From NCBI GenBank assembly GCA_913774665.1, contig CAJYHN010000002.1:558001-622000 (forward strand): 64,000 nt of DNA, given 5' to 3'. The stretch's first letter is position 1; every line of letters begins with the position of its first letter. A program made the translations under genes and the position numbers. Positions 1 through 64,000 of this stretch are shown here, piece after piece. The notes below the pieces were generated by a model. That model was not told the origin of the DNA. It worked only from the letters and a program-made list of their open reading frames with translations, and searched no databases. The DNA is from an uncultured Microbacterium sp. GTDB taxonomy: Bacteria > Actinomycetota > Actinomycetes > Actinomycetales > Microbacteriaceae.

Positions 1-3
1 CTC

Positions 4-771
4 TCAGGCATCGCGCGCGGTGTTGCGCAGCACCCCGATGCCGTCGATCTCGACCTCGACGACGTCACCGGCGTCGAACGAGCCGATGCCCGCCGGGGTA
101 CCGGTGAGGATCAGGTCGCCCGGGAGCAGGGTGAACACGGCGCTGACGTAGGCGATGAGGGTGGGGATGTCGTGGATCATGTCGGACACGGGACCCTGCT
201 GACGCACCTCGCCGTTGACGCGCGTCGTGATGGACGCGGCCTTCAGGTCGAGGTCGGTCTCGATGACCGGTCCGACGGGGCAGAACGTGTCGAAGCCCTT
301 GGCGCGCGACCACTGGCCGTCCGTGGCCTGCAGGTCACGAGCGGTGACGTCGTTGGCCACGGTGTAGCCGAAGATGTACTCGCCCGCGCGCTCGGCGGGG
401 ACGTTCTTGGCGATGCGGCCGATGACGACGGCGAGCTCGCCTTCGTAGTCGGTGCGCGAGCTGAGCGTCGTCGGGCGCACGATCTTGTCGTTCGGACCGA
501 TGACCGAGGTATTGGGCTTGAGGAACATCAGCGGCTCGGCGGGAGCCTCTCCCCCCATCTCGGCGGCGTGATCGTGGTAGTTCTTGCCGATGCAGACGAC
601 CTTCGATCGCGGGATGACCGGCGCGAGCAGGGCGACCTCGGACAGCGGTATCCGCTCCCCCGTCGTGTCGAACCCGGCGAACATGGGGTCGCCCTCGAGC
701 ACGACGAGGTGATCGTCGTCGACGATGCCGTAGCGGAGGGCGTCCTGGTGGCTGAAACGAGCGATCTTCAC
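4..771 (-). CDS. Fumarylacetoacetate hydrolase family protein
   Basis: A 255-residue enzyme of the FAH fold, a family that cleaves or isomerises 2-oxo acids with a divalent metal. Seen: the CIGKNYHDHAAEMG stretch near residues 60-73, the DYEGELAVVIG strand near 109-119 and VANDVTARDLQ near 139-149, which carry the family's metal-binding acidic residues, and the C-terminal LTGTPAGIGSF loop. The start is GTG at 771, because TAGGCT lies exactly six bases upstream, so the mRNA is probably leaderless. It follows leuB and ilvE on the same strand. The substrate cannot be told from sequence; acylpyruvate hydrolase is one option. Confidence 0.88.
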   Translation of the reverse strand: MKIARFSHQDALRYGIVDDDHLVVLEGDPMFAGFDTTGERIPLSEVALLAPVIPRSKVVCIGKNYHDHAAEMGGEAPAEPLMFLKPNTSVIGPNDKIVRPTTLSSRTDYEGELAVVIGRIAKNVPAERAGEYIFGYTVANDVTARDLQATDGQWSRAKGFDTFCPVGPVIETDLDLKAASITTRVNGEVRQQGPVSDMIHDIPTLIAYVSAVFTLLPGDLILTGTPAGIGSFDAGDVVEVEIDGIGVLRNTARDA

Positions 772-777
772 GGTGCC

Positions 778-783
778 AGCCTA
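778..783 (-). promoter_or_regulatory. -10 box TAGGCT of the FAH-family gene
   Basis: TAGGCT on the minus strand, six bases before the GTG at 771. The spacing predicts transcription starting at or next to the start codon. No convincing -35 box is seen. Confidence 0.5.
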
Positions 784-939
784 TCCGCGGCCTCCGACAC
801 CGGAAGGGTCGCCCCGCCTCCCCGAACCGATGTCCGCCCGAAACGCCGGCGGCACGCGATTCTGCGGACGGATCGCGTTCTGGGGTCGATCGCCGGGCCG
901 AGCGGGCGCGGCGGATCGGCCGCGACGCACGCACGCACG

Positions 940-974
940 ACGGAGGGGCCCCCGGCATCCGGGAACCCCTCCGT
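940..974 (-). terminator. Hairpin after ilvE
   Basis: ACGGAGGGG (940-948) pairs perfectly with CCCCTCCGT (966-974), with a smaller CCCGG/CCGGG hairpin inside the loop. It lies 14 bases past the ilvE stop. No T-tract follows on the minus strand. Confidence 0.55.
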
Positions 975-987
975 GAGACGACGCGGA

Positions 988-2094
988 TCAGGCGTCGAGT
1001 CGATACAGCCAGCCGTGCTTGTCTTCGGCGCGGCCGTACTGGATGTCGGTGAGCTCTTCGCGCAGCTCGAGCGCGAGAGTGCCGGTCGGCTGCTCGTCGA
1101 TGAAATCGCGGCCCTTGAGGACGCCGATCGGGGTGACCACCGCGGCGGTGCCGCACGCGAACACCTCGACGATGTCTCCGGATGCCACGCCCTGACGCCA
1201 CTCGTCGAGCGAGACGTTGCGCCCTTCGACGTGGTGACCGCGGTCACGGGCGAGCTGCAGGATCGAGTCGCGCGTGATGCCCTCGAGGATCGAGTCGGAC
1301 TGCGGCGTGACGATCGAGCCGTCCTTGTAGACGAACACGACGTTCATGCCGCCGAGCTCTTCGACGTTGCGGTCCTGGTCGAGGAAGACGACCTGGTCGC
1401 ACTCGTTCTCGTACGCCTCGGACTGCGGGAGCAGGCTCGCGGCGTAGTTGCCGCCGGTCTTCGCCGCGCCCGTGCCGCCCTTGCCGGCGCGGGAGTAGTC
1501 CTCGCTGAGCCAGATCGACACCGGCTGCACGCCGCCCTTGAAGTAGGCGCCGGCGGGGCTGGCGATCAGGTAGTACGCGACCTTGTGCGCGGGGCGGACG
1601 CCGAGGAACGCCTCTTTCGCGAACATGAACGGGCGCAGGTACAGGCTCTGGTCGTCGCCCGAGGGCACCCACGCGCCGTCGACGGCGATCAGCTCGCGCA
1701 GCGACTGCAGGAAGTACGGCACGGGCAGCTCGGGGAGAGCCAGGCGACGTGCCGAGCGCTGCAGGCGACGGCCGTTCTGATCGGGGCGGAAGGTGTGGAC
1801 CGAGCCGTCGGCGTGGCGGTACGCCTTGATGCCCTCGAAGATCTCCTGGCCGTAGTGCAGCACCGCTGCCGCCGGGTCGAGCGAGATCGGGCCGTAGGGC
1901 GAGACGCGCGGGCGGTGCCAACCGCCGCGGACAGACCAGCAGATGTCGACCATGTGGTCGGTGAAGCTCTGCCCGAAGCCGGGGTTGGCGAGGATCGCGT
2001 CGCGGTCTGCGGCGCTCTTGGCCGCGAGGTTGCGGGTGACGGCGAACTCGAGCGGGTCGAGTCCGGTGTCGGGATCGGTGTCGATGGTGGTCAT
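988..2094 (-). CDS. ilvE: Branched-chain amino acid aminotransferase
   Basis: Transfers the amino group between glutamate and the branched-chain 2-oxo acids, the last step of Leu, Ile and Val synthesis, in the cytosol. It is 368 residues, a normal length for the actinobacterial type. Seen: YGQEIFEGIKAYR near 81-93, the AAKTGGNYAAS segment whose Lys (about 212) is the expected PLP-binding lysine, and EELGGMNVVFV, as in fold-type IV aminotransferases. leuB ends 54 bases upstream on the same strand, so the two are probably co-transcribed. A hairpin lies just past the stop. Confidence 0.96.
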   Translation of the reverse strand: MTTIDTDPDTGLDPLEFAVTRNLAAKSAADRDAILANPGFGQSFTDHMVDICWSVRGGWHRPRVSPYGPISLDPAAAVLHYGQEIFEGIKAYRHADGSVHTFRPDQNGRRLQRSARRLALPELPVPYFLQSLRELIAVDGAWVPSGDDQSLYLRPFMFAKEAFLGVRPAHKVAYYLIASPAGAYFKGGVQPVSIWLSEDYSRAGKGGTGAAKTGGNYAASLLPQSEAYENECDQVVFLDQDRNVEELGGMNVVFVYKDGSIVTPQSDSILEGITRDSILQLARDRGHHVEGRNVSLDEWRQGVASGDIVEVFACGTAAVVTPIGVLKGRDFIDEQPTGTLALELREELTDIQYGRAEDKHGWLYRLDA

Positions 2095-2148
2095 TCGTTG
2101 TCCAAAGCTTGTCGAGTGCCGGGGGCGATGCTCGCCGATCGGTCCAGG

Positions 2149-3198
2149 TTACGCCCGGACACGATGGGCGATGGCGTCGCCGATCTGGGCGGTGGTGCGG
2201 ACCCCGTCGCGGTTCGCGATGTCGTCCTCGACCGCGCGGGTGACGCGGGCTGATTCGTCGGTGAGCCCGAGGTGGTCGAGCAGGAGGGCGACGGAGAGGA
2301 TCGCGGCCGTGGGGTCGGCCTTCTGGGATCCCGCGATGTCGGGCGCCGATCCGTGCACGGGCTCGAACATCGAGGGGAAAGCGCCGTCGGGGTTGATGTT
2401 GCCCGATGCGGCGAGGCCGATGCCTCCGGTGACGGCGCCGGCCAGGTCGGTGAGGATGTCGCCGAAGAGGTTGTCGGTGACGATCACGTCGAAACGGCTC
2501 GGGTTCGTGACCAGGAAGATGGTTGCCGCGTCGACGTGCAGGTAGTCTACGTCGACCCCGGGGAACTCCTGCGCCACGGCGTCGACGATGCGCTTCCACA
2601 TGCCGCCCGCGTGGACGAGCACGTTCGTCTTGTGCACGAGCGTGAGCGTGCGACGGCGGCGCTCGGCGAGGGCGAAGGCGTAGCGCACGACGCGCTCGAC
2701 GCCGAAGGCGGTGTTCACCGAGGTCTCGTTGGCGACCTCGTGCGCGGTGCCGCGGCGGATGGCCCCGCCGTTGCCGACGTACGGCCCCTCGGTGCCTTCC
2801 CGCACGACCACGAAGTCGATGTCGCCCGGGTCGGCGAGCGGGCCTGCCGCGCCGGGGTAGAGCCTGGAGGGGCGCAGGTTGACGTAGTGGTCGAGTTCGA
2901 AACGGAGCTTCAGCAGCAGGCCGCGCTCGATGTTGGCGTCTGTGAGGCGGGGGTCGCCGGGGACTCCCCCGACGGCGCCGAGCAGGATCGCGTCGTGTGC
3001 GGCGATCGCGGCGAGATCGTCGTCGGTCAGGGTGTCACCCGTCTCGAGGTAGCGCCCGGCACCGAGCGAGAACGTCGTCTTCTCGAACGAGACGTCCGAG
3101 GCGGCGGTGACGGTGTCGAGCACCTTCACGGCCTCGGTGACGACCTCGGGACCGATGCCGTCACCGGGGATGACGGCCAGCTTCACGACACGCGACAT
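2149..3198 (-). CDS. leuB: 3-isopropylmalate dehydrogenase
   Basis: Oxidises and decarboxylates 3-isopropylmalate to 2-oxoisocaproate with NAD in leucine synthesis. 349 residues. Seen: [12 protein letters not shown] at the N-terminus, [14 protein letters not shown] near 133-146, [17 protein letters not shown] near 240-256 with the metal-binding aspartates, and [12 protein letters not shown] near 278-289 for NAD. The window holds no other leu gene. The MFS gene ends 24 bases upstream on the same strand and may share the transcript, although its product has no obvious link to leucine. Confidence 0.95.
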
Positions 3199-3222
3199 CG
3201 CTCTCCTCAGAGCTCGGGCACG

Positions 3223-4761
3223 TCACTTCTTCGACGTGCTGCGGGATCCTCCCAGGGTAGTGGCAGCGATGACCGCAGCCACGACGATCAGCCCCGCACC
3301 GATGAGTGCGGTGATCACGACGCCGGAGTCGAAGGCGTGCGCGGCGGCGAGACGCAGAGCGTCGGCCAGGGCGACGTCGTCGAGCGTGTTCGACACCGCG
3401 ACGGCCCCGGCCAGTGTCTCTCGGGCGGCCTGGGCCGCGGCATCCGGCAGCCCCGCGGGCAAGACCAGCTGAGCGCGGTAGAAGGCGGCGAGGATGCCTC
3501 CCAGCACGGCCGTACCGAGGACGGCCCCCACCTCGTACGCGGTCTCCGACACGGCGCTGGCCGCGCCGGCCTTGGCCGAGGGGGCGCTGGAGAGGATCAG
3601 CTCGTTCGAGACCGTCTCGGCCGCGCCGATACCGATACCCAGCAACCCGAAGGCGACGATCAGCAGGGTCAGATCGGCCGTCGAGACGGCGACCAGGACG
3701 TAGGCGATCACCGAGAACGACAGCGCGATGGGGACGACGATTCGCCCCGGGACGCGCTTGGCGACCGGGACCACCGCGAGCCCCGAGATGATCATGAGCA
3801 CGAGCCCCGGCAGCAGGGCGAAGCCCGCGACCATCGGCGACAGCCCGACGACCAGCTGCAGATGCTGAGCGACGAAGTAGAGGAAGCCCACGAGCCCGAC
3901 GACGCTGAGCAGATTGACGAGGATCGCTCCCGAGAACGTGCCCTGGCGGAAGAGCGTCATGTCCAGCATGGGCGTGTCCAGGCGCCGCTGGCGCCGGACG
4001 AACAGCCACCCGAAGACCACGCCGACGACGAAGAGCACGGGAGCGAGCGAAAGCGGGCCGTCGACGGCGAGCTTTTTGATGCCGTAGACGATCGGCACCA
4101 TGGTCGCCAGTGACAGCAGCACGCTCACGGGGTCGAATCGTCCCGGGTGGGGATCGCGACTCTCGGGCACGAAGAACGGCGCGAGGATCAACAGCGGAAC
4201 GAGCACCGGCACCGCCATGAGGAACACGGAGCCCCACGTGAAGTGCTCGAGGAGAAAGCCTCCGACGATCGGACCGAGGGCCGCTCCGGCCGAAAAACCG
4301 GACGCCCACACGGCGATGGCGATACGACGCTGGTCGCGGTCGCGGAAGATGCTGCGCAGCAGAGACAGGGTCGACGGCATGAGCATGGCGCCGAACACGC
4401 CCATGAGCGCGCGGCCGGTGATGAGCAGCGCCGCGGTGGGCGCAAACGCCGACAGGGCGGACACGGCCGCGAAACCGGTCGCCCCGATCAGCAGCATTCG
4501 GCGGCGCCCGAACCGGTCACCCAGAGTGCCCATGGTGACGAGAAGCCCCGCGAGCACGAGCGGGTAGACGTCGATGATCCACAGCTGCTCGATGCTCGAG
4601 GGCCGCAGCGACAGGGCGATCTCGGGGAGCGCGAAGCTCAGCACCGTGTTGTCGACCGACACGAGCAGCACGGGCAGCATGAGCACGCCCAGCGCGAACC
4701 ACCCGCGCCAACCGGCACGCGTCACGGTGATCTCCGAGGTGGGCAACGACGAGGTGAGCAT
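3223..4761 (-). CDS. MFS drug exporter, DHA2 (14-TM) type
   Basis: A 512-residue integral membrane protein with about 14 hydrophobic segments, of the EmrB/QacA proton-driven efflux group. Seen: VDNTVLSFALPEIA in TM1, the loop 2-3 signature GTLGDRFGRRRML and a repeated membrane pattern to a basic C-terminus. Start chosen at the ATG of MLTSSLPTSEI; an in-frame ATG 48 bases further up would add a charged leader and overlap the control region. A TetR-family gene is divergent 79 bases away, the usual arrangement for a repressor controlling a pump. Substrate unknown. Confidence 0.9.
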   Translation of the reverse strand: MLTSSLPTSEITVTRAGWRGWFALGVLMLPVLLVSVDNTVLSFALPEIALSLRPSSIEQLWIIDVYPLVLAGLLVTMGTLGDRFGRRRMLLIGATGFAAVSALSAFAPTAALLITGRALMGVFGAMLMPSTLSLLRSIFRDRDQRRIAIAVWASGFSAGAALGPIVGGFLLEHFTWGSVFLMAVPVLVPLLILAPFFVPESRDPHPGRFDPVSVLLSLATMVPIVYGIKKLAVDGPLSLAPVLFVVGVVFGWLFVRRQRRLDTPMLDMTLFRQGTFSGAILVNLLSVVGLVGFLYFVAQHLQLVVGLSPMVAGFALLPGLVLMIISGLAVVPVAKRVPGRIVVPIALSFSVIAYVLVAVSTADLTLLIVAFGLLGIGIGAAETVSNELILSSAPSAKAGAASAVSETAYEVGAVLGTAVLGGILAAFYRAQLVLPAGLPDAAAQAARETLAGAVAVSNTLDDVALADALRLAAAHAFDSGVVITALIGAGLIVVAAVIAATTLGGSRSTSKK

Positions 4762-4840
4762 TGTGCGAATCCGTTTCTTAACCGTCCAGCCGGTATAGTA
4801 ACAGAGCAACGCTCACCGCCGCCAGTACGATCGAGGAGTC
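4762..4840. promoter_or_regulatory. Divergent control region, MFS pump / TetR
   Basis: The 79-base gap between the divergent pump and TetR genes is AT-rich for this genome. It contains ACCG-N6-CGGT near 4783-4796 and TACGAT followed by GAGGAG just before the TetR ATG. A TetR operator is expected here; the exact site is a guess. Confidence 0.4.
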
Positions 4841-5383
4841 ATGAGTCGCCCCCCTCTCGCCCGCGAAGCCGTCCTCGACGCCTTCAGCCGCATCCTCGTC
4901 GACGAGGGAGAACGCGCCGCGACGATGGATGCCACCGCCCGCGGTGCGGGCGTGTCGAAGGGGGGCCTGCTCTACCACTTCGGCTCGAAGAGCGCTCTCG
5001 AAGCGGCTCTCGTCGAGCGGCTGGAAAGGCTCGCCGAAGAGGACGTCGCCGAGATCGAGCGATCCGACGAGGGTGTGGTCGCGGCGCACCTGCGCTCCTC
5101 GCAGAACACCGGCTCTCCCCTCGACGTGACCATCCTCGCCGTGTCCCGCCTCGCGCAGAACGGCAGCGACGCCGCCTCGGCATCCCTCCGCCGTGTCCGC
5201 GAGCTCTGGGAAGACAGCCTCCGCGCGCACACGCGCGACGAGACCGCGCTGCAGATGGTGCTGCTCGTCAGCGACGGGCTCTATTTCAACGCGGTCCTCG
5301 ATCTGAACGCGCTCCCGGGCCCGGCCCTCGAGGGCGCAGACCTCGACGCGCTCATCGCGCGCGTCGTCGCCGCAGCGACCTAG
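4841..5383 (+). CDS. TetR/AcrR family transcriptional repressor
   Basis: 180 residues. An N-terminal helix-turn-helix is seen in ATMDATARGAGVSKGGLLYH (about 27-46) followed by FGSKSALEAAL, the TetR DNA-binding signature. The C-terminal ligand domain is variable as usual. It is divergent from the MFS pump and probably represses it and itself. Its TAG stop overlaps the stop of the convergent small membrane gene by three bases. Confidence 0.9.
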   Translation: MSRPPLAREAVLDAFSRILVDEGERAATMDATARGAGVSKGGLLYHFGSKSALEAALVERLERLAEEDVAEIERSDEGVVAAHLRSSQNTGSPLDVTILAVSRLAQNGSDAASASLRRVRELWEDSLRAHTRDETALQMVLLVSDGLYFNAVLDLNALPGPALEGADLDALIARVVAAAT

Positions 5384-5583
5384 AGGTCCAGCTCCGCCCG
5401 CTCCCGCTCCGCCCGCCGCTCTCGCCGTTCCCGCCGCAGGTCGACCACCACACCGATCAGCACCAGCGCTCCCCCGATGACCCCGAGGAAACCCCACGGA
5501 GTGCGGCTCACGACGTCGGCCACCCCCGCGACGACGAAGAGAATGCCGAGAACAGCGGAGACGACGCGAAGGACGAGGGCCAC
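5380..5583 (-). CDS. Small membrane protein, two TM segments
   Basis: About 67 residues from a GTG at 5583. Two hydrophobic stretches (VALVLRVVSAVLGILFVVAG and FLGVIGGALVLIGVVV) are joined by a short loop and followed by a tail rich in Arg and Glu (RRERRERRAERERAELDL). Family not recognised. No good Shine-Dalgarno precedes the GTG. The frame stays open for another 116 codons upstream, but that part reads as non-protein and runs into the serA 3' end, so it was not used. The stop overlaps the convergent TetR stop. Confidence 0.55.
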   Translation of the reverse strand: MALVLRVVSAVLGILFVVAGVADVVSRTPWGFLGVIGGALVLIGVVVDLRRERRERRAERERAELDL

Positions 5584-5628
5584 GCGCGGCAGTCTGGACG
5601 GACTGCTTGTGCGCTTCCCCTGAGGGAT

Positions 5629-5711
5629 CGACGCGCACGCCGGGAAGATCCGACGCACACGCCAGAAGCAGCGACGCACGCCCAGAACGGCCGACGCGCA
5701 CGCCCAGAGAG
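5629..5711. repeat. Degenerate 20-22 bp tandem repeat, four units
   Basis: Units begin at 5629, 5651, 5672 and 5692 and follow CGACGC(G/A)CACGCC(C)AGAA with a few changes each. The period shrinks 22, 21, 20. They lie between the serA 3' end and the small membrane gene. Confidence 0.6.
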
Positions 5712-5718
5712 CACGGAA

Positions 5719-5744
5719 GAGGGGGCCGCCGCAGCGACCCCCTC
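5719..5744 (-). terminator. Hairpin after serA
   Basis: GAGGGGG (5719-5725) pairs with CCCCCTC (5738-5744) around a 12-base loop, 18 bases past the serA stop. Only a short T-rich run follows. Confidence 0.55.
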
Positions 5745-5761
5745 CCCGGGAAAACGAGGGC

Positions 5762-7366
5762 TCAGCCCTCGACGATGTCGATCTGTCGGAACAGATCGGC
5801 CCCGACGGACTCGCGCATGGCGACGAGGATCTCGTCGGGCACGGGCGAGTCGACCGTGAGCACCGAGAGGGCGCGACCCGTGGCATCCGGAGCCGCCACC
5901 TGCAGACCGGCGATGTTGATGCCGGCTTCACCCAGCTTCTGGCCGTAGATCGCCACGATTCCGGGGCGGTCGGCGTAGCGCATGACGACGTGGTGCTGCG
6001 CGATCGGCACCTCGATCTCGTAGCCGTTGATCGAGACGACCTTGGGCACCATGCGCGTGCCGGCGAGCGTGCCCGCGACCTCGAGGGTCGAGCCGTCGGC
6101 CAGCGTTCCGCGCAGGATCGTGATGTTGCGGTACAGCGGGCTCTCGGCCTCGACGACCAGGCGCGCCTCGACGCCGCGCTGCTCGGCGAAGAGCGGGGCG
6201 TTGACGTACGAGACGCTCTCGCTGACGATGCGGCTGAAGTAGCCCTTCAGCGCGGCCAGGCGGTAGACGCTGACGTCGTACTGCGCGAGCTCTCCGCGCA
6301 CCTCGATCTCGAGCGAGGTCAGGGCGCTGTCGGCGAGGCCGCTGAAGAACTGGCCGAGCATCTCGACCAGAGCGATACCCGGACGCACGAAGGGATCGAT
6401 CGCGCCACCGGCGACGTTCACGGCATCCGGGACGAGGTCTCCCTCGAGCGCCAGCTTGACCGAGCGCGCGACCGAGACGCCCGCCTTCTCCTGCGCCTCT
6501 TCGGTGCTCGCGCCGAGGTGCGGAGTGACGACGACGTTCGGCAGGTCGAGAAGCTTGCGCGCCGGCCCGCCCTCGGCGGGAGGTTCGGTCGAGAACACGT
6601 CGAGACCGGCTCCGGCGATCTCACCGGTGGTGAGGGCCTCGAACAGCGCCTCCTCGTCGATGAGGCCGCCGCGCGCGACGTTGACGACGTACGCGGTCTT
6701 CTTCATGCGGCGCAGCTGCTCCGCGCCGATCATGCCGGTCGTCTCGGGCGTCTTCGGCATGTGGATCGTAACGAAGTCGCTCTGATCGAGCAGCTCGTCG
6801 AGCGAGACCAGCTGCACGCCGAGCTGCTGCGCCCGGGCGGCGGTGACGTAGGGGTCGTACGCGATGACGCGCATGTCGAAGCCCTGCACGCGCGCCGCGA
6901 TGAGGGCGCCGATGCGACCGAGACCGATGATGCCGATCGTCTTCTCGAACAGCTCGGTTCCGGTGAACGAGCTGCGCTTCCACAGGCCCTGGGCGAGCGA
7001 GGAGTGCGCGGCCGGAATGCGGCGCGCGAGGCTCAGCACGTGACCGACGGTCAGCTCGGCGGCCGAGATGATGTTCGAGGTCGGGGCGTTCACGACCATG
7101 ACTCCGGCCGCGGTGGCCGACTTGATGTCGACGTTGTCGAGGCCGACTCCGGCGCGGGCGACGACCTTGAGCGACGGCGCGGCGGCGAGGGCCTCGGCGT
7201 CGATCTGGGTGGCCGAGCGCACGAGCACCGCGTGGGCGTCGGCGAGGGCCGACAGCAGCGCGGGGCGGTCGGTCCCGTCGACGCCTCGCACGTCGAAGTC
7301 GGGGCCGAGCGCGTCGATCGTGGCGGGAGAGAGTTCTTCGGCGATGAGCACGACGGGCTTCGTCAC
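5762..7366 (-). CDS. serA: D-3-phosphoglycerate dehydrogenase
   Basis: Oxidises 3-phosphoglycerate to phosphohydroxypyruvate with NAD, the committed step of serine synthesis. 534 residues, the long actinobacterial form. In order: substrate domain; NAD-binding domain with GIIGLGRIGALIA, HMPKTPETTG, NVARGGLIDEEAL (catalytic Arg) and VVTPHLGASTEEA (catalytic His); an intervening domain; and a C-terminal ACT domain (RPGIVAIYGQKLGEAGINIA) that senses serine in relatives. Start is GTG at 7366, preceded by GAAGGA; the longer frame is not supported. TAGGCT at 7460-7465 suggests a leader of about 90 bases. Confidence 0.96.
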   Translation of the reverse strand: MTKPVVLIAEELSPATIDALGPDFDVRGVDGTDRPALLSALADAHAVLVRSATQIDAEALAAAPSLKVVARAGVGLDNVDIKSATAAGVMVVNAPTSNIISAAELTVGHVLSLARRIPAAHSSLAQGLWKRSSFTGTELFEKTIGIIGLGRIGALIAARVQGFDMRVIAYDPYVTAARAQQLGVQLVSLDELLDQSDFVTIHMPKTPETTGMIGAEQLRRMKKTAYVVNVARGGLIDEEALFEALTTGEIAGAGLDVFSTEPPAEGGPARKLLDLPNVVVTPHLGASTEEAQEKAGVSVARSVKLALEGDLVPDAVNVAGGAIDPFVRPGIALVEMLGQFFSGLADSALTSLEIEVRGELAQYDVSVYRLAALKGYFSRIVSESVSYVNAPLFAEQRGVEARLVVEAESPLYRNITILRGTLADGSTLEVAGTLAGTRMVPKVVSINGYEIEVPIAQHHVVMRYADRPGIVAIYGQKLGEAGINIAGLQVAAPDATGRALSVLTVDSPVPDEILVAMRESVGADLFRQIDIVEG

Positions 7367-7459
7367 GGATACGTCCTTCGAAACGGTGCTGGGGACTGCC
7401 GCGCACCGTCGCACACCGCCGGCGCGAACCGGGCGCGCGACCCGTGCGGGCCGTCTGTC

Positions 7460-7465
7460 AGCCTA
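7460..7465 (-). promoter_or_regulatory. Possible -10 box TAGGCT for serA
   Basis: TAGGCT on the minus strand, 94 bases before the serA GTG, matching the -10 form seen at many genes here. The rest of the 290-base gap up to 7656 shows only short GC-rich inverted repeats and no recognised element. Confidence 0.4.
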
Positions 7466-7656
7466 GCGCGGAGCCAGCCGGCGCCCTGACCGTATGACGC
7501 CGCACGACGGCGTCCCCGGCGGGCGCCGAGCTCGGCCGACACCGCCTCGCTGAAGGACCCGCGCCAGCGCGACGCCGAGGTGTCAGCGACAGGCGCTGTC
7601 GCGGCGGATGATGCCGCGCGCACAGCAGAAGACTCCGGATGCCGGGACCCGCTGCC

Positions 7657-7995
7657 TCAGCCGCCGTACAGGCCGTACGACGTGGTGCCGTAACCCACGA
7701 TCGCGAGCCAGAAGGCAGCGGAGAGCGTCAGCCCCGCGAGGAGGGCGATCGCGAGTTCGCCCGCCGTACGCCGCTGGCCGATCGCGAAGGCCACCCCGAA
7801 CGCGAGGAGCGGGAAGACGATCGGCAGGATGTACACGAACCAGCCCAGGCCGTTGAGCCCCAGCGGTCCGTTGACCTGCTGGATCAGCAGCGCGACCGAG
7901 CTCCAGACGACGTACGCGTAGAACAGGCCGAAGAACCCCGCGATCGTGACGAGAAGCCACGTCGGCAGGTGGCGGGTGCGAGCGGGAGTACTCAT
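7657..7995 (-). CDS. Small integral membrane protein
   Basis: 112 residues starting MSTPARTRHLPTW, with three hydrophobic segments (about 12-35, 50-70 and 80-102) and a Gly/Tyr-rich end. No enzyme motif; family not recognised. The start ATG overlaps the stop of the upstream membrane gene as ATGA (7992-7995), so the two are translationally coupled and probably form one membrane unit. It lies downstream of ilvC but is separated from it by a hairpin. Confidence 0.7.
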   Translation of the reverse strand: MSTPARTRHLPTWLLVTIAGFFGLFYAYVVWSSVALLIQQVNGPLGLNGLGWFVYILPIVFPLLAFGVAFAIGQRRTAGELAIALLAGLTLSAAFWLAIVGYGTTSYGLYGG

Positions 7996-8519
7996 GCGAA
8001 AGCCCCCAACGACAGGAACGGCCAGGGAACGAGAAGCACGATTCCCACGATCAGCAGCAGAAAACGCTGCCACGTGCGCCAGCTGCGCGTGAGAGCGAGC
8101 ACGGCGACGAACCACACGACCGGGGCGAGCGCCGCTCCGATCGTCAGGCCGATCACCGTCACCGACGGAATGGGCAGACCGAGGCCGTTCAGCCGCAGGC
8201 CCGCGAGAAGCCAGCCGATCGCGAAGAGCAGGAACGTCGCCGCCACCATGCCGATCCCCACGAGACCCACATTGCCGAGGGGCGCCGCGTGGGCGGCATC
8301 CGGATCCTGCTCGTCGGCATCCTCGACCGCGACCGGCTCGGATCGGACGGGCTCGGGATGCCGGGTGACCGGCGCCGCGGCAGGCTGCAGGGGTTCGATC
8401 GGCTCGGCCTCGACCTCGCCACCGGGCACGGGGGTCGGCGCGTGCTTCTCGCCGACGTCGAGGGTGGGGTCGTCGTCACCGCCCCAGGACAGGGCGTCGT
8501 CATCGCGCGGAGTGCTCAC
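7992..8519 (-). CDS. Membrane protein with acidic N-terminal tail
   Basis: About 175 residues from a GTG at 8519. The first 75 residues are acidic and Pro-rich (VSTPRDDDALSWGGDDDPT, then many Glu/Pro) and look disordered. The rest holds about four hydrophobic segments. Conserved-hypothetical type; function unknown. The stop overlaps the start of the next membrane gene. A longer frame back to 8612 would run into the ilvC terminator, so the GTG is preferred. Confidence 0.65.
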   Translation of the reverse strand: MSTPRDDDALSWGGDDDPTLDVGEKHAPTPVPGGEVEAEPIEPLQPAAAPVTRHPEPVRSEPVAVEDADEQDPDAAHAAPLGNVGLVGIGMVAATFLLFAIGWLLAGLRLNGLGLPIPSVTVIGLTIGAALAPVVWFVAVLALTRSWRTWQRFLLLIVGIVLLVPWPFLSLGAFA

Positions 8520-8572
8520 GGCTCCACGGTAGCGGCGCTCCCCCACCGCCGGGCCGCGCCCCGCCGAAACCG

Positions 8573-8608
8573 CGAACGCCCCGGAACCGCGAGGTCCCGG
8601 GGCGTTCG
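8573..8608 (-). terminator. Hairpin after ilvC
   Basis: CGAACGCCCCGG (8573-8584) and CCGGGGCGTTCG (8597-8608) form a perfect 12-bp stem with a 12-base loop, 10 bases past the ilvC stop. It has no good T-tract, but the stem is strong. Confidence 0.75.
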
Positions 8609-8618
8609 ACAAGAGAGG

Positions 8619-10219
<1,601 letters not shown>

Positions 10220-10220
10220 C

Positions 10221-12029
10221 TCAGTCCTCCTGCTCGGCGAAGGCGGGCGAGTGGTCGCGCGCGTACTGGACGTAGCTGTTGCTGACGCCCTGCGGGACCA
10301 TCGGCCACACCATGGCGTCGGCGCTCACGACGAAGTCGATCACGACGGGACGGTCGTTGGTGTCCAGCGCGAGCTGGATCGCGGCGTCGATCTCGTCTTC
10401 TTTCTCGACGCGGATCGCGAGACACCCGTACGCCTCGGCCAACTTGACGAAGTCGGGGATGCGGCGGGTGCCGTGTCCCGTATTCAGGTCGGTGTTGGAG
10501 TGCCGGCCGTCGAAGAACAGCGTCTGCCACTGGCGCACCATGCCGAGCGAGGAGTTGTTGATGATCGCGACCTTGATCGGGATGTCGTTGATGACGCAGG
10601 TCGCGAGCTCCTGGTTCGTCATCTGGAAGCAGCCGTCGCCGTCGATCGCCCAGACGGCGCGCTCGGGCTGGGCCACCTTGGCGCCCATGGCCGCGGGCAC
10701 CGCGTAGCCCATCGTGCCGGCGCCGCCGGAGTTGAGCCACGCGTTGGGACGCTCGTACTTGATGAACTGCGCGGCCCACATCTGGTGCTGGCCGACGCCG
10801 GAGGCGTAGACGCCCTCGGGACCGGTCAGCTCGCCGATGCGCTGGATGACGTACTGGGGCGAGAGCAGACCGTCCGAGGTCGGGGTGTAGCCGAGCGGGA
10901 ACTCCTCGCGGAGGCCGTTCAGGTAGGTCCACCACTCGGTGTAGTCGTGCGGGTGCTCGGCGTCGGCGGCGCGGAACGCGGCATCCAGGTCGACGAGGAC
11001 CTCTTTGAGGTCGCCCACGATCGGCACGTCGGCCGTGCGGATCTTGGAGATCTCGGCGGGGTCGATGTCGACGTGCACCACCTGCGCGTTCGGGGCGAAG
11101 AGCGAGGCCTTGCCCGTGACGCGGTCGTCGAAGCGCGCACCGAGAGAGACGATCAGGTCGCTCTCCTGCAGCGCGAGCACGGCGGGGACCGTGCCATGCA
11201 TTCCGGGCATGCCGAGGTGCTGCTCGTGCGAGTCGGGGAACGCGCCGCGCGCCATCAGCGTGGTCACCACAGGAGCGCCCGTCGCCTCGGCGAGTACCTT
11301 GAGCTCGGCCGACGCGTTGGCGCGGATGGACCCGCCGCCGACGTAGAGCACGGGCTTCTGCGCGGTGGCGAGCAGCTGAGCCGCGGCCTGGATCTGCTTG
11401 CCGTGCGCCTTGGTCACCGGACGGTAACCGGGGAGGTCGATCTTGGGCGGCCACACGAAAGGCGCCTCGGCCTGCTGCGCGTCCTTCGTGATGTCGACCA
11501 GAACGGGACCCGGGCGGCCGGTCGAGGCGATCTCGAAGGCCGCGGCGATCGCGCCGGGGATCTCCTCGGCCGTCTTGACCAGGAACGAGTGCTTGGTGAT
11601 CGGCATCGTGATGCCGACGATGTCGGCCTCCTGGAAGGCGTCCGTGCCCATGAGGGTGGAGAACACCTGGCCGGTGATGCACACGAGCGGCACCGAGTCC
11701 ATGTAGGCGTCGGCGATCGCGGTGACGAGGTTGGTCGCTCCGGGACCCGAGGTCGCGATCGCGACGCCGACCTTGCCGGAGGCGGCCGCGTAGCCCTCGG
11801 CGGCGTGACCGGCGCCCTGCTCGTGACGCACGAGGATGTGGCGCACGTGCTCGTCATCCATGAGCGGGTCGTAGACGGGCATGATCGCCCCGCCCGGCAG
11901 ACCGAACACGTCGGTGACGCCGAGCAGGTCGAGCGAGCGGACGACCGCCTGCGCACCCGACATCACGGGCGCCGGAGCGGTGCGGGCGGGCGGCCGGGGC
12001 ACGGCCGCCGTAGGGGAATCGATGGACAT
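10221..12029 (-). CDS. ilvB: Acetolactate synthase, catalytic subunit
   Basis: Thiamine-diphosphate enzyme joining pyruvate to a second 2-oxo acid, the entry step of branched-chain synthesis. 602 residues. Seen: [14 protein letters not shown] near 69-82 with the catalytic Glu, FAD/central-domain motifs, and the C-terminal TPP motif [16 protein letters not shown] followed by [14 protein letters not shown]. ilvD ends 44 bases upstream and ilvN begins one base downstream. No leader peptide or attenuator is evident in the 44-base gap. Confidence 0.97.
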
Positions 12030-12073
12030 GGGAGTACCTCGAGAACCGGGAGAAGGTGAGAAGGGGATGGCCG

Positions 12074-13792
12074 TCAGCCCGTGACCGCGCCCTCCGCGGC
12101 GGAGTGCACGAGCTTGGAGTACTTGGCCAGAACGCCACGGGTATAGCGCGGGGGAAGCGGTTCCCAGCCGTCACGGCGGGAACTCAGCTCGGCCTCATCG
12201 ACGATCAAGTCGAGAGTGCGAGCGGCGATATCGACCCGTATCAGATCACCATCGCGCACGAAGGCGATAGGACCTGCGTCCACCGCTTCGGGAGCTATGT
12301 GGCCGATGCACAGGCCGGTTGTGCCGCCTGAGAATCGTCCGTCCGTCAACAGTAGTACATCTTTTCCGAGGCCCGCGCCCTTGATGGCCGCGGTGATCGC
12401 GAGCATCTCGCGCATGCCCGGACCACCCTTGGGACCCTCGTAGCGGATGACCACAACGTCGCCGGCGGCGATCTCGCCCGCCTCGAGGGCGTCCATGGCA
12501 CCGCGCTCGCGCTCGAACACGCGGGCGGGGCCTTCGAAGACGTTTCCGTCGAAGCCGGCCGACTTCACCACGGCACCCTCGGGCGCCATCGAGCCGTGCA
12601 GGATCGTGATGCCGCCGGTCGCGTGGATCGGGTCGTCGAACGAGTGAATGACCTTGCCGTCGACCGGGTCGGGGTTCAGGTCGGCCAGGTTCTCGGCGAG
12701 GGTCTTGCCCGTGACGGTCAGCGCGTCGCCGTGCAGGAGCCCCTCGTCGAGCATCGCCTTCATGATGACCGGGATGCCGCCGTGACGGTCGACGTCGTTC
12801 ATGACGTACTGACCGAAGGGCTTCATGTCGGCCACGTGCGGCGTGCGGTCGCCGATGCGGTTAAAGTCGTGCAGGTTCAGCTCGACCTCGGCCTCGTTCG
12901 CGATCGCGAGCAGGTGGAGCACGACGTTGGTCGAGCCGCCGAGCGCCATGGCGAGGGCGATGGCGTTCTCGAACGCCTCCTTGGTGAGGATGTCGCGCGT
13001 CGTGATGCCCTGACGCAGCAGGTTGACCACGGCCTCGCCCGAGCGGTGGGCGAAGTAGTCGCGGCGGCGGTCGGCCGAGGGCGGGGCGGCGGAGCCGGGG
13101 AGGCTGAGGCCGAGGGCCTCGGCGACGGATGCCATGGTGTTGGCGGTGTACATGCCACCGCACGCGCCCTCTCCGGGGGCGATCGCGCATTCGATGCGCT
13201 TGAGGTCGGCCTCGCTCATCTTGCCCGCGAGGCATGCGCCCACGGCCTCGAACGAGTCGATGATCGTGACGTCCTTCTCGGTGCCGTCGCTGAGCTTGAC
13301 CCAGCCCGGAGCGATCGATCCCGCGTAGAGGAAGACGCTCGAGAGGTCGAGACGAGCGGATGCCATGAGCATGCCGGGGATGGACTTGTCGCAGCCCGCG
13401 AGCAGCACGGAGCCGTCGAGGCGCTCGGCCATCATGACGGTCTCGACGCTGTCGGCGATGACCTCACGCGACACGAGCGAGAAGTGCATGCCCTCGTGGC
13501 CCATCGAGATGCCGTCGGAGACGGAGATGGTGCCGAACTGCAGCGGGTACCCGCCGCCGGCGTGCACGCCTTCTTTCGCGCCCTGCGCGAGGCGGTCGAG
13601 GCTGAGGTTGCAGGGGGTGATCTCGTTCCAGCTCGACGCGATGCCGATCTGGGGCTTGTCCCAATCCTCGTCACCCATGCCGACGGCGCGGAGCATTCCG
13701 CGCGACGTGGTGGCTTCGATGCCATCGGTGACGACGCGACTGCGGGGCTTGATATCGAATTCGCCGGTGTTCGGATTCTGCGGTGCGGGCAT
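12074..13792 (-). CDS. ilvD: Dihydroxy-acid dehydratase
   Basis: Iron-sulfur enzyme that dehydrates dihydroxyisovalerate and its homologue, the third common step. 572 residues. Seen: the cluster cysteines in [12 protein letters not shown] and [14 protein letters not shown], and [15 protein letters not shown] near the C-terminus with the catalytic Ser region. It is the first gene of the ilvD-B-N-C run. The minus-strand -10 box TAGACT lies six bases before the ATG, so the transcript is probably leaderless. Confidence 0.96.
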
Positions 13793-13798
13793 TCTCGA

Positions 13799-13824
13799 AG
13801 TCTATTGCGCGGGTGCGACACCCG
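13799..13824 (-). promoter_or_regulatory. ilvD promoter with CGGGTG-N3-CACCCG palindrome
   Basis: TAGACT (minus strand, 13799-13804) is six bases from the ilvD start. Just upstream, CGGGTG (13810-13815) and CACCCG (13819-13824) form a 6-bp inverted repeat where an operator would block polymerase. The binding protein is unknown. Confidence 0.4.
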
Positions 13825-13935
13825 ATGCTCCGCAGGCCGTGAACGCTCGATTAATCAGCGCTCGCGAGGGGCCTGACGAGCGCCGGACGGCGCTGCGCCC
13901 GGGCGGACGCGGGCCGAAGAACAGCGGGCGTCGAT

Positions 13936-14715
13936 TCAGTCGACGTGCGCACGGCGCAGGCGCGCCACGTCGTCCAACACCGCGACGAACGCGTCGATGT
14001 CATCCACGCGAAGGGCCGCCGCGGTGTCTCCTCCGCCCACGCGCACGCCGAGGTCACCGGCATCCAGGGAGCTCAGAGCATCTTCATCGGTGACGTCATC
14101 GCCCGCGAAGAGCACGGCCGTCGCCCCGACGCGCTCACGCAAGCGCGCCACGGCGGAATCCTTGCCCTCGTGTCGGAACGAGAACTCGAGGATGTCGTGG
14201 CCCGTGCGGCGCCGCCACGAGGGCGCTCGATCCGCGAGGATCTCGTCGACGAGAGCGCGGGCGGCCCGCGCGGTCGCGGCATCCGCGGTGCGCGTGTGGA
14301 CGCCGAGACCGTACTCCTTGGGCTCGATCCAGACACCCTCCAAGTCAGCCGTGCGTTCGAGGACCTCCTTCTGAAGGTCGTCCCGCAGCTCGAGGTCGGC
14401 GGCGTCGTCGCCTGTCTCTTCGATCCCCGTACCGGGCACCCAGAACTGGGCGCCGTGCGAGCCCGCGAGCCAGATGGGCGAGGAGTCGTCGTGCTCCGCG
14501 ATCTCGCGCAGGTGCCCGAGCGAGCGCCCCGAGACCAGGGCGACGACCGTGCGCGGGAGCACCGAGAGGGCGTCGACCGCGGCCCGAGCACCCGGGGTCA
14601 TCCGCGCCGACATCGGCTCGTCGACGAGCGGCGACAGCGTGCCGTCGAAGTCGAGGGCGACGAGGAGCGTGTCGGTGGTGGCGACGGCCTCGACCGTCGC
14701 GTCGGCGGCGGTCAT
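13936..14715 (-). CDS. otsB: Trehalose-6-phosphate phosphatase
   Basis: Dephosphorylates trehalose 6-phosphate to trehalose. About 259 residues, HAD superfamily. Seen: motif I DFDGTLSPLVDEP near 19-31 (nucleophile Asp), VSGRSLGHL near 60-68 and motif IV GDDVTDEDAL near 214-223. Start taken at the ATG of MTAADATVEAV, which overlaps the stop of a 22-codon mini-ORF as ATGA. otsA lies immediately upstream, so the two steps of the pathway are made together. Confidence 0.93.
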   Translation of the reverse strand: MTAADATVEAVATTDTLLVALDFDGTLSPLVDEPMSARMTPGARAAVDALSVLPRTVVALVSGRSLGHLREIAEHDDSSPIWLAGSHGAQFWVPGTGIEETGDDAADLELRDDLQKEVLERTADLEGVWIEPKEYGLGVHTRTADAATARAARALVDEILADRAPSWRRRTGHDILEFSFRHEGKDSAVARLRERVGATAVLFAGDDVTDEDALSSLDAGDLGVRVGGGDTAAALRVDDIDAFVAVLDDVARLRRAHVD

Positions 14716-14789
14716 TCGGCATCCACCCCTCTCCTGACGGCCGGAGCGGTCTCGTCGGGCATCGCGCCGGCGGCGGTCATTCGGCATCC
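14703..14789. repeat. 65-bp duplication scar at the otsA-otsB junction
   Basis: The same 22 bases occur at 14703-14724 and 14768-14789, offset 65. Each contains a minus-strand GATGCCGAATGACCGCCG block, that is, the end of one frame (DAE stop) overlapping the start of the next (MTAA). The junction has therefore been duplicated. Confidence 0.85.
14712..14780 (-). other. 22-codon mini-ORF bridging otsA and otsB
   Basis: The frame starts [13 protein letters not shown] and ends RRGVDAE. Its ATG overlaps the otsA TGA (14777-14780), and its own TGA overlaps the otsB ATG (14712-14715). It starts like OtsB and ends like OtsA, as expected if a tandem duplication copied the original ATGA junction. It may carry terminating ribosomes from otsA to otsB; a stable peptide is doubtful. 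Confidence 0.55.
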
Positions 14790-16264
14790 GTTTCGTCGAT
14801 GGGCTCGCGCTCGGGAACCGAACCGTCGTCGTGCTCGACCACCTCGGCGGCGGCGGCGCTCGACGCCTTCTCGTGGAAGACCGAGAGCGCCTCGAGGAAC
14901 TCCCGCGACCAGTCCTCGACGTCGTGATCGCGCACGCGCTTGCGGAGGGCGCGCATGCGGCGCCCCTGTTCGGCGGCGGGCATGTCGATCGCGCGCAGGA
15001 TCTGGTCCTTCATCCCGTCGATGTCGTGGGGGTTGATGAGAAGGGCGCTGCCCATCTCGTCGGCGGCTCCCGCGAACTCGCTCAGCACGAGCACGCCGCG
15101 GTTGTCGATGCGGCTGGCGACGTACTCCTTGGCGACGAGGTTCATGCCGTCGCGGAGCGCGGTGACGAGCATGACGTCGGCCGCGAGGAAGAGGGCGACC
15201 ATCTCTTCGCGCGGGTACGACTGGTGCAGGTAGCGAATGGCCGTGTGCGTGGTGGTGTCGTGGTCGCCGTTGATGCGCCCGACGGTCATCTCGATCTCGT
15301 CGCGCAGCTGCACATAGGCGTCGACGCGCTCGCGGCTCGGGCTCGCCACCTGCACGAGGGTCGCGTCCTCGACGGTGGCCCGGCCGTCCTCGAGCAGTTC
15401 TCCCCACGCCTTCAGGCGGTGGCGGATGCCCTTGGTGTAGTCGAGACGGTCGACGCCCAGCAGGATCTTGCGCGGATTGCCGAGTCCCTCGCGGATCTCC
15501 TTGGCGCGCTGCTGGATCTCGGGCTTCTGCGCGAGCTCGATGTACGAGTCGGCGTCGATCGAGATGGGGAACGCCTTCGCGAGGGCGACGCGCGTCCCAC
15601 CCGAGGCGTCGGGCACCAGGATGCCGCTCGCCTTGGTCTCGTACCGCAGCTGGCGTCGCACGGCTCGGGCGAAGTTGCCGGCGTCGGCCACCCGCTGGAA
15701 TCCGATGACGTCGGCACCGAGAAGCCCCTCGAGCACCTGCTTGCGCCACGGCAGCTGCGAGTACAGGCCGTACGCGGGGAACGGGATGTGGTGGAAGTAC
15801 CCGATCGTGAGGTCGGGCCGCAGCTCGCGCAGCATCTTCGGAACGAGCTGCAGCTGGTAGTCCTGCACCCACACGATCCCGCCCTCGGCGGAGACGTCGG
15901 CGGCAGCGCGGGCGAAGCGCTCGTTGACCTTGACGTAGGCGTCCCACCAGGCGCGCTTGTACGTGGGCGCGGCGATGACGTCGTGGTAGAGCGGCCAGAT
16001 GGTGTCGTTCGAGAAGCCCTCGTAATACAGCTGCACGTCGGAGGCCGACAGGGTCACGGGGACGAGGTGCGTGCCCTCGAAGTCGAAGGGCTCGACGCTG
16101 GCATCGGCCTGGCCGGCCCATCCCACCCACGCGCCCTCGGCGCGGCGCATCACGGGTTCGAGAGCGGTGACGAGACCGCCGGGTGAGCGTCTCCACCCCT
16201 CTCCGTCGGGGGTGCGATCGACGGGCAGTCGGTTGGCGACGACGACGAACTCGGCCTGGGTCAC
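14777..16264 (-). CDS. otsA: Trehalose-6-phosphate synthase
   Basis: GT20 glycosyltransferase making trehalose 6-phosphate from glucose 6-phosphate and a nucleotide-activated glucose. 495 residues. Seen: [11 protein letters not shown] at the N-terminus, [15 protein letters not shown] near 80-94, [34 protein letters not shown] near 268-285 and [13 protein letters not shown] near 369-381, all GT20 landmarks. Start is GTG at 16264 after GAGGAGG. A -10-like TAGCCT lies at about 16291-16296. Confidence 0.96.
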
Positions 16265-16407
16265 AGGTCCTCCTCGGGGAATCGTCCTCAGGCTAACAGC
16301 GGGCCCGATCCGCGCACGGGGGGTGGACGGGATGCGATACGTGCGTTCTCCCGCGCGATCCTGCCGCGCTCCGCTGTCAAGGTGCGGCGCCGGGTCGCGC
16401 CGCTCGA

Positions 16408-16413
16408 TAGGTT
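16408..16413 (+). promoter_or_regulatory. -10 box TAGGTT of the 84-residue membrane gene
   Basis: TAGGTT, then six bases, then ATG at 16420. The spacing predicts a leaderless mRNA. Confidence 0.45.
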
Positions 16414-16419
16414 GGGCGC

Positions 16420-16674
16420 ATGCGGCAGTACATCTTCGGAACCGGTCTTCTCAGCGCCATCACCGGCGGCGTCACGCTCCTGCGCGGTCTCAAGAACGAC
16501 GAGCCGTTCACCTGGCGCACGGCGCTGGCGTGGCTGAGCTGGGGCATCACCCTCGCGCTCGCGATCGGAGCGGTCGTCGACACGCGCCGCGCTCGCCGGG
16601 GTCGCGTGATCGCGGGAGACTCCCCCGTCTCGAAGAAGCAGGAGAAGCTGTTCAAGAAGCGTCTCGCGCGCTGA
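16420..16674 (+). CDS. Small conserved membrane protein
   Basis: 84 residues: MRQYIFGTGLLSAITGGVTL forms one hydrophobic segment, ALAWLSWGITLALAIGAVV a second, then a basic tail (KKQEKLFKKRLAR). Conserved-hypothetical type, function unknown. It is divergent from otsA, with its own leaderless promoter and a strong hairpin directly after the stop. Confidence 0.65.
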   Translation: MRQYIFGTGLLSAITGGVTLLRGLKNDEPFTWRTALAWLSWGITLALAIGAVVDTRRARRGRVIAGDSPVSKKQEKLFKKRLAR

Positions 16675-16678
16675 CCTG

Positions 16679-16729
16679 GAAGACCTCGACGGATGCCACG
16701 GCCGGACGGTCGTGGCATCCGTCGTCTTC
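16679..16729 (+). terminator. Strong terminator after the 84-residue gene
   Basis: A 13-bp perfect stem (16688-16700 with 16711-16723) around a 10-base loop, extended by GAAGA/TCTTC at its foot. The stem contains GGATGCC and its complement, the over-represented heptamer of this window. Confidence 0.8.
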
Positions 16730-16780
16730 GTCGGGGTGAGGTCAGGTCGGGCTGTTCGGGGTGGGTCACCGGCGGGCGGC

Positions 16781-16878
16781 GTGCACAACTCCGGAAAAAG
16801 CCGAGGGTCCGCAGCGCCGACCCCCGGAATTCCGTAGGAGCCGGAACCCGGCGAGACCGAATCTCCGGAGTTGTGCAC
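16781..16878. repeat. 98-bp palindromic intergenic element (type D)
   Basis: GTGCACAACTCCGGA (16781-16795) is repeated inverted, 15 of 15 bases, at 16864-16878. The interior has further small inverted repeats (GGGTC/GACCC, GCCGG/CCGGC). It lies between the convergent ends of the small membrane gene and the thiolase gene. The arm core AACTCCGGA resembles AACTCCTGA in the type C repeats at 45 kb. Confidence 0.75.
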
Positions 16879-16919
16879 CCCACCCCGCCCGCACCGGAGC
16901 GCCGCCGCCCCGGCGAGCA

Positions 16920-18110
16920 TCAGCGCGTGAGGATGAGCGCGTCGCCCTGACCCCCACCACCGCACAGCGCCACCGCCGCCGTCCCGCCGCCGCGGCGGAC
17001 CAGCTCGTGCACCGCGTGCACGACGAGACGGTTGCCCGAGGCGCCGATCGGGTGGCCGATGGCGATGCCGCCGCCGTGCGGGTTGACGACGTCGTCGGAG
17101 ACCCCGAGCTCAGCTTGCGACCGCGCGACCACGGCGCCGAAGGCCTCGTTGATCTCGATGAGGTCTAGATCGGATGCCGCGATGCCCTGCTTCTCGAGCG
17201 CCTTCGCGATCGCGCGGGCGGGCTGAGCGTGCAGGGAGTTGTCGGGGCCGGCGACCTGTCCTGCCGCGCCGACGACGGCCAGCACGTCCCACCCGTGTTC
17301 GTCGGCGATCGCTCGGGTGGTCACGACCACGGCGGAGGCGCCGTCGGAGATCTGCGAGGCGTTGCCGGCGGTGATCGAGCCGCCCTCGGCGAAGGCGGGA
17401 CGCAGCTTCGCGAGCGTCTCGACCGTCGTGTCGGCGCGAATGCCCTCGTCGGCGCTGACGACGACCGGGTCGCCCTTGCGCTGCGGAATCGACACCGGAA
17501 CGATCTCGGCGTCGAAGATGCCCTCCGCCTGTGCGGCGGCGGCGCGGTGGTGGGAGCGCGCGGCCACGGCATCCTGAGCTTCGCGAGTGACCTCGTATCG
17601 CGCATTCGCGCGCTCGGTCGAGGCACCCATGCTCTCGCGGTCGTACGCATCGGTGAGGCCGTCGTACGCCATGTGGTCGAGCACCTCGACGGAGCCGTAG
17701 GCGTAGCCGTCGCGCGAGTTCATGAGCAGGTGCGGGGCGCGGGTCATCGACTCCATGCCCGCGGCGACGACGACCTTCGCGTCACCGAGGCGCAGCATGC
17801 GCGCGGCGTCGATGATGGCGGTGAGGCCCGACAGACAGACCTTGTTGATCGTGGCGGAATGCACGTCCCAGCCGATCCCCGCCTCGATCGCGGCCTGGCG
17901 CGCGGCGTTCTGCCCCGCTCCGGCCTGGAGCACCTGCCCCACGAGCACGGCGTCGACGGCGTCGGCGGGGATGCCGCCGCGCTCGAGCGCTCCGCGGATG
18001 GCGGCCGCCCCGAGCTGCACGGCGGTCAGCGGGGCGAGCTGCCCCTTCAGCCGCCCCTGCGGGGTACGGGCGGCGGCGACGATGACGACGTCGTCGTTCT
18101 GTGCGTTCAT
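16920..18110 (-). CDS. Acetyl-CoA C-acyltransferase (thiolase)
   Basis: 396 residues. Cleaves 3-oxoacyl-CoA with CoA, or condenses acetyl-CoA. Seen: [17 protein letters not shown] near 86-102 with the nucleophilic Cys, the [17 protein letters not shown] box near 340-356 with the catalytic His, and [14 protein letters not shown] near 380-393 with the second Cys. The first codons overlap the upstream CoA-transferase B stop by four bases. With scoA and scoB it can take a 3-oxo acid (acetoacetate or 3-oxoadipate) to acyl-CoA products; no aromatic-ring genes are nearby to decide which. Confidence 0.93.
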
Positions 18111-18760
18111 GCGTGCTGCTCCTCAGCGAGTCGGACGGTCAGCGGGGGCTCGGTGGCGGCCCGCACCTCGTCGACGCTCACTCCGGGGGCGAGCTCGACG
18201 AGCACGAGTCCATCCTCCGTCACATCGATGACGGCGAGGTCGGTGATGATGCGGTCGACGACGCCGCGGCCGGTGAGCGGCAGCGTGCACGCGTCGACGA
18301 TCTTCGGCGAGCCGTCTCGAGCGACGTGCTCCATCAGCACGATCACCCGCGCGGCCCCGTGGACGAGGTCCATCGCCCCGCCGGGGCCCTTCACCATCTT
18401 TCCGGGGATCATCCAGTTCGCCAGATCTCCGGATGCCGACACCTGCATCGCCCCGAGGATGGCGGCGTCGATCTTGCCGCCGCGGATCATCCCGAAGCTC
18501 AGGGCCGAGTCGAAGAACGCCGACCCCGGGAGGGTGGTCACGGTCTCTTTGCCGGCGTTGATGAGGTCGGCATCCACCGCGTCTTCGGTCGGGTACGGAC
18601 CGACACCGAGGATGCCGTTCTCGGACTGCAGAACGACCGTCACCCGCTCGGGCACGTAGTTGGGCACGAGGGTCGGCAGGCCGATGCCGAGGTTGACGTA
18701 CGCGCCGTCGGAGAGCTCACGGGCGGCGCGGGCGGCCATCTCTGTGCGGGACAGAACCAT
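18107..18760 (-). CDS. scoB: 3-oxoacid CoA-transferase, subunit B
   Basis: 217 residues, beta subunit carrying the catalytic Glu, seen in [14 protein letters not shown] (about 49-62). Also seen: [16 protein letters not shown] near 22-37 and [16 protein letters not shown]. It transfers CoA from succinyl-CoA to a 3-oxo acid together with subunit A. It overlaps scoA by one base and the thiolase by four, so the operon is tightly coupled. The symbol is by family; pcaJ or atoA are equivalents in other pathways. Confidence 0.9.
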
Positions 18761-19533
18761 CAGCGGGTCTCCTCACTCACGGTGCGCTTCTCGATGCGCT
18801 TGGGGATGTCGGGACCGACCTCGACGATGCGGTGCACGTAGACACCGGGCAGGTGCACGGCGTCCGGATCGAGTTCGCCGGGCTCGACGAGGTGCTCGAC
18901 CTGCACGATGCAGGTGCGGCCGGCCATCGCGGCGAGCGGGTTGAAGGCGCGCGCCGCCTTGCGGAAGACGAGGTTGCCGTGCCGGTCGCCCGTGTAGGCG
19001 TGCACGAGCGAGAAGTCGGTGGTGATCGCCTCTTCGAGCACGAACTCGCGCTGCTCGCCGTTCACCTCGAAGGTGCGCACGTCTTTGACCGGGGATGCCA
19101 CCGCGATACCTCCGGCCCCGTCGTAGCGACGCGGCAGGCCGCCCTCGGCGACCTGGGTCCCCACTCCGGTCTGGGTGTAGAACGCGGCGATGCCCGAGCC
19201 GCCGGCCCGGAGCTTCTCGGCGAGCGTGCCCTGCGGGGTGAGCTCGAGCTCGAGCTCGCCCGAGAGGAACTGCCGTTCGAACTCCTTGTTCTCGCCGACG
19301 TACGACGAGGTCATCTTGCGGATGCGGCCAGCCCCGAGCAGGATGCCGAGCCCCCAGTCGTCGACGCCGCAGTTGTTCGACACGACCGACAGGTCGCGGG
19401 TCTCCTGTGCGAGAAGGGCCTCGATGAGGGCGATGGGATTACCCGAGAGGCCGAACCCGCCGACGGCGAGAGACGCTCCGTCGGGAATGTCGGCGACGGC
19501 CTCGGCGGCCGAGGCGACGGTCTTGTCGATCAC
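18760..19533 (-). CDS. scoA: 3-oxoacid CoA-transferase, subunit A
   Basis: 257 residues. Seen: the family signature [20 protein letters not shown] near 21-40 and [20 protein letters not shown] near the C-terminus. It is first gene of scoA-scoB-thiolase. The divergent IclR gene 100 bases away is the likely regulator. Confidence 0.9.
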
Positions 19534-19601
19534 GCGAACTCCTTCGTTTCGTCCTCCTACGGTGCGCCGGCTGGGCCGAGGGAGTCGACCGCGCTCTTGT
19601 C

Positions 19602-19639
19602 ATGTGGATGACGCGGGGCATAGCGTCCACATCGTGGAC
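19602..19639. promoter_or_regulatory. Inverted repeats at the scoA / iclR divergent promoter
   Basis: ATGTGGA (19602-19608) pairs with TCCACAT (19626-19632). Overlapping it, GTCCAC-ATC-GTGGAC (19625-19639) is a perfect 15-base palindrome that includes the regulator's GTG start. TTGTCA at 19597-19602 could be a -35. These are candidate IclR operators. Confidence 0.5.
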
Positions 19640-20416
19640 ACTGCATCGCGATCCGTTCCCGGCGCCCAGGCCATCTCGCGCGCGGCCCGGCTCCTGCGTC
19701 TCGTCACGGCCGCGGGTCAGACCGGCGCTTCGATCGGCGACCTCGCCCGAGACGCCGATCTCACCCGACCGACCGCGCACCGCCTCCTCAGCGCCCTGCG
19801 CGCCGAGGGCCTCGTCGACCGCGACGAGCCGACCGGTCACTGGCTGCCGGGGCCGGAGCTGTATCTGATGGGGAGTGTGGCGGCATCCCGATTCGACATC
19901 ACCTCGACCGCGCGCGACATCGTGCGCTCCCTGGCGGTGCGAACCGAGGAGAGCGCGTTCCTGTCGGTGCGGCGAGGCGACGAGACGGTGTGCCTGGTGC
20001 GCGAGGACGGGAGCTTCCCGATCCGCTCCTTCGTGCTGTCGGAGGGGGTGCGCTTTCCGCTCGGGGTGGCCTCGGCGGGGCTGGCGATCCTGGCGTTCCT
20101 GCCGTCGAGCGAGGTGGATGCGTATCTCGAGCGGCATCCGGAGCTTCCCGAGAAGTGGGGGGCCTCGCACTCCCCCGGTCGCCTGCGCGCGCGGATCCGC
20201 GATACCCAGGCGCGGGGATACGCGGTGAATCCGGGGTTGATCGTGGAGGGGAGCTACGGCCTCGGCGCGGCCGTCTTCACGCGCGCGGGCGACCCGCAGT
20301 GGGCTCTCAGCCTGACCGGGGTGGAGTTCCGTTTCGGCGGCGAGCGCCTCGCGGAGCTCGGACGGATCCTTCTCGCGCACGCGCACCAGTTGTCGACGCG
20401 CATCGCCTCACGGTGA
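19634..20416 (+). CDS. IclR family transcriptional regulator
   Basis: 260 residues from GTG at 19634. An N-terminal winged helix (SIGDLARDADLTRPTAHRLL, about 33-52) and a C-terminal IclR effector domain (RFPLGVASAGLAILAF near 138-153; the IVEGSYGLGAAVF strand) are evident. It is divergent from scoA-scoB-thiolase, as in pcaR-type control of 3-oxoadipate genes, so a 3-oxo acid pathway intermediate is the likely effector. The longer open frame upstream lies inside scoA and was rejected. Confidence 0.88.
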   Translation: MDTASRSVPGAQAISRAARLLRLVTAAGQTGASIGDLARDADLTRPTAHRLLSALRAEGLVDRDEPTGHWLPGPELYLMGSVAASRFDITSTARDIVRSLAVRTEESAFLSVRRGDETVCLVREDGSFPIRSFVLSEGVRFPLGVASAGLAILAFLPSSEVDAYLERHPELPEKWGASHSPGRLRARIRDTQARGYAVNPGLIVEGSYGLGAAVFTRAGDPQWALSLTGVEFRFGGERLAELGRILLAHAHQLSTRIASR

Positions 20417-20430
20417 GCTTGTCCGAATAG

Positions 20431-20459
20431 ATACCCACGGTATATACCTGGGGTATACT
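20431..20459 (+). promoter_or_regulatory. marR operator and -10 box
   Basis: ATACCC (20431-20436) and GGGTAT (20451-20456) flank a perfect palindrome GGTATATACC (20439-20448), giving a nested 26-bp dyad. The -10 TATACT (20454-20459) overlaps its right edge and lies seven bases before the marR ATG. A protein bound here would shut the promoter, as in MarR autoregulation. Confidence 0.75.
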
Positions 20460-20466
20460 TCTGGAT

Positions 20467-21024
20467 ATGACGCGCCACGACGACCTGCAGACCCTTCTGC
20501 TCGCGGTACACGCCCTCACCCGCGTCGCGGCTCTCGATACCCAGACCGACGCCCCCGCCGCGCAGTGGCGCACGCTGACACTGCTGCGCGACCACGGCCC
20601 TCAGCGCCTCGGCGACCTCGCGACCCTCAGCCGCGTGACGCAGCCCGGCATGACCCGACTCGTCCACCAGATGGACGCCGCGGGACTCCTCGAGCGCCGC
20701 CGCCTTCCCGACGATTCGCGCGTCAGCGTGATCGCCGCCACGGCGAAGGGTCTCGACGCGCTGGCCGGGTGGTACGAGCAGTTCCGCGCGGCTCTCGCTC
20801 CGCACGTGGCCGACCTCTCTGAGAAGGAGTGGGATGCCGTGAGCGTCGCCGCTTCCGCCCTCTCACTGCGCGTGGGCATGGCGCCGACGCCCGCGGGTCG
20901 ACGCGAAACCCCGAACAGCCACACCCCCGACGACCACACCCGCGACGACGATGGCGACGCCGACCCGACCGAAGACCGCGGAGCCCTCACGGAATCCGCA
21001 GAAGAACAGGAGGTGGTCCGGTGA
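20467..21024 (+). CDS. MarR family transcriptional regulator
   Basis: 185 residues. Winged-helix core LGDLATLSRVTQPGMTRLVH near 44-63, followed by the wing RRRLPDDSRVSVIAATAKG near 77-95, typical of MarR. The last 40 residues are hydrophilic and acidic. It has its own palindromic operator, and its stop overlaps the GTG of the MFS gene (GTGA), so it probably represses itself and the transporter. Confidence 0.9.
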   Translation: MTRHDDLQTLLLAVHALTRVAALDTQTDAPAAQWRTLTLLRDHGPQRLGDLATLSRVTQPGMTRLVHQMDAAGLLERRRLPDDSRVSVIAATAKGLDALAGWYEQFRAALAPHVADLSEKEWDAVSVAASALSLRVGMAPTPAGRRETPNSHTPDDHTRDDDGDADPTEDRGALTESAEEQEVVR

Positions 21025-22262
21025 GTGCCGGAACCGCAGCAGTCAGCAAAGCGCCCAGCGTCTGGAAACAGCCCGCGCAAGTCTGGGCCGTCGCCTTCGC
21101 GTGCGTCGTCGCCTTCATGGGCATCGGTCTCGTCGACCCGATCCTCCCCGCCATCGCGGAATCCCTGAAGGCCACCCCGGTCGAGACGGAGCTGCTGTTC
21201 ACCAGCTACCTCGTCGTGACCGGCCTGGCGATGCTCATCACCAGCTGGATCTCGAGCCGCATCGGCGCCAAGGCGACCCTGCTGGTCGGTCTGGGATTGA
21301 TCGTCGTGTTCGCCTTCTTCTGCGCCATCAGCGGAAGCGTCGATGCCGTGATCGGCTTCCGCGCCGGATGGGGTCTGGGCAACGCCCTGTTCATCTCGAC
21401 CGCGCTGGCGACCATCGTGGGCGCCGCATCCGGCGGGAGCTCCGCCGCGATCATCCTCTACGAAGCCGCGCTGGGCCTCGGCATCGCCGTGGGACCGCTG
21501 CTCGGCGGCATCCTGGGTGAAGTCAGCTGGCGGGGGCCGTTCTTCGGCGTCGTCGTGCTGATGGCGATCGCGTTCCTCGCGGTGGCGGTCCTCCTGCGCG
21601 GACCCCAGCCCGCGCGCACCCCTCTGCCCTTCAGTGCACCGTTCCGCGCCCTCGGCCGCCCCGCGCTCGCGATCCTCGCGGCGACCGCGCTGTTCTACAA
21701 CATCGGCTTCTTCACGCTGCTCGCGTTCTCGCCGTTCCCCCTCGGGTTCGGGGCGATGGGCATCGGCCTGACCTTCTTCGGCTGGGGCGTGGGCCTGGCG
21801 ATCACCAGCGTCTGGGTCGCTCCGCTGCTGCTGCGTAGGCTGCGACTGACGACGGTCCTGCTGATCGCCCTGCCGCTGCTGGCCCTCGACCTGCTCGTGG
21901 CCGCGTTCATCGTGTCGTCCGCCGCCGCCCTGGTCTTCTGCATCATCGTGGGCGGTCTGGTGCTGGGCGTCGTCAACACCGCGCTGACCGAAGCGGTCAT
22001 GGAGGCCACCGACCTCCCCCGTTCCGTCGCATCGTCGGCCTACTCGGCCGTGCGCTTCCTGGGCGGTGCGGTCGCTCCCCCGCTCGCCGCGATGCTGTGG
22101 CACGCCTACGGCGCCGGAGTGCCGTACGTGATGGCCGCGGTGTCGGTCGTGATCGCCGCCGCCTGCATCCTGTTCGGTCGGCGACTGCTCGCGCACGTCG
22201 ACGGAGCACACCCGGATGCCGCTGACGAGGGCGCCGCTGTTCTCGTGGGAGATGCGGCGTAA
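21021..22262 (+). CDS. MFS transporter (12 TM), MarR-controlled
   Basis: 413 residues from GTG at 21021, placed by AGGAGG seven bases before it; it overlaps the marR stop. About 12 hydrophobic segments. Seen: CVVAFMGIGLVDPILPAIAE in TM1 and SWISSRIGAKATLLVGLG in the loop 2-3 region. Such MarR-MFS pairs usually export drugs or toxic metabolites; the substrate is unknown. Confidence 0.88.
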   Translation: MSAGTAAVSKAPSVWKQPAQVWAVAFACVVAFMGIGLVDPILPAIAESLKATPVETELLFTSYLVVTGLAMLITSWISSRIGAKATLLVGLGLIVVFAFFCAISGSVDAVIGFRAGWGLGNALFISTALATIVGAASGGSSAAIILYEAALGLGIAVGPLLGGILGEVSWRGPFFGVVVLMAIAFLAVAVLLRGPQPARTPLPFSAPFRALGRPALAILAATALFYNIGFFTLLAFSPFPLGFGAMGIGLTFFGWGVGLAITSVWVAPLLLRRLRLTTVLLIALPLLALDLLVAAFIVSSAAALVFCIIVGGLVLGVVNTALTEAVMEATDLPRSVASSAYSAVRFLGGAVAPPLAAMLWHAYGAGVPYVMAAVSVVIAAACILFGRRLLAHVDGAHPDAADEGAAVLVGDAA

Positions 22263-22415
22263 GGCGTCGGCGTCACCTCTCATCGCGCCGGGTGCCGGCA
22301 GGGCGAACCGTTCGGTCGTCTTGTCGGCGCCCGGCGCTTTCGGTGGGCTGGGCGGTGAACTCCTGCTCGATTCCGCCTCTGACCGGGCGTTGCTCCCGAT
22401 GTCGGAGGTCCCCGA

Positions 22416-22421
22416 TACCGT
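22416..22421 (+). promoter_or_regulatory. -10 box TACCGT of the HNH gene
   Basis: TACCGT, six bases, then ATG at 22428, matching the leaderless pattern. Confidence 0.35.
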
Positions 22422-22427
22422 GCCCGC

Positions 22428-23987
22428 ATGACGAGCTCGATCCCCGCAGCGCACCGGTCGACACCGGGTCCTGAACTCGTGCCTGCGGTGTTTCTGGCGC
22501 CTCCCCCGAGCGACGACGAGCTCGAGGCCTGGGCCGATGAGGTCCGCGCGATCGAAGAGGGACGATTCGAGCCGGACTGGGACGAACTGTTCTCCGACGA
22601 CAGCTCCCCGTGGCCGGTGAGTCACGATCTCGGAGCCCCCGACGCTGACGCCGCCGCGGTTCCTGAGCCAGAAGCGGATGCTCGTCCCCTCGACCTCGTG
22701 CACACCCTCGTCGCGGTCGCCATCCGCCGTCGCCGGCATACCGCCGAGGAATACCGGCTCATGGCGCTGATCCTCGACCGAGCCGTCGCCGAGCCAGACC
22801 CGTGGGTCGGCCCCGATCCGACCCTCGATCTCTCCTGGGGCGACCCTCGCGGGCGCTCCGCGGCCGCCGTGCGGCGCGATCGCGCCGACCTCGCAGAGCG
22901 CGCCGCGGCCGCGGAGATCGCCGTTCACCTGCGCCTGGCCGAGCAGACGGTCCGCACGCGGGTCGGCCACGCCCGGACGTTGCAGGCTCGGTGCGGCCTG
23001 GCCTGGCGGGCATTCCTCGACGGGCGGATCTCCGAGAGTCACGCGATCAAGATCGCCCGGCTCGCCGACTCCCTCCCCGATGACCGCGACGCCTGGACCG
23101 CGTTCGATGCCGGCGCCACCGATCGCGCCGAGCGTCTCACCCCGTCGAGCTTCGACACCGCCGCGCGTGCCCTGCGCGAGAAAGTCCACGCCGAGTCGAT
23201 CGAGGAGCGGCATCGCCGCGCCGCCCGCGACCGCGGGGTGTGGTTGACCGCGGAGCTCGACGGCATGGCGACCCTGACGGCCTTGCTTCCGGCCGACAAG
23301 GCTCAGGCCGCCATGACGCGCCTGGATCGTGCCGCGCGGCATCTGGCGACGGCAGCCGGCGAAGAGCGCACGCTCGCGCAGCTGAGAGCTGATGCGCTGG
23401 CAGATCTGCTGGCGGGTGGATCGGCCGTGAGTGGATCGGCCGTGAGTGGGTTGACCGCGGGTGGACCGGTCGTGGGTGGACCGCCCGCGGGTGGATCCGG
23501 GGCGTCCAGCCCGGCCCGCCCCACCGTCGTCGTGACCGTTCCCGCCCTCACCCTCCTCGGCCGCGACGACACCCTCGCCACTCTCGACGGGTACGGCCCG
23601 ATCGATCTCGACACGGCCCGGAGACTTGCGGGAGAGGCGTCGTCGTGGATCCGCGTTCTCACCCACCCGGTCACGGCGGTTCCGATCGCCCTCGATCGCA
23701 CCAGATACCGGGTGACGACCGCACTCCGGCGGTGGCTGGGCGTCACCTCGCCGACGTGCGTCTTCCCGGGGTGCGCCCGCCCCGCCCGCGAGTGCGACAT
23801 CGACCACCTCACGGCCTGGGCCGACGGCGGGACCACCGACGACGACAACCTCGAACCCGAATGCCGCCACCACCACCGCCTCCGCCACGAGACGAAGTGG
23901 GAACCGCTCAAGGGTCCCGGCGATGTCGACCTGAGGTGGCGCTCACCCCTGGGTCACGACATCGAAGTCGATCCGCCGCCGTTCTGA
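22428..23987 (+). CDS. DUF222 / HNH endonuclease family protein
   Basis: 519 residues. The N-terminal half is the helical DUF222 region of the 13E12-repeat family (AEIAVHLRLAEQTVRTRVGH, then ISESHAIKIARLADSLP). A Gly/Ser/Pro linker follows. The C-terminus has the HNH zinc module: CVFPGCARPARECDIDHLTA, then CRHHHRLRHETKW. Multicopy in Microbacteriaceae; role unknown, possibly linked to mobile DNA. The 3' end overlaps the convergent NUDIX gene by 34 bases. Confidence 0.88.
   Translation: MTSSIPAAHRSTPGPELVPAVFLAPPPSDDELEAWADEVRAIEEGRFEPDWDELFSDDSSPWPVSHDLGAPDADAAAVPEPEADARPLDLVHTLVAVAIRRRRHTAEEYRLMALILDRAVAEPDPWVGPDPTLDLSWGDPRGRSAAAVRRDRADLAERAAAAEIAVHLRLAEQTVRTRVGHARTLQARCGLAWRAFLDGRISESHAIKIARLADSLPDDRDAWTAFDAGATDRAERLTPSSFDTAARALREKVHAESIEERHRRAARDRGVWLTAELDGMATLTALLPADKAQAAMTRLDRAARHLATAAGEERTLAQLRADALADLLAGGSAVSGSAVSGLTAGGPVVGGPPAGGSGASSPARPTVVVTVPALTLLGRDDTLATLDGYGPIDLDTARRLAGEASSWIRVLTHPVTAVPIALDRTRYRVTTALRRWLGVTSPTCVFPGCARPARECDIDHLTAWADGGTTDDDNLEPECRHHHRLRHETKWEPLKGPGDVDLRWRSPLGHDIEVDPPPF
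23418..23492 (+). repeat. 15-bp tandem repeat in the HNH linker
   Basis: Five 15-base units: the first two are identical (GGATCGGCCGTGAGT), the next three diverged. They encode five-residue Gly-rich repeats, so copy number can change linker length without a frameshift. Confidence 0.8.
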
Positions 23988-24526
23988 TCGTGGGCAGCGT
24001 CGGCCCGGCGCTGCTCCCCCACCCGTTCCATCAGCGTGTCCCAGAGCTGATCGAACCGGGCGTTCCACGGTGTCGCGAACACCCCGTCCTTCCAGCGCTG
24101 GTGCACGACGTCGAGGGTGACCCACTCGGCATCCTGAACCTCCTCCGGGTCCGGCACGGGCACAGGCTCACCGTCGGCATGGCCGACCCAGAGGTCGAAC
24201 AGGGCCCTCTCTTCGACGACGCGACCCACCAGGACCAGGTCGTCGGGGGCGAGCACCATCCCCGTCTCTTCGGCGAGTTCGCGCACGGCGCCGGTGCGGC
24301 TGGTCTCTCCGCGGAGGGCACTGCCGGCCGGGAACTCCCACGCCAGGGGGTAGTCCTTGCCCGCGGCGCGCAGGCTCATGAGCACGCGCCCGGTCGACGA
24401 CACCACGCAGACGGATGCCACGACGTGGAACGACCCGGCCGGCACCGGGCCGTCGCCGCGCCGGTGAAGGGTTCCGGTCGGGGTGCCCTGGATGTCAGTG
24501 ACATCCCACATCTCGTCGTCGGCCAT
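23954..24526 (-). CDS. NUDIX hydrolase
   Basis: 190 residues. A perfect Nudix box lies near 76-98: G, five residues, E, seven residues, then RELAEETGM. The family hydrolyses nucleoside diphosphates linked to another group, using Mg bound by the box glutamates. WEFPAGS before the box is as in MutT/ADP-ribose types; the N-terminal TLHRRGDGPVPAGSFHVVAS resembles isopentenyl-diphosphate isomerase-like Nudix proteins. Start ATG at 24526 is fixed by GGGAGG six bases upstream. Substrate unknown. Confidence 0.88.
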   Translation of the reverse strand: MADDEMWDVTDIQGTPTGTLHRRGDGPVPAGSFHVVASVCVVSSTGRVLMSLRAAGKDYPLAWEFPAGSALRGETSRTGAVRELAEETGMVLAPDDLVLVGRVVEERALFDLWVGHADGEPVPVPDPEEVQDAEWVTLDVVHQRWKDGVFATPWNARFDQLWDTLMERVGEQRRADAAHDQNGGGSTSMS

Positions 24527-24716
24527 GCAAACCTCCCGGGTCACGCGCCGCCGGTGGAGACGGGGCTCGTTCCATCATGCCGAGCGCGGTCGAGAAGACG
24601 GAGGGATTGCGCGCATCAGCGGGACCCTGGCCCTTCGACTCGGTTCGCTGCGAGACACGGGACGCGCCCTGACCAGAGTCGGTGAGACGCGTTCTCCCCG
24701 AAGCTTCAAAACGAAA

Positions 24717-24753
24717 GCCGCCCCCCACCAGAAGATCTCTGGTGAAAGGCGGC
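24717..24753 (-). terminator. Terminator after tRNA-Lys
   Basis: Nested stem: GCCGCC/GGCGGC outside and CACCAGA/TCTGGTG inside. On the minus strand it is followed by a T-rich run (TTTCGTTTTG). It directly follows the tRNA. Confidence 0.85.
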
Positions 24754-24756
24754 TGG

Positions 24757-24832
24757 TGGTGCACCCCCTGGGACTTGAACCCAGAACCCACTGATTAAGA
24801 GTCAGTTGCTCTGCCGATTGAGCTAGAGGTGC
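24757..24832 (-). tRNA. tRNA-Lys (CTT)
   Basis: Full cloverleaf on the minus strand: acceptor GCACCTC/GGGGTGC, D arm GCTC/GAGC, anticodon arm ACTGA-CTCTTAA-TCAGT (anticodon CTT) and T arm CTGGG-TTCAAGT-CCCAG. The 3' CCA is encoded (24757-24759). Confidence 0.97.
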
Positions 24833-24923
24833 GTTCCGTTCGGCCGGAGTTTCGCTCTCCGCGCCGAGGAATGACACTACCAGGCGTGACTCGGGCACAC
24901 CAAATCGAGCCAGGATCGCCCGT

Positions 24924-24929
24924 TATCCT
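24924..24929 (+). promoter_or_regulatory. -10 box TATCCT of the hisN-like gene
   Basis: TATCCT, six bases, then GTG at 24936; leaderless spacing. Confidence 0.5.
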
Positions 24930-24935
24930 GGAGCC

Positions 24936-25760
24936 GTGTCCCGCATCGAAGAGCCCGCCGCGCCCCTCGCGGACCTGACCGACGATCTCGCACTCGCCCT
25001 CCGTCTGGCCGACGCCGCCGACGCTGTGGCGATGGAACGCTTCGACTCCGCCGATCTCCGGATCGACACGAAGCCCGACCGCACGCACGTGACCGAGGCC
25101 GACCTGGCGACCGAGCGCGCGATTCGCGGGATCCTCGACGCGGAGCGTCCCGGCGACTCCGTCCTCGGCGAGGAGTACGGCACGTCGGGTGACACGTCCC
25201 GCCGCTGGGTCATCGATCCGATCGACGGCACCCACAACTACATGCGCGGCATTCCGGTCTGGGCGACGCTCATCGCCCTGACCGTCGACGGCGTCCCCCG
25301 GGTGGGGGTCGTCAGCCAGCCGGCGATCGGCCGGCGCTGGTGGGCCGCAACGGACCAGGGCGCGTGGACGACGACCGCCGACGGCGACACCCGCCGCATT
25401 CACGTCTCCGGGGTCGACGAGGTCTCGGCATCCAGCATCAGCTTCCAGAGCATCGAGCAGTGGGATGACGTCGATCTCGTCCCCACTCTCGAGAAGCTCA
25501 CGCGTGCGGTCTGGCGCGATCGCGCCTACGGGGATGCACTTCCCTACATGTGGTTGGCCGAGGGCCGCCTCGAGCTCGTGGCCGAGTTCGGGGTGAAGGA
25601 GTACGACATCGCGGCGATCGCCCCGATCGTGCGCGAGGCCGGCGGACGTTTCACGGCGTTCGACGGCACCGACCGTCTCGATGCCGGTTCCTCGCTCGCG
25701 ACGAACGGCCTGCTGCACGACGACTTCTTCGCTCTGCTGCACGAGGACGGCGCACGATGA
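24936..25760 (+). CDS. Inositol-monophosphatase-like phosphatase, probable histidinol-phosphatase
   Basis: 274 residues of the Mg-dependent IMPase fold. Seen: VTEADLATERAIRGIL near 49-64, LGEEYG near 78-83, the metal motif RWVIDPIDGTHNYMRGIPVW near 90-109, and EYDIAAIAPIVREAGGRF near the C-terminus. The HNYMRGIPVWATLIAL form resembles actinobacterial HisN, which makes histidinol in histidine synthesis, but no his gene is nearby, so inositol phosphatase cannot be excluded. GTG start set by the leaderless -10. It overlaps the lipoprotein gene as ATGA. Confidence 0.85.
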   Translation: MSRIEEPAAPLADLTDDLALALRLADAADAVAMERFDSADLRIDTKPDRTHVTEADLATERAIRGILDAERPGDSVLGEEYGTSGDTSRRWVIDPIDGTHNYMRGIPVWATLIALTVDGVPRVGVVSQPAIGRRWWAATDQGAWTTTADGDTRRIHVSGVDEVSASSISFQSIEQWDDVDLVPTLEKLTRAVWRDRAYGDALPYMWLAEGRLELVAEFGVKEYDIAAIAPIVREAGGRFTAFDGTDRLDAGSSLATNGLLHDDFFALLHEDGAR

Positions 25761-26326
25761 CGCGCGCGCGCCTCGCACTCCTCGTCGCCACCGGCGCGAC
25801 CGCGGCCTTGGCTCTCGCCGGGTGCACCTCGACCCCCGACGCCGCCCCGAGCGTGGCGGCCAGCGCCACGGCGACGGACGCGCCCGCCCCCGACGCCGGC
25901 GCCAGCGCGACGCCCACGCCGAGCCCGATCGACCCGACCTGCGAGAACATCATCCCGACCGCCACCGTCGACGACTTCAAGAGCCTCGGGTGGACGTACC
26001 AGGAGGAGCCGTTCCGCATCGGCGCGACCGCGCTCGACGACGGCATCCAGTGCAAGTGGGGCGATGCCAAAGTGGCATCCGATCGCGTGCAGATCTTCGG
26101 GTGGGCGCCCATCGACGACGCGACGGCGCAGCAGGCGGAGAAGGACCTGGTCGCTTCGGGGTGGAAGCTCGAGCGCGACGGCACCGGCGACTACGTCACC
26201 GAGAACCCCGACTGGCTCGGCGGTCGCGGTGCAGGCGGCTACGGTCTGACCTACCTGTTCGGCGACGGCTGGGTGAAGTTCGCGGACACCCGCCAGAGCC
26301 TGCTCCTCGTCGAGACCCCGCAGTAA
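25757..26326 (+). CDS. Secreted lipoprotein of unknown function
   Basis: 189 residues. Signal peptide with lipobox LALAG-Cys (Cys23), then a Ser/Thr/Ala/Pro-rich linker (about 24-57), then a compact domain starting PTCENIIPTATVDDFKSLGW. Two further cysteines (CEN and QCKWG) may form a disulfide. Similar architecture is common in Microbacteriaceae lipoproteins; role unknown. It overlaps the phosphatase gene by four bases, so the two are co-expressed. Confidence 0.8.
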   Translation: MTRARLALLVATGATAALALAGCTSTPDAAPSVAASATATDAPAPDAGASATPTPSPIDPTCENIIPTATVDDFKSLGWTYQEEPFRIGATALDDGIQCKWGDAKVASDRVQIFGWAPIDDATAQQAEKDLVASGWKLERDGTGDYVTENPDWLGGRGAGGYGLTYLFGDGWVKFADTRQSLLLVETPQ

Positions 26327-26347
26327 AGCGCACGAGACGCGCTCACC

Positions 26348-26602
26348 TCACCGGTACGGGTTCACCGCCGCGGCGTCCCGTGCCGCGGCGAAGCCCTCGT
26401 CCCACGCGTCTCCGCGCGCCTCGAGACCACGCCAGAGCTCGTCGGCCTGCAGGATCCGTTGCGCGAAAGCGACCCAGTCGCTCCACCCGCCCTCGACCGG
26501 GGCGTCGCCGCCTCGCCCTTCTGCCCGCCACCGCGCTGCATCGGGAACGACGTCGAGGCGGAAGGGACCGACATCGATGCGGGTAAGACGTGGATCGGGC
26601 AT
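26348..26602 (-). CDS. Small conserved hypothetical protein
   Basis: 84 residues, starting MPDPRLTRIDVGPFRLDVVP and ending AAVNPYR. No signal, TM or known motif; mixed strands then Trp-rich helices (GGWSDWVAFAQRILQADELW). It is divergent from the DUF6891 gene with 30 bases between starts, so the promoters must overlap. Its high-GC codon pattern supports it as real. Confidence 0.5.
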   Translation of the reverse strand: MPDPRLTRIDVGPFRLDVVPDAARWRAEGRGGDAPVEGGWSDWVAFAQRILQADELWRGLEARGDAWDEGFAAARDAAAVNPYR

Positions 26603-26632
26603 TCCCCGACGCTAGCTGGTTCACTGGGACGC

Positions 26633-27364
26633 ATGGGATTCCTCGATCGCCTCTTCGGCAAGAACGTCCCCGCCCCGCAGGCCACTCCCCCCGCGTCCGA
26701 TCCCGCTCTCGCGGAGATGAGACGAACGGCGAGGGATGCCACCATCCCCGGCTTCCGCGACTTCGATGAGGTCGTGCAGCAGGTGCAGGACGTCCACGAA
26801 CTCGACGATGCAGCCGCCGCCGAGGCCGTCGTGCGCGAGGTCTGGGCCGAGCGCCGCTGCGTCGAGCAGGGGTGGCCGTCCGTCACGGAGGGCGACCGCT
26901 TGCGCACGGCGTTCGCGATCCTCGAGGCGCGCGGCTTCGTCGCCCGCGCCGACTTCACCTGCTGCAACACGTGCGGAACCGCTGAGATCGACGACGAACG
27001 CACGCCCGCGGCGAGCGACGAGTCAGGTGCACCGCAGTTCCGCGAGTGGGCCTACACCTTCTTCCACCAGCAGGACGCCGAGCGACTCGCCGAAGAGCCC
27101 GCGCACCTGTTCCTCACCTTCAGCGCCTTCGCGCCCCTGCGCGACCTCGACCCCGGGCTGCTCGCGGCGGCCGACGTCGGAGACGAGGCCGCGCGCGGCG
27201 AGGTCTGGCGCCAGACCGATGCCCGCGTCGGACGGATCGTCGCCGACGCTCTCGCCGAGGCCGGCCTGCCCGTCGACTGGGACGGCGACCCCGCCCACCG
27301 CATCGTGATCCCCCTCCCCCAGTGGCGCAACCGCCTTCCCGGCAACGCTCCCGCGACGGCGTAG
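26633..27364 (+). CDS. DUF6891-type protein
   Basis: 243 residues from the ATG of MGFLDRLFGKN. The central stretch GFVARADFTCCNTCGTAEI (about 102-120), with a Cys-Cys-x-x-Cys cluster, is the recognisable part and may bind metal. Then EWAYTFFHQQDAERL and a C-terminal VDWDGDPAHRIVIPLPQW. No catalytic motif known. The family assignment is from memory. Confidence 0.7.
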   Translation: MGFLDRLFGKNVPAPQATPPASDPALAEMRRTARDATIPGFRDFDEVVQQVQDVHELDDAAAAEAVVREVWAERRCVEQGWPSVTEGDRLRTAFAILEARGFVARADFTCCNTCGTAEIDDERTPAASDESGAPQFREWAYTFFHQQDAERLAEEPAHLFLTFSAFAPLRDLDPGLLAAADVGDEAARGEVWRQTDARVGRIVADALAEAGLPVDWDGDPAHRIVIPLPQWRNRLPGNAPATA

Positions 27365-27446
27365 GTACGGCTCGGCGCGCACGGAACGGTACGGCGCGCA
27401 CGGCACGGCACGGCGCAGCGCGCACGACAACGTAGGCTCGACCCTC

Positions 27447-27986
27447 GTGGCTATCGGCTCGACCATTCACCAGTTCACCGTGCAGCTCTCCGACGTCGAT
27501 CGCGGCGTCTACGACGAGCTGGCGTTGCGTGTCGCCCGACACCCCTCGGAGACCGCTCCGTACATGCTGACGCGCGTGCTGGCCTACTGCCTCGAGTACG
27601 AGGAGGGCATCGGCTTCAGCGAGGGCGTCGCCGCGACCGACGAGCCCGCCGTGATGATCCGCGACCTCACGGGCGCCCTGGTGTCGTGGGTCGAGGTCGG
27701 AGCTCCGGATGCCGCGCGCCTGCACACCGGCAGCATGAAGGCCGAGCGCGTCGCGATCTACACGCATCGCGATCCCGACAAGGTCGCCGCCCCGTGGGCG
27801 GGAAAGCGCATCCACCGCGCTGAAGAGGTGCTCCTGCACAGCTTCGAGCCCGGCTTCGTCGAGAAGCTGTCGGATGCCATCGAGCGACGCAACACCGCGA
27901 CGCTGACGCGCACCGAGCGACGCATCTACCTCGAACTGAACGGCATCGCCGGCGAGAGCGACATCCATACGCGCTCCGCGGGCTGA
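27447..27986 (+). CDS. YaeQ family protein
   Basis: 179 residues from GTG at 27447. Seen: FTVQLSDVDRGVYDELALRV near 10-29, HPSETAPYMLTRVLAYCLEY near 32-51 and LVSWVEVGAPDAARLH near 77-92, all YaeQ family marks. The fold is nuclease-like (PD-(D/E)XK), but the role is unsettled. TAGGCT lies eight bases before the start. A strong terminator follows. Confidence 0.88.
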   Translation: MAIGSTIHQFTVQLSDVDRGVYDELALRVARHPSETAPYMLTRVLAYCLEYEEGIGFSEGVAATDEPAVMIRDLTGALVSWVEVGAPDAARLHTGSMKAERVAIYTHRDPDKVAAPWAGKRIHRAEEVLLHSFEPGFVEKLSDAIERRNTATLTRTERRIYLELNGIAGESDIHTRSAG

Positions 27987-27996
27987 TTCCGAACGA

Positions 27997-28042
27997 AGAA
28001 AGCCCCCGTCCTCGCCGAAACGGGCGAAGATGGGGGCTTTCT
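27997..28042. terminator. Bidirectional terminator, yaeQ / ssrA
   Basis: AGAAAGCCCCC (27997-28007) pairs with GGGGGCTTTCT (28032-28042), with a CTCGCC/GGGCGAA inner stem. T-runs lie at both ends, so it can serve yaeQ on the plus strand and ssrA on the minus strand. Confidence 0.85.
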
Positions 28043-28059
28043 CACGTGACGATGGTTCG

Positions 28060-28426
28060 TGGAGCTGGGGGGAATCGAACCCCCGTCCAACGCTGGGTCT
28101 CCGCGTTTTCTCCGGGCGCAGTCTGTGCAGACGTTCTGCTCGGCTCCGACCTTTGTCACAGACACCTAAGTCGACAAGCCCAGCCTGGGAAAAGTCCCGC
28201 GTGACGTCCAGACGCCGTCACGCAGCAAGACCCCTAAATGACGCCAGGATCCGTGGCGGGGTCACACACGGTCTGACGGACTATCGGGCTCGCTTACGCA
28301 GCGAGGGCGAAGTCAGTGCGCTTAGCATTGGCACTTATTGTTTTGCAGGGAGCGTTTACGAGATAACCCCACATCCTCGGCCCGCTTCTCGCGGGTTCGC
28401 AGGCGCTGTCGAAACCGATCAGCCCC
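28060..28426 (-). ncRNA. ssrA: tmRNA
   Basis: Minus-strand tmRNA of about 367 bases. 5' GGGGCTG pairs with 3' CAGCTCC; the TPsiC arm reads GACGGGGGTTCGATTCCCCC. The tag frame ends at a TAA at 28294-28296 and reads APCKTISANAKRTDFALAA if resumption is at GCT; the exact resume codon is inferred. The C-terminal ALAA is the protease degron. CCA is not encoded. It rescues stalled ribosomes with SmpB, encoded 0.8 kb away on the same strand. Confidence 0.93.
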
Positions 28427-28560
28427 GGGAACTCCGTGCAGGAGCGACCATCGTCACACTCTTGAGTTACCACCTCGGAGCCGAAGCACCCGAGCGTCAC
28501 AGTCTACAACGGTTCGCGGCGCGCGATGATTCCTGCCCCGAGCCGGTCGGTCCCGTCCCG

Positions 28561-28566
28561 TAGGCT
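28561..28566 (+). promoter_or_regulatory. -10 box TAGGCT of the SIMPL gene
   Basis: TAGGCT, six bases, then ATG at 28573: the window's cleanest leaderless arrangement. Confidence 0.55.
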
Positions 28567-28572
28567 CACCGC

Positions 28573-29232
28573 ATGAGCGACGTCGTCATCACCGTCCGGG
28601 GCGAGAGCAACGCCCGCGCCCGCGCAGAAGAGGCGACCGTCCGCGTCACGGTCTCGACCGACGGACCGACTCGCGGACCCGTGGTCGAGCGGGCGCAGGA
28701 GCGCGCGGCGAGCGTGCAGGACGGCTTGGTCGCTCACCTCCGCTCCGGTGAGGTGTCGGAGTGGTCGAGCGCGCGCGTCTCGGTGTGGTCCGACCGTCCG
28801 TGGAACAACGAGGGAGCGCAACTCCCCCTCGTCCATCACGCCGCGGTGGAGCTGTCCGCCACCTTCATCGACGCCGGGGCCCTGTCGTGGTGGCTGGGGG
28901 ATGTGGCCGAGTCCGACGATGTGCAGGTCACCGCGGTGGAATGGCGCCTCTCCCCCGCCACTCGCGCCCGCGTCGAGCGCGAGGTGGCCGCGGACGCCGT
29001 CCACGTCGCCGTGGAACGGGCGACGGCTTACGCGGACGCTCTGGGGCTGGCATCCGTGTCCGCCGTCGAGATCGCGGATGCCGGTTTGCTCGGCACGCAC
29101 GTCGACCAGCCGGTACCGCTGGCCGCACGCATGATGGCCGCCGCAGGTGCGGCCGGGGGGCCGTCGTTCAGCCTGCAACCGCCCGAGATCGTCGTCACCT
29201 CGGTCGTCGAGGGCCGCTTCCGCGCGGAGTGA
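28573..29232 (+). CDS. SIMPL domain (DUF541) protein
   Basis: 219 residues. N-terminal VVITVRGESNARARAEEATV, central NNEGAQLPLVHHAAVELSAT and a C-terminal PPEIVVTSVVEGRF strand match the SIMPL/DUF541 pattern. No signal peptide is visible, so it is probably cytosolic, unlike many family members. Role unknown. It sits alone on the plus strand between ssrA and smpB. Confidence 0.82.
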   Translation: MSDVVITVRGESNARARAEEATVRVTVSTDGPTRGPVVERAQERAASVQDGLVAHLRSGEVSEWSSARVSVWSDRPWNNEGAQLPLVHHAAVELSATFIDAGALSWWLGDVAESDDVQVTAVEWRLSPATRARVEREVAADAVHVAVERATAYADALGLASVSAVEIADAGLLGTHVDQPVPLAARMMAAAGAAGGPSFSLQPPEIVVTSVVEGRFRAE

Positions 29233-29251
29233 CCCCGCGAGGCTGAGCGCG

Positions 29252-29728
29252 TTACTCGCCCAGCCGGTTCTTCGTGCGCATGGCGCGTTCGGCTTCGCGC
29301 TTGTCTTCGCGCTCGCGAATCGTCTGCCGCTTCTCGAACTCGCGCTTACCCTTCGCGACGGCGATCTCGACCTTCGCGCGACCGTCGAGGAAGTACAGGC
29401 GCAGCGGAACCAGCGTGTACCCGCCCGCCGACACGGCGTGCGAGAGCTTGATGATCTCTTCTTTGTGCAGCAGCAGCTTGCGCGTGCGCTTGGCCGAGTG
29501 GTTGGTCCAGTGGCCCTGCGAGTACTCCGGAATGTGCACGGCATCGAGGAACGCCTGGCCGCCGTCGATGTAGGCGTAGCCGTCGGTGAGGTTCGCGCGA
29601 CCCTGGCGCAGCGACTTCACCTCGGTGCCCGTGAGCACCAGTCCCGCTTCGTACGTCTTCTCGATGGCGTAGTCGTGACGCGCCTTCTTGTTCGACGCGA
29701 TGAGCTTTTCACCCTGCTCACGAGGCAT
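29252..29728 (-). CDS. smpB: SsrA-binding protein
   Basis: 158 residues. Binds tmRNA and brings it to stalled ribosomes. Seen: [20 protein letters not shown] near 13-32, [19 protein letters not shown] near 33-51 and the basic C-terminal tail [20 protein letters not shown]. Strong GAGGAGGTGG four bases before the ATG. It lies 84 bases after ftsX on the same strand, the common actinobacterial order ftsE-ftsX-smpB, with ssrA next. Confidence 0.96.
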
Positions 29729-29812
29729 GGTGCCACCTCCTCATGATCATGGGCACACAGAGCCTTACAGTTTACCTCACACCGGATGCCGACTCCGCGC
29801 GCGACCGCGAGG

Positions 29813-30730
29813 TCAGGCGCGCAGCCAGCGACGGATGGCGAAACCCGCGCTCAGGGCGGCGAGGACGATGCCGATCACGATGAGCGCCGGGATGACGATC
29901 GCGACGTCGCCGAAATCGACCCATGAGGTGATGAAGCCGATCCGGTCCCTCAGGTACTGGTTCACTCCGACGCCGACGATCGCCCAGACGGCGACGCTCG
30001 CCAGAGCGGACCCGATCAGCGCGGCGAGGACACCCTCGACGATGAACGGCGTCTGGATGAAGCGGTTGGACGCGCCCACCAGACGCATGATCCCCAACTC
30101 CCTGCGTCGGGCGAACGCCGAGAGGCGGATGGTCGTCGCGATCAGCAACACCGCCGCGATCAGCATGAGCCCGGCGATGCCCACCGCGACGTAGGTCGCG
30201 ACCGTCAACGCTTGGAAGAGGGGCTCGAGGTACTGGAGCTGGTTCGTGACGCTCTCGACGCCGTCCTGTCCACTGAAGGCTTCGGCGATGACGTCGGACT
30301 GGCTCTGGTCGACGAGGTTGATGCTGAACGTCGCGTTGAACTGGTCGGCCGTGACGACACCGAGGATGTCCTCGGACAGCAGGCCCTTGGCGTTCTCGAA
30401 CACCTGGTCACTGGTCTGGAAGGTGTAGTCGCGGATGAGCGGGGCGAGAGCGGAACCGTCGAGCTTCGCGGTGACCGCGTCGATCTGTTCCTGCGACGCG
30501 GGCTGGCCGGCCACGCAGGTCGGTGCGTTCGACGAGGCCGCGCACATGAACACCGCCACCTGAGCGCGATCGGCCCAGTACGACTGCATCTTGCCGATCT
30601 GCATCTGCATGAGCATCGCCGCGCCGACGAAGGTCAGAGAGACGAAGGTGACGAGGATGACCGAGATGACCATCGACGCGTTGCGGCGGAGACCGGTGAA
30701 GGCCTCCGAGAGGATGAGCCCGAACCTCAT
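29813..30730 (-). CDS. ftsX: Cell division permease-like protein FtsX
   Basis: 305 residues. One N-terminal TM ([20 protein letters not shown]), an extracytoplasmic domain (about 45-170) containing two cysteines ([12 protein letters not shown]), then three TM segments. With FtsE it controls peptidoglycan hydrolases at the division site. The start overlaps the ftsE stop as ATGA. Confidence 0.95.
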
Positions 30731-31749
30731 GACGTGGGTCCCACTTCGTCGTTGCGGTCTTTCTTCTCGCCCAGGCCGAGCCGGTCGGCGAGACCGAGAG
30801 CGTCGACGTCGGGGCGGGTGACCGGAATGGAGCGTGTGTTGGTGCCGGGCTCGCGGGGCTCTTCGACGGGAGCCGGAGCGTCGTCCGACGCGGCCGGAGC
30901 AGGTTCATCGCGTCGTACCGGCGTCGCGTCCGCGCCCGGTTTCGTCAGCGGTTCGACCGGCCCGGTCAGACCGGTGACCTCGCGCTGCACTTCGAGCACC
31001 GCGGTGAGGGCGGCGACCGCGGCCGCTCCACGCTCGACCTCGGGGGCCAGGCGCGGCAGGCTCGACGTGTCGCCGTAGCCGCCGTGACGCTCGTCGCGCA
31101 CCATTTCGCCGCCGCGCAGCTCGATCACGCGACGCTGCATCTGGTCGACGAAACCGGCCTCGTGCGTCGCCATGACGACGGTCGTACCGCCGGCGTTGAT
31201 CCGCGCGAGCAGGCGCATGATGTCGATCGACGTGGCGGGGTCGAGGTTTCCGGTCGGTTCGTCGGCGAGCAGCACCTGCGGGCGGTTGACGAGCGCCCGC
31301 GCGATCGCGACGCGCTGCTGCTCACCGCCCGAGAGTTCGTGCGGCAGCCGCTTCTCTTTGCCGTCGAGACCCACGAGCGCGAGAACCTCTGGCACGGCCT
31401 GCTGGATGAACCCGCGCGAGGCGCCGGTGACCTGCAGCGTGAAGGCGACGTTCTGGTGCACCGTCTTGTTCGGCAGCAGGCGGAAGTCCTGGAAGACCGA
31501 ACCGATGTGACGGCGGAAGTAGGGAACCTTGCGGTTCGACAGCGTGCGCAGGTCGCGACCGAGCACGACGACACGGCCGTCGCTGGGGGTCTCGGCGCGC
31601 AGGATGAGCTGCAGGCACGACGATTTGCCGGAGCCCGAAGCGCCGACGAGGAAGACGAACTCCCCGCGCTGCACTTCGAAGTCCACGGCGTTGAGGGCGG
31701 GCTTCGCGGTGCCGCGATACCGCTTGGTGACGTTCTCGAACCGGATCAT
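30727..31749 (-). CDS. ftsE: Cell division ATPase FtsE with long C-terminal tail
   Basis: 340 residues. The ABC ATPase core is about 1-225: Walker [10 protein letters not shown], signature [15 protein letters not shown], Walker [12 protein letters not shown], and H-loop MATHEAG. A tail of about 115 residues follows, rich in Pro, Glu, Asp and Ala, with no known domain. The tail is much longer than E. coli FtsE but seems usual in this bacterial family. TAGGCT lies nine bases before the ATG, and a strong terminator separates it from prfB. Confidence 0.95.
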
Positions 31750-31758
31750 GGCTTGATG

Positions 31759-31764
31759 AGCCTA
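31759..31764 (-). promoter_or_regulatory. -10 box TAGGCT of ftsE
   Basis: TAGGCT on the minus strand, nine bases before the ftsE ATG, giving ftsEX a promoter downstream of the prfB terminator. Confidence 0.45.
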
Positions 31765-31812
31765 AACGCGGGCTTCGAGCAGGCCGACAGGACGCGCCGG
31801 GCGGCGAAACCG

Positions 31813-31858
31813 AGAGAGCCCTATGGATGCCAAGGTGCCGGCATCCGAAGGGCTCTCT
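31813..31858 (-). terminator. Terminator between prfB and ftsE
   Basis: AGAGAGCCCT/AGGGCTCTCT (31813-31822, 31849-31858), then a 2x2 mismatch, then GGATGCC/GGCATCC (31825-31831, 31840-31846). A very stable stem of 17 pairs. Confidence 0.85.
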
Positions 31859-31876
31859 GTCGTGAGAGGGAACGAC

Positions 31877-32986
31877 TCAGTCGTCGTCCTTGCGCTTGCG
31901 CCAGCGGATGCCGGCTGCGATCAGACCGTCGAGGTCTCCGTCGAACACGACCGCCGGGTTTCCGACCTCGTATCCGGTGCGGAGGTCCTTCACCAGCTGC
32001 TGGCCGTAGAGGAAGTACGAGCGCATCTGGTCGCCCCAGCTCGCGGTGATCGTGCCGGCGAGCTCCTTCTTCTTGGCCGCCTCTTCTTCGCGCTTGAGAA
32101 GCAGAAGGCGGGTCTGCAGCACGCGCATGGCGGCCGCGCGGTTCTGGATCTGGGACTTCTCGTTCTGCATCGAGACGACCAGGCCCGTCGGCAGGTGCGT
32201 GATGCGCACGGCGGAGTCGGTTGTGTTGACCGACTGTCCACCGGGGCCCGACGAACGGAACACGTCGACGCGGATGTCGCCCTCGGGCACCTCGACCTCG
32301 ACGGCTTCTTCCATGACGGGGATGACCTCGACGGCCGCGAAGCTCGTCTGTCGCTTGTCCGCGCCGCCGAAGGGGCTGATGCGTGCGAGGCGGTGCGTGC
32401 CGGCCTCGACCGACAGCGTGCCGTAGGCGTAGGGCACGTCGACCTCGAAGGTGGCCGACTTGATGCCGGCGCCTTCGGCGTAGGAGGTGTCCATGACCTT
32501 GACCGGATACTTGTGACGCTCGGCCCAGCGCAGGTACATGCGCAGCAGCATCTCGGCGAAGTCGGTGGCGTCGTCGCCGCCCGCGCCGGAGCGGATCGTG
32601 ACGACGGCGGAGCGCGGGTCGTACTCGCCGTCGAGGAGCGTCTGCACCTCGAGCTGGCCGATCACGTCCTTGAGCGCGGCGAGCTCGCGGCGGGCCTCGT
32701 CGGCGGACTCCTCGTCGTCCATCTCGATGGCGAGCTCGACGAGCACCTCGAGGTCGTCGAGGCGCTGCTCGATCTCCGAGACGCGCTTGAGTTCGGCCTG
32801 ACGGTGGCTCAGACGGCTGGTGACCTTCTGCGCGTTGTCGACGTCGTCCCAGAGGTCGGGGGCACCGGCCTCTTCGCTGAGACGATCGATGTCGGCTTTG
32901 AGTGCGTCGACGTCGACCACGGCCTGGATATCGGCGAAGGTCGAGCGCAGCGCCTGGATGTCGGCGGTCAAATCGAGTTCGAGCAT
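31877..32986 (-). CDS. prfB: Peptide chain release factor 2
   Basis: 369 residues. Releases peptides at UGA and UAA. Seen: SPF in [17 protein letters not shown] (about 203-219), the tripeptide that reads the stop codon in RF2, and the catalytic GGQ in [20 protein letters not shown] (about 240-259). The frame is continuous from [11 protein letters not shown], with no internal UGA, so the programmed frameshift of E. coli prfB is absent here. TAGGCT lies nine bases before the ATG. Confidence 0.96.
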
Positions 32987-32995
32987 TTGACATCA

Positions 32996-33001
32996 AGCCT
33001 A
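32996..33001 (-). promoter_or_regulatory. -10 box TAGGCT of prfB
   Basis: TAGGCT on the minus strand, nine bases before the prfB ATG, in the 26-base gap to the divergent MFS gene. Confidence 0.45.
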
Positions 33002-33012
33002 TCGTGGAGACG

Positions 33013-34296
33013 GTGACAGCCGACTCTCCCCGGAACGTGCTGGTGCGCTTCGCACCGATGATCTACGGCCCCACGCTTCTGTTCGCGGTCGGTGAGGGCG
33101 CCGTGATCCCGCTCATTCCGGTCATCGCGAACCGCCTCGGCGCCGACGTCGCTCTGGCCGCCCTTGTCGCCGCGGCCCTCGTCGTCGGCCAGCTCTGCGG
33201 CAATATCCCGGCCGGGTGGGCGGTCGCGCGCTTCGGCGAGCGCGTCACGATGGGCGTGGCCGGCATCGTCGTGCTCGCGGGGTTGCTCGGAATCGTGTTC
33301 GCGCAGTCGCTGGCGTTCTTCACCGCGGCGGTGTTCCTGATCGGCTTCTGCGCGGCGTCGTTCGCCCTGGCCCGTCACTCCTTCATGACGACTCGCGTGC
33401 CGCTCACCTTCCGGGCCCGTGCGCTGTCGCTGCTGGGCGGCACGTTCCGCCTCGGCATGTTCGTCGGCCCGTTCATCTCGGCGGGCCTGCTGGCGATCTT
33501 CGGTGACGAGACGGCATCCATCGTCTTCTTCGCCGTGTGCCAGGTCGCCACGATCCTGCTGGTGTTCTTCGGACCCGATCCCGAGAAGGCCGTCCCGGTG
33601 GGCGCGGGCTCGACCACCCGTCGCGGCGCCGGCGACTCGCGCGATGCCGAAGACACCGGCGAACCCGTCACCGGGGCGATCCCCACCGTCGAGCGCGAGG
33701 GCGTGTTCCGTACGATGTGGCGCTTTCGTGGCGTGCTCGCGCGGTTGGGCCTCGCGGCGTCGTCGCTGTCGGCCGTGCGCTCGGCGCGGCAGGTGGTCCT
33801 GCCGCTGTGGGGCGTGTCGCTCGGGCTCGACGCCGGCACGATCGCCGTGGTCGTCGGCGTCTCGGGCGCGATCGACTTCGCCCTGTTCTACGCCAGCGGC
33901 CAGGTGATGGACCGCTTCGGACGCCTGTGGGCGGCCCTGCCCGCAATGGTTCTGATGGGCGCGGGCTTCCTGGCGCTGTCGTTCACGCACGAGCTGAGCT
34001 CGGCGGCTATGTGGTACGCGATGTTCGCGGCCGTGCTGGGGGTCGGCAACGGACTGTCGAGCGGTATTCTGCTCACCCTCGGCGCGGACGTGGCCCCGCC
34101 CACCGATCCGGCCGCGTTCCTCGGGTCATGGAGGACATTGACGGATGCCGGGGGTGCGGTGGCCCCGCTGATCGTGTCGGCCCTAACGGCCGTGGCATCC
34201 CTGTCGGTCGGGGTGGGAGCGATGGGTCTGATCGCGGTGCTCGGCGCGGCCGGTTTCATCCGCTGGGTGCCCCGCTACGTCCCCCGCACCCGCTGA
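33013..34296 (+). CDS. MFS transporter
   Basis: About 427 residues with 12 hydrophobic segments. Starts VTADSPRNVLVRFAPMIYGP; GTG at 33013 or 33004 are both possible. Seen: GNIPAGWAVARFGERVTMG in the loop 2-3 position. A hydrophilic central loop lies near residues 195-235. Substrate unknown. A degraded copy of its last 30 codons lies 420 bases downstream, beyond a palindrome array. Confidence 0.87.
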   Translation: MTADSPRNVLVRFAPMIYGPTLLFAVGEGAVIPLIPVIANRLGADVALAALVAAALVVGQLCGNIPAGWAVARFGERVTMGVAGIVVLAGLLGIVFAQSLAFFTAAVFLIGFCAASFALARHSFMTTRVPLTFRARALSLLGGTFRLGMFVGPFISAGLLAIFGDETASIVFFAVCQVATILLVFFGPDPEKAVPVGAGSTTRRGAGDSRDAEDTGEPVTGAIPTVEREGVFRTMWRFRGVLARLGLAASSLSAVRSARQVVLPLWGVSLGLDAGTIAVVVGVSGAIDFALFYASGQVMDRFGRLWAALPAMVLMGAGFLALSFTHELSSAAMWYAMFAAVLGVGNGLSSGILLTLGADVAPPTDPAAFLGSWRTLTDAGGAVAPLIVSALTAVASLSVGVGAMGLIAVLGAAGFIRWVPRYVPRTR

Positions 34297-34350
34297 CCTG
34301 CGCTCTCGCGCGGCCCAGCGGTCTCGCTGAGACCCTGCGCTTCGCGCTTG

Positions 34351-34664
34351 ACTTGCCGCACATGGTCGCCCGCGCGGCCGAGGAACGACCATCACAGGCA
34401 AATGACGCGCGCCTCGCCAGCGCCCCGGCCTTTCATTTGCCGCACATGGTCGCTTGACCGGCCGAGGAACGACCATCTCAGGCAAATGACGCGCGCCTCG
34501 CCCACCCCGGCCCTTGCATTTGCCGCACATGGTCGCCTCCGGCCCCCATAAGCGACCATGTCGGGCAAACGAAACCCCACGCCCGTTCCCGCACCCCGCC
34601 CCGGCCTCCCACTTGCCGCACATCGTCGCCCGCAGCCCCGACAAGCGACCACGCCAGGAAAACG
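34351..34664. repeat. Palindrome array A, four copies
   Basis: Four elements at 34351-34404, 34434-34489, 34517-34572 and 34611-34664, spaced 83, 83 and 94 bases. Each reads TTGCCGCACATGGTCGC, about 15 loop bases, then CGACCAT or GCGACCA and GGCAAA(T/C)GA. Outer and inner arms pair; an ACAT-like internal loop separates them. Same family as array B at 46.8-47.4 kb. Confidence 0.9.
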
Positions 34665-34714
34665 AAACCCAACGCCCCTTCCCCATCCCCACACCCCGGC
34701 CCGCAACCGGCCTC

Positions 34715-34811
34715 GGCACGCTGGCAATCGGGGTCGCAGCACCAGGTCTGATCGCGCTTGCGGGCGCGCCCAGCTTCATCCGCCGAGCCCCCCGCCCGCA
34801 CCCCCGCGTGG
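34715..34811 (+). pseudogene. Degraded duplicate of the MFS gene 3' end
   Basis: Read in frame from 34715 this gives GTLAIGVAAPGLIALAG then APSFIRRAPRPHPR. It lines up without gaps with the real C-terminus SLSVGVGAMGLIAVLG then AAGFIRWVPRYVPR. More than half the residues match. There is no start and no upstream coding sequence, so only the tail of a former second copy survives. Confidence 0.65.
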
Positions 34812-34855
34812 GGCGCCAGAGTAAGGCCCCCAGGTGCCCCACGCGCGCAAATGCG

Positions 34856-35896
34856 TCACTCCGAGACGCGAATCAGCACCTTCCCCAGGGCACCCTGCTC
34901 GACGGCATCGTGCGCCGCCGCCGTGTCGTCCAGGGAGAACCACGTCAACGGAAGCCCCGCGTCATCGCCCACCGGCAGCGCGCCATCGGCGACGGCCGCG
35001 GCGACGTCCTCGGCGGCGGCGAGCAGCGCCCGCTCCCCCACCGTGTACAGCAGCAGGCCCTGCCAGCGCACGTTCTTCGCGAAGCTCTCGCGCACGCGGG
35101 CGGTGAACTCCGCCCCGCCGTTGTCGGCGTAATAGCCGATGGTGCCGTGATTCGCGACGACCTCGACGTCGAGAGCGGCGTTGTCCGCGATCGCGACCTC
35201 GACGATGTGCTCCACGCCGTTGGGGGCGAGTTCCCGGATGCCATCGGCCAGCGCCTCGCTCGGATACTGCAGCACGTGGTGGGCGCCGGCGGCCCGCGCG
35301 AGGGCTTCCTTCTCGTCACTGCTGACCGTGGCGATGACCGTCGCCCCGGCCCACACCGCGAGTTGGATGGCCGCGTGCCCCACCGCTCCCGCACCGCCCT
35401 GCACGAGCACCGTGCGACCGGCGAGGGCGCCGGGGGCCAGGCGCGAGGGTCCGTCCTCGTGCACGGTGAGCGCACGGTGCGCCGTCATCGCGGGCACGCC
35501 GAGGCTCGCGCCGAGCTCGAACGAGGCGTCGTCGGCCAGCGGCACGGCGCGCGCGGCGGGCAGGATCGTGTACTCGGCCGCCGTGCCGAACGGACGCTGG
35601 TGCGCCGCGAGGTAGATCCACACCCGCTGCCCCACCGACAGATCGGTCACGCCGTCGCCGACGGCATCCACCACTCCCGCTCCGTCCTGGTTCGGCGTGA
35701 CCTCGTCGAACGGCAGGGGGCGGCCGGTCGTCGCGCGTGCCTTCCAGTCGGTCGGATTGACGCCCGACACGACGACGCGCACGCGCACCTCGCCGGGTCC
35801 GGGTTCGGGCAGGGGCTTGTCGACCAGCGAGAGGACGGAGGAGTCGCCGGGCTGGGAGTACGTGATCGCCTTCATGGAGGGGGAAACGGATGCCAT
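34856..35896 (-). CDS. NADPH:quinone reductase / MDR alcohol dehydrogenase-like
   Basis: About 346 residues of the zinc-independent medium-chain dehydrogenase type. Seen: MKAITYSQPGDSSVLSLVD at the start, VVSGVNPTDWKAR, NQDGAGVVDAVGDG, and the cofactor motif VLVQGGAGAVGHAAIQLA near 163-180. The structural-zinc cysteines are absent, as in quinone reductases. Start could be the ATG of MASVSPSMKAI (used) or of MKAI. Divergent from tRNA-Leu. Confidence 0.85.
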   Translation of the reverse strand: MASVSPSMKAITYSQPGDSSVLSLVDKPLPEPGPGEVRVRVVVSGVNPTDWKARATTGRPLPFDEVTPNQDGAGVVDAVGDGVTDLSVGQRVWIYLAAHQRPFGTAAEYTILPAARAVPLADDASFELGASLGVPAMTAHRALTVHEDGPSRLAPGALAGRTVLVQGGAGAVGHAAIQLAVWAGATVIATVSSDEKEALARAAGAHHVLQYPSEALADGIRELAPNGVEHIVEVAIADNAALDVEVVANHGTIGYYADNGGAEFTARVRESFAKNVRWQGLLLYTVGERALLAAAEDVAAAVADGALPVGDDAGLPLTWFSLDDTAAAHDAVEQGALGKVLIRVSE

Positions 35897-36002
35897 GGCG
35901 CCCAGCATTCCCTTTCGGCGTGTGACACGCGGTGAAGAGCCACCGGGTTGACGGCTGCTTCACATCGTGAGAGCACGACGCACGCTTAGACTGAGCACAC
36001 TC

Positions 36003-36084
36003 GCGGGAGTGGTGAAATCGGCAGACACGCAGGATTTAGGTTCCTGTGCCTTCGGGCGTGGGGGTTCAAGTCCCCCCTTCCGCA
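36003..36084 (+). tRNA. tRNA-Leu (TAG)
   Basis: 82-base class II tRNA: acceptor GCGGGAG/CTTCCGC, anticodon arm CAGGA-TTTAGGT-TCCTG (anticodon TAG), long variable arm TGCCTTCGGGCG and T arm GGGGG-TTCAAGT-CCCCC. CCA is not encoded. A TTTT run follows. Confidence 0.97.
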
Positions 36085-36128
36085 CGTTTTCCCTTCCTGC
36101 ACCGACTCCTCGACCCGACGGGACCGAT

Positions 36129-36878
36129 GTGATCCACACCACCAGCGGGCTGCTCCCGTGGCTCGACCCTGCGGCCATCATCACGAACTCGCAGCCCTGG
36201 GCGCTGCTCGTGGTGTGCTTCATCATCTTCGCCGAGACGGGTCTGCTGATCGGCTTCCTGCTCCCCGGCGACACGCTGTTGATCATGGCGGGCCTGCTCT
36301 CGCACTCCACGCCCGCGGCCCCCAACGGTGTCTTCGGCATCAACGCGTGGTGGGTCGCCCTGGCGATCGGCGTCGCCGCCTTCATCGGTGGTGAGGTCGG
36401 TTATTTCATCGGCCATAAGGCCGGGCCGTCGATCTTCGAGCGCAAAGAGTCGGGCATCTTCAGCAAGAAGAACGTCGAGCGCACGAATGCGTTCTTCGAG
36501 CGCTTCGGCGGTTTGACCGTGATCCTTGCGCGCTTCGTGCCGGTGGTTCGCACGTTCGCCCCGATCGCCGCGGGCGTCGGCCACATGCCGTGGAAGAAGT
36601 ACTCGCTCTACAACTTCATCGGCGCGGTCATCTGGGGCATCGGCCTCACGATGCTCGGATACGTCGTCGGCTACATCCCCTTCATCCGCGACATCGTCAC
36701 CGAGTACATCGACGTGATCCTGCTCGCGGCCGTCGCCGGCACCGCGATCTTCATCGCCGTTCACTACTTCCGTGAGCGCGCGGCCGCGAAGCGCGAGGGT
36801 GCCGTTTCGCACGCCGAGGCCGAGTCGCTGACCCTCGATTCGAACACCCTCGAAGACGGCGACCAGCCGAAGCGCTGA
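36129..36878 (+). CDS. DedA family membrane protein
   Basis: 249 residues from GTG at 36129. Seen: FIIFAETGLLIGFLLPGDTL near 30-49, FGGLTVILARFVPVVRTFAP near 134-153 and AAGVGHMPWKKYSLYN near 155-170, all DedA/SNARE-associated marks, with several TM segments and a charged tail. Family members act in membrane homeostasis and lipid-carrier recycling. It follows tRNA-Leu closely and may share its transcript. Confidence 0.92.
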   Translation: MIHTTSGLLPWLDPAAIITNSQPWALLVVCFIIFAETGLLIGFLLPGDTLLIMAGLLSHSTPAAPNGVFGINAWWVALAIGVAAFIGGEVGYFIGHKAGPSIFERKESGIFSKKNVERTNAFFERFGGLTVILARFVPVVRTFAPIAAGVGHMPWKKYSLYNFIGAVIWGIGLTMLGYVVGYIPFIRDIVTEYIDVILLAAVAGTAIFIAVHYFRERAAAKREGAVSHAEAESLTLDSNTLEDGDQPKR

Positions 36879-36911
36879 TCCCTCCGCCGCGGCCTCACGG
36901 ACCCCGGCCCG

Positions 36912-37769
36912 TCAGGACGCTTTCGAGGTCTTCTTCTTCGCGGGAGCCTTCTTCTTCGTCGCGTCCTCGGCCTTTTCGCCGCGCGCGGCCCGACTGCGCT
37001 CGACGCTCGCGCGCAGCGCCTCCATCAGGTCGATGACCTCTCCGCCGTCCTCGTCCTCCTGCGTGCCGAAGGTCGCGTCAGTGTCGAGCGCGTCGCCCTG
37101 CTCGAGCTTCGCGTCAATGAGGGTGCGCAGCTCGGCCTGATACTCGTCGGTGAACTCCTCGGCGTCGAAGTCCTTCGAGAAGCTGTCGACGAGGGATGCC
37201 GACATCTCGAGCTCCTTCGCCGAGATCCTCACGCTCTCCTCGAGCGCGGGGAACGACGCTTCGCGCACCTCGTCGGCCCACAGCAGTGTCTGCAGCACGA
37301 GCACGTCGCCGCGCACGCGCAGCGCCGCGAGCCGCGTCTTCTGCCGCAGCGAGAACCGGACGATCGCGGTGCGGTCGGTCTGCTCGAGCGTCTTGCGCAG
37401 CAGCACGTAGGCCTTGGGAGACGACGAGTCGGGCTCGAGATAGTACGCCTTGTCGAGCGTCAGCAGATCGACCTGGTCGCTCGGCACGAACTCGACGACC
37501 TCGATCTCGCGGCTGCGTTCGCTCGGCAGCGACGCGAGATCGTCCTTCGTGAGCACGACCGTCTGCTCGCCGTCGTCGTAGGCCTTGTCGATGTCCTGGT
37601 AGGGCACGACCTCGCCATCGATCTCACAGATGCGCTGATAACGGATGCGCCCGCCGTCCTTGTTGTGCACCTGGTGAAGCGACACGTCATGGTCCTCGGT
37701 CGCGGAGTACACCTTGACGGGCACGTTGACGAGGCCGAAGGTCAGAGCGCCTTTCCAGATCGATCGCAT
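36912..37769 (-). CDS. ku: Ku protein for non-homologous end joining
   Basis: 285 residues. Binds DNA double-strand ends and recruits LigD. Seen: MRSIWKGALTFGLVNVPVKV at the start, VHNKDGGRIRYQRICEIDGE near 31-50, YYLEPDSSSPKAYVLL near 108-123, and a Lys-rich tail (TKKKAPAKKKTSKAS) that helps threading on DNA in relatives. The ATG at 37769 is the conserved start; the longer frame was rejected. ligD is 1.4 kb away, divergent, with an Abi gene between. Confidence 0.95.
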   Translation of the reverse strand: MRSIWKGALTFGLVNVPVKVYSATEDHDVSLHQVHNKDGGRIRYQRICEIDGEVVPYQDIDKAYDDGEQTVVLTKDDLASLPSERSREIEVVEFVPSDQVDLLTLDKAYYLEPDSSSPKAYVLLRKTLEQTDRTAIVRFSLRQKTRLAALRVRGDVLVLQTLLWADEVREASFPALEESVRISAKELEMSASLVDSFSKDFDAEEFTDEYQAELRTLIDAKLEQGDALDTDATFGTQEDEDGGEVIDLMEALRASVERSRAARGEKAEDATKKKAPAKKKTSKAS

Positions 37770-37907
37770 GGGATCAGTGAACACCGAAAGACTCCGGATG
37801 CCGAGACCCTTGCGCCCCACGGAAGCTCGGTGGCCGAGCCCGTCGACGCCACACCCGACATTGCCCCGGGAGCGATCGTCCCGCCCCACACGGACTGAGC
37901 TGTCTGA

Positions 37908-38822
37908 TCAATCCGTCACGTGGTCACGCGGACTGATGGGCAGGGCCAACCCGCCCCAGAATTCGACATCGGCCGCGAATTCGTCCACGAGTGCCGGGAG
38001 GAGTGGAGCTGCTTCCGTTCCGCGGAGCACGATGTCGTCGAGCGACGCGACGACATCGAACACCGAGCGCGGCGCGAACTGACCTGCCAGCCTCTTCGCC
38101 TTCGCTCGCACATTGTTCGGAGTCGGACCGGCGTCGATCACCGAGTGATGCCAGAGCCGACCGTGGTGAGCGCACCGATTGCGGAGATAGACGAGCGCCC
38201 TCACCCGATAGGCGAAGCCTGACTTCGCAACTCCCAGGCTCGCAGCGACTTGTGCGGCAAGCCTCCCCGCGTCGCCACGCTCTATGCACTTGGAGAGGGT
38301 TCCGAACGACCACGCTTCGACGGCCGACCACACGGGGAGCTGCCCGAACAGCTCCTGATCTCCCGCGGCTGCGAACCGCAGGATATGACGCTCCTTCGAC
38401 CGCTTGATATCGCGGAAGGCGGACTCGACTGTTCGTTCGTGATCGCCCGCGGCCGCATAGAAGCTCTCTTGCAGGTATCGGCCGCGCGGCCCGTGCGACA
38501 ACGCAATGACATACGCCGTGTGGCTGCGAAGCAAGATCTCGACGCGGGCAAGTTGAGCGGAGAGCAATTCGCGAAGCAACCTGTCAGCGTCGTACACCGC
38601 TCGGATCTGTTCGAACGTCGTGCCGGGCAGGAACGCATCGTCCCCGTGGTGTGGTGCTCGCTGAAAGTACCGTGCGTAGCCGGCGAACCTGTAGTAGTTC
38701 TCCGATGCGAGAAACTTTTCGCAGTCATCGTCGCGGGCAATCGTGAGCCCTCGGTCCAGGAGAAGTTCTCGTTGCCGACTCCACGACAAGGCCGGTTTCG
38801 CGCTCACAGCCCTCCAGATCAT
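37908..38822 (-). CDS. Abi_2 (AbiD/AbiF-like) HEPN protein
   Basis: 304 residues. Seen: KPALSWSRQRELLLDRGLTI near 9-28, ENYYRFAGYARYF near 41-53, LLSAQLARVEILLRSHTAYV near 86-105 and the HEPN ribonuclease motif RNRCAHHGRLWH (R-x4-H, about 213-224). Abi_2 proteins act in phage defence or as RNase toxins in other bacteria. It interrupts the ku-ligD divergent pair, has lower GC than its neighbours and lacks the GGATGCC heptamer, suggesting acquisition. Start may instead be GTG at 38807. A hairpin leader precedes it. Confidence 0.87.
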   Translation of the reverse strand: MIWRAVSAKPALSWSRQRELLLDRGLTIARDDDCEKFLASENYYRFAGYARYFQRAPHHGDDAFLPGTTFEQIRAVYDADRLLRELLSAQLARVEILLRSHTAYVIALSHGPRGRYLQESFYAAAGDHERTVESAFRDIKRSKERHILRFAAAGDQELFGQLPVWSAVEAWSFGTLSKCIERGDAGRLAAQVAASLGVAKSGFAYRVRALVYLRNRCAHHGRLWHHSVIDAGPTPNNVRAKAKRLAGQFAPRSVFDVVASLDDIVLRGTEAAPLLPALVDEFAADVEFWGGLALPISPRDHVTD

Positions 38823-38829
38823 GAGGCGG

Positions 38830-38901
38830 AGAAAGAAAAGGCCCCTCCCATTTGAGCATCAGAGACCGAGAGGCTTGGGAGGGGGTCGATTGCTCCCAGC
38901 C
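38830..38901 (-). promoter_or_regulatory. Attenuator-like hairpin leader of the Abi gene
   Basis: In transcript order on the minus strand: segment 1 (38901-38893) can pair with segment 2 (38881-38872); segment 2 (38884-38876) can instead pair with segment 3 (38850-38842), giving a 9-bp GC stem followed by a T-rich run (CCTTTTCTTTC) just before the gene. The two structures exclude each other, as in transcription attenuators. Confidence 0.5.
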
Positions 38902-38982
38902 TACCGCAGGCGCCTGCTCGCTCGCCCGCCCGCAGCGCATTTCACCCGCAACATCCGTAACGTCGCCCTCCCATCCAGGGGG

Positions 38983-39044
38983 CTCAGCCTGTCGAAGCAA
39001 CCGGGCCCCGTGCTCGGCCGGTTCCGTCGACAAGCGCAGGGTCC
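38983..39044. repeat. Degenerate CTTCGACAGGCTCAG-type inverted repeat
   Basis: CTCAGCCTGTCGAAG (38983-38997) and CGTCGACAAGCGCAGGGTCC (39025-39044) are imperfect inverted copies of a motif widespread between genes of high-GC actinobacteria. It lies in the 330-base gap between the Abi gene and ligD; the remainder of the gap shows nothing else. Confidence 0.45.
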
Positions 39045-39140
39045 TCCCCAACCGCACACCCGCGCCACCCCTGCCCCGTCGAAAGCCCAGCGACCTCCGC
39101 GCCCCCGCAACCCCCTCGGCATCCGTCGCCCCTCCCGCTC

Positions 39141-39146
39141 TACGCT
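39141..39146 (+). promoter_or_regulatory. -10 box TACGCT of ligD
   Basis: TACGCT, six bases, then ATG at 39153; leaderless spacing. Confidence 0.45.
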
Positions 39147-39152
39147 GGGGCG

Positions 39153-41603
39153 ATGACGGAGCAGACGGTGCGCATCGGCGGCCGCCGTCTGCGCCTGTCC
39201 AACCTCGACAAGGTGCTCTACCCCGAGACGGGCACGACCAAGGGCGAGGTGATCGACTACTACTCGCGCATCGCGCCCCTGCTGCTCCCCCACATCGCCG
39301 ACCGTCCGCTGACACGCAAGCGCTGGCCCGATGGAGTGGGGACGGATGCCGAGCCCGCCGCCCCCTTCTTCGCCAAGGCTCTCGAGCCCGGTGCGCCGTC
39401 GTGGGTGCGGCGCCTGCCGATCGATCACTCGAGCGGCGCGAAGGACTACCCGCTCGTCGACGACCTCCCCGCGCTCGTCTACCTGGCCCAGGTCGCGAGT
39501 CTCGAGCTGCACGTGCCGCAGTGGCGCTTCTCGAGCGACGGCGAGCGGCAGAACCCCGACCGGCTCGTTCTCGACCTGGATCCCGGTCCCGGAGTGGGCC
39601 TGTCCGAGTGTGCCGAGGTCGCCCGCTGGGCGCGCGCGATCCTGCACGACATCGGGCTCGAGCCCTATCCCGTCACGAGCGGCAGCAAGGGCATCCACCT
39701 CTACGCCCGCCTCGATGGGCGCCAGTCGAGCGACGCGGCGAGCGCCGTCGCGAAGGAGCTCGCCCGCGCAATCGAAGCCGACCACTCCGACCTCGTCGTG
39801 AGCCAGATGTCGAAGGCGGTGCGTCCCGGCAAGGTGTTCATCGACTGGAGTCAGAACAACGGCTCGAAGACGACGATCGCGCCGTACTCCCTGCGCGGAC
39901 GCTCGCGCCCGTTCGTCGCCGCCCCGCGCACGTGGGACGAACTCGACGACCCCGATCTGCGTCACCTGCTTTACACCGAGGTGCTCGAGCGTCCCGACGA
40001 CCCGCTCGCCCCGGTCGACGAGGCGCACGGTCCCCTGCGCGCGTACATCTCCAAGCGCACCCGCGGAAAGACCCCCGAACCCGTGCCCGACGCCCCGCGC
40101 GGGGAGCCCGCTCGAGAGGGACTCCCCCGCTTCGTCATCCAAGAGCACCACGCCACGCGCCTGCACTGGGATCTGCGCCTCGAACGTGACGGCGTGCTCG
40201 TCAGCTGGGCCGTGCCGAAGGGGGTTCCCGCGACGACGGCGAAGAACAGCCTCGCCGTGATGACCGAGGACCACCCGCTGCAGTACCTCGACTTCGCCGG
40301 CGAGATCCCCCGCGGAGAGTACGGCGCGGGCACGATGACGGTCTGGGACACCGGCACGTACGAGCTCGAGAAGTGGCGCGACGACGAGGTGATCGCCACT
40401 CTCGAGGGGCGCCCCGACGGGCCGCTCGGGCGCGTGCGTCTCGCCCTCATCCGCACCGAGGGTCAGGGCGAGAAGTCGCAGTGGCTGCTGCATCGGATGA
40501 AGACGGATGCCGACGGCCGACCCCAGAGCGAGGGGACGCCCGTGGCGCCCAGGGATCACGGCGTTCCCGCCCCCGAACGGTCGACACCTCCCGCGACCAC
40601 GCCTCCCGCGGGGGCGGGGGCGCCGACCGCCGCCGAGCTCCGGCCGATGCTCGCCACCTCCGCCACCCCGGGCACCGCCCGCGCCGCCGCCGAGCGCTGG
40701 GGCGGTGAACCCTGGGTGGAGATGAAGTGGGACGGCATCCGGGGTCTGGGTGTCTGGGACGGCGAGCGCCTGCGCCTGCGATCGCGCAACGGGACCGATC
40801 TGACCGCCGCCTATCCCGAGCTGACGGAGGTCGACCTGGGTCTCGGACCGGATCCCGCGCTGTTCGACGGAGAGATCGTCGCCCTCGACGAACGGGGTCG
40901 ACCGAGTTTTGGGCTCCTGCAGAAGCGCATGAACCTCGCCAAGCCTCGCGAGATCGCACGGGAAGCGGAGCGCACGCCCGTGCACCTGTATCTGTTCGAC
41001 GTGTTGTCAGCGGGTGGTCGAGACGTGGCATCCCTCCCCCTGTCCGAGCGCCGCGATCTGCTCGTGCGCCTGGCCGCCGATGCCGGCGGGCCGGTCGTCG
41101 TGCCTCCGGTGTTCGACGACGTCGATGCCGCCGTCGCGACCAGCGGCCGCTTCGGCCTCGAGGGCGTCGTCGTGAAGGACCCGTCGTCGAGGTACACCCG
41201 GGGCGCGAGGTCGGAGCAGTGGCTCAAGGTGAAGCACTCCCGCACGCAGGAGGTCGTGATCGGCGGCATCCGCCCGGGCAAGGGCAATCGCGCGGGCACG
41301 ATCGGGTCGCTGCTGGTCGGTGTTCCCGGGCCCGGAGGCCTGCACTACGCCGGGCGCGTGGGCTCGGGTTTCAGCGAGCAGACCCTCACCCGGTTGACCG
41401 CGTTGCTCGAGCCGTTGCGCACAGAGGTGGCCCCCTTCGAGGACGTTCCGGATGCCGATTCCCGCGACGCCCTGTGGGTGCGAGCCGACGTGGTCGGCGA
41501 GGTCGAGTTCGCGGAGTTCACCCCCGCGGGGATTCTGCGTCAGGCGCGGTGGCGGGGCCTGCGCCCCGACAAGGACCCGTCGGAAGTCGTGCGCGAGGAC
41601 TGA
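39153..41603 (+). CDS. ligD: Multifunctional NHEJ DNA ligase LigD (Pol-PE-Lig)
   Basis: 816 residues in the mycobacterial order. Polymerase/primase domain about 1-300: LDLDPGPGVG carries the catalytic aspartates. 3'-phosphoesterase about 310-450: IQEHHATRLHWDLRLERDGV and GEYGAGTMTVWDTG. ATP-dependent ligase about 490-816: nucleotidyl lysine in VEMKWDGIRGLG, LFDGEIVALDE, and GVVVKDPSSRYTRGARSEQW then LKVK. It repairs double-strand breaks with Ku. A Pro/Thr/Ala-rich linker separates PE and ligase. Confidence 0.96.
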   Translation: MTEQTVRIGGRRLRLSNLDKVLYPETGTTKGEVIDYYSRIAPLLLPHIADRPLTRKRWPDGVGTDAEPAAPFFAKALEPGAPSWVRRLPIDHSSGAKDYPLVDDLPALVYLAQVASLELHVPQWRFSSDGERQNPDRLVLDLDPGPGVGLSECAEVARWARAILHDIGLEPYPVTSGSKGIHLYARLDGRQSSDAASAVAKELARAIEADHSDLVVSQMSKAVRPGKVFIDWSQNNGSKTTIAPYSLRGRSRPFVAAPRTWDELDDPDLRHLLYTEVLERPDDPLAPVDEAHGPLRAYISKRTRGKTPEPVPDAPRGEPAREGLPRFVIQEHHATRLHWDLRLERDGVLVSWAVPKGVPATTAKNSLAVMTEDHPLQYLDFAGEIPRGEYGAGTMTVWDTGTYELEKWRDDEVIATLEGRPDGPLGRVRLALIRTEGQGEKSQWLLHRMKTDADGRPQSEGTPVAPRDHGVPAPERSTPPATTPPAGAGAPTAAELRPMLATSATPGTARAAAERWGGEPWVEMKWDGIRGLGVWDGERLRLRSRNGTDLTAAYPELTEVDLGLGPDPALFDGEIVALDERGRPSFGLLQKRMNLAKPREIAREAERTPVHLYLFDVLSAGGRDVASLPLSERRDLLVRLAADAGGPVVVPPVFDDVDAAVATSGRFGLEGVVVKDPSSRYTRGARSEQWLKVKHSRTQEVVIGGIRPGKGNRAGTIGSLLVGVPGPGGLHYAGRVGSGFSEQTLTRLTALLEPLRTEVAPFEDVPDADSRDALWVRADVVGEVEFAEFTPAGILRQARWRGLRPDKDPSEVVRED

Positions 41604-42032
41604 GTCCATCGGCGCCCGCGTCCTTCGGTGGGGCGGGGTCTGCCTGGCGCAGAATGCCTGGTGAACGCCGCCCGAAGTGGGTGAGCGGCAGGGTGATTTG
41701 ATCTCGCGACCCTCTTTCCCCTCCCTTGGATCCCTGCGATGGACGAGGGCCGGACCCCTCGGCGCGACGAGCACCTGCCATATGGTTCACCGCGCCCACG
41801 CCGCGTGGGCCCGCATGCATACCTGCCCGAAGGGACACTTCCTCCGTGACGACCTCACCCGCATCCGAAACCCTCTCGCCGAACGACCAGACCCCCCTCC
41901 CGCGCCGCACGGTGCTGGTCGGCGCTGCATGGTCGGTTCCCGCCGTCGCTTTACGACGGAAACGACTATTTCGTTCCGTTCCTCGAAATCGACGGCTCGT
42001 CGGTCTACGTGAAGAACAACTCGGAGAGGAAC

Positions 42033-42310
42033 TGAACCCGGTTCTCTCGCCGCAGCCGGACCAGCTCAGCACGTTCGTCCGAGGTCACGCCTTCCGGGAC
42101 GCCCTCGTCAACGTCAGTGATCTTCACCCACCGGCGCAGGCAGGACTCACTAATCCCCAGATCGGCCGCGAGCTGCGCGACCGGCTTCTCCTTCGACTGC
42201 GCGAGCGCAACCGCCCTCCGACGAAACTCCACCGGGTGAGCTGCAGGCATGATGAGTCCTTCACGAACGACTTTCACCGCTCAGATCATTTGTCCACAAG
42301 ACCGGGTTCA
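42033..42310 (-). mobile_element. Internally deleted IS3-type element
   Basis: 278 bases bounded by perfect 10-bp ends TGAACCCGGT (42033-42042) and ACCGGGTTCA (42301-42310). It retains only the 5' part of orfA. The internal end coincides with codons for ENRV of OrfA, so the deletion may have used this ten-base homology with the true IS end. No target duplication seen. Confidence 0.75.
42036..42250 (-). pseudogene. IS3 family transposase OrfA, 5' fragment
   Basis: From MPAAHPVEFRRRAVALAQ: helix-turn-helix VAQLAADLGISESCLRRWVK, then ERAELVRLRRENRV, where the leucine-zipper part of OrfA should continue but stops at the element's end. All of OrfB is missing, so it cannot transpose on its own. 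Confidence 0.85.
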
Positions 42311-42621
42311 GCTCCATTAAACCTTGCTGTTGCCTGTGCGCAACAAGAGCGGCGCGTGCACCTTCATCACGAACGGCGCCATTCAGCAGGCGGCCAAGAA
42401 TGTTCCCGACGGATCGACTCCCCTGGTCGGGAATCTCTTCTTCGTGCCGTCCCTGACTCGAATCATCGAGGGTGAGGGAGGTGGCGTGCCCATGAGCGGG
42501 GTCACCTCAGTCGGAAAGGTCTGGCAGGGCGAGGGTGGCACGCAAGGCTGGTGGCACCTCCCCGCTTTCGGAAACACTAGCCCTTGTTGAAAATTCCAGG
42601 CCGCGCTGATTCACGCTAGCC

Positions 42622-42659
42622 GTCGAGAGTCTCGGGCCGCGTTGGCCGGGACCCTCGAC
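42622..42659 (-). terminator. Hairpin after rdgB
   Basis: GTCGAG/CTCGAC, GTC/GAC and CGG/CCG stacked with single mismatches, 15 bases past the rdgB stop. Ends the murI-rph-rdgB run. Confidence 0.5.
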
Positions 42660-42673
42660 AGGGATCGGGCCGG

Positions 42674-43270
42674 TCAGAGCCCCGCGAGCAGCGGAGCCAG
42701 CCCGCGAAACGCCCGCGCGCGGTGCGAAGCGGCGTTCTTCTCCTCTGCCGACCACTCCCCCACGGTGCGCTCGGCATCCGCCGGCTGGCCGTCGGGAATG
42801 AAGATGGGGTCGTAACCGAACCCACCGGGCCCGGCCGGCGACGTCGCGAGTCGGCCGGGCCAGCGGCCCTCGACCGTGTCCTCGGTGCCGTCGGGTCGCA
42901 CCAGGGCGATCACCGAGACGAAGTGAGCTGTGCGGTGCGGGTCGGCGACATCCGACAGCTGATCGAGCAACAGCTCGAGATTGGCCGTGGCGTCCTTCTT
43001 GTGCCCGGCCCAGTACGCCGAGAACACCCCCGGCGATCCCCCCAGCACATCCACGGCGACACCCGAGTCGTCGGCCAGCGCGGGAAGCCCCGTGTGCGCC
43101 GAGGCCGCGCGCGCCTTGATCAGCGCGTTCGCCGCAAAGGTCACCCCGTCTTCCACGGGCTCCGGACCGTCGTAGCCGACGACCTCGAGGTCGGGTCGTA
43201 CCTCGGCGACGATCGCCTGGAACTCCTCGACCTTGTGCGCGTTGTGGGTGGCGAGGACGACGCGGGCCAT
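42674..43270 (-). CDS. rdgB: Non-canonical purine NTP pyrophosphatase (RdgB/HAM1)
   Basis: 198 residues. Hydrolyses dITP, XTP and related bases to keep them out of nucleic acids. Seen: VVLATHNAHKVEEFQAI at the start, ALADDSGVAVDVLGGSPGVF near 70-89 and GFGYDPIFIPDGQPAD near 147-162. ATG at 43270 is two bases after the rph stop, so the genes are coupled. Confidence 0.95.
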   Translation of the reverse strand: MARVVLATHNAHKVEEFQAIVAEVRPDLEVVGYDGPEPVEDGVTFAANALIKARAASAHTGLPALADDSGVAVDVLGGSPGVFSAYWAGHKKDATANLELLLDQLSDVADPHRTAHFVSVIALVRPDGTEDTVEGRWPGRLATSPAGPGGFGYDPIFIPDGQPADAERTVGEWSAEEKNAASHRARAFRGLAPLLAGL

Positions 43271-43272
43271 GC

Positions 43273-43998
43273 TCAGGCCTCGAGCGCGGTCGCCTGGATG
43301 CCGCGCAGGTCGGCGCACCCGTTCACCGCGAGATCGAGCAGGCGGTCGAGCTCGGCCTTGTCGAACGGCGCCCCCTCGGCGGTGCCCTGCACCTCGACGA
43401 ACAGCCCACGGCCGGTGACGACGACGTTCATGTCGGTCTCAGCGCGCACGTCCTCGACGTACGCGAGGTCGAGCATCGGCTCGCCGTCGATGATGCCCAC
43501 CGACACCGCGGAGACCGAGTCACGAAGCACCTCGGCCCGCTGACCGATGAACTTCTTCTCGCGGCCCCAGGCGATGGCATCCGCCAAGGCCACATACGCA
43601 CCCGTGATCGCCGCGGTGCGCGTGCCTCCGTCGGCCTGCAGCACGTCGCAGTCGATCACGATCGTGTTCTCGCCCAGCGCCTTGGTGTCGACGACGGCGC
43701 GCAGCGCGCGGCCGATCAGGCGCGAGATCTCGTGCGTGCGGCCGCCGACCTTGCCCTTGATCGACTCGCGGTCGTTGCGGCTGTTCGTCGCGCGCGGAAG
43801 CATCGCGTACTCCGCGGTGACCCAGCCCTTGCCCTTGCCGGTCAGCCAGCGCGGGACGCCGTTCGTGAACGACGCGGTGCACAGCACCTTCGTGCCGCCG
43901 AACGTGACGAGGGCCGAACCCTCGGCGTGCGCCGACCAGCCCCGCTCGATGGTGACGGGACGGAGCTGATCGTTGGTGCGACCGTCTTTGCGGGTCAT
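43273..43998 (-). CDS. rph: Ribonuclease PH
   Basis: 241 residues. Phosphorolytic 3'-5' exoribonuclease that trims tRNA 3' ends. Seen: [20 protein letters not shown] near 13-32, [20 protein letters not shown] near 67-86 and [20 protein letters not shown] near 118-137. It precedes rdgB, as in many actinobacteria. Confidence 0.96.
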
Positions 43999-44033
43999 GA
44001 GTCCTCCTAGGGAACAGAAGTGGATGCCGCGAC

Positions 44034-44852
44034 TCAGCGCGGCAGGTCGATCGCGCCGGTCTGCACGAGCTGCACCTCGCGAACCTCACGCCCCATCAAG
44101 CGATGGGCCAGGCGCACGAAGTCGTCGGCCGATGAGCCGGTGGCTTCGTAGCGGGCGGTGGGCACGGCATCCGGACTCGCGAGAAGATCACGCGACACGA
44201 GCTGGCGGAACACGTCTTTCGCGGTTTCGCTGTCGCTCGAGACGAGGCTCACCTCGGGGCCCATCACGTAGCTGATGGCGCCCTCGAGGAACGGATAGTG
44301 CGTGCAGCCGAGCACGAGGGTGTCGACCCCGGCGTGACGAAGCGGAGCGAGGTACTGCTCAGCGGTGGCGAGGACCTCGGGTGAGTCGGTGACTCCGGCC
44401 TCGACGAATTCGACGAAGCGCGGGCATGCCTCGGCGAACACGGTGAGGTTCGCGTTGACCTCGAGCATGTCTTGGTAGGCGCGGGATCCGATGGTTCCTA
44501 CCGTGCCGATCACGCCGATGCGGCCGTTGCGGGTGGTCGACATCGCGGTGCGGACCGCGGGTCCGATGACCTCGACCACCGGAACGTCGTAGCGCTCGCG
44601 GGCGTCACGGAGCATGGCTGCGGAAGCCGTGTTGCAGGCGATCACGAGCATCTTCACGCCCTGATCGACGAGGGTGTCGAGCACCTCGAGCGAGTACTTG
44701 CGGACGTCGGCGATGGGCTTGGGGCCGTAGGGCGAACGCGCGGTGTCGCCGATGTAGAGGATCGACTCGCGCGGCAGCTGCTGCGAGACGGCCCGGGCGA
44801 CGGTGAGTCCGCCGACCCCTGAGTCGAAGATCCCGATCGGCGCGTCGTTCAT
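44034..44852 (-). CDS. murI: Glutamate racemase
   Basis: 272 residues. Makes D-glutamate for peptidoglycan. Seen: [17 protein letters not shown] near 7-23, the first catalytic Cys in [13 protein letters not shown] near 69-81 and the second in [14 protein letters not shown] near 179-192. It is first in murI-rph-rdgB. TAGGCT lies eight bases before the ATG. Confidence 0.96.
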
Positions 44853-44860
44853 AGGGGTTC

Positions 44861-44866
44861 AGCCTA
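44861..44866 (-). promoter_or_regulatory. -10 box TAGGCT of murI
   Basis: TAGGCT on the minus strand, eight bases before the murI ATG, at the edge of the G-rich repeat region. Confidence 0.5.
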
Positions 44867-44903
44867 TCGGGCGGGGGTCGGGCGGGCGGGGCTCGGGCCG
44901 GGG

Positions 44904-45299
44904 GTGTGCCGAACTTCTGAGGAATCGAGCCGTTCGCTGGTGGGCGGGGGCGGGCGGGCGGGAGTCGGGCGGGCGGGGGTCGGGCGGGGGTCGGGCGGGC
45001 GGGGCTCGGGCGGGGGTCGGGCGGGGGGCGGGCGGGGGGGGTGTGCCAAACTCCTGAGAAATCGAGCCGTTCGCGCGCGGACGGCACTTCTCGCCGCTGT
45101 CCGGCGCGAAAACTCAGGAGTTCGGTACGACGGGCGGCGAGGCAGACTCTTTAGAAATCGAGCCGTTCGCGGCCGGGCGGGGGTGGGGCCGGCGGGGGTC
45201 GGGCGGGCGTGGGGGTGTGCCGAACTCCTGAGAAATCGAGCCGTTCGCGCGCGGACGGCACTTCTCGCCGCTATCAGGCGCGAAAACTCAGGAGTTTGG
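44904..45299. repeat. Repeat family C: two full and two partial hairpin elements
   Basis: Full copies at 45041-45127 and 45214-45302 share about 88 bases with only a handful of changes. Each is bounded by CC(G/A)AACTCCTGAG and CTCAGGAGTT(C/T)GG. Left-half copies occur at 44904-44938 and about 45146-45170. The repeats fill the gap between the divergent murI and pncB genes. Confidence 0.88.
44941..45040 (+). repeat. G-run tract (GGGCGGG)n
   Basis: About 100 bases of G-runs (GGGCGGG, GGGGGTCGGGCGGG and similar) on the plus strand between two type C copies. It meets the usual pattern for G-quadruplex formation many times over. Confidence 0.75.
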
Positions 45300-45357
45300 T
45301 ACGGCGGGCGCCGAGTCAAGCGCGGGCGTCGGCACGGGCGCGGCGGTGGGGCCGCAA

Positions 45358-45363
45358 TAGGCT
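45358..45363 (+). promoter_or_regulatory. -10 box TAGGCT of pncB
   Basis: TAGGCT, six bases, then ATG at 45370; leaderless spacing. Confidence 0.55.
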
Positions 45364-45369
45364 GACCGA

Positions 45370-46695
45370 ATGAGCCGTAGCACCGCCCTGCACACCGACC
45401 GTTACGAACTCACGATGCTCGACGCGGCGCTCCGCGACGGCACGGCCTCGCGCCGCTGCGTATTCGAGGTCTTCGGTCGCCGCCTGTCGGGCGGGCGGCG
45501 GTTCGGCGTCGTCGCGGGCACGGGACGGTTGCTCGAGGCGATTCGCGACTTCCGCTTCGGCGATGACGAGCTGCGCTACCTCCGCGACAACCGGGTGGTG
45601 GATGCCACCACCCTCGACTTCCTCGCCGACTACCGCTTCACCGGCTCGGTGACGGGATACCGCGAGGGCGATGTCTACTTCCCCGGGTCGCCGTTGCTGA
45701 CCATCGAGGGCACCTTCGCCGAGGCGGTGCTGCTCGAGACGCTGGCCCTGAGCATCTTGAACTACGACTCCGCCGTCGCCACCGCCGCCGCCCGCATGAC
45801 CGTGGCCGCGGGTGACCGTCCCCTCGCCGAGATGGGCTCACGACGCGCGAGCGAAGAGGCCGCCGTCGCCGCCGCGCGCGCGGCGTACATCGCCGGGTTC
45901 TCCTCGACGAGCAACCTCGAGGCCGGACGCCGCTGGGGCGTACCGACCATGGGCACCGCGGCCCACGCGTGGACGCTCCTGCACGACACCGAAGAAGACG
46001 CCTTCCGCTCACAGATCGAGGCCCTCGGCCCGGGAACCACCCTGCTCATCGACACGTATGACATCCCCGAGGGTGTGCGCACGGCCGTGCGTGTCGCGGG
46101 CACGGAGCTGGGTGGGGTCCGGATCGACTCCGGCGACCTGCCCATCGTCGCGGGCGAGGTGCGCGCGCTGCTCGACGAGCTCGGCGCAACGAAGACGCGG
46201 ATCACCGTGACGAGCGACCTCGACGAGTACGCGCTCGCTGCTCTCGCGGCATCCCCCGTCGACTCGTACGGCGTCGGGACCTCGGTCGCGACCGGGTCGG
46301 GAGTTCCGACAGCGGGCCTTGTCTTCAAGCTCGTCGCCCGCGAAGCCGCCGACGGTTCATGGGTGGGTGTGGCCAAGGCATCCGCTGAGAAGGCCTCGCA
46401 CGGCGGACGCAAGGCCGCCTTCCGCACACTCGACGCCGGCACCGCGACCTCGGAGCTGATCATCGTCAGCGACGGTTTCGAAGAGCTTTCGACCGCGGCC
46501 GAGCACCCCGACGCCCGCGCCCTGCAGACGACGCTGATGGAGAACGGTGAGCCGGATGCCGCCTCCCTCGGCGCAGCGGGAGTGCAGGCCGCTCGGGCTC
46601 ATCACTCGCGCGTCCGCGAGGAGCTGCCCGTGCGCGCGCTCGCGCTGAGCAAGGCCGACCCCGCGCTGCCGACGGAGTACCGCGACGCGGAGTGA
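45370..46695 (+). CDS. pncB: Nicotinate phosphoribosyltransferase
   Basis: 441 residues. Joins nicotinate to PRPP for NAD salvage. Seen: LHTDRYELTMLDAALRDG near 7-24, a central EMGSRRASEEAAVAAARAAY, the phosphoribosyl pocket region STSNLEAGRRWGVPTMGTAA then HAW (about 179-201) with the expected His, and TYDIPEGVRTAVRVAG then GVRIDSGDL near 232-258. Monocistronic; a repeat array lies downstream. Confidence 0.95.
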   Translation: MSRSTALHTDRYELTMLDAALRDGTASRRCVFEVFGRRLSGGRRFGVVAGTGRLLEAIRDFRFGDDELRYLRDNRVVDATTLDFLADYRFTGSVTGYREGDVYFPGSPLLTIEGTFAEAVLLETLALSILNYDSAVATAAARMTVAAGDRPLAEMGSRRASEEAAVAAARAAYIAGFSSTSNLEAGRRWGVPTMGTAAHAWTLLHDTEEDAFRSQIEALGPGTTLLIDTYDIPEGVRTAVRVAGTELGGVRIDSGDLPIVAGEVRALLDELGATKTRITVTSDLDEYALAALAASPVDSYGVGTSVATGSGVPTAGLVFKLVAREAADGSWVGVAKASAEKASHGGRKAAFRTLDAGTATSELIIVSDGFEELSTAAEHPDARALQTTLMENGEPDAASLGAAGVQAARAHHSRVREELPVRALALSKADPALPTEYRDAE

Positions 46696-46711
46696 GCTCC
46701 GGCGCTTGCGG

Positions 46712-47485
46712 GCGTGAGGGGTCGAGAACTGTCGCCTCGCGCGCGTGAACCGCGGGAGCACATGCGCCACTCCATGACCCTCAGCAGGTTCATTTGGCGC
46801 AGATGGTCGCCGGCGGGTCCGCGCAGCGACCACATGCGGCAAACGAAACCGGGGCACCGCCACCGCGCGAGCGCCACTCCACCACCCGCACCAGGTTCGT
46901 TCGCCGCACATGGTCGCCAGCCGGGCTGAGCAGCGACCACGTCCGGCAAGGCAAATGAAACCGGGGCGCGGTCACCGCGCGTGCGGCGCGTCCACCACCC
47001 TCAGCAGGCTTATTTGCCGCACATGGTCGCCAGGCGGGGCCGCACAGCGACCACATGCGGCAAACGAAACCCGGGCACGGCCACCGCGCGTGTGTACTCC
47101 ACCAGCCTCACCGGGTTGATTTGCCGCAAATGGTCGCCGGCGGGGCCGCGCAGCGACCACGTGCGGCAAACGAAACCGGGGCACGGCCGGCGCGCGTCCG
47201 CCACCGCGCGTACGCCACTCCACCACCCGCACCGGGTTCACTTGCCGCACATGGTCGCCGACGGGCCCGCGCAGCGACCACATGCGGCAAACGAAACCGG
47301 GGCATGGCCATCGCGTGCGCGCCACTCCGCCACCCGCACCGGGTTCATTTGCCGCGAATGGTCGCCAGCGGGACCGCGCAGCGACCACGTGCGGCAAATG
47401 AGGCGAAGGGCCCCGCGCACGGGCGCGGAAACGCGCGTTAGGGGCCGAAAAATGTCGCTGGGCGACACTCTTCGACCCCTCACGC
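46712..47485. mobile_element. Possible TIR-bounded repeat cassette
   Basis: GCGTGAGGGGTCGA (46712-46725) recurs inverted at 47472-47485, 14 of 14 bases. Seven more bases pair a little further in (TGTCGCC at 46730-46736, GGCGACA at 47461-47467). The 774-base interval contains no gene, only palindrome array B. No target duplication is evident and no transposase is present, so a mobile origin is a hypothesis. Confidence 0.4.
46791..47401. repeat. Palindrome array B, six copies
   Basis: Elements begin near 46791, 46898, 47011, 47118, 47239 and 47346 (spacings 107, 113, 107, 121, 107). Consensus: TTTGCCGCACATGGTCGC, 15 loop bases, GCGACCACATGCGGCAAA. The arms pair as 8 bp outside and 6 bp inside, with ACAT on both strands between them. 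Outer flanks ACCGGGTT and AAACCGGG also pair. Fills the gap between the convergent pncB and DUF3039 genes; same family as array A. Confidence 0.92.
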
Positions 47486-47499
47486 GGGGTGCGAAACCC

Positions 47500-47766
47500 T
47501 CAGTTGATGAGGGACTCGTAGATCTCTTTGCACTGCGGGCAGACGGGGAACTTCTCGGGGTCGCGCCCCGGCGTCCACTTCTTGCCGCACAGCGCACGCA
47601 CCGGCTTGCCGCTGAGGGCGGACTCAAGGATCTTGTCCTTCTTCACGTAATGCGAGAAGCGCTCGTGATCACCGGGCTCGATGTTCTCTTCGCGGATGAG
47701 CTCTTCGAGCTCACGATCCAGGGTCGCGAGACCCCCGCTGTCAGGACTGTCGAGAGGCGTGCTCAT
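47500..47766 (-). CDS. DUF3039 family protein
   Basis: 88 residues, small acidic protein. Seen: LDRELEELIREENIEPGDHE near 17-36, VRALCGKKWTPGRDPEKFPV near 56-75, then CPQCKEIYESL. The CG...CPQC cysteines look like a zinc-ribbon half. Widespread in actinobacteria, function unknown. It is convergent with pncB across array B. Confidence 0.88.
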   Translation of the reverse strand: MSTPLDSPDSGGLATLDRELEELIREENIEPGDHERFSHYVKKDKILESALSGKPVRALCGKKWTPGRDPEKFPVCPQCKEIYESLIN

Positions 47767-47817
47767 GGAGAGCCAGTGTAGCCGCGGTATGCCCCGAGCG
47801 GTCGGTGCGATGCGAGG

Positions 47818-49380
47818 TCAGGTCGCTTCGGCGAACTCCATGAGCTGTGTTCCGCGACGCTCGAACAGCGCCGCACCGACGGTGACACCGATGACGAGCA
47901 CGACCGCTCCGGCGCCCACACCGACCCAGAGGGCGAGCATCGAGTCGATCTCTTGACCGTTGATCGCCTGCCACGTGAGCCACGCCGCGGGCGAGGCCGC
48001 CGCGATCGCCCCGGCCATCACGAGGCCCTGGGCGACGACGCCGCCCGAGCCGGTGCGCTGCGGCTGCTGGAACGGGCTGTCACCGGGCCGCGACACCGCG
48101 TAAGGCGCGACGACCGACGAGATGCTCGACAGTCCGAGTCCCGCCAGGAACAGCGCGGCGCAGACGCCGACCACGGCGGGGAAGATGGCCCAGCGCCCGT
48201 GGGCGACGATGGCGAGCGGCAGGGTGATGGCGAGGATCGGGATGCCGATGAGCAGCACCGGAACGAGTCGTCCGATGCGGTCGGGAGCCCCGCGCATGCC
48301 GCTGGCGATGTGCATCCACAGCGCGGTGGAGTCGTAGGCGAGGTCGTTGTGCGGCAGCCAGCCGAAGAACAGCGCCATGATCGGCACCGGCAGCAGCACG
48401 GCGAGTTCGAACGGCACTCCGGCGACCAGCAGCGGCACCGTCGAGACGACGGCGGCGATGGGCACGATGATGACGTTGACGATGTAGCGACGGTCGCGCA
48501 GCCAGTACGAGAGGCTACGCGCTGCGACCGCGCCCCCGGGCGTCCCGGGCAGGATCGCGAACCACCCGAGACCGCCGCGCTCACGCACCGCGGTCGGGCG
48601 GCGGGTCGTGGTGAGAAGGGTGTTGACGAGCGCGAACCACGCCAGGGCGAGCAGGAGGACGGTGGCCAGGGCCACAACGAAGCTGCCCGCGGCGGCTGCG
48701 CCCGAGGGGGCGAGGGCGATACCCCAGGCCGCACCGATCGGCGTCCACGCGAGCACCTCGGCGGCCGACGCGAGCTGCGAGGGCACGGCGCCGCGCCATT
48801 CGAGCGAACCGAGGAAGACACCCACGGGCACGACGACGACGAGCACGGCCACCAGGTACACCCCGATGAGCTCACGCGACTGCCGAGGGCGCTGGACGAG
48901 GGCGCCGAGCGCCATGCTCACCCGCGCGAACAGCACGCACGTCGTCAGCCCCAGGACCACGGATGCCACGCTCGCCCACGCCGACGCTCCGTGAGCGCCC
49001 CACGCGACCGCGAGGCTCACCCCGAGGGCGAGGACCACGAGCACCGGCACGCTCAGGAAGCCGGCCAGCAGGAGCGCTCCGGCCAGGGGCCGGGGCTCGG
49101 GACCGACGACGGCGAAGCGTCGGGGATCGAGGGGGTCGATCGACGCGGTGACGGGCGGGCCGACCGCGAAACCGAGCGTCACCGCGGAGCCCGCGAGCAC
49201 CGTGACGACGGCCGTGGTGAGGCTGCTGGCATCCGCGAGGCCTGCCGCGCTCATCGCGGCCACGACGGTGGCGGCGATCAGGATGACCACGCCGATGGCA
49301 CGCCGGATGACTTCGCGCCGGTCGCCCCGCAGGGCGCCGAGCATCATCGCGAGCCTCAGGCGGAGAACGTGTGCAACCAC
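47818..49380 (-). CDS. ABC transporter permease (multi-TM)
   Basis: 520 residues with about 12 hydrophobic segments and few charged loops. It starts with GTG at 49380 (VAHVLRLRLAMMLGAL), overlapping the upstream ATPase gene by 25 bases; ATG at 49347 is an alternative. No typical permease signature is certain, but tight linkage to the ATPase makes it its membrane partner. Export is more likely than import because no binding protein is present. Substrate unknown. Confidence 0.78.
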   Translation of the reverse strand: MVAHVLRLRLAMMLGALRGDRREVIRRAIGVVILIAATVVAAMSAAGLADASSLTTAVVTVLAGSAVTLGFAVGPPVTASIDPLDPRRFAVVGPEPRPLAGALLLAGFLSVPVLVVLALGVSLAVAWGAHGASAWASVASVVLGLTTCVLFARVSMALGALVQRPRQSRELIGVYLVAVLVVVVPVGVFLGSLEWRGAVPSQLASAAEVLAWTPIGAAWGIALAPSGAAAAGSFVVALATVLLLALAWFALVNTLLTTTRRPTAVRERGGLGWFAILPGTPGGAVAARSLSYWLRDRRYIVNVIIVPIAAVVSTVPLLVAGVPFELAVLLPVPIMALFFGWLPHNDLAYDSTALWMHIASGMRGAPDRIGRLVPVLLIGIPILAITLPLAIVAHGRWAIFPAVVGVCAALFLAGLGLSSISSVVAPYAVSRPGDSPFQQPQRTGSGGVVAQGLVMAGAIAAASPAAWLTWQAINGQEIDSMLALWVGVGAGAVVLVIGVTVGAALFERRGTQLMEFAEAT

Positions 49381-51728
49381 TCGAGGCCCTCCACGTCGCC
49401 GAGCCCACCGGAAAGCTCGCGGAAGCGCTCCTCGAGCGTTCCTTCGCCGCGCACCTCGTCGACGGTGCCCTCGGCGAGCACCTGACCCGAGACGATCACG
49501 GCGACCCGCGAGCAGACGCGTTCGACGAGCTCCATGCCGTGGCTCGAGAGGATGACCGTTCCGCCGTGTTCGACGTACGTGCCGAGGATGTCGAGGATGA
49601 CGCCGCTCGAGACGGGGTCGACGGCTTCGAACGGCTCGTCGAGCACGAGCAGGCGCGGCGAGTGGATCATCGCGCCGGCGAGCATGACCTTCTTGGTCAT
49701 ACCGGCGGAGTAATCCGAGACCGGGCGCGACAGCGCTTCGACGAGGTCGAACGCGCGGGCGAGGTCGGCCGTGCGGCTCTCGACGAGCGGAGCGGGAAGC
49801 CCACGCAGGGCGCCGTAGTACGACAGCAGCTGTCGGCCCGTGAGCCGGTCGAAGGTGCGCAACCGGTCGGGCAGCACACCGATGAGCTTCTTCGCCTCGC
49901 GCGAGCGCTTGCCCGCGTCGACCCCGTTGATCGTGACGGTGCCGCGATCGGGTCGCAGCAGTCCCGCGATGATCGAGAGGGTCGTGGTCTTGCCGGCACC
50001 GTTGGGGCCGACCAGACCGTAGAACGCACCGGCGGGAACGGTCAGGTCGATCGCGTCGACCGCCCGCAGCTCGCCGAAGCTCTTCGTGATCGTCCGGAGG
50101 GTGAGAGCGGGGACGGCGGTCTCGACATCGGATGCCGTGGCCCCCTCGACCGCGGGCGCAGCCATGACCGCGGCGGACTCGAGGTCGTCGCCATGGCGCG
50201 CAGAGTCGCTGTTCTCGTCGTCGCTCGTCTCGGCCGGGGCGACGGCGAACACGGCCGTCTCGGGCGCAGCGGCGTCGGACGCCGAGTCGGTGGCGGCGCC
50301 ATCGACGAGCAGGACGGACTCGTCCGACCCCGGCTCAACCTCGCCGACGCGCACGTCAGCGGGAGTCGGGTCGTGTGGCTCGGCCGCACCGTCGATGTCG
50401 GATGAGACCTCGGTCCGGGCGTCGTCCTCGAGCGGCGTCTCGGTGACGATCTCGGCGGCCGACTCGGCGGCGAACGCCGAGACAGGCTCGGACCCCGCCA
50501 CAGACGCGTCGACCGACCCGGACTCCGACACAGACACGTCGGCGGGCTCGATCACAGGCTCCTCGACGGCGACATCAGCGGGCGTGGGATCAGCCACAGG
50601 CTCCCCCTCGGCGGGGATCGCCGAGACAGGCTCGGACCCCGCCACAGACGCGTCGACCGACCCGGACTCCGACACAGACACGTCGGCGGGCTCGATCACA
50701 GGCTCCTCGACGGCGACACCGGCGGGCGTGGGATCAGCCGCAGCCTCCCCCTCGGCGGCGAACGCCGAGACAGGCTCGGACCCCACCACAGACGCGTCGA
50801 CCGACCCGGACTCCGACACAGACACGTCGGCGGGCTCGATCACAGGCCCCTCGACGGCGACATCGGCGGGCGTGGGATCAGCCGCGGGCTCCGCCTCAGT
50901 CGGGTCCTGGTCGGCGACAGCCGAACCCGGCTCGGGCTCCCCGACCGCCATCGTCCCCGCGGGCTCCGCAACTGCCGCATCAGCCGGCGTCACCTCGTCC
51001 GCAGACGCGGCAGCCTTCTCACCCGGCAGCGGCGGGCGCGGGGGCACCACGATGTCGTCGGGAAGAAGCGGCGGGATGCCAACACTCGGCGCAACCGCAT
51101 CGACCGCCGTCGTCGAGGCATCTTCGTCGGACGCTTCGCGAGCTGCAGCCTTCGCCGCTGCTGCCTTCGCCGCCGCCGTCTGGCGCGGCGCGGCGGGCTT
51201 CTTGGGAACCGCCGGCTTCGCTCCTGCCGTCGGCTTCGCTCCCGCAGCCGGCTTCGCTCCGGCAACCGGCTTCGCTCCGGCAACCGGCTTCGCCCCGACC
51301 GCCGGCTTCGCCCCCACCACCGGCTCCGCCCCCGCAGCCGGCTCCGCTCCGGCAACCGGCTTCGCTCCCGCGGCCGTCGAGGCTCCCGCGGCCTTCGAGG
51401 CGGCCGTGGTACGCGGGGCAGCGGGCTTTCGCGGAGTGGCGGGCTTCTTCGCGGCGGCCGTGCGGGCGGTCGCAGACGTGCCCGAGGCGGCGCGCGCGGC
51501 CGTCGTGCGCGGAGCGCGCGGCTTCGCCGGGGGCTTCGGCGCCGTGGGCGACCCGGACTCGGCATCGTCCGACGCGGCCGCCGCAGTGGGGCGCCGGGGC
51601 GCACGCGGGGTCGTCGTCCGCGGAGCGCGGGGCTTGGGCGGGGGCGTCACCGAGGCTTCGGCGCTCGCCGACGCGCCCTCGGTATCTGAAGAGGACTTTT
51701 CGGGGGGCACCGGCAGCGACGCTGTCAT
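49356..51728 (-). CDS. ABC transporter ATPase with ~540-residue repetitive N-terminal extension
   Basis: 790 residues; ordinary ATPases of this type are about 300. Residues 1-240 are Ala/Lys/Pro-rich like histone H1 tails, with AGAKPV/AGAKPA hexapeptides. 240-540 is acidic, with 48-residue repeats containing EPVIEPADVSVSESGS. The ATPase is about 545-790: Walker A GPNGAGKTT, signature SDYSAGMTKKV, Walker B LLVLDEPFEAVD and H-loop LSSHGME. TAGTTT lies six bases before the ATG, which supports the distal start. Confidence 0.85.
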   Translation of the reverse strand: MTASLPVPPEKSSSDTEGASASAEASVTPPPKPRAPRTTTPRAPRRPTAAAASDDAESGSPTAPKPPAKPRAPRTTAARAASGTSATARTAAAKKPATPRKPAAPRTTAASKAAGASTAAGAKPVAGAEPAAGAEPVVGAKPAVGAKPVAGAKPVAGAKPAAGAKPTAGAKPAVPKKPAAPRQTAAAKAAAAKAAAREASDEDASTTAVDAVAPSVGIPPLLPDDIVVPPRPPLPGEKAAASADEVTPADAAVAEPAGTMAVGEPEPGSAVADQDPTEAEPAADPTPADVAVEGPVIEPADVSVSESGSVDASVVGSEPVSAFAAEGEAAADPTPAGVAVEEPVIEPADVSVSESGSVDASVAGSEPVSAIPAEGEPVADPTPADVAVEEPVIEPADVSVSESGSVDASVAGSEPVSAFAAESAAEIVTETPLEDDARTEVSSDIDGAAEPHDPTPADVRVGEVEPGSDESVLLVDGAATDSASDAAAPETAVFAVAPAETSDDENSDSARHGDDLESAAVMAAPAVEGATASDVETAVPALTLRTITKSFGELRAVDAIDLTVPAGAFYGLVGPNGAGKTTTLSIIAGLLRPDRGTVTINGVDAGKRSREAKKLIGVLPDRLRTFDRLTGRQLLSYYGALRGLPAPLVESRTADLARAFDLVEALSRPVSDYSAGMTKKVMLAGAMIHSPRLLVLDEPFEAVDPVSSGVILDILGTYVEHGGTVILSSHGMELVERVCSRVAVIVSGQVLAEGTVDEVRGEGTLEERFRELSGGLGDVEGLEWLHTFSA
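50476..50895 (-). repeat. 144-bp tandem repeat inside the ABC ATPase gene
   Basis: Units start at 50476, 50620 and 50764, exactly 144 bases (48 codons) apart and nearly identical. They encode the acidic Ser/Glu/Val/Ala-rich repeats. Copy-number change would stay in frame. Confidence 0.88.
51214..51375 (-). repeat. 18-bp tandem repeat inside the ABC ATPase gene
   Basis: Nine 18-base units based on GGCTTCGCTCCGGCAACC (plus strand), encoding the AGAKPV-type hexapeptides of the basic region. Units 3 and 4 are identical; others differ mostly at third positions. Confidence 0.85.
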
Positions 51729-51734
51729 CGCACC

Positions 51735-51740
51735 AAACTA
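51735..51740 (-). promoter_or_regulatory. -10 box TAGTTT of the ABC ATPase gene
   Basis: TAGTTT on the minus strand, six bases before the ATG at 51728. Further up, ATCTGA (51831-51836) and TCAGAT (51847-51852) form a small dyad that could be an operator. Confidence 0.4.
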
Positions 51741-52003
51741 CCAACCCCCTCCGACACCGACCGACGCCCGGTCGCGCGCCGCGCACACTCACAGATAACG
51801 AAAGGCCCGACGACCAGTGCGAAACATTTCATCTGAACGGATGACGTCAGATTGCGGCATCCGGTCGGCTTTGAGCCCCGCTCCGCTCGAGAGCTCGAAT
51901 TCCGTCGTTCCGCGACCCCGCACGCCGCTCTGCGCTGGGGAAACCGCTCCGCCCCGCCGTCAACCGACCCCGCCCGATCCGCCGCCGGGGTGAGGATGGA
52001 GGC

Positions 52004-52942
52004 ATGGCTGAGAAGGTGCACCGCATCCACACCCTGCCCGACGACGCCCCCTGGAAGGGCGGCCTCCCTCCGGTGGGGTCGGAGGAGCACCCGCGCGTCA
52101 TCCGCCTGCTCGATCGCGTCCTCTCGGTGCAGCGACCCGTGGTGCTCGCGCACCTGCGCAGCGTGCGGCTTCGGCATCCGGATGCCACCGTCGTTGAGAT
52201 CCTGAAGATCCTCGAGGAACGCTATCTCGCGGCCGTCACCACCGGTGGGGCCGCGGTGGGCGCCACGGCCGTGGTGCCCGGTATCGGCACGGGCGTGACG
52301 CTCGCGTTGAGCGGGGTCGAGACCGTGGGCTTTCTCGAGGCGACGGCGCTGTACGCGCAGTCGGTCGCCGAGGTGCACGGGGTCGTCGTCGAAGACCCCG
52401 ATCGCGCTCGCGCTCTGGTTCTCGCGCTGATGCTCGGTAAAGAGGGCATCGATCTCGTGTCGCAGCTGGCATCGCAGGCCGCGGGCCGCGGGGTCTCGCG
52501 CTCCAGCTACTGGGGAGAGTTGGTGACCAAGACGCTCCCGCGCGCGATGGTCGGGCCCCTCGTCGACCGCCTCAAGACGACGTTCGTGCGTCAGTTCGCC
52601 ACGCGCGGCGGTGCGTCGTGGATCGGCAAGGCGCTGCCGTTCGGTGTGGGCGCCGTCGTCGGCGGTGCGGGCAATCACATCCTCGGCCGTCGCGTGCTCG
52701 TCAATGCCCGTCGTGCGTTCGGCACTCCCCCGCTCGCGCTTCCGGCCGACCTCGAGCCCACGCCCGGCACCGAGCGGCTCGAGCGCGCGGCGGTCGGCGG
52801 TGTCCGCCGCGTCGGGGGCGCCCTCGCCGGGGCCGGTCGCCGCACGGGTTCGCTCGCGCGCCGGGCCCTCCCTGGACGCAAGAACCGCCTCGAGACCTCG
52901 GAGCTCGAGCCGGGCGACAACGAGCACCCGTCGGCATCCTGA
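52004..52942 (+). CDS. EcsC-like membrane-associated protein
   Basis: 312 residues. Central Gly/Ala-rich hydrophobic stretches (TTGGAAVGATAVVPGIGTGV near 79-98, and KALPFGVGAVVGGAGNHILG near 208-227) flank helical parts, as in EcsC/DUF697-like proteins. The C-terminus is basic then acidic. No catalytic motif is recognised; the family call is tentative. Confidence 0.6.
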   Translation: MAEKVHRIHTLPDDAPWKGGLPPVGSEEHPRVIRLLDRVLSVQRPVVLAHLRSVRLRHPDATVVEILKILEERYLAAVTTGGAAVGATAVVPGIGTGVTLALSGVETVGFLEATALYAQSVAEVHGVVVEDPDRARALVLALMLGKEGIDLVSQLASQAAGRGVSRSSYWGELVTKTLPRAMVGPLVDRLKTTFVRQFATRGGASWIGKALPFGVGAVVGGAGNHILGRRVLVNARRAFGTPPLALPADLEPTPGTERLERAAVGGVRRVGGALAGAGRRTGSLARRALPGRKNRLETSELEPGDNEHPSAS

Positions 52943-53007
52943 GGCTCACCCTTTCTCATCGACACGGGGGCGCGCGCAAGACCTACGCGCCGCGAAGACC
53001 CGCGCGT

Positions 53008-53013
53008 TAGCCT
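53008..53013 (+). promoter_or_regulatory. -10 box TAGCCT of the maltokinase-like gene
   Basis: TAGCCT, six bases, then ATG at 53020; leaderless spacing. Confidence 0.5.
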
Positions 53014-53019
53014 CGCGAC

Positions 53020-54363
53020 ATGGGCGACCTCCTCGATCTCCTCGCTGTCTGGATGCCGCGTCAGCGCTGGTACGGCACGAAGGGCCGCGATCCGCGGCTG
53101 ACTCTCGTCGCCGACTGGCCGCTCGACACCGCCGACGCGCAACTGCTGCTGGTGCGCGACGAAGCCGTGCAACCGGCGATCGTCTACCAGGTGCCGGTTG
53201 CGCGCCGGCCGGAGGGGTCCGTTCCTCCCGGGAGTCTGATCGGGGCGGCCGACGCGGGACTCGTGTGGACGGATGCCACGACCGACCCCGCCTTCACCGA
53301 TGCGCTGTATGCGCTGGTGACGGTCGGCGGCGAGGTGGGTTCGGACGAGGACGGGTTCCGGGGCATTCCCCTCGGGGCGACCGGCGGGCCGGCTCCCTCT
53401 CCGCAGATGACCGCGCGCGTGCTGAGCGGCGAGCAGTCGAACACCTCGATCATCTACCGGCCCGAGGGTGAAGAGCCGGGTGTCCCCGTCATCTGCAAGT
53501 TGTTCCGGCAGGTGAATCCGGGGATCAATCCTGACGTCGAGCTGCAGTCCGCTCTGGCCGCCGGAGGGGCCGCTTTCGTGCCCGGAGCGATCGGCGAAGT
53601 CCGCGGGATCTGGATGACGCCCGAGGGCGTTCCGGTCAGCGGTTCGCTCGCTTTCGCGCAGGAATTCTTCGAGGGAGTCGAAGACGCGTGGCGCGTCGCG
53701 CTCGACGCCGCGGCCGCCGGAGAGGACTTCGCCGACCGCGCGTACGCCCTCGGAACGAGCGTCGCCGGTATGCACGTGGCGCTCGCCGAGCAGTTCTCGA
53801 CCCTCGATCCGAGCGAGGCCGACCGCTCCGCGGTGACCGGCGCGTGGGAGCGACGACTCACCATCGCACTGATGGAAGTGCCCGCGCTGCGGCCCTACGA
53901 AGATCAGATCCGCGAGGTCTACGCCCGGGCTCTGGCCGCGAAATGGCCTGCTCTGCAGCGGGTTCACGGCGATCTGCACCTCGGCCAGGTGCTCGACACG
54001 CCCTCGAACGGATGGGTGCTTCTCGACTTCGAGGGCGAGCCCCTTCGTCCCATCGACGAGCGCCTCCAGCCCGACGTCGCGGTCCGTGATGTGGCCGGCA
54101 TGCTCCGCTCGTTCGATTACGTCTCGGGCGCCGTGGCCGACGACGACGGCGAGGCCGTGCGCGCGTGGGTCATCGCCGCGCAGCAGGCCTTCCTCGACGG
54201 ATACGCCGACACGACCGGTCGCCCCCGCTCCGACGACGATCCCCTGCTCGAGGCGTTCGAACTCGACAAGGCCGTGTACGAAGCGATCTACGAGACGCGA
54301 AATCGTCCGGACTGGGTGGGCATCCCCCTCGCCGCGATCAGCCGATTGGCCCCGTTACGCTGA
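53020..54363 (+). CDS. Maltokinase / aminosugar kinase family protein
   Basis: 447 residues. The N-terminal cap (LAVWMPRQRWYGTKGRDPRL near 8-27) and a kinase core with Brenner motif VHGDLHLGQVL (about 315-325) and DFEGEP (about 336-341) match actinobacterial maltokinase (Mak) and the related glucosamine kinases. Mak makes maltose 1-phosphate for the GlgE glucan pathway, but treS, glgE and glgB are not nearby, so the sugar is open. A strong terminator follows. Confidence 0.82.
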   Translation: MGDLLDLLAVWMPRQRWYGTKGRDPRLTLVADWPLDTADAQLLLVRDEAVQPAIVYQVPVARRPEGSVPPGSLIGAADAGLVWTDATTDPAFTDALYALVTVGGEVGSDEDGFRGIPLGATGGPAPSPQMTARVLSGEQSNTSIIYRPEGEEPGVPVICKLFRQVNPGINPDVELQSALAAGGAAFVPGAIGEVRGIWMTPEGVPVSGSLAFAQEFFEGVEDAWRVALDAAAAGEDFADRAYALGTSVAGMHVALAEQFSTLDPSEADRSAVTGAWERRLTIALMEVPALRPYEDQIREVYARALAAKWPALQRVHGDLHLGQVLDTPSNGWVLLDFEGEPLRPIDERLQPDVAVRDVAGMLRSFDYVSGAVADDDGEAVRAWVIAAQQAFLDGYADTTGRPRSDDDPLLEAFELDKAVYEAIYETRNRPDWVGIPLAAISRLAPLR

Positions 54364-54395
54364 CACCCGGCCCCCTCAACCGGCTCTGCAGCGAG

Positions 54396-54429
54396 AACGC
54401 CACCCCGCACCGTCTGGCGGGGTGGCGTT
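54396..54429. terminator. Bidirectional terminator, kinase / htrA
   Basis: AACGCCACCCCGC (54396-54408) and GCGGGGTGGCGTT (54417-54429) form a perfect 13-bp stem with an 8-base loop. It lies between convergent genes, with a T-run on the plus side. Confidence 0.88.
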
Positions 54430-54447
54430 TTCGTCGCTCCGAGCGGA

Positions 54448-55977
54448 TCAGTTCGTGGGCATCGATCCCAGGGTGACCTCTGCGGTCTTCTCCTGACCGG
54501 AGCGGTTGTACGTGACCTCGGCCTTGCTGCCCGCGGCGAACGCGCGCACCTGGGCGGTGAGATCGATGGAGTTCGTCACGGGGATGCCGTTGACCTTCGT
54601 GATCACGTCACCCTTCTGGAGGCCGGCCGCCTGGGCCGCCCCTCCGCTGGAGACGTCTGCGATGTAGGCACCGGTCGTGGTCGCTCCCTGGATGGAGGCG
54701 GCATCCTGAACCGAGGCACCCAACAGGCCGTGCGTGGCGGAGCCGTTGTCGATGATCTCCTGCGAGATGCGCTTAGCGATGTCGGACGGGATCGAGAAGC
54801 CGACGCCGATGTTGCCGGACTGTCCGCCCGACGAGGATCCGCCGGCGCTCGCGATGGCGACGTTGATGCCGATCAGCTTGCCCTCGTTGTTGACGAGCGC
54901 TCCGCCGGAGTTGCCGGGGTTGATCGCCGCGTCGGTCTGGATGACCGCGATCTTGATCGTCTGGTTGGCGGACTGCTGCTGCTGGCCCTGACCGAAATCG
55001 AAGCGGAACGGGCTCTCCTGGCCCGGCTCCTGCTGCTGCTGGTCGGTGCCGTCGCTCGGGGCGGCCGACGAGGCGACCTGGATCGAGCGGTTCAGCGCGC
55101 TGACGATACCGGTCGTGACGGTGTTCGGCAGGTCGAGCGGGGCGCCGATCGCGATGGCGTTGTCGCCGACGTTGAGCTTGGACGAATCGGCCCACTCGAT
55201 CGGGGTCAGGCCCGAGGCGTTGTCGAGCTTGATGACCGCGAGGTCGTAGGTGGGGTCGGTGCCGACGACCTTGGCCGAGTAGACCTTGCCGCTCGAGGTG
55301 GTGACCGAGATCTTCGCGCTGCCGCTCTGACCGTCGAGGGTGACCACGTGCGTGTTGGTGAGCACGTAGCCGTCCTGACTGAGGATCACACCCGAACCGG
55401 TGCCGCCCGACTGCCCGGCGGTCGCGCTGATGGTGACGACGCTGGGGACGACCTTCGCGGCGACGGCCGAGGTGTTGTTGACGCTGTCGGGGTTGTTGAC
55501 CGTGATGGCCGAAGGGCCCGACGCCGCCGAGGTGTTCGAACCGCCCCAGAGGCTGAGGCCGGCGTAAGTACCGCCGAGGCCCGCGCCACCGCCGACGAGA
55601 GCTGCCGCGACGAGCAGGGCCGCGACGCGCGGCACCGAGCTCTTCTTGCGGGGGGCGGTCGAGGCCGACGACGGCATCGCGAGGGTGGGGTGCGCGTCAG
55701 TGGCAGCGGGGCCGAAGGCCTGACCGGTCGGCGTCGTCGCACCTGACGGGGCCGAGGCGTAGCCGGGGTGCTGCGGCGCGGTGCCGGCGGTGGGCGGGGG
55801 CCAGGCCGCGGCGGCCGAGGCCGGCGAGCGCGTGGGCATCGGCGGGACCTCGTAGCGCGGTGCGGCGGGGGTGGTGGACTCGGGCTGCGGCGACGCGGGA
55901 CCGGCGCCGTTCGCGGCCGAGTTGTCGAGGTGGCTGTTGTGGTCGCCCGCGGGGCGGTTGTCCGTGTTGTCGCTCAT
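54448..55977 (-). CDS. HtrA/DegP-like membrane serine protease with PDZ domain
   Basis: 509 residues. A hydrophilic cytosolic N-terminus (about 1-115) is followed by one TM (VAALLVAAALVGGGAGLGGT), then a trypsin-like domain with His in YVLTNTHVV, Asp in YDLAVIKLD and Ser in NPGNSGGALV, then a PDZ domain (GLQKGDVITKVNGIPV). An extracytoplasmic quality-control protease. A Gln-rich insert (QQQQEPGQE and GQGQQQQS) lies near the active site. AAGGAG precedes the ATG at 55977. Confidence 0.94.
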   Translation of the reverse strand: MSDNTDNRPAGDHNSHLDNSAANGAGPASPQPESTTPAAPRYEVPPMPTRSPASAAAAWPPPTAGTAPQHPGYASAPSGATTPTGQAFGPAATDAHPTLAMPSSASTAPRKKSSVPRVAALLVAAALVGGGAGLGGTYAGLSLWGGSNTSAASGPSAITVNNPDSVNNTSAVAAKVVPSVVTISATAGQSGGTGSGVILSQDGYVLTNTHVVTLDGQSGSAKISVTTSSGKVYSAKVVGTDPTYDLAVIKLDNASGLTPIEWADSSKLNVGDNAIAIGAPLDLPNTVTTGIVSALNRSIQVASSAAPSDGTDQQQQEPGQESPFRFDFGQGQQQQSANQTIKIAVIQTDAAINPGNSGGALVNNEGKLIGINVAIASAGGSSSGGQSGNIGVGFSIPSDIAKRISQEIIDNGSATHGLLGASVQDAASIQGATTTGAYIADVSSGGAAQAAGLQKGDVITKVNGIPVTNSIDLTAQVRAFAAGSKAEVTYNRSGQEKTAEVTLGSMPTN

Positions 55978-56125
55978 GGGATGCTCCTTGTTCCAGGTGC
56001 TTCTACGATGACCACCGATCCTGTGGACCACCTATGACGGGCGTGGGCCGTCTCTATGGGTCTAGCAGGAGAGACCCGCGTGGCATTCCCGCTTGCGTCG
56101 CGCGGGGGTGCGGCATCCTGGATCC

Positions 56126-57331
56126 ATGCGACACATCCCCGGCGCTTGGCAGCGCACCGCCCGCGGCGCGGGCCTGCTCGCTCCCGACGGCTCGTCGGTT
56201 CCCACGATCTTCGCCGAGATGAGCGCCCTCGCCGCCGCGACCGGGGCGCTCAACCTGGGGCAGGGTTTTCCCGACGAGGACGGGCCCGAATCGGTTCTGG
56301 ATGCCGCCCGCGCGGCCATCTCGTCGGGCGTCAACCAGTACGCGCCGGGGCGGGGCTTTCCCGACCTGCTGGCCGCCGTCGCCGAGCACCAGCAGCGCTT
56401 CTACGGGATCGAGCTCGATCCGCAACGCGAGGTGCTCGTCACCGTCGGGGCGACCGAGGCGCTCGCCGCGACCCTGCTCGCCCTGGTGGACTCCCCCGAC
56501 GACGAGATCGTGGTGTTCGAGCCCTACTACGACTCGTACGCGGCCTGCGTGGCCCTCTCGGGCGCGAAACTCGTGCCGGTGCCGCTGCGGTGGCCCGCGT
56601 TCCAGCCCGACCTCGATCAGCTGGCCTCCGCCGTCACCGATCGCACGCGCGTGATCCTCGTGAACGACCCGCACAATCCGACGGGCACGGTGTTCTCGCG
56701 CGAGGTGCTCGAGGAGGTCGTGCGCCTCGCCCATCGGCACGACGCGATCATCGTCACCGACGAGGTGTACGAGCACCTGGTGTTCGACGGGCCGCACGTG
56801 CCGATCGCGACTCTCCCCGGAGCGGCCGAGCGGACCCTGTCGATCTCGTCGGGCGGAAAGACGTTCTCGCTCACGGGCTGGAAGACCGGCTGGGTCACCG
56901 GCCCCGCCGACCTCGTGACGGCCGTGCTCGCGGTCAAGCAGTACCTGACCTACGTGGGCGGCTCGCCCTTCCAACCGGCGATCGCCGTCGGCCTGCGCCT
57001 TCCCGACGCCTTCTTCGCCTCGGTCGCGTCAGAGATGGCCGCCAAGGCCGCCCTGCTGGGCACGGGGCTCCGCGCGGCGGGGTTCGACGTCTCCTCCCCC
57101 GCCGGCTCGTACTTCACGGTGGTGGATGCCGCCCCCCTCGGCGCCACCGACGCCGACGCGTTCTGCCGCGAGCTGCCCGCCCGCGCGGGGGTGGTCGGGA
57201 TTCCGCTCACCGCGTTCGTCACGCCGGAGCACCGCGGGGACTATGCGACGTTGGTGCGGTTCGCGGCGTGCAAGCGGGTCGAGGTGTTGGAGGATGCGGT
57301 GGGGCGGTTGGCGGGGATGACGTTCAACTGA
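56126..57331 (+). CDS. Class I/II PLP aminotransferase (kynurenine/DapC-like)
   Basis: 401 residues. Seen: LNLGQGFPDEDGP near 32-44, VNDPHNPTGTVFS near 174-186, DEVYEHLVFDG near 209-219 and SISSGGKTFSLTGWKTGWV near 236-254 with the PLP lysine. The GQGFPD form fits kynurenine/glutamine transaminases and DapC-like succinyldiaminopimelate aminotransferases. No partner gene decides the substrate. ATG at 56126 chosen; an earlier in-frame ATG adds 11 atypical residues. Confidence 0.88.
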   Translation: MRHIPGAWQRTARGAGLLAPDGSSVPTIFAEMSALAAATGALNLGQGFPDEDGPESVLDAARAAISSGVNQYAPGRGFPDLLAAVAEHQQRFYGIELDPQREVLVTVGATEALAATLLALVDSPDDEIVVFEPYYDSYAACVALSGAKLVPVPLRWPAFQPDLDQLASAVTDRTRVILVNDPHNPTGTVFSREVLEEVVRLAHRHDAIIVTDEVYEHLVFDGPHVPIATLPGAAERTLSISSGGKTFSLTGWKTGWVTGPADLVTAVLAVKQYLTYVGGSPFQPAIAVGLRLPDAFFASVASEMAAKAALLGTGLRAAGFDVSSPAGSYFTVVDAAPLGATDADAFCRELPARAGVVGIPLTAFVTPEHRGDYATLVRFAACKRVEVLEDAVGRLAGMTFN

Positions 57332-57700
57332 GTTTATTCAGGCCCGCTAGGACACTCCGCCCCTCGGCACTTTTGCAGGGCGCCCCCGAGCGACGCGATC
57401 TATCCAACGGAGGATAAGGGACCCCTGGCCGCAAGTTCCGATAAGCACCGACGAATGTTTCCACCATCTCATCTCACGCCCAAGTAATGCAGTCATCGAA
57501 AGCGCTACGCTGGGCCAAATCCGCCAAGTACTACCGCTCGCGTCCGACCGCGGAGTGAAGGCCACGGGGTGGAAATAGTTTGAGCACGCGGATCGGTGGC
57601 CGCGTCGGCTGATTCGCTTGACAGTCCAGGCAAGGTCTGAGGCGGTGCCCCAAGCGGCGACTGTCCTAGTCTCGCGATCCCACACCGTTAGGATCGGCCT
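57332..57700. other. 369-base gap of lower GC, no gene recognised
   Basis: Composition falls abruptly after the aminotransferase stop. A 112-codon minus-strand frame (57347-57685) contains LLGREMRWWKHSSVLIGTCG but matches nothing I recognise, and may be debris of an older gene. Ends with the -10 of the O-antigen ligase gene. Confidence 0.5.
57689..57694 (+). promoter_or_regulatory. -10 box TAGGAT of the O-antigen ligase gene
   Basis: TAGGAT, six bases, then GTG at 57701; leaderless spacing. Confidence 0.45.
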
Positions 57701-59074
57701 GTGGCGAACCCGATCATTAGTATGGCTCGCGCGGGTCGGCAGACCGCGGTTATTGCTCTTGTCTCCGCAGCGTGGCTCCTTGCAGCGATGTTCGTCGCCG
57801 CACGAGACCCGTTCCTCGGCCTCAGTGTAGGTATCGCCCCGATCCTTGCCGCACTCCTCGTCCGCTTCGCTACAGTCCGCGTCCTCGCGGTCTCAATCGG
57901 CGGGATGATCGTTCTCGGATCCTCGTCAGACCTCGGGCCAAACAAGATCATCTATGCCGCCGTTGTGGTGGTATGCGCCCTTATTTCCGGGTACAGGCTG
58001 ATTTTGAGCCCACCGCCCTATGCGTGGGCTTTTCGGCCGCTGATCTGGTTTGGACTGGCTGTCATTGCCATTTTCGCCATCAGCTATCTTGCCTCACCCG
58101 CCGGTAGTGACTTCGCCACCTTCGGACGCCAATCAATCTTCTACCTATTAATCGTGCTCGGACCAGTCATCGGACTGGACTCTGGTCGCGATCTCGCGCC
58201 GCGTGCCGTTTACGCAATCCTCGGAGTCATAGGCATGGTTGCAGCGCTGGGGTTCGCTGCCGATTGGCTTAATCGGCGCGGCGTTACGGCGCTCCCTTTC
58301 GGCAGATTTGTGCTGTCTAGCCTCGTCCTCCCCGGCCTGGTATTTGGACTCGCGCTTGTCATGGTATTTCACAGTCGATCGGTTATGGCTCGCGCCTTAT
58401 GGCTCATACCCGTAGTCATAATTCCCGTCGCTATGCTGGTCACTGGAACCCGCACGAACCTCATCATCTTCATTGCCATCGCCGTTGTCCTGGGATCGAT
58501 GAGGAATGCCCGCGTCCCACCCGGCCGCATGATCATCCTCGTAGTGGTTGGCGGGATTGCCGGCGTCGTGCTTTTCCCAATCGCGGTGTCAGTAGCGGTC
58601 GCCGACCCCGCCTTCATCTCCAATCGCGTGGCCGCGCTAATTAGCGCCCTAACAGGCAACGGCGACGCCTCGCTCTCCTTCCGTCAAGACCAGGCAGATA
58701 CGGCAGCGGAACTGATCTCCTACAGCCCGTTCTTCGGGTTCGGGCTGGGGTACGCGGTTCCATTCACTGTCGATTCGCCGCTGCTTACCCCGCTTCGTCT
58801 CGGATGGGTGGGAACGGCTCTGGTCGCCTCATTTATAGCCGCGCTATCGATCGCAGTATGGCGCGCATCCCGCGCTTACGCTCGCAACCCCGCGACGACC
58901 GCATGGTGGGCCTTCATGGCTATCTGCATCGCGAATTTAATCTTCGGGACGCCACTCGAGGACCGAGGATTCGGCTTCGCAGTCATGCTCGCCTGTATGG
59001 CGATCGGAGCCGGACTAAACGCATCGGAGAATCGCCCACGCGAGGAGAGTCAAATTACCGCAACGAGACGTTAG
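57701..59074 (+). CDS. O-antigen ligase family membrane protein
   Basis: 457 residues, about 11-12 TM segments, with a large loop near residues 300-360 (SFRQDQADTAAELISYSPFF then GFGLGYAVP) as in the Wzy/WaaL superfamily that polymerises or ligates surface polysaccharide. Start GTG at 57701. GC is clearly lower than in flanking genes, and it lacks the GGATGCC heptamer: probably acquired. The nearby acyltransferase and GDP-fucose genes fit a surface glycan role. Confidence 0.82.
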   Translation: MANPIISMARAGRQTAVIALVSAAWLLAAMFVAARDPFLGLSVGIAPILAALLVRFATVRVLAVSIGGMIVLGSSSDLGPNKIIYAAVVVVCALISGYRLILSPPPYAWAFRPLIWFGLAVIAIFAISYLASPAGSDFATFGRQSIFYLLIVLGPVIGLDSGRDLAPRAVYAILGVIGMVAALGFAADWLNRRGVTALPFGRFVLSSLVLPGLVFGLALVMVFHSRSVMARALWLIPVVIIPVAMLVTGTRTNLIIFIAIAVVLGSMRNARVPPGRMIILVVVGGIAGVVLFPIAVSVAVADPAFISNRVAALISALTGNGDASLSFRQDQADTAAELISYSPFFGFGLGYAVPFTVDSPLLTPLRLGWVGTALVASFIAALSIAVWRASRAYARNPATTAWWAFMAICIANLIFGTPLEDRGFGFAVMLACMAIGAGLNASENRPREESQITATRR

Positions 59075-59111
59075 AACAGATCGCTCTACCCCGGCGTGAA
59101 CATTCGGTCAA

Positions 59112-59918
59112 TCAGCGCGCCGTAACCCGATACCGCCGCAGGTCCAGCGCCGGGTTCACACGCCGCACACGAGCGATCGCCGCCGGATCAACGTACGCCA
59201 CCGCGACGTCGGTCGCCGTCCCCACCTGAGCGAGCGTCACGCCCTGCGGGTCGACGATCATCGAGTGCCCGACGCCGAGGGGTGGCGGGTGATCCGCCGC
59301 AGCCACGAAGAACGTGTTCTCGATCGCGCGGGCGGTGAGCAGCGTCTTCCAGTGATGCTCCTTGAGCGGACCGCGCACCCACTCGGCCGGCACGAGCGCG
59401 ACATCGACGGCCGCGTCGGCGAGGGTGCGAGCCACCTCGGGGAATCGAAGGTCGTAACAGGTCATCAGACCGAGCCGCAGCCCGTCGACCTCGAACGTCT
59501 GAGGAGGTGCGATCTCGCCCGGCTCGACCCAGTCGGACTCGCGCTGTCCGAAAGCGTCGTACAGGTGAAGCTTTCGATACACGGCCCGGATGCCATCAGC
59601 ACCCACTGCCACGACAGCGTTACGCACACGACGACCGTCGTCGGCGCGCTCGACCAGTCCCGCAACGACGACGATGTCGAGCTCGGAGGCAAGGGCGATG
59701 AGGGCCTGCACGAAGGGGCCGTCGAGGTCTTCGGCGTTCTCGGCGAGCGAGGAGTCGAAGGGGTCGACGAAGTAACTGGAGTACTCGGGGAACACGACGA
59801 CCCGCGCACCTCGAGAAGCGGCCGTGCAGGCGGCTTCCGAGATGTCGGCCAGATTGCCCTCGCGAGATGCCGACGGGGCGAACTGCGCGACGGCGATACC
59901 GACGGTGTCGTGACTCAT
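59112..59918 (-). CDS. Carbon-nitrogen hydrolase (nitrilase superfamily)
   Basis: 268 residues. Catalytic triad seen: Glu in VVFPEYSSYF near 42-51, Lys in YRKLHLYDAFG near 113-123, Cys in GLMTCYDLRFPE near 148-159. The group includes omega-amidases and deaminated-glutathione amidases. It overlaps the upstream membrane gene by four bases (ATGA), so they form an operon. GC returns to the genome level here. Confidence 0.9.
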   Translation of the reverse strand: MSHDTVGIAVAQFAPSASREGNLADISEAACTAASRGARVVVFPEYSSYFVDPFDSSLAENAEDLDGPFVQALIALASELDIVVVAGLVERADDGRRVRNAVVAVGADGIRAVYRKLHLYDAFGQRESDWVEPGEIAPPQTFEVDGLRLGLMTCYDLRFPEVARTLADAAVDVALVPAEWVRGPLKEHHWKTLLTARAIENTFFVAAADHPPPLGVGHSMIVDPQGVTLAQVGTATDVAVAYVDPAAIARVRRVNPALDLRRYRVTAR

Positions 59919-60433
59919 CTCGCGCCCTGCCTCCCCTGGCGCCGGACGTACACCGGCACCACGATCCACAGTACGAGGATGATCGCCCCGAGCACGAGCC
60001 CCGACGCCACGGCACCACCGAACCCGACGACCACGTCGAAGACGAACGCCACGACGCCGACCAGCAGCACAGACACCAACGCGAGCGCGCCCCGAAGGGC
60101 GTTGTGCCCGACCCGCACGAGCGCTGGCTTGACCTGTAGGTGAAACACCGCTCGATGAAGCGCCACAGGCGCCAGGGCCACAACCGCGCTCAGCGCCGCG
60201 AGACAGATCAGCACCAGGTAAAACACCCGTTGGGCCGGGTCAAGCTCAGCGAAGGACGCCTGGAAGGCCAGCGCCAGCAAGAAGCCGGTGAGTATCTGTG
60301 TACCGGTCTGCAGCACCCGAAGTTCCTGCAGAATCTCGTTCCAGTTGCGGTCGGCACGCTGGGCGGGCGTTTCGGGGCGTCCGTCGTCGAGATCGTCGAT
60401 ATTGCTGCTCACCTGGCTATTCTCTCGCGACAC
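59915..60433 (-). CDS. DUF6328 family membrane protein
   Basis: 172 residues. A hydrophilic start (DGRPETPAQRADRNWNEILQ) is followed by ELRVLQTGTQILTGFLLALA and three more hydrophobic segments. The RNWNEILQELRVLQTG core is the recognisable DUF6328 mark. Function unknown. First gene of a pair with the amidase. Confidence 0.82.
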   Translation of the reverse strand: MSRENSQVSSNIDDLDDGRPETPAQRADRNWNEILQELRVLQTGTQILTGFLLALAFQASFAELDPAQRVFYLVLICLAALSAVVALAPVALHRAVFHLQVKPALVRVGHNALRGALALVSVLLVGVVAFVFDVVVGFGGAVASGLVLGAIILVLWIVVPVYVRRQGRQGAR

Positions 60434-60495
60434 TCCCGGGCGGGGTGTCAGGATTTGCGTCTTCGTTCACCTGTGGGTAATGTTTTCTCTTGTGC

Positions 60496-60569
60496 CGCGG
60501 GGTGGAGCAGCTCGGTAGCTCGCTGGGCTCATAACCCAGAGGTCGTAGGTTCAAATCCTGCCCCCGCAA
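60496..60569 (+). tRNA. Initiator tRNA-Met (CAT)
   Basis: Initiator hallmarks: unpaired C1-A72 at the acceptor end, and three G-C pairs in the anticodon stem (CTGGG-CTCATAA-CCCAG). T arm GTAGG-TTCAAAT-CCTGC. CCA is not encoded. Confidence 0.97.
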
Positions 60570-60574
60570 CAAAA

Positions 60575-60608
60575 CGAAGGCCCCGGATCATAAGATTCGG
60601 GGCCTTCG
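60575..60608 (+). terminator. Terminator after tRNA-fMet
   Basis: CGAAGGCCCCG (60575-60585) pairs with CGGGGCCTTCG (60598-60608), 11 bp, right after the tRNA. Confidence 0.85.
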
Positions 60609-60925
60609 GCTTTCCTCGATCAACCCACCTTGAGAAGCGGCAGATCGCGGCAGCGGGAAGCTCACCGGAGAAATTGGGTGGGTAAGCCCGCACATGGACA
60701 GCAGGGCGGGTTGCTCGTGTAGTCGCTGGGAGCAGCGACCAATCAGGAGAAACAACTCAACTTGCCCCGGGACGCCTCGCGGACTCCGCGTCCCCATGAG
60801 GCTCACTCTGCAACCCCGTGATGCGTTTGCAAAAACGAGGGAGCCGATGAGTTTTTCAGCACCCCCTGTCGGAGCCCCACACGACCAGCACTGCATACGA
60901 TCGCGAAGCCCCAAGGTTCAGCGAA
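60609..60925. other. 317-base gap, no gene recognised
   Basis: Lower GC than the core. Only short dyads are seen (for example GGGACGC/GCGTCCC near 60768-60795). A 108-codon minus-strand frame exists but looks non-coding. No copy of the tRNA 3' end was found that would mark an integration site. Confidence 0.5.
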
Positions 60926-61984
60926 CTAGCGACCACTCAACCTGCGCTCCATTGGCACTTCGACGTACTTATGAAGCAGCCACGCTCCAAGCATCGATAG
61001 CGAAAATGCGATGCCTAGCGCGACGGCGCCATCGATACCGAGTTCTCGGATTCCAGGCTGAGCTAGACGGATGATAAATATGTGGTGCATCAGGTAGAAG
61101 CAATACGACAAGGCGCCGAGCTCCACGGCTATCGCACTCGTCAAAAGGCCACGGACGTTCGCAAGGTCGCGCTGCGCAGCCGCGACGATGAGAATCGCGA
61201 ATGGGACCATTACTAGGGCAACAACGCTGTAAGCGTTGAGATAGACGGACGCAAGTGCGTAGGCCGCAAGCGCGAACGCTATGGCGGCGCACCAGTTGAT
61301 TGCCGGGAGCTGCCCCCGTCGGCAAAGGAAGCCCAGGATCATTCCGAACACGAATTCGGGCAGCCTGGAGACGGGGCAATAGTAGGCAAGCCAAACCGTG
61401 AACGAGTTGGCGGCGAGACCGTCCGCATCCACTGACGCGTTCGCGATGGTAGCCAGCGCGATGGTGCACGCCACCGCTATACCCGCCGCTGACCAAAGGA
61501 AACTTGTGGACCGAGGCGCTAGGAAGCGGGCGAAGAGTGGGAACGTCACGTAGAAGAACGCCTCTACGGAGAGGGACCACGCGACTACGTTGAGTCCGAA
61601 GTAATACGTCGCATCTGGAACCCATGCCTGGAGCAGGAAGGGGGCAAGCACCCCTCGATAGAGCTGGCTTGGGTCGGTGATCGCCCAGAGGGTTGCCGCA
61701 AAAGCAAGCGCAGCGAGGTAAGCGGGGTAGATCCGGGCGAGGCGGCGCAGATAAAACCTGCGTGGAGTGTCGCTCTGCCGGTGCACCCAAGCGAGCATGA
61801 ATCCGCTCAGGACGAAGAAGAATGTTACTCCACTCCGACCAGCACCGAAAAAACCTTCCAGTACGTCACGAGCTTGGGATTCGAAGAACGCGGTCGAGTG
61901 GAAGGCAAAGACCAGAAGAGCCGCAAAAAACCGGAGACTAGTGAGCCGGTCAAGCCTGAGTCCTGAGGTCACTGTCGTCACCAT
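60926..61984 (-). CDS. Acyltransferase 3 family (OafA-like) membrane protein
   Basis: 352 residues, about 10 TM segments. Seen: LTSLRFFAALLVFAFHSTAF near 14-33 with the conserved His, FFVLSGFMLAWVHR near 55-68 and RRFYLRRLARIYPAYLAAL near 75-93, the OafA/NodX pattern. Acetylates or acylates cell-surface sugars. Ends PMERRLSGR with no extra domain. Low GC and lack of GGATGCC suggest transfer. Confidence 0.88.
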   Translation of the reverse strand: MVTTVTSGLRLDRLTSLRFFAALLVFAFHSTAFFESQARDVLEGFFGAGRSGVTFFFVLSGFMLAWVHRQSDTPRRFYLRRLARIYPAYLAALAFAATLWAITDPSQLYRGVLAPFLLQAWVPDATYYFGLNVVAWSLSVEAFFYVTFPLFARFLAPRSTSFLWSAAGIAVACTIALATIANASVDADGLAANSFTVWLAYYCPVSRLPEFVFGMILGFLCRRGQLPAINWCAAIAFALAAYALASVYLNAYSVVALVMVPFAILIVAAAQRDLANVRGLLTSAIAVELGALSYCFYLMHHIFIIRLAQPGIRELGIDGAVALGIAFSLSMLGAWLLHKYVEVPMERRLSGR

Positions 61985-62199
61985 TCGAGTCTAAACAAAA
62001 CCTGCGCGCTGCTAGGAGACCATGCGTCAATGCGGCGCTTCGCCCCTTGCCGCATCCACGGCTCGGCGCTAGAACTCCTTCCGAAATCGATGAGCAGGAT
62101 TGACGGAAGGGCAATGGCCACCACAGCGCACGCGCCGCCGAGCTTCGAGACTCGTCATCGACGCAAGCCGGGCGTCTAACATGCACGAAGGGACGCCCA

Positions 62200-62490
62200 T
62201 CATTCGGGGCTGGAGCACCAATCCCCCGACAGCCAGTCGGCGATCTTCGTCATCCGGTTCGCCACTGCCCGGTGCGAGTCACCAGCCTTCCAGATGTCAA
62301 AGGCATTCACATCTGCGAATGTCCCATCCTCCACAATGACGCGACCCTTGCGTGTGTCCACGGACAGCTCGATCGTCCACATCGTTACCCCCGGCGCTTT
62401 ACCCAAAGATCGAAGTTCTTCTATGGCCGCAGACACTTCCGGGTCCGTGACGTCGTCACGGACCCGGAACAACACAACGTGTCGGAACAT
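62200..62490 (-). CDS. Dabb (stress-responsive A/B barrel) domain protein
   Basis: 96 residues. MFRHVVLFRVRDDVTDPEVS at the start and VEDGTFADVNAFDIWKAGDS near 53-72 give the dimeric alpha/beta barrel pattern. Such small proteins bind or modify phenolic or polyketide ligands, or are uncharacterised. Its ATG directly abuts the fcl stop, so it is co-transcribed with gmd-fcl. Confidence 0.85.
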   Translation of the reverse strand: MFRHVVLFRVRDDVTDPEVSAAIEELRSLGKAPGVTMWTIELSVDTRKGRVIVEDGTFADVNAFDIWKAGDSHRAVANRMTKIADWLSGDWCSSPE

Positions 62491-63474
62491 TTACTCGCGA
62501 ATGGTTTCGACGTGATCGCGGTACCACGCGACCGTGCGCTCCATGCCTTCTTCGAGCGAGATGGATGCCGTCCACCCCGCCTCAGCGAGCTTGGAGACGT
62601 CCAGCAACTTCTGCGGGGTCCCGTCGGGCTTCGAGGTGTCCCATTCGGTTTCGCCGGTGTACCCGGTGACGCGCGCGATCGTCTCGGCGATCTCGCGGAT
62701 TGTCACGTCGCTGCCGGTGCCGACGTTGACCTGGTCCGGGCCGTCGTAGTGCTCCATGAGATGCAGGCAGGCATCCGCCATGTCGTCCGCGTGCAGGAAC
62801 TCGCGGCGAGGGGTTCCGGTCCCCCAGTTCGTGACGGTCGCGGCGCCGGAGTGCGCGGCCTCGTCGTAGCGGCGGATGAGCGCCGGCAGCACGTGCGACC
62901 CCTTCGGCGAGAAGTTGTCATTGGGACCGTACAGGTTGGTCGGCATCGCGCTGATCCACGGTAGGCCGTACTGGCGGCGGACTGCCTGCGTCTGCAGGAT
63001 GCCGGCGATCTTCGCGATTGCGTATGCGTCGTTCGTCGGCTCGAGGTGCCCCGTGAGCAGCGAGTCCTCGCGGATGGGCTGCTCGGCGAACTTCGGGTAG
63101 ATGCAGGACGAGCCGAGGAACAGCACTCGCTCCACGTCGTTGGCGAGGGCGGCATCGAGCACGTTGACCTGAATGCGCATGTTGTCGCTCAAGAAGTCCA
63201 CGGGGTAGGTGGAGTTCGCCAGGATGCCGCCCACCTTGGCCGCAGCCAGGACGACGTACTTCGGCTTCGTCTCTCCCATGTAGGTGAAGACCGCATCACG
63301 GTCCTTCAGGTCGAGTTCTGCCGAGGGCTTGCCCACGACGTTCTCAAACCCCGAGGCCGCGAGCTTGCGCACGATGGCCGACCCGACGAGCCCGCGATGA
63401 CCGGCGACGTAGAAGGTCGCGTCGCGGTCGAGCTCACCCGGGTTGTACTGCACTCCGTCGACGGCGGTGCTCAC
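62491..63474 (-). CDS. fcl: GDP-L-fucose synthase
   Basis: 327 residues from GTG at 63474, which overlaps the gmd stop as GTGA. Epimerises and reduces GDP-4-keto-6-deoxymannose to GDP-L-fucose. Seen: [18 protein letters not shown] near 21-38 (NADPH fold), [14 protein letters not shown] near 122-135, catalytic Tyr-x3-Lys in [10 protein letters not shown] near 150-159, and [11 protein letters not shown] short-chain dehydrogenase of normal length. Confidence 0.95.
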
Positions 63475-64000
63475 GCGCGCGCTCCGAGCAAGTCCCGGTT
63501 GCTCCAGGTCGGCAGCGAAACCGTGTCGATCCACTCAGAACCCCGCTCGAGGAGCGTGACGTCTGCGTCGACCATGAGCTTCGCCAGCTCGTCTCCGTGC
63601 ACTGAGGGCACCCAGCCGAGCTTGTCAGCTGCCTTCGCCGGATCGCCGATCAGGGCGTCGACCTCGGTCGGACGCAGGTAGCGCTCGTCGAACTTCACGA
63701 ACTCTGCCCAGTCCAGGCCGACGTGGCCGAACGAGACCTCGAGGAAGTCTCTGATGGTGTATCCCACGCCCGTGGCGAGCACGAAGTCCTCGGGGGTGTC
63801 GGCCTGAAGCATGCGCCACATACCTTCGACGTACTCCGCCGCGTATCCCCAGTCGCGGATCGAGTCGAGGTTGCCAAGGTAGAGGTCTTTCTGCACGCCG
63901 GCCTTGATGCGGGCGACCGCGCGCGTGATCTTGCGCGTCACGAACGTCTCACCGCGGCGCGGCGATTCGTGGTTGAACAGGATGCCGTTGACCGCGAACA
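63471..64000 (-). CDS. gmd: GDP-mannose 4,6-dehydratase (C-terminal part; runs off the window)
   Basis: About 176 C-terminal residues are visible. Seen: [18 protein letters not shown] at the window edge, [38 protein letters not shown] and [20 protein letters not shown], diagnostic for Gmd. Converts GDP-D-mannose to the 4-keto-6-deoxy sugar used by Fcl. The active-site N-terminal half lies beyond 64000. Confidence 0.95.

Follow-up and report, generated by a model that had tools for sequence, protein, structure and literature searches.

A tandem cluster of REP-like palindromes in a Microbacterium genome and a candidate cognate DUF559 nuclease

Between two convergent genes of an uncultured Microbacterium sp. 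lies a run of hairpins (here array B), and the question posed by this locus is what these repeats are and which enzyme, if any, serves them. The stretch of DNA analyzed here (the window; 64,000 nt, positions 558,001 to 622,000 of contig CAJYHN010000002.1) had been given a sequence-only reading, in which the hairpins filled a mobile cassette and might represent a new repeat family, a protein-binding array, or a structured RNA. This interpretation is partly supported. Our own answer is that array B is probably a local tandem cluster of REP-like dispersed palindromes (here fam1) served by a cognate nuclease of the DUF559 family.

Array B contains six copies of a palindrome between convergent genes

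The array and its neighbors are laid out as follows.

45370-46695 (+): pncB, nicotinate phosphoribosyltransferase, convergent neighbor to the left of array B
46789-46847 (+): array B fam1 unit 1, 59 bp
46896-46954 (+): array B fam1 unit 2, 59 bp
47009-47068 (+): array B fam1 unit 3, 60 bp, with one additional base in the loop
47116-47174 (+): array B fam1 unit 4, 59 bp
47237-47295 (+): array B fam1 unit 5, 59 bp
47344-47402 (+): array B fam1 unit 6, 59 bp
47500-47766 (-): DUF3039 gene, convergent neighbor to the right of array B

The six hairpin elements reported earlier were all recovered, with half-site starts 107, 113, 107, 121, and 107 bp apart, and TRF called the array at 46763-47398 with a period of 107 and 5.8 copies. 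Allowing at most one mismatch, the core pattern GGTCGC-N15-GCGACC matches 10 times in the window against 2.48 matches expected (none of 100 shuffles reached 10), and five of the 10 fall within array B. Units are 59 bp long in five cases and 60 bp in the sixth. A loop of constant length had been described, which holds for five units (15 nt) and fails for one (16 nt); the supposedly constant ACAT on both strands is looser, reading ACAT or ACGT on the right and AGAT, ACAT, AAAT, or GAAT on the left. The array was said to contain no gene, and indeed the five ORFs that overlap it have no Pfam match at an E value of 0.1. All six units fold better as RNA than the mean of their shuffled counterparts (z of -1.97 to -7.26). 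An Rfam search of the window returned four hits, none of them within array B, where no family exceeded its cut-off.

The supposed terminal repeats belong to a second hairpin family

Two further features frame the array, both of them from a second hairpin family (here fam2).

46712-46741 (+): left half of a fam2 hairpin (GAGGGGTC..TGTCGC), previously taken as a left terminal inverted repeat
47434-47486 (+): complete fam2 hairpin, whose right arm was previously taken as a right terminal inverted repeat

These two features underlie the proposal that array B is the interior of a 774-bp, MITE-like cassette bounded by terminal inverted repeats of 14 plus 7 bp. The repeat itself is real (46712-46741 against 47456-47485, 83% over 30 nt), and a perfect 14-bp inverted repeat at both ends speaks for a cassette, but these sequences are not cassette ends. 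Over 25 nt (GAGGGGTCGAGAACTGTCGCCTCGC), the left one is identical to a unit beside a fam2 DUF559 gene elsewhere in the genome. Since the right arm comes from a complete fam2 hairpin and the left from another fam2 half, the pair bounds no single mobile unit. Moreover, fam2 hairpins stand alone at other sites in the genome and at the pncB-DUF3039 site in relatives, and a flanking direct repeat of at least 3 bp, as expected of a target-site duplication, was found at none of 25 distinct fam2-type hairpins from this genome and its relatives (the test covered fam2-type hairpins). We rejected the MITE-like cassette, whose probability we regard as close to negligible.

The same intergenic site in relatives shows what has changed there. 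The pncB relatives indicate a genome of the Microbacterium testaceum type. Sites without the array, which the earlier reading had advised looking for as empty sites of the cassette, are the rule: among 81 pncB-DUF3039 sites (the window and 80 relatives), 79 lack fam1 units, and fam1 is confined to the window and strain StLB037. At three of the array-free sites (L011, L012, and L024), there is a fam2-type hairpin only. StLB037, whose PncB is 97% identical, also has a fam2-type hairpin at the site and shares the gene order, with three fam1 units against six and similar spacers, so the copy number of array B changed in place. The fam1 array thus sits inside a fam2 site and has gained or lost units since the window strain and StLB037 split. 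At the site in Microbacterium enclense NIO-1002 (L024, matched to contig C2 of genome G050), the hairpin is of the GAGTCGCC type, which fits the arms beside the DUF559 gene of G050 itself.

fam1 is a dispersed family of fixed-length palindromes

Half-sites of fam1 cluster at five places in the genome, namely, C2:214 kb, C2:437 kb, array A, array B, and C8:39 kb; outside these clusters, there are three single matches with 2 to 3 mismatches. Each unit consists of two inverted half-sites (approximately TTGCCNNANRTGGTCG) at fixed spacing, with a GC-rich loop between them and an asymmetric mismatch patch in the stem. When half-site cores of 42 to 60 bp were permitted in pairing, the 33 units from six arrays (five in this genome plus that of StLB037) had a core of 49 bp in 31 cases, 50 bp in one, and 48 bp in one. 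Array A lies in the window as well.

34348-34406 (+): array A fam1 unit 1
34432-34490 (+): array A fam1 unit 2
34515-34573 (+): array A fam1 unit 3
34608-34666 (+): array A fam1 unit 4

Like array B, array A is flanked by convergent ORFs, at 32902-34296 (+) and 34856-35908 (-), and it has its own spacers, with periods of 83 to 93 bp. Array periods across the family are 74, 81 to 84, 83 to 93, 105 to 106, and 107 to 121 bp, and spacers vary from array to array, the exception being array B and its counterpart in StLB037. Units resemble one another more within array B, C2:214 kb, and C2:437 kb (0.79 to 0.85) than between these three (0.57 to 0.72), whereas array A (0.75 within) and C8:39 kb (0.65 within) show no such excess.

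The arms hardly vary among 31 fam1 units; columns 11 to 15 are unlike between the two arms. Pairing was about what shuffled partners give at most positions and slightly above it at positions 22, 24, and 28. Arms without covariation are the outcome that the sequence-only reading had named beforehand as counting against its structured RNA, and covariation gives that suggestion no support. Near-invariant arms with shuffle-like pairing are better explained by two half-sites read by a protein than by a conserved RNA fold. The suggestion of a new REP-like repeat family, on the other hand, is supported and can be narrowed to palindromes scattered over the genome, for which there is a candidate gene of a cognate nuclease.

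Other repeats were noted along the way. A third palindrome type occurs in two copies in the window (45049-45122 and 45223-45296), with arms AACTCCTGAG and CTCAGGAGTT that resemble in style the AACTCCTGCA arms beside the DUF559 gene of locus L101. Three 144-bp tandem repeats with a 95% match (50463-50897) lie in the extended N-terminal portion of an ORF resembling, by eye, an ABC transporter ATPase. Loci L010 and L108 hold another dispersed repeat, TTCGACAGGCTCAG, in both orientations and in four copies each.

Palindromes bracket the DUF559 genes of this genome

The fam1 cluster at C8:39 kb brackets a gene for a protein of about 320 amino acids, with an N-terminal region and a C-terminal MTES_1575/DUF559 Vsr-like PD-(D/E)XK nuclease domain; the fam2 cluster at C4:228 kb brackets another DUF559 gene. 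With the PF04480 profile, six genes of this genome exceeded the DUF559 cut-off (five of the six in a protein scan), and by eye all six have palindromic repeats on both flanks, with six different arm sequences. Only the fam1-associated protein exceeded the cut-off of MTES_1575 (PF18741), at 40.5 bits against 38.2. A sequence search of solved structures with this protein found none at an E value of 1, and an NCBIfam search gave nothing near any cut-off. At an E value of 1e-4, a DUF559 gene was absent from the window, from the 80 pncB loci, and from L162 and L165, with the positive controls L091 and L161 detected; array B would therefore be served in trans.

These proteins could instead be DNA-binding regulators or chromosome organizers related to AbiEi antitoxins, with the palindromes as operators or binding arrays whose copies are not mobile. 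AbiEi_4 matches the N terminus of three of the six proteins, all weakly and below cut-off, and PADLOC gives weak AbiEi matches for five of the six. Two half-sites at nearly invariant spacing are what a dimer on duplex DNA would read, and within fam1 it is sequence rather than pairing that is conserved. However, the acidic active-site residues E219, D251, and D278 are kept in 100, 99, and 100% of 77 aligned DUF559 proteins (79 candidates with two dropped, mostly of about 275 to 345 amino acids), and hairpins lie past the 3' end of the gene as well as upstream of it. Because arrays A and B, the two whose neighbors were checked, sit between convergent ORFs, an operator role is improbable for them. 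We consider the regulator reading unlikely overall.

Alternatively, the arrays may be transcribed into a structured RNA that the nuclease binds, in the manner of a type III toxin-antitoxin antitoxin RNA or a guide RNA. Type III toxin-antitoxin systems have a tandem-repeat antitoxin RNA, whose array is found immediately upstream of the nuclease gene and nowhere else. The likeness is that tandem repeats adjoin a nuclease gene here too, and the folding scores given above agree with an RNA. Yet the repeats here are palindromic, lie on both sides of the gene (at several loci as a single unit per side), and are also dispersed in trans: six DUF559 genes stand against fam2 half-sites at no fewer than 14 places, and the window has no DUF559 gene. 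Together with the Rfam result and covariation not beyond that of shuffles, this leaves the RNA reading very improbable. The partnership of a DNA palindrome with a nuclease remains our preferred reading.

Gene-specific repeats flank DUF559 genes across the genus and beyond

PF04480 was present in all 59 Microbacterium genomes searched and in 76 of 99 genomes of the order. We compared the left and right 600-bp flanks of the best PF04480 match from 40 of the 58 other Microbacterium genomes with 320 control windows. At 33 of 40 genes, a repeat common to both flanks scores above the 95th percentile of controls, and at 30 of 40, above the 99th; seven of the 40 genes had no shared repeat above the 95th-percentile mark. 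A strict inverted-repeat detector, requiring outer arms with at least 11 of 12 bases paired, called both sides at 44 of 64 DUF559 loci, one side at 19, and none at one, compared with 16, 80, and 104 of 200 control windows. The 64 loci are not independent, because 18 of them were picked as homologs of the fam1-associated protein, and the detector called only two of the six DUF559 genes of this genome two-sided. Read by eye, 17 of a set of 18 homologs have hairpins on both sides and the last, near a contig end (L150), on one. Fifteen of 20 further loci held a gene like the fam1- or fam2-associated protein, again by eye, with hairpins on both sides in 14 and on the left only at L172.

The flanking repeats are specific to their gene. 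The median best score is 59.5 between the left and right flanks (600 bp) of one DUF559 gene and only 27 to 28 between flanks (450 bp) taken from different loci whose proteins are less than 40% identical, from which this specificity follows. Several DUF559 homologs have one and the same neighbor, an HTH-type gene as judged by eye, and nevertheless carry unlike arms. At the loci read here, the arms of a DUF559 locus are mostly its own, and they differ beside the same neighboring genes when the protein differs.

Outside Microbacterium, the pattern is less uniform. The order-level flank test returned 30 loci, from which three of Microbacterium were set aside; 14 of the remaining 27 lie above the 95th-percentile mark, the number that exceed all 40 of their own shuffles is likewise 14, and 13 of the 27 have no shared flank repeat above the mark. 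At two of the strongest loci, the repeats look direct rather than palindromic. In L195 and L194, from other families of the order, the DUF559 flanks share tandem direct repeats (for example, GGTTTCAACACGATTCCGTCCACCTCCC) with no obvious palindrome.

Arms partly follow the protein and diverge quickly

A homolog in genome G103 that is 81% identical to the fam1-associated protein has fam1 arms at a locus that is otherwise dissimilar (in the L103-L146 comparison, flanks score 72 near the gene and 24 far from it). The G103 contig ends at L146 within the hairpin array adjoining the DUF559 gene, so draft genomes may represent arrays of this kind incompletely. Related arms are found on both flanks of a 43% identical protein in G068. 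Exact fam1 half-sites number zero in G040, G112, and G138, whose proteins are 65, 58, and 55% identical to the fam1-associated one.

The fam2 orthologs at L166 to L171 have the same neighbors as the fam2 gene of this genome, with hairpins on each side. Their outer arm is GAGGGGTC in L166 and L167 and GAGTCGCC in L168 to L171. Across seven fam2 orthologs, seven alignment columns discriminate the two arm types; the GAGTCGCC group is a single clade, and no specificity residue is assigned. Over non-orthologous pairs among 64 loci, protein identity and flank similarity have a rank correlation of 0.04 in a Mantel-type test, matched or exceeded by 28 of 500 permutations. This weak correlation indicates that arms turn over fast.

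Dispersed copies track the arms beside the gene for one ortholog

Exact fam1 half-sites occur in 39 of 198 genomes, mostly singly; three or more were found only in G000 (37), G103 (5), G191 (5), and G131 (3), and G103 is the genome with the nearest protein to the fam1-associated one. G191 has its five half-sites with no close cognate and a P1-like gene (44%) that has other arms, and no DUF559 gene was present in one stretch read around three of the five.

For fam2, there are 37 exact half-sites in this genome; among the matches listed, 29 lie at a minimum of 14 separate places, and 16 of the 29 are in pairs 35 to 36 bp apart. At least two exact GAGGGGTC half-sites were found in six of the seven genomes, counting this one, that have a fam2 protein of at least 63% identity and in 11 of the 191 remaining genomes (Fisher P = 1e-6). 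A sharper comparison came from the four genomes G024, G050, G066, and G197, whose fam2 orthologs have GAGTCGCC flanks, and for which a link between flank arms and the genome-wide count had been predicted beforehand. Counts of GAGTCGCC-N6-TGTCGC place exactly these four at the top of 198 genomes (G197, 63; G024, 62; G050, 29; G066, 19), followed by G083 with 15, and genomes with GAGGGGTC flanks have 9 (G000), 5 (G166), and 5 (G060). The four form one clade by protein identity (71 to 91%); because they share ancestry, the test is inflated and represents fewer than four independent events. Both fam2 arm types are present in G050, G066, and G197; G024 has a fam2 ortholog and zero GAGGGGTC half-sites.

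Another account would be that the palindromes are ordinary terminators or REP-type repeats of unknown origin, among which DUF559 genes merely insert or sit. Convergent ORFs on both sides of arrays A and B and strong hairpin folding would suit such repeats, and hairpin populations with no close cognate gene do occur: GAGGGGTC half-sites number 65 in G008, 31 in G046, and 18 in G055, all genomes with no fam2 ortholog of at least 63% identity. Against this account, the DUF559 loci read here mostly have arms of their own, which differ beside the same neighbors when the protein differs, and in the GAGTCGCC comparison, the hairpins dispersed over a genome match the arms that adjoin its gene. We judge it distinctly improbable. 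As a separate observation, the one DUF559 gene read among the G008 loci L177 to L179, that of L177, carries GAGTGTCC arms despite the 65 GAGGGGTC half-sites of that genome.

Comparison with known systems

The nearest parallel to a palindrome served by a cognate nuclease is the "REPtron," in which REPs or REPINs accompany a RAYT gene. In the excerpts of PMC3116915 and PMC8266576 used here, REPtrons comprise short dispersed palindromes and a gene bordered by repeats of its own type; one group has a mismatch bulge in its stems, tandem arrays occur at some sites, and enzyme and repeat are said to coevolve. The features of the Microbacterium elements with a parallel in REPtrons are cores of fixed length, stems that contain a mismatch patch, genes bracketed by their own repeat, and tandem arrays. 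Here, short palindromes likewise occur at many extragenic sites (the extragenic position was checked for arrays A and B), and a DUF559 gene, taking the place of RAYT as the cognate gene, is bracketed by repeats of its own type. The differences are equally clear. The enzyme is a PD-(D/E)XK protein (DUF559/MTES_1575), and RAYT is an HUH tyrosine transposase, an enzyme that cleaves and joins the single-stranded repeat; fam1 units are 59 bp long, with two half-sites at fixed spacing. Y1_Tnp (PF01797)/RAYT had no match in this genome, with 5 of 14 control genomes positive, and the tetranucleotide conserved beside REP palindromes, GTAG/CTAC, was found within 15 bp outside none of 33 fam1 units. Because RAYT, the GTAG tag, and target-site duplications are absent, fam1 and fam2 are not members of the REP/RAYT class.

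CGTC-tagged REPs are described in the consulted part of PMC3733652 as dispersed, often between convergent genes, and not flanking RAYT genes; they have no dedicated transposase, a matter stated there as open. They differ from fam1 in that CGTC/GACG lies within 15 bp at only one of 33 fam1 units and that a candidate enzyme gene is bracketed here. According to the excerpt of PMC3710099, the founding MTES_1575 protein is a very large fusion, with residue numbers beyond 2000, that also contains HEPN, helicase, and wHTH domains; most of those aligned here have about 275 to 345 amino acids, and that excerpt makes no mention of palindromes. Titles and abstract openings of open-licence articles in PubMed Central yielded no link between DUF559 and palindromes.

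A proposed mechanism

Taken together, the observations suggest a partnership of repeat and enzyme that works like REP/RAYT with an unrelated enzyme. How it would work we infer as follows. A DUF559 protein would recognize its own palindrome through the two half-sites, either in duplex form or as a hairpin that is extruded or single-stranded, and would nick or cut there. Copying during repair may then place palindrome units in further intergenic regions. Where a site is already occupied, unequal recombination could duplicate a unit with its adjoining DNA, so that the resulting tandem array has a spacer of its own. The fam2 hairpins (GAGGGGTC..TGTCGC) would be the same kind of element with another cognate gene.

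A broader reading, offered tentatively as something possible but short of probable, is that a REPtron-like class built on a Vsr-type PD-(D/E)XK nuclease exists throughout the order, with modular reading of the arms and a hairpin population that is rewritten along with the specificity of the gene. Each DUF559 protein would read an outer stem module (GAGGGGTC, GAGTCGCC, GACTCGCC, or GAGTGTCC) and an inner one (TGTCGC, CACGCCG, or TGCGGG), which could change independently, and a change in specificity would lead to a rewriting of the hairpin population genome-wide.

If true, the existence of a nuclease dedicated to dispersed palindromes would assign a testable role to DUF559, a family that is common and whose function is unknown. 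It would also mean that a lifestyle like that of REP/RAYT has arisen with an enzyme of unrelated fold. For some families of palindromic repeats, no enzyme is known, CGTC-tagged REPs among them according to the part of PMC3733652 consulted. Finally, modular change of the arms between related proteins would provide naturally occurring pairs of proteins and DNA specificities.
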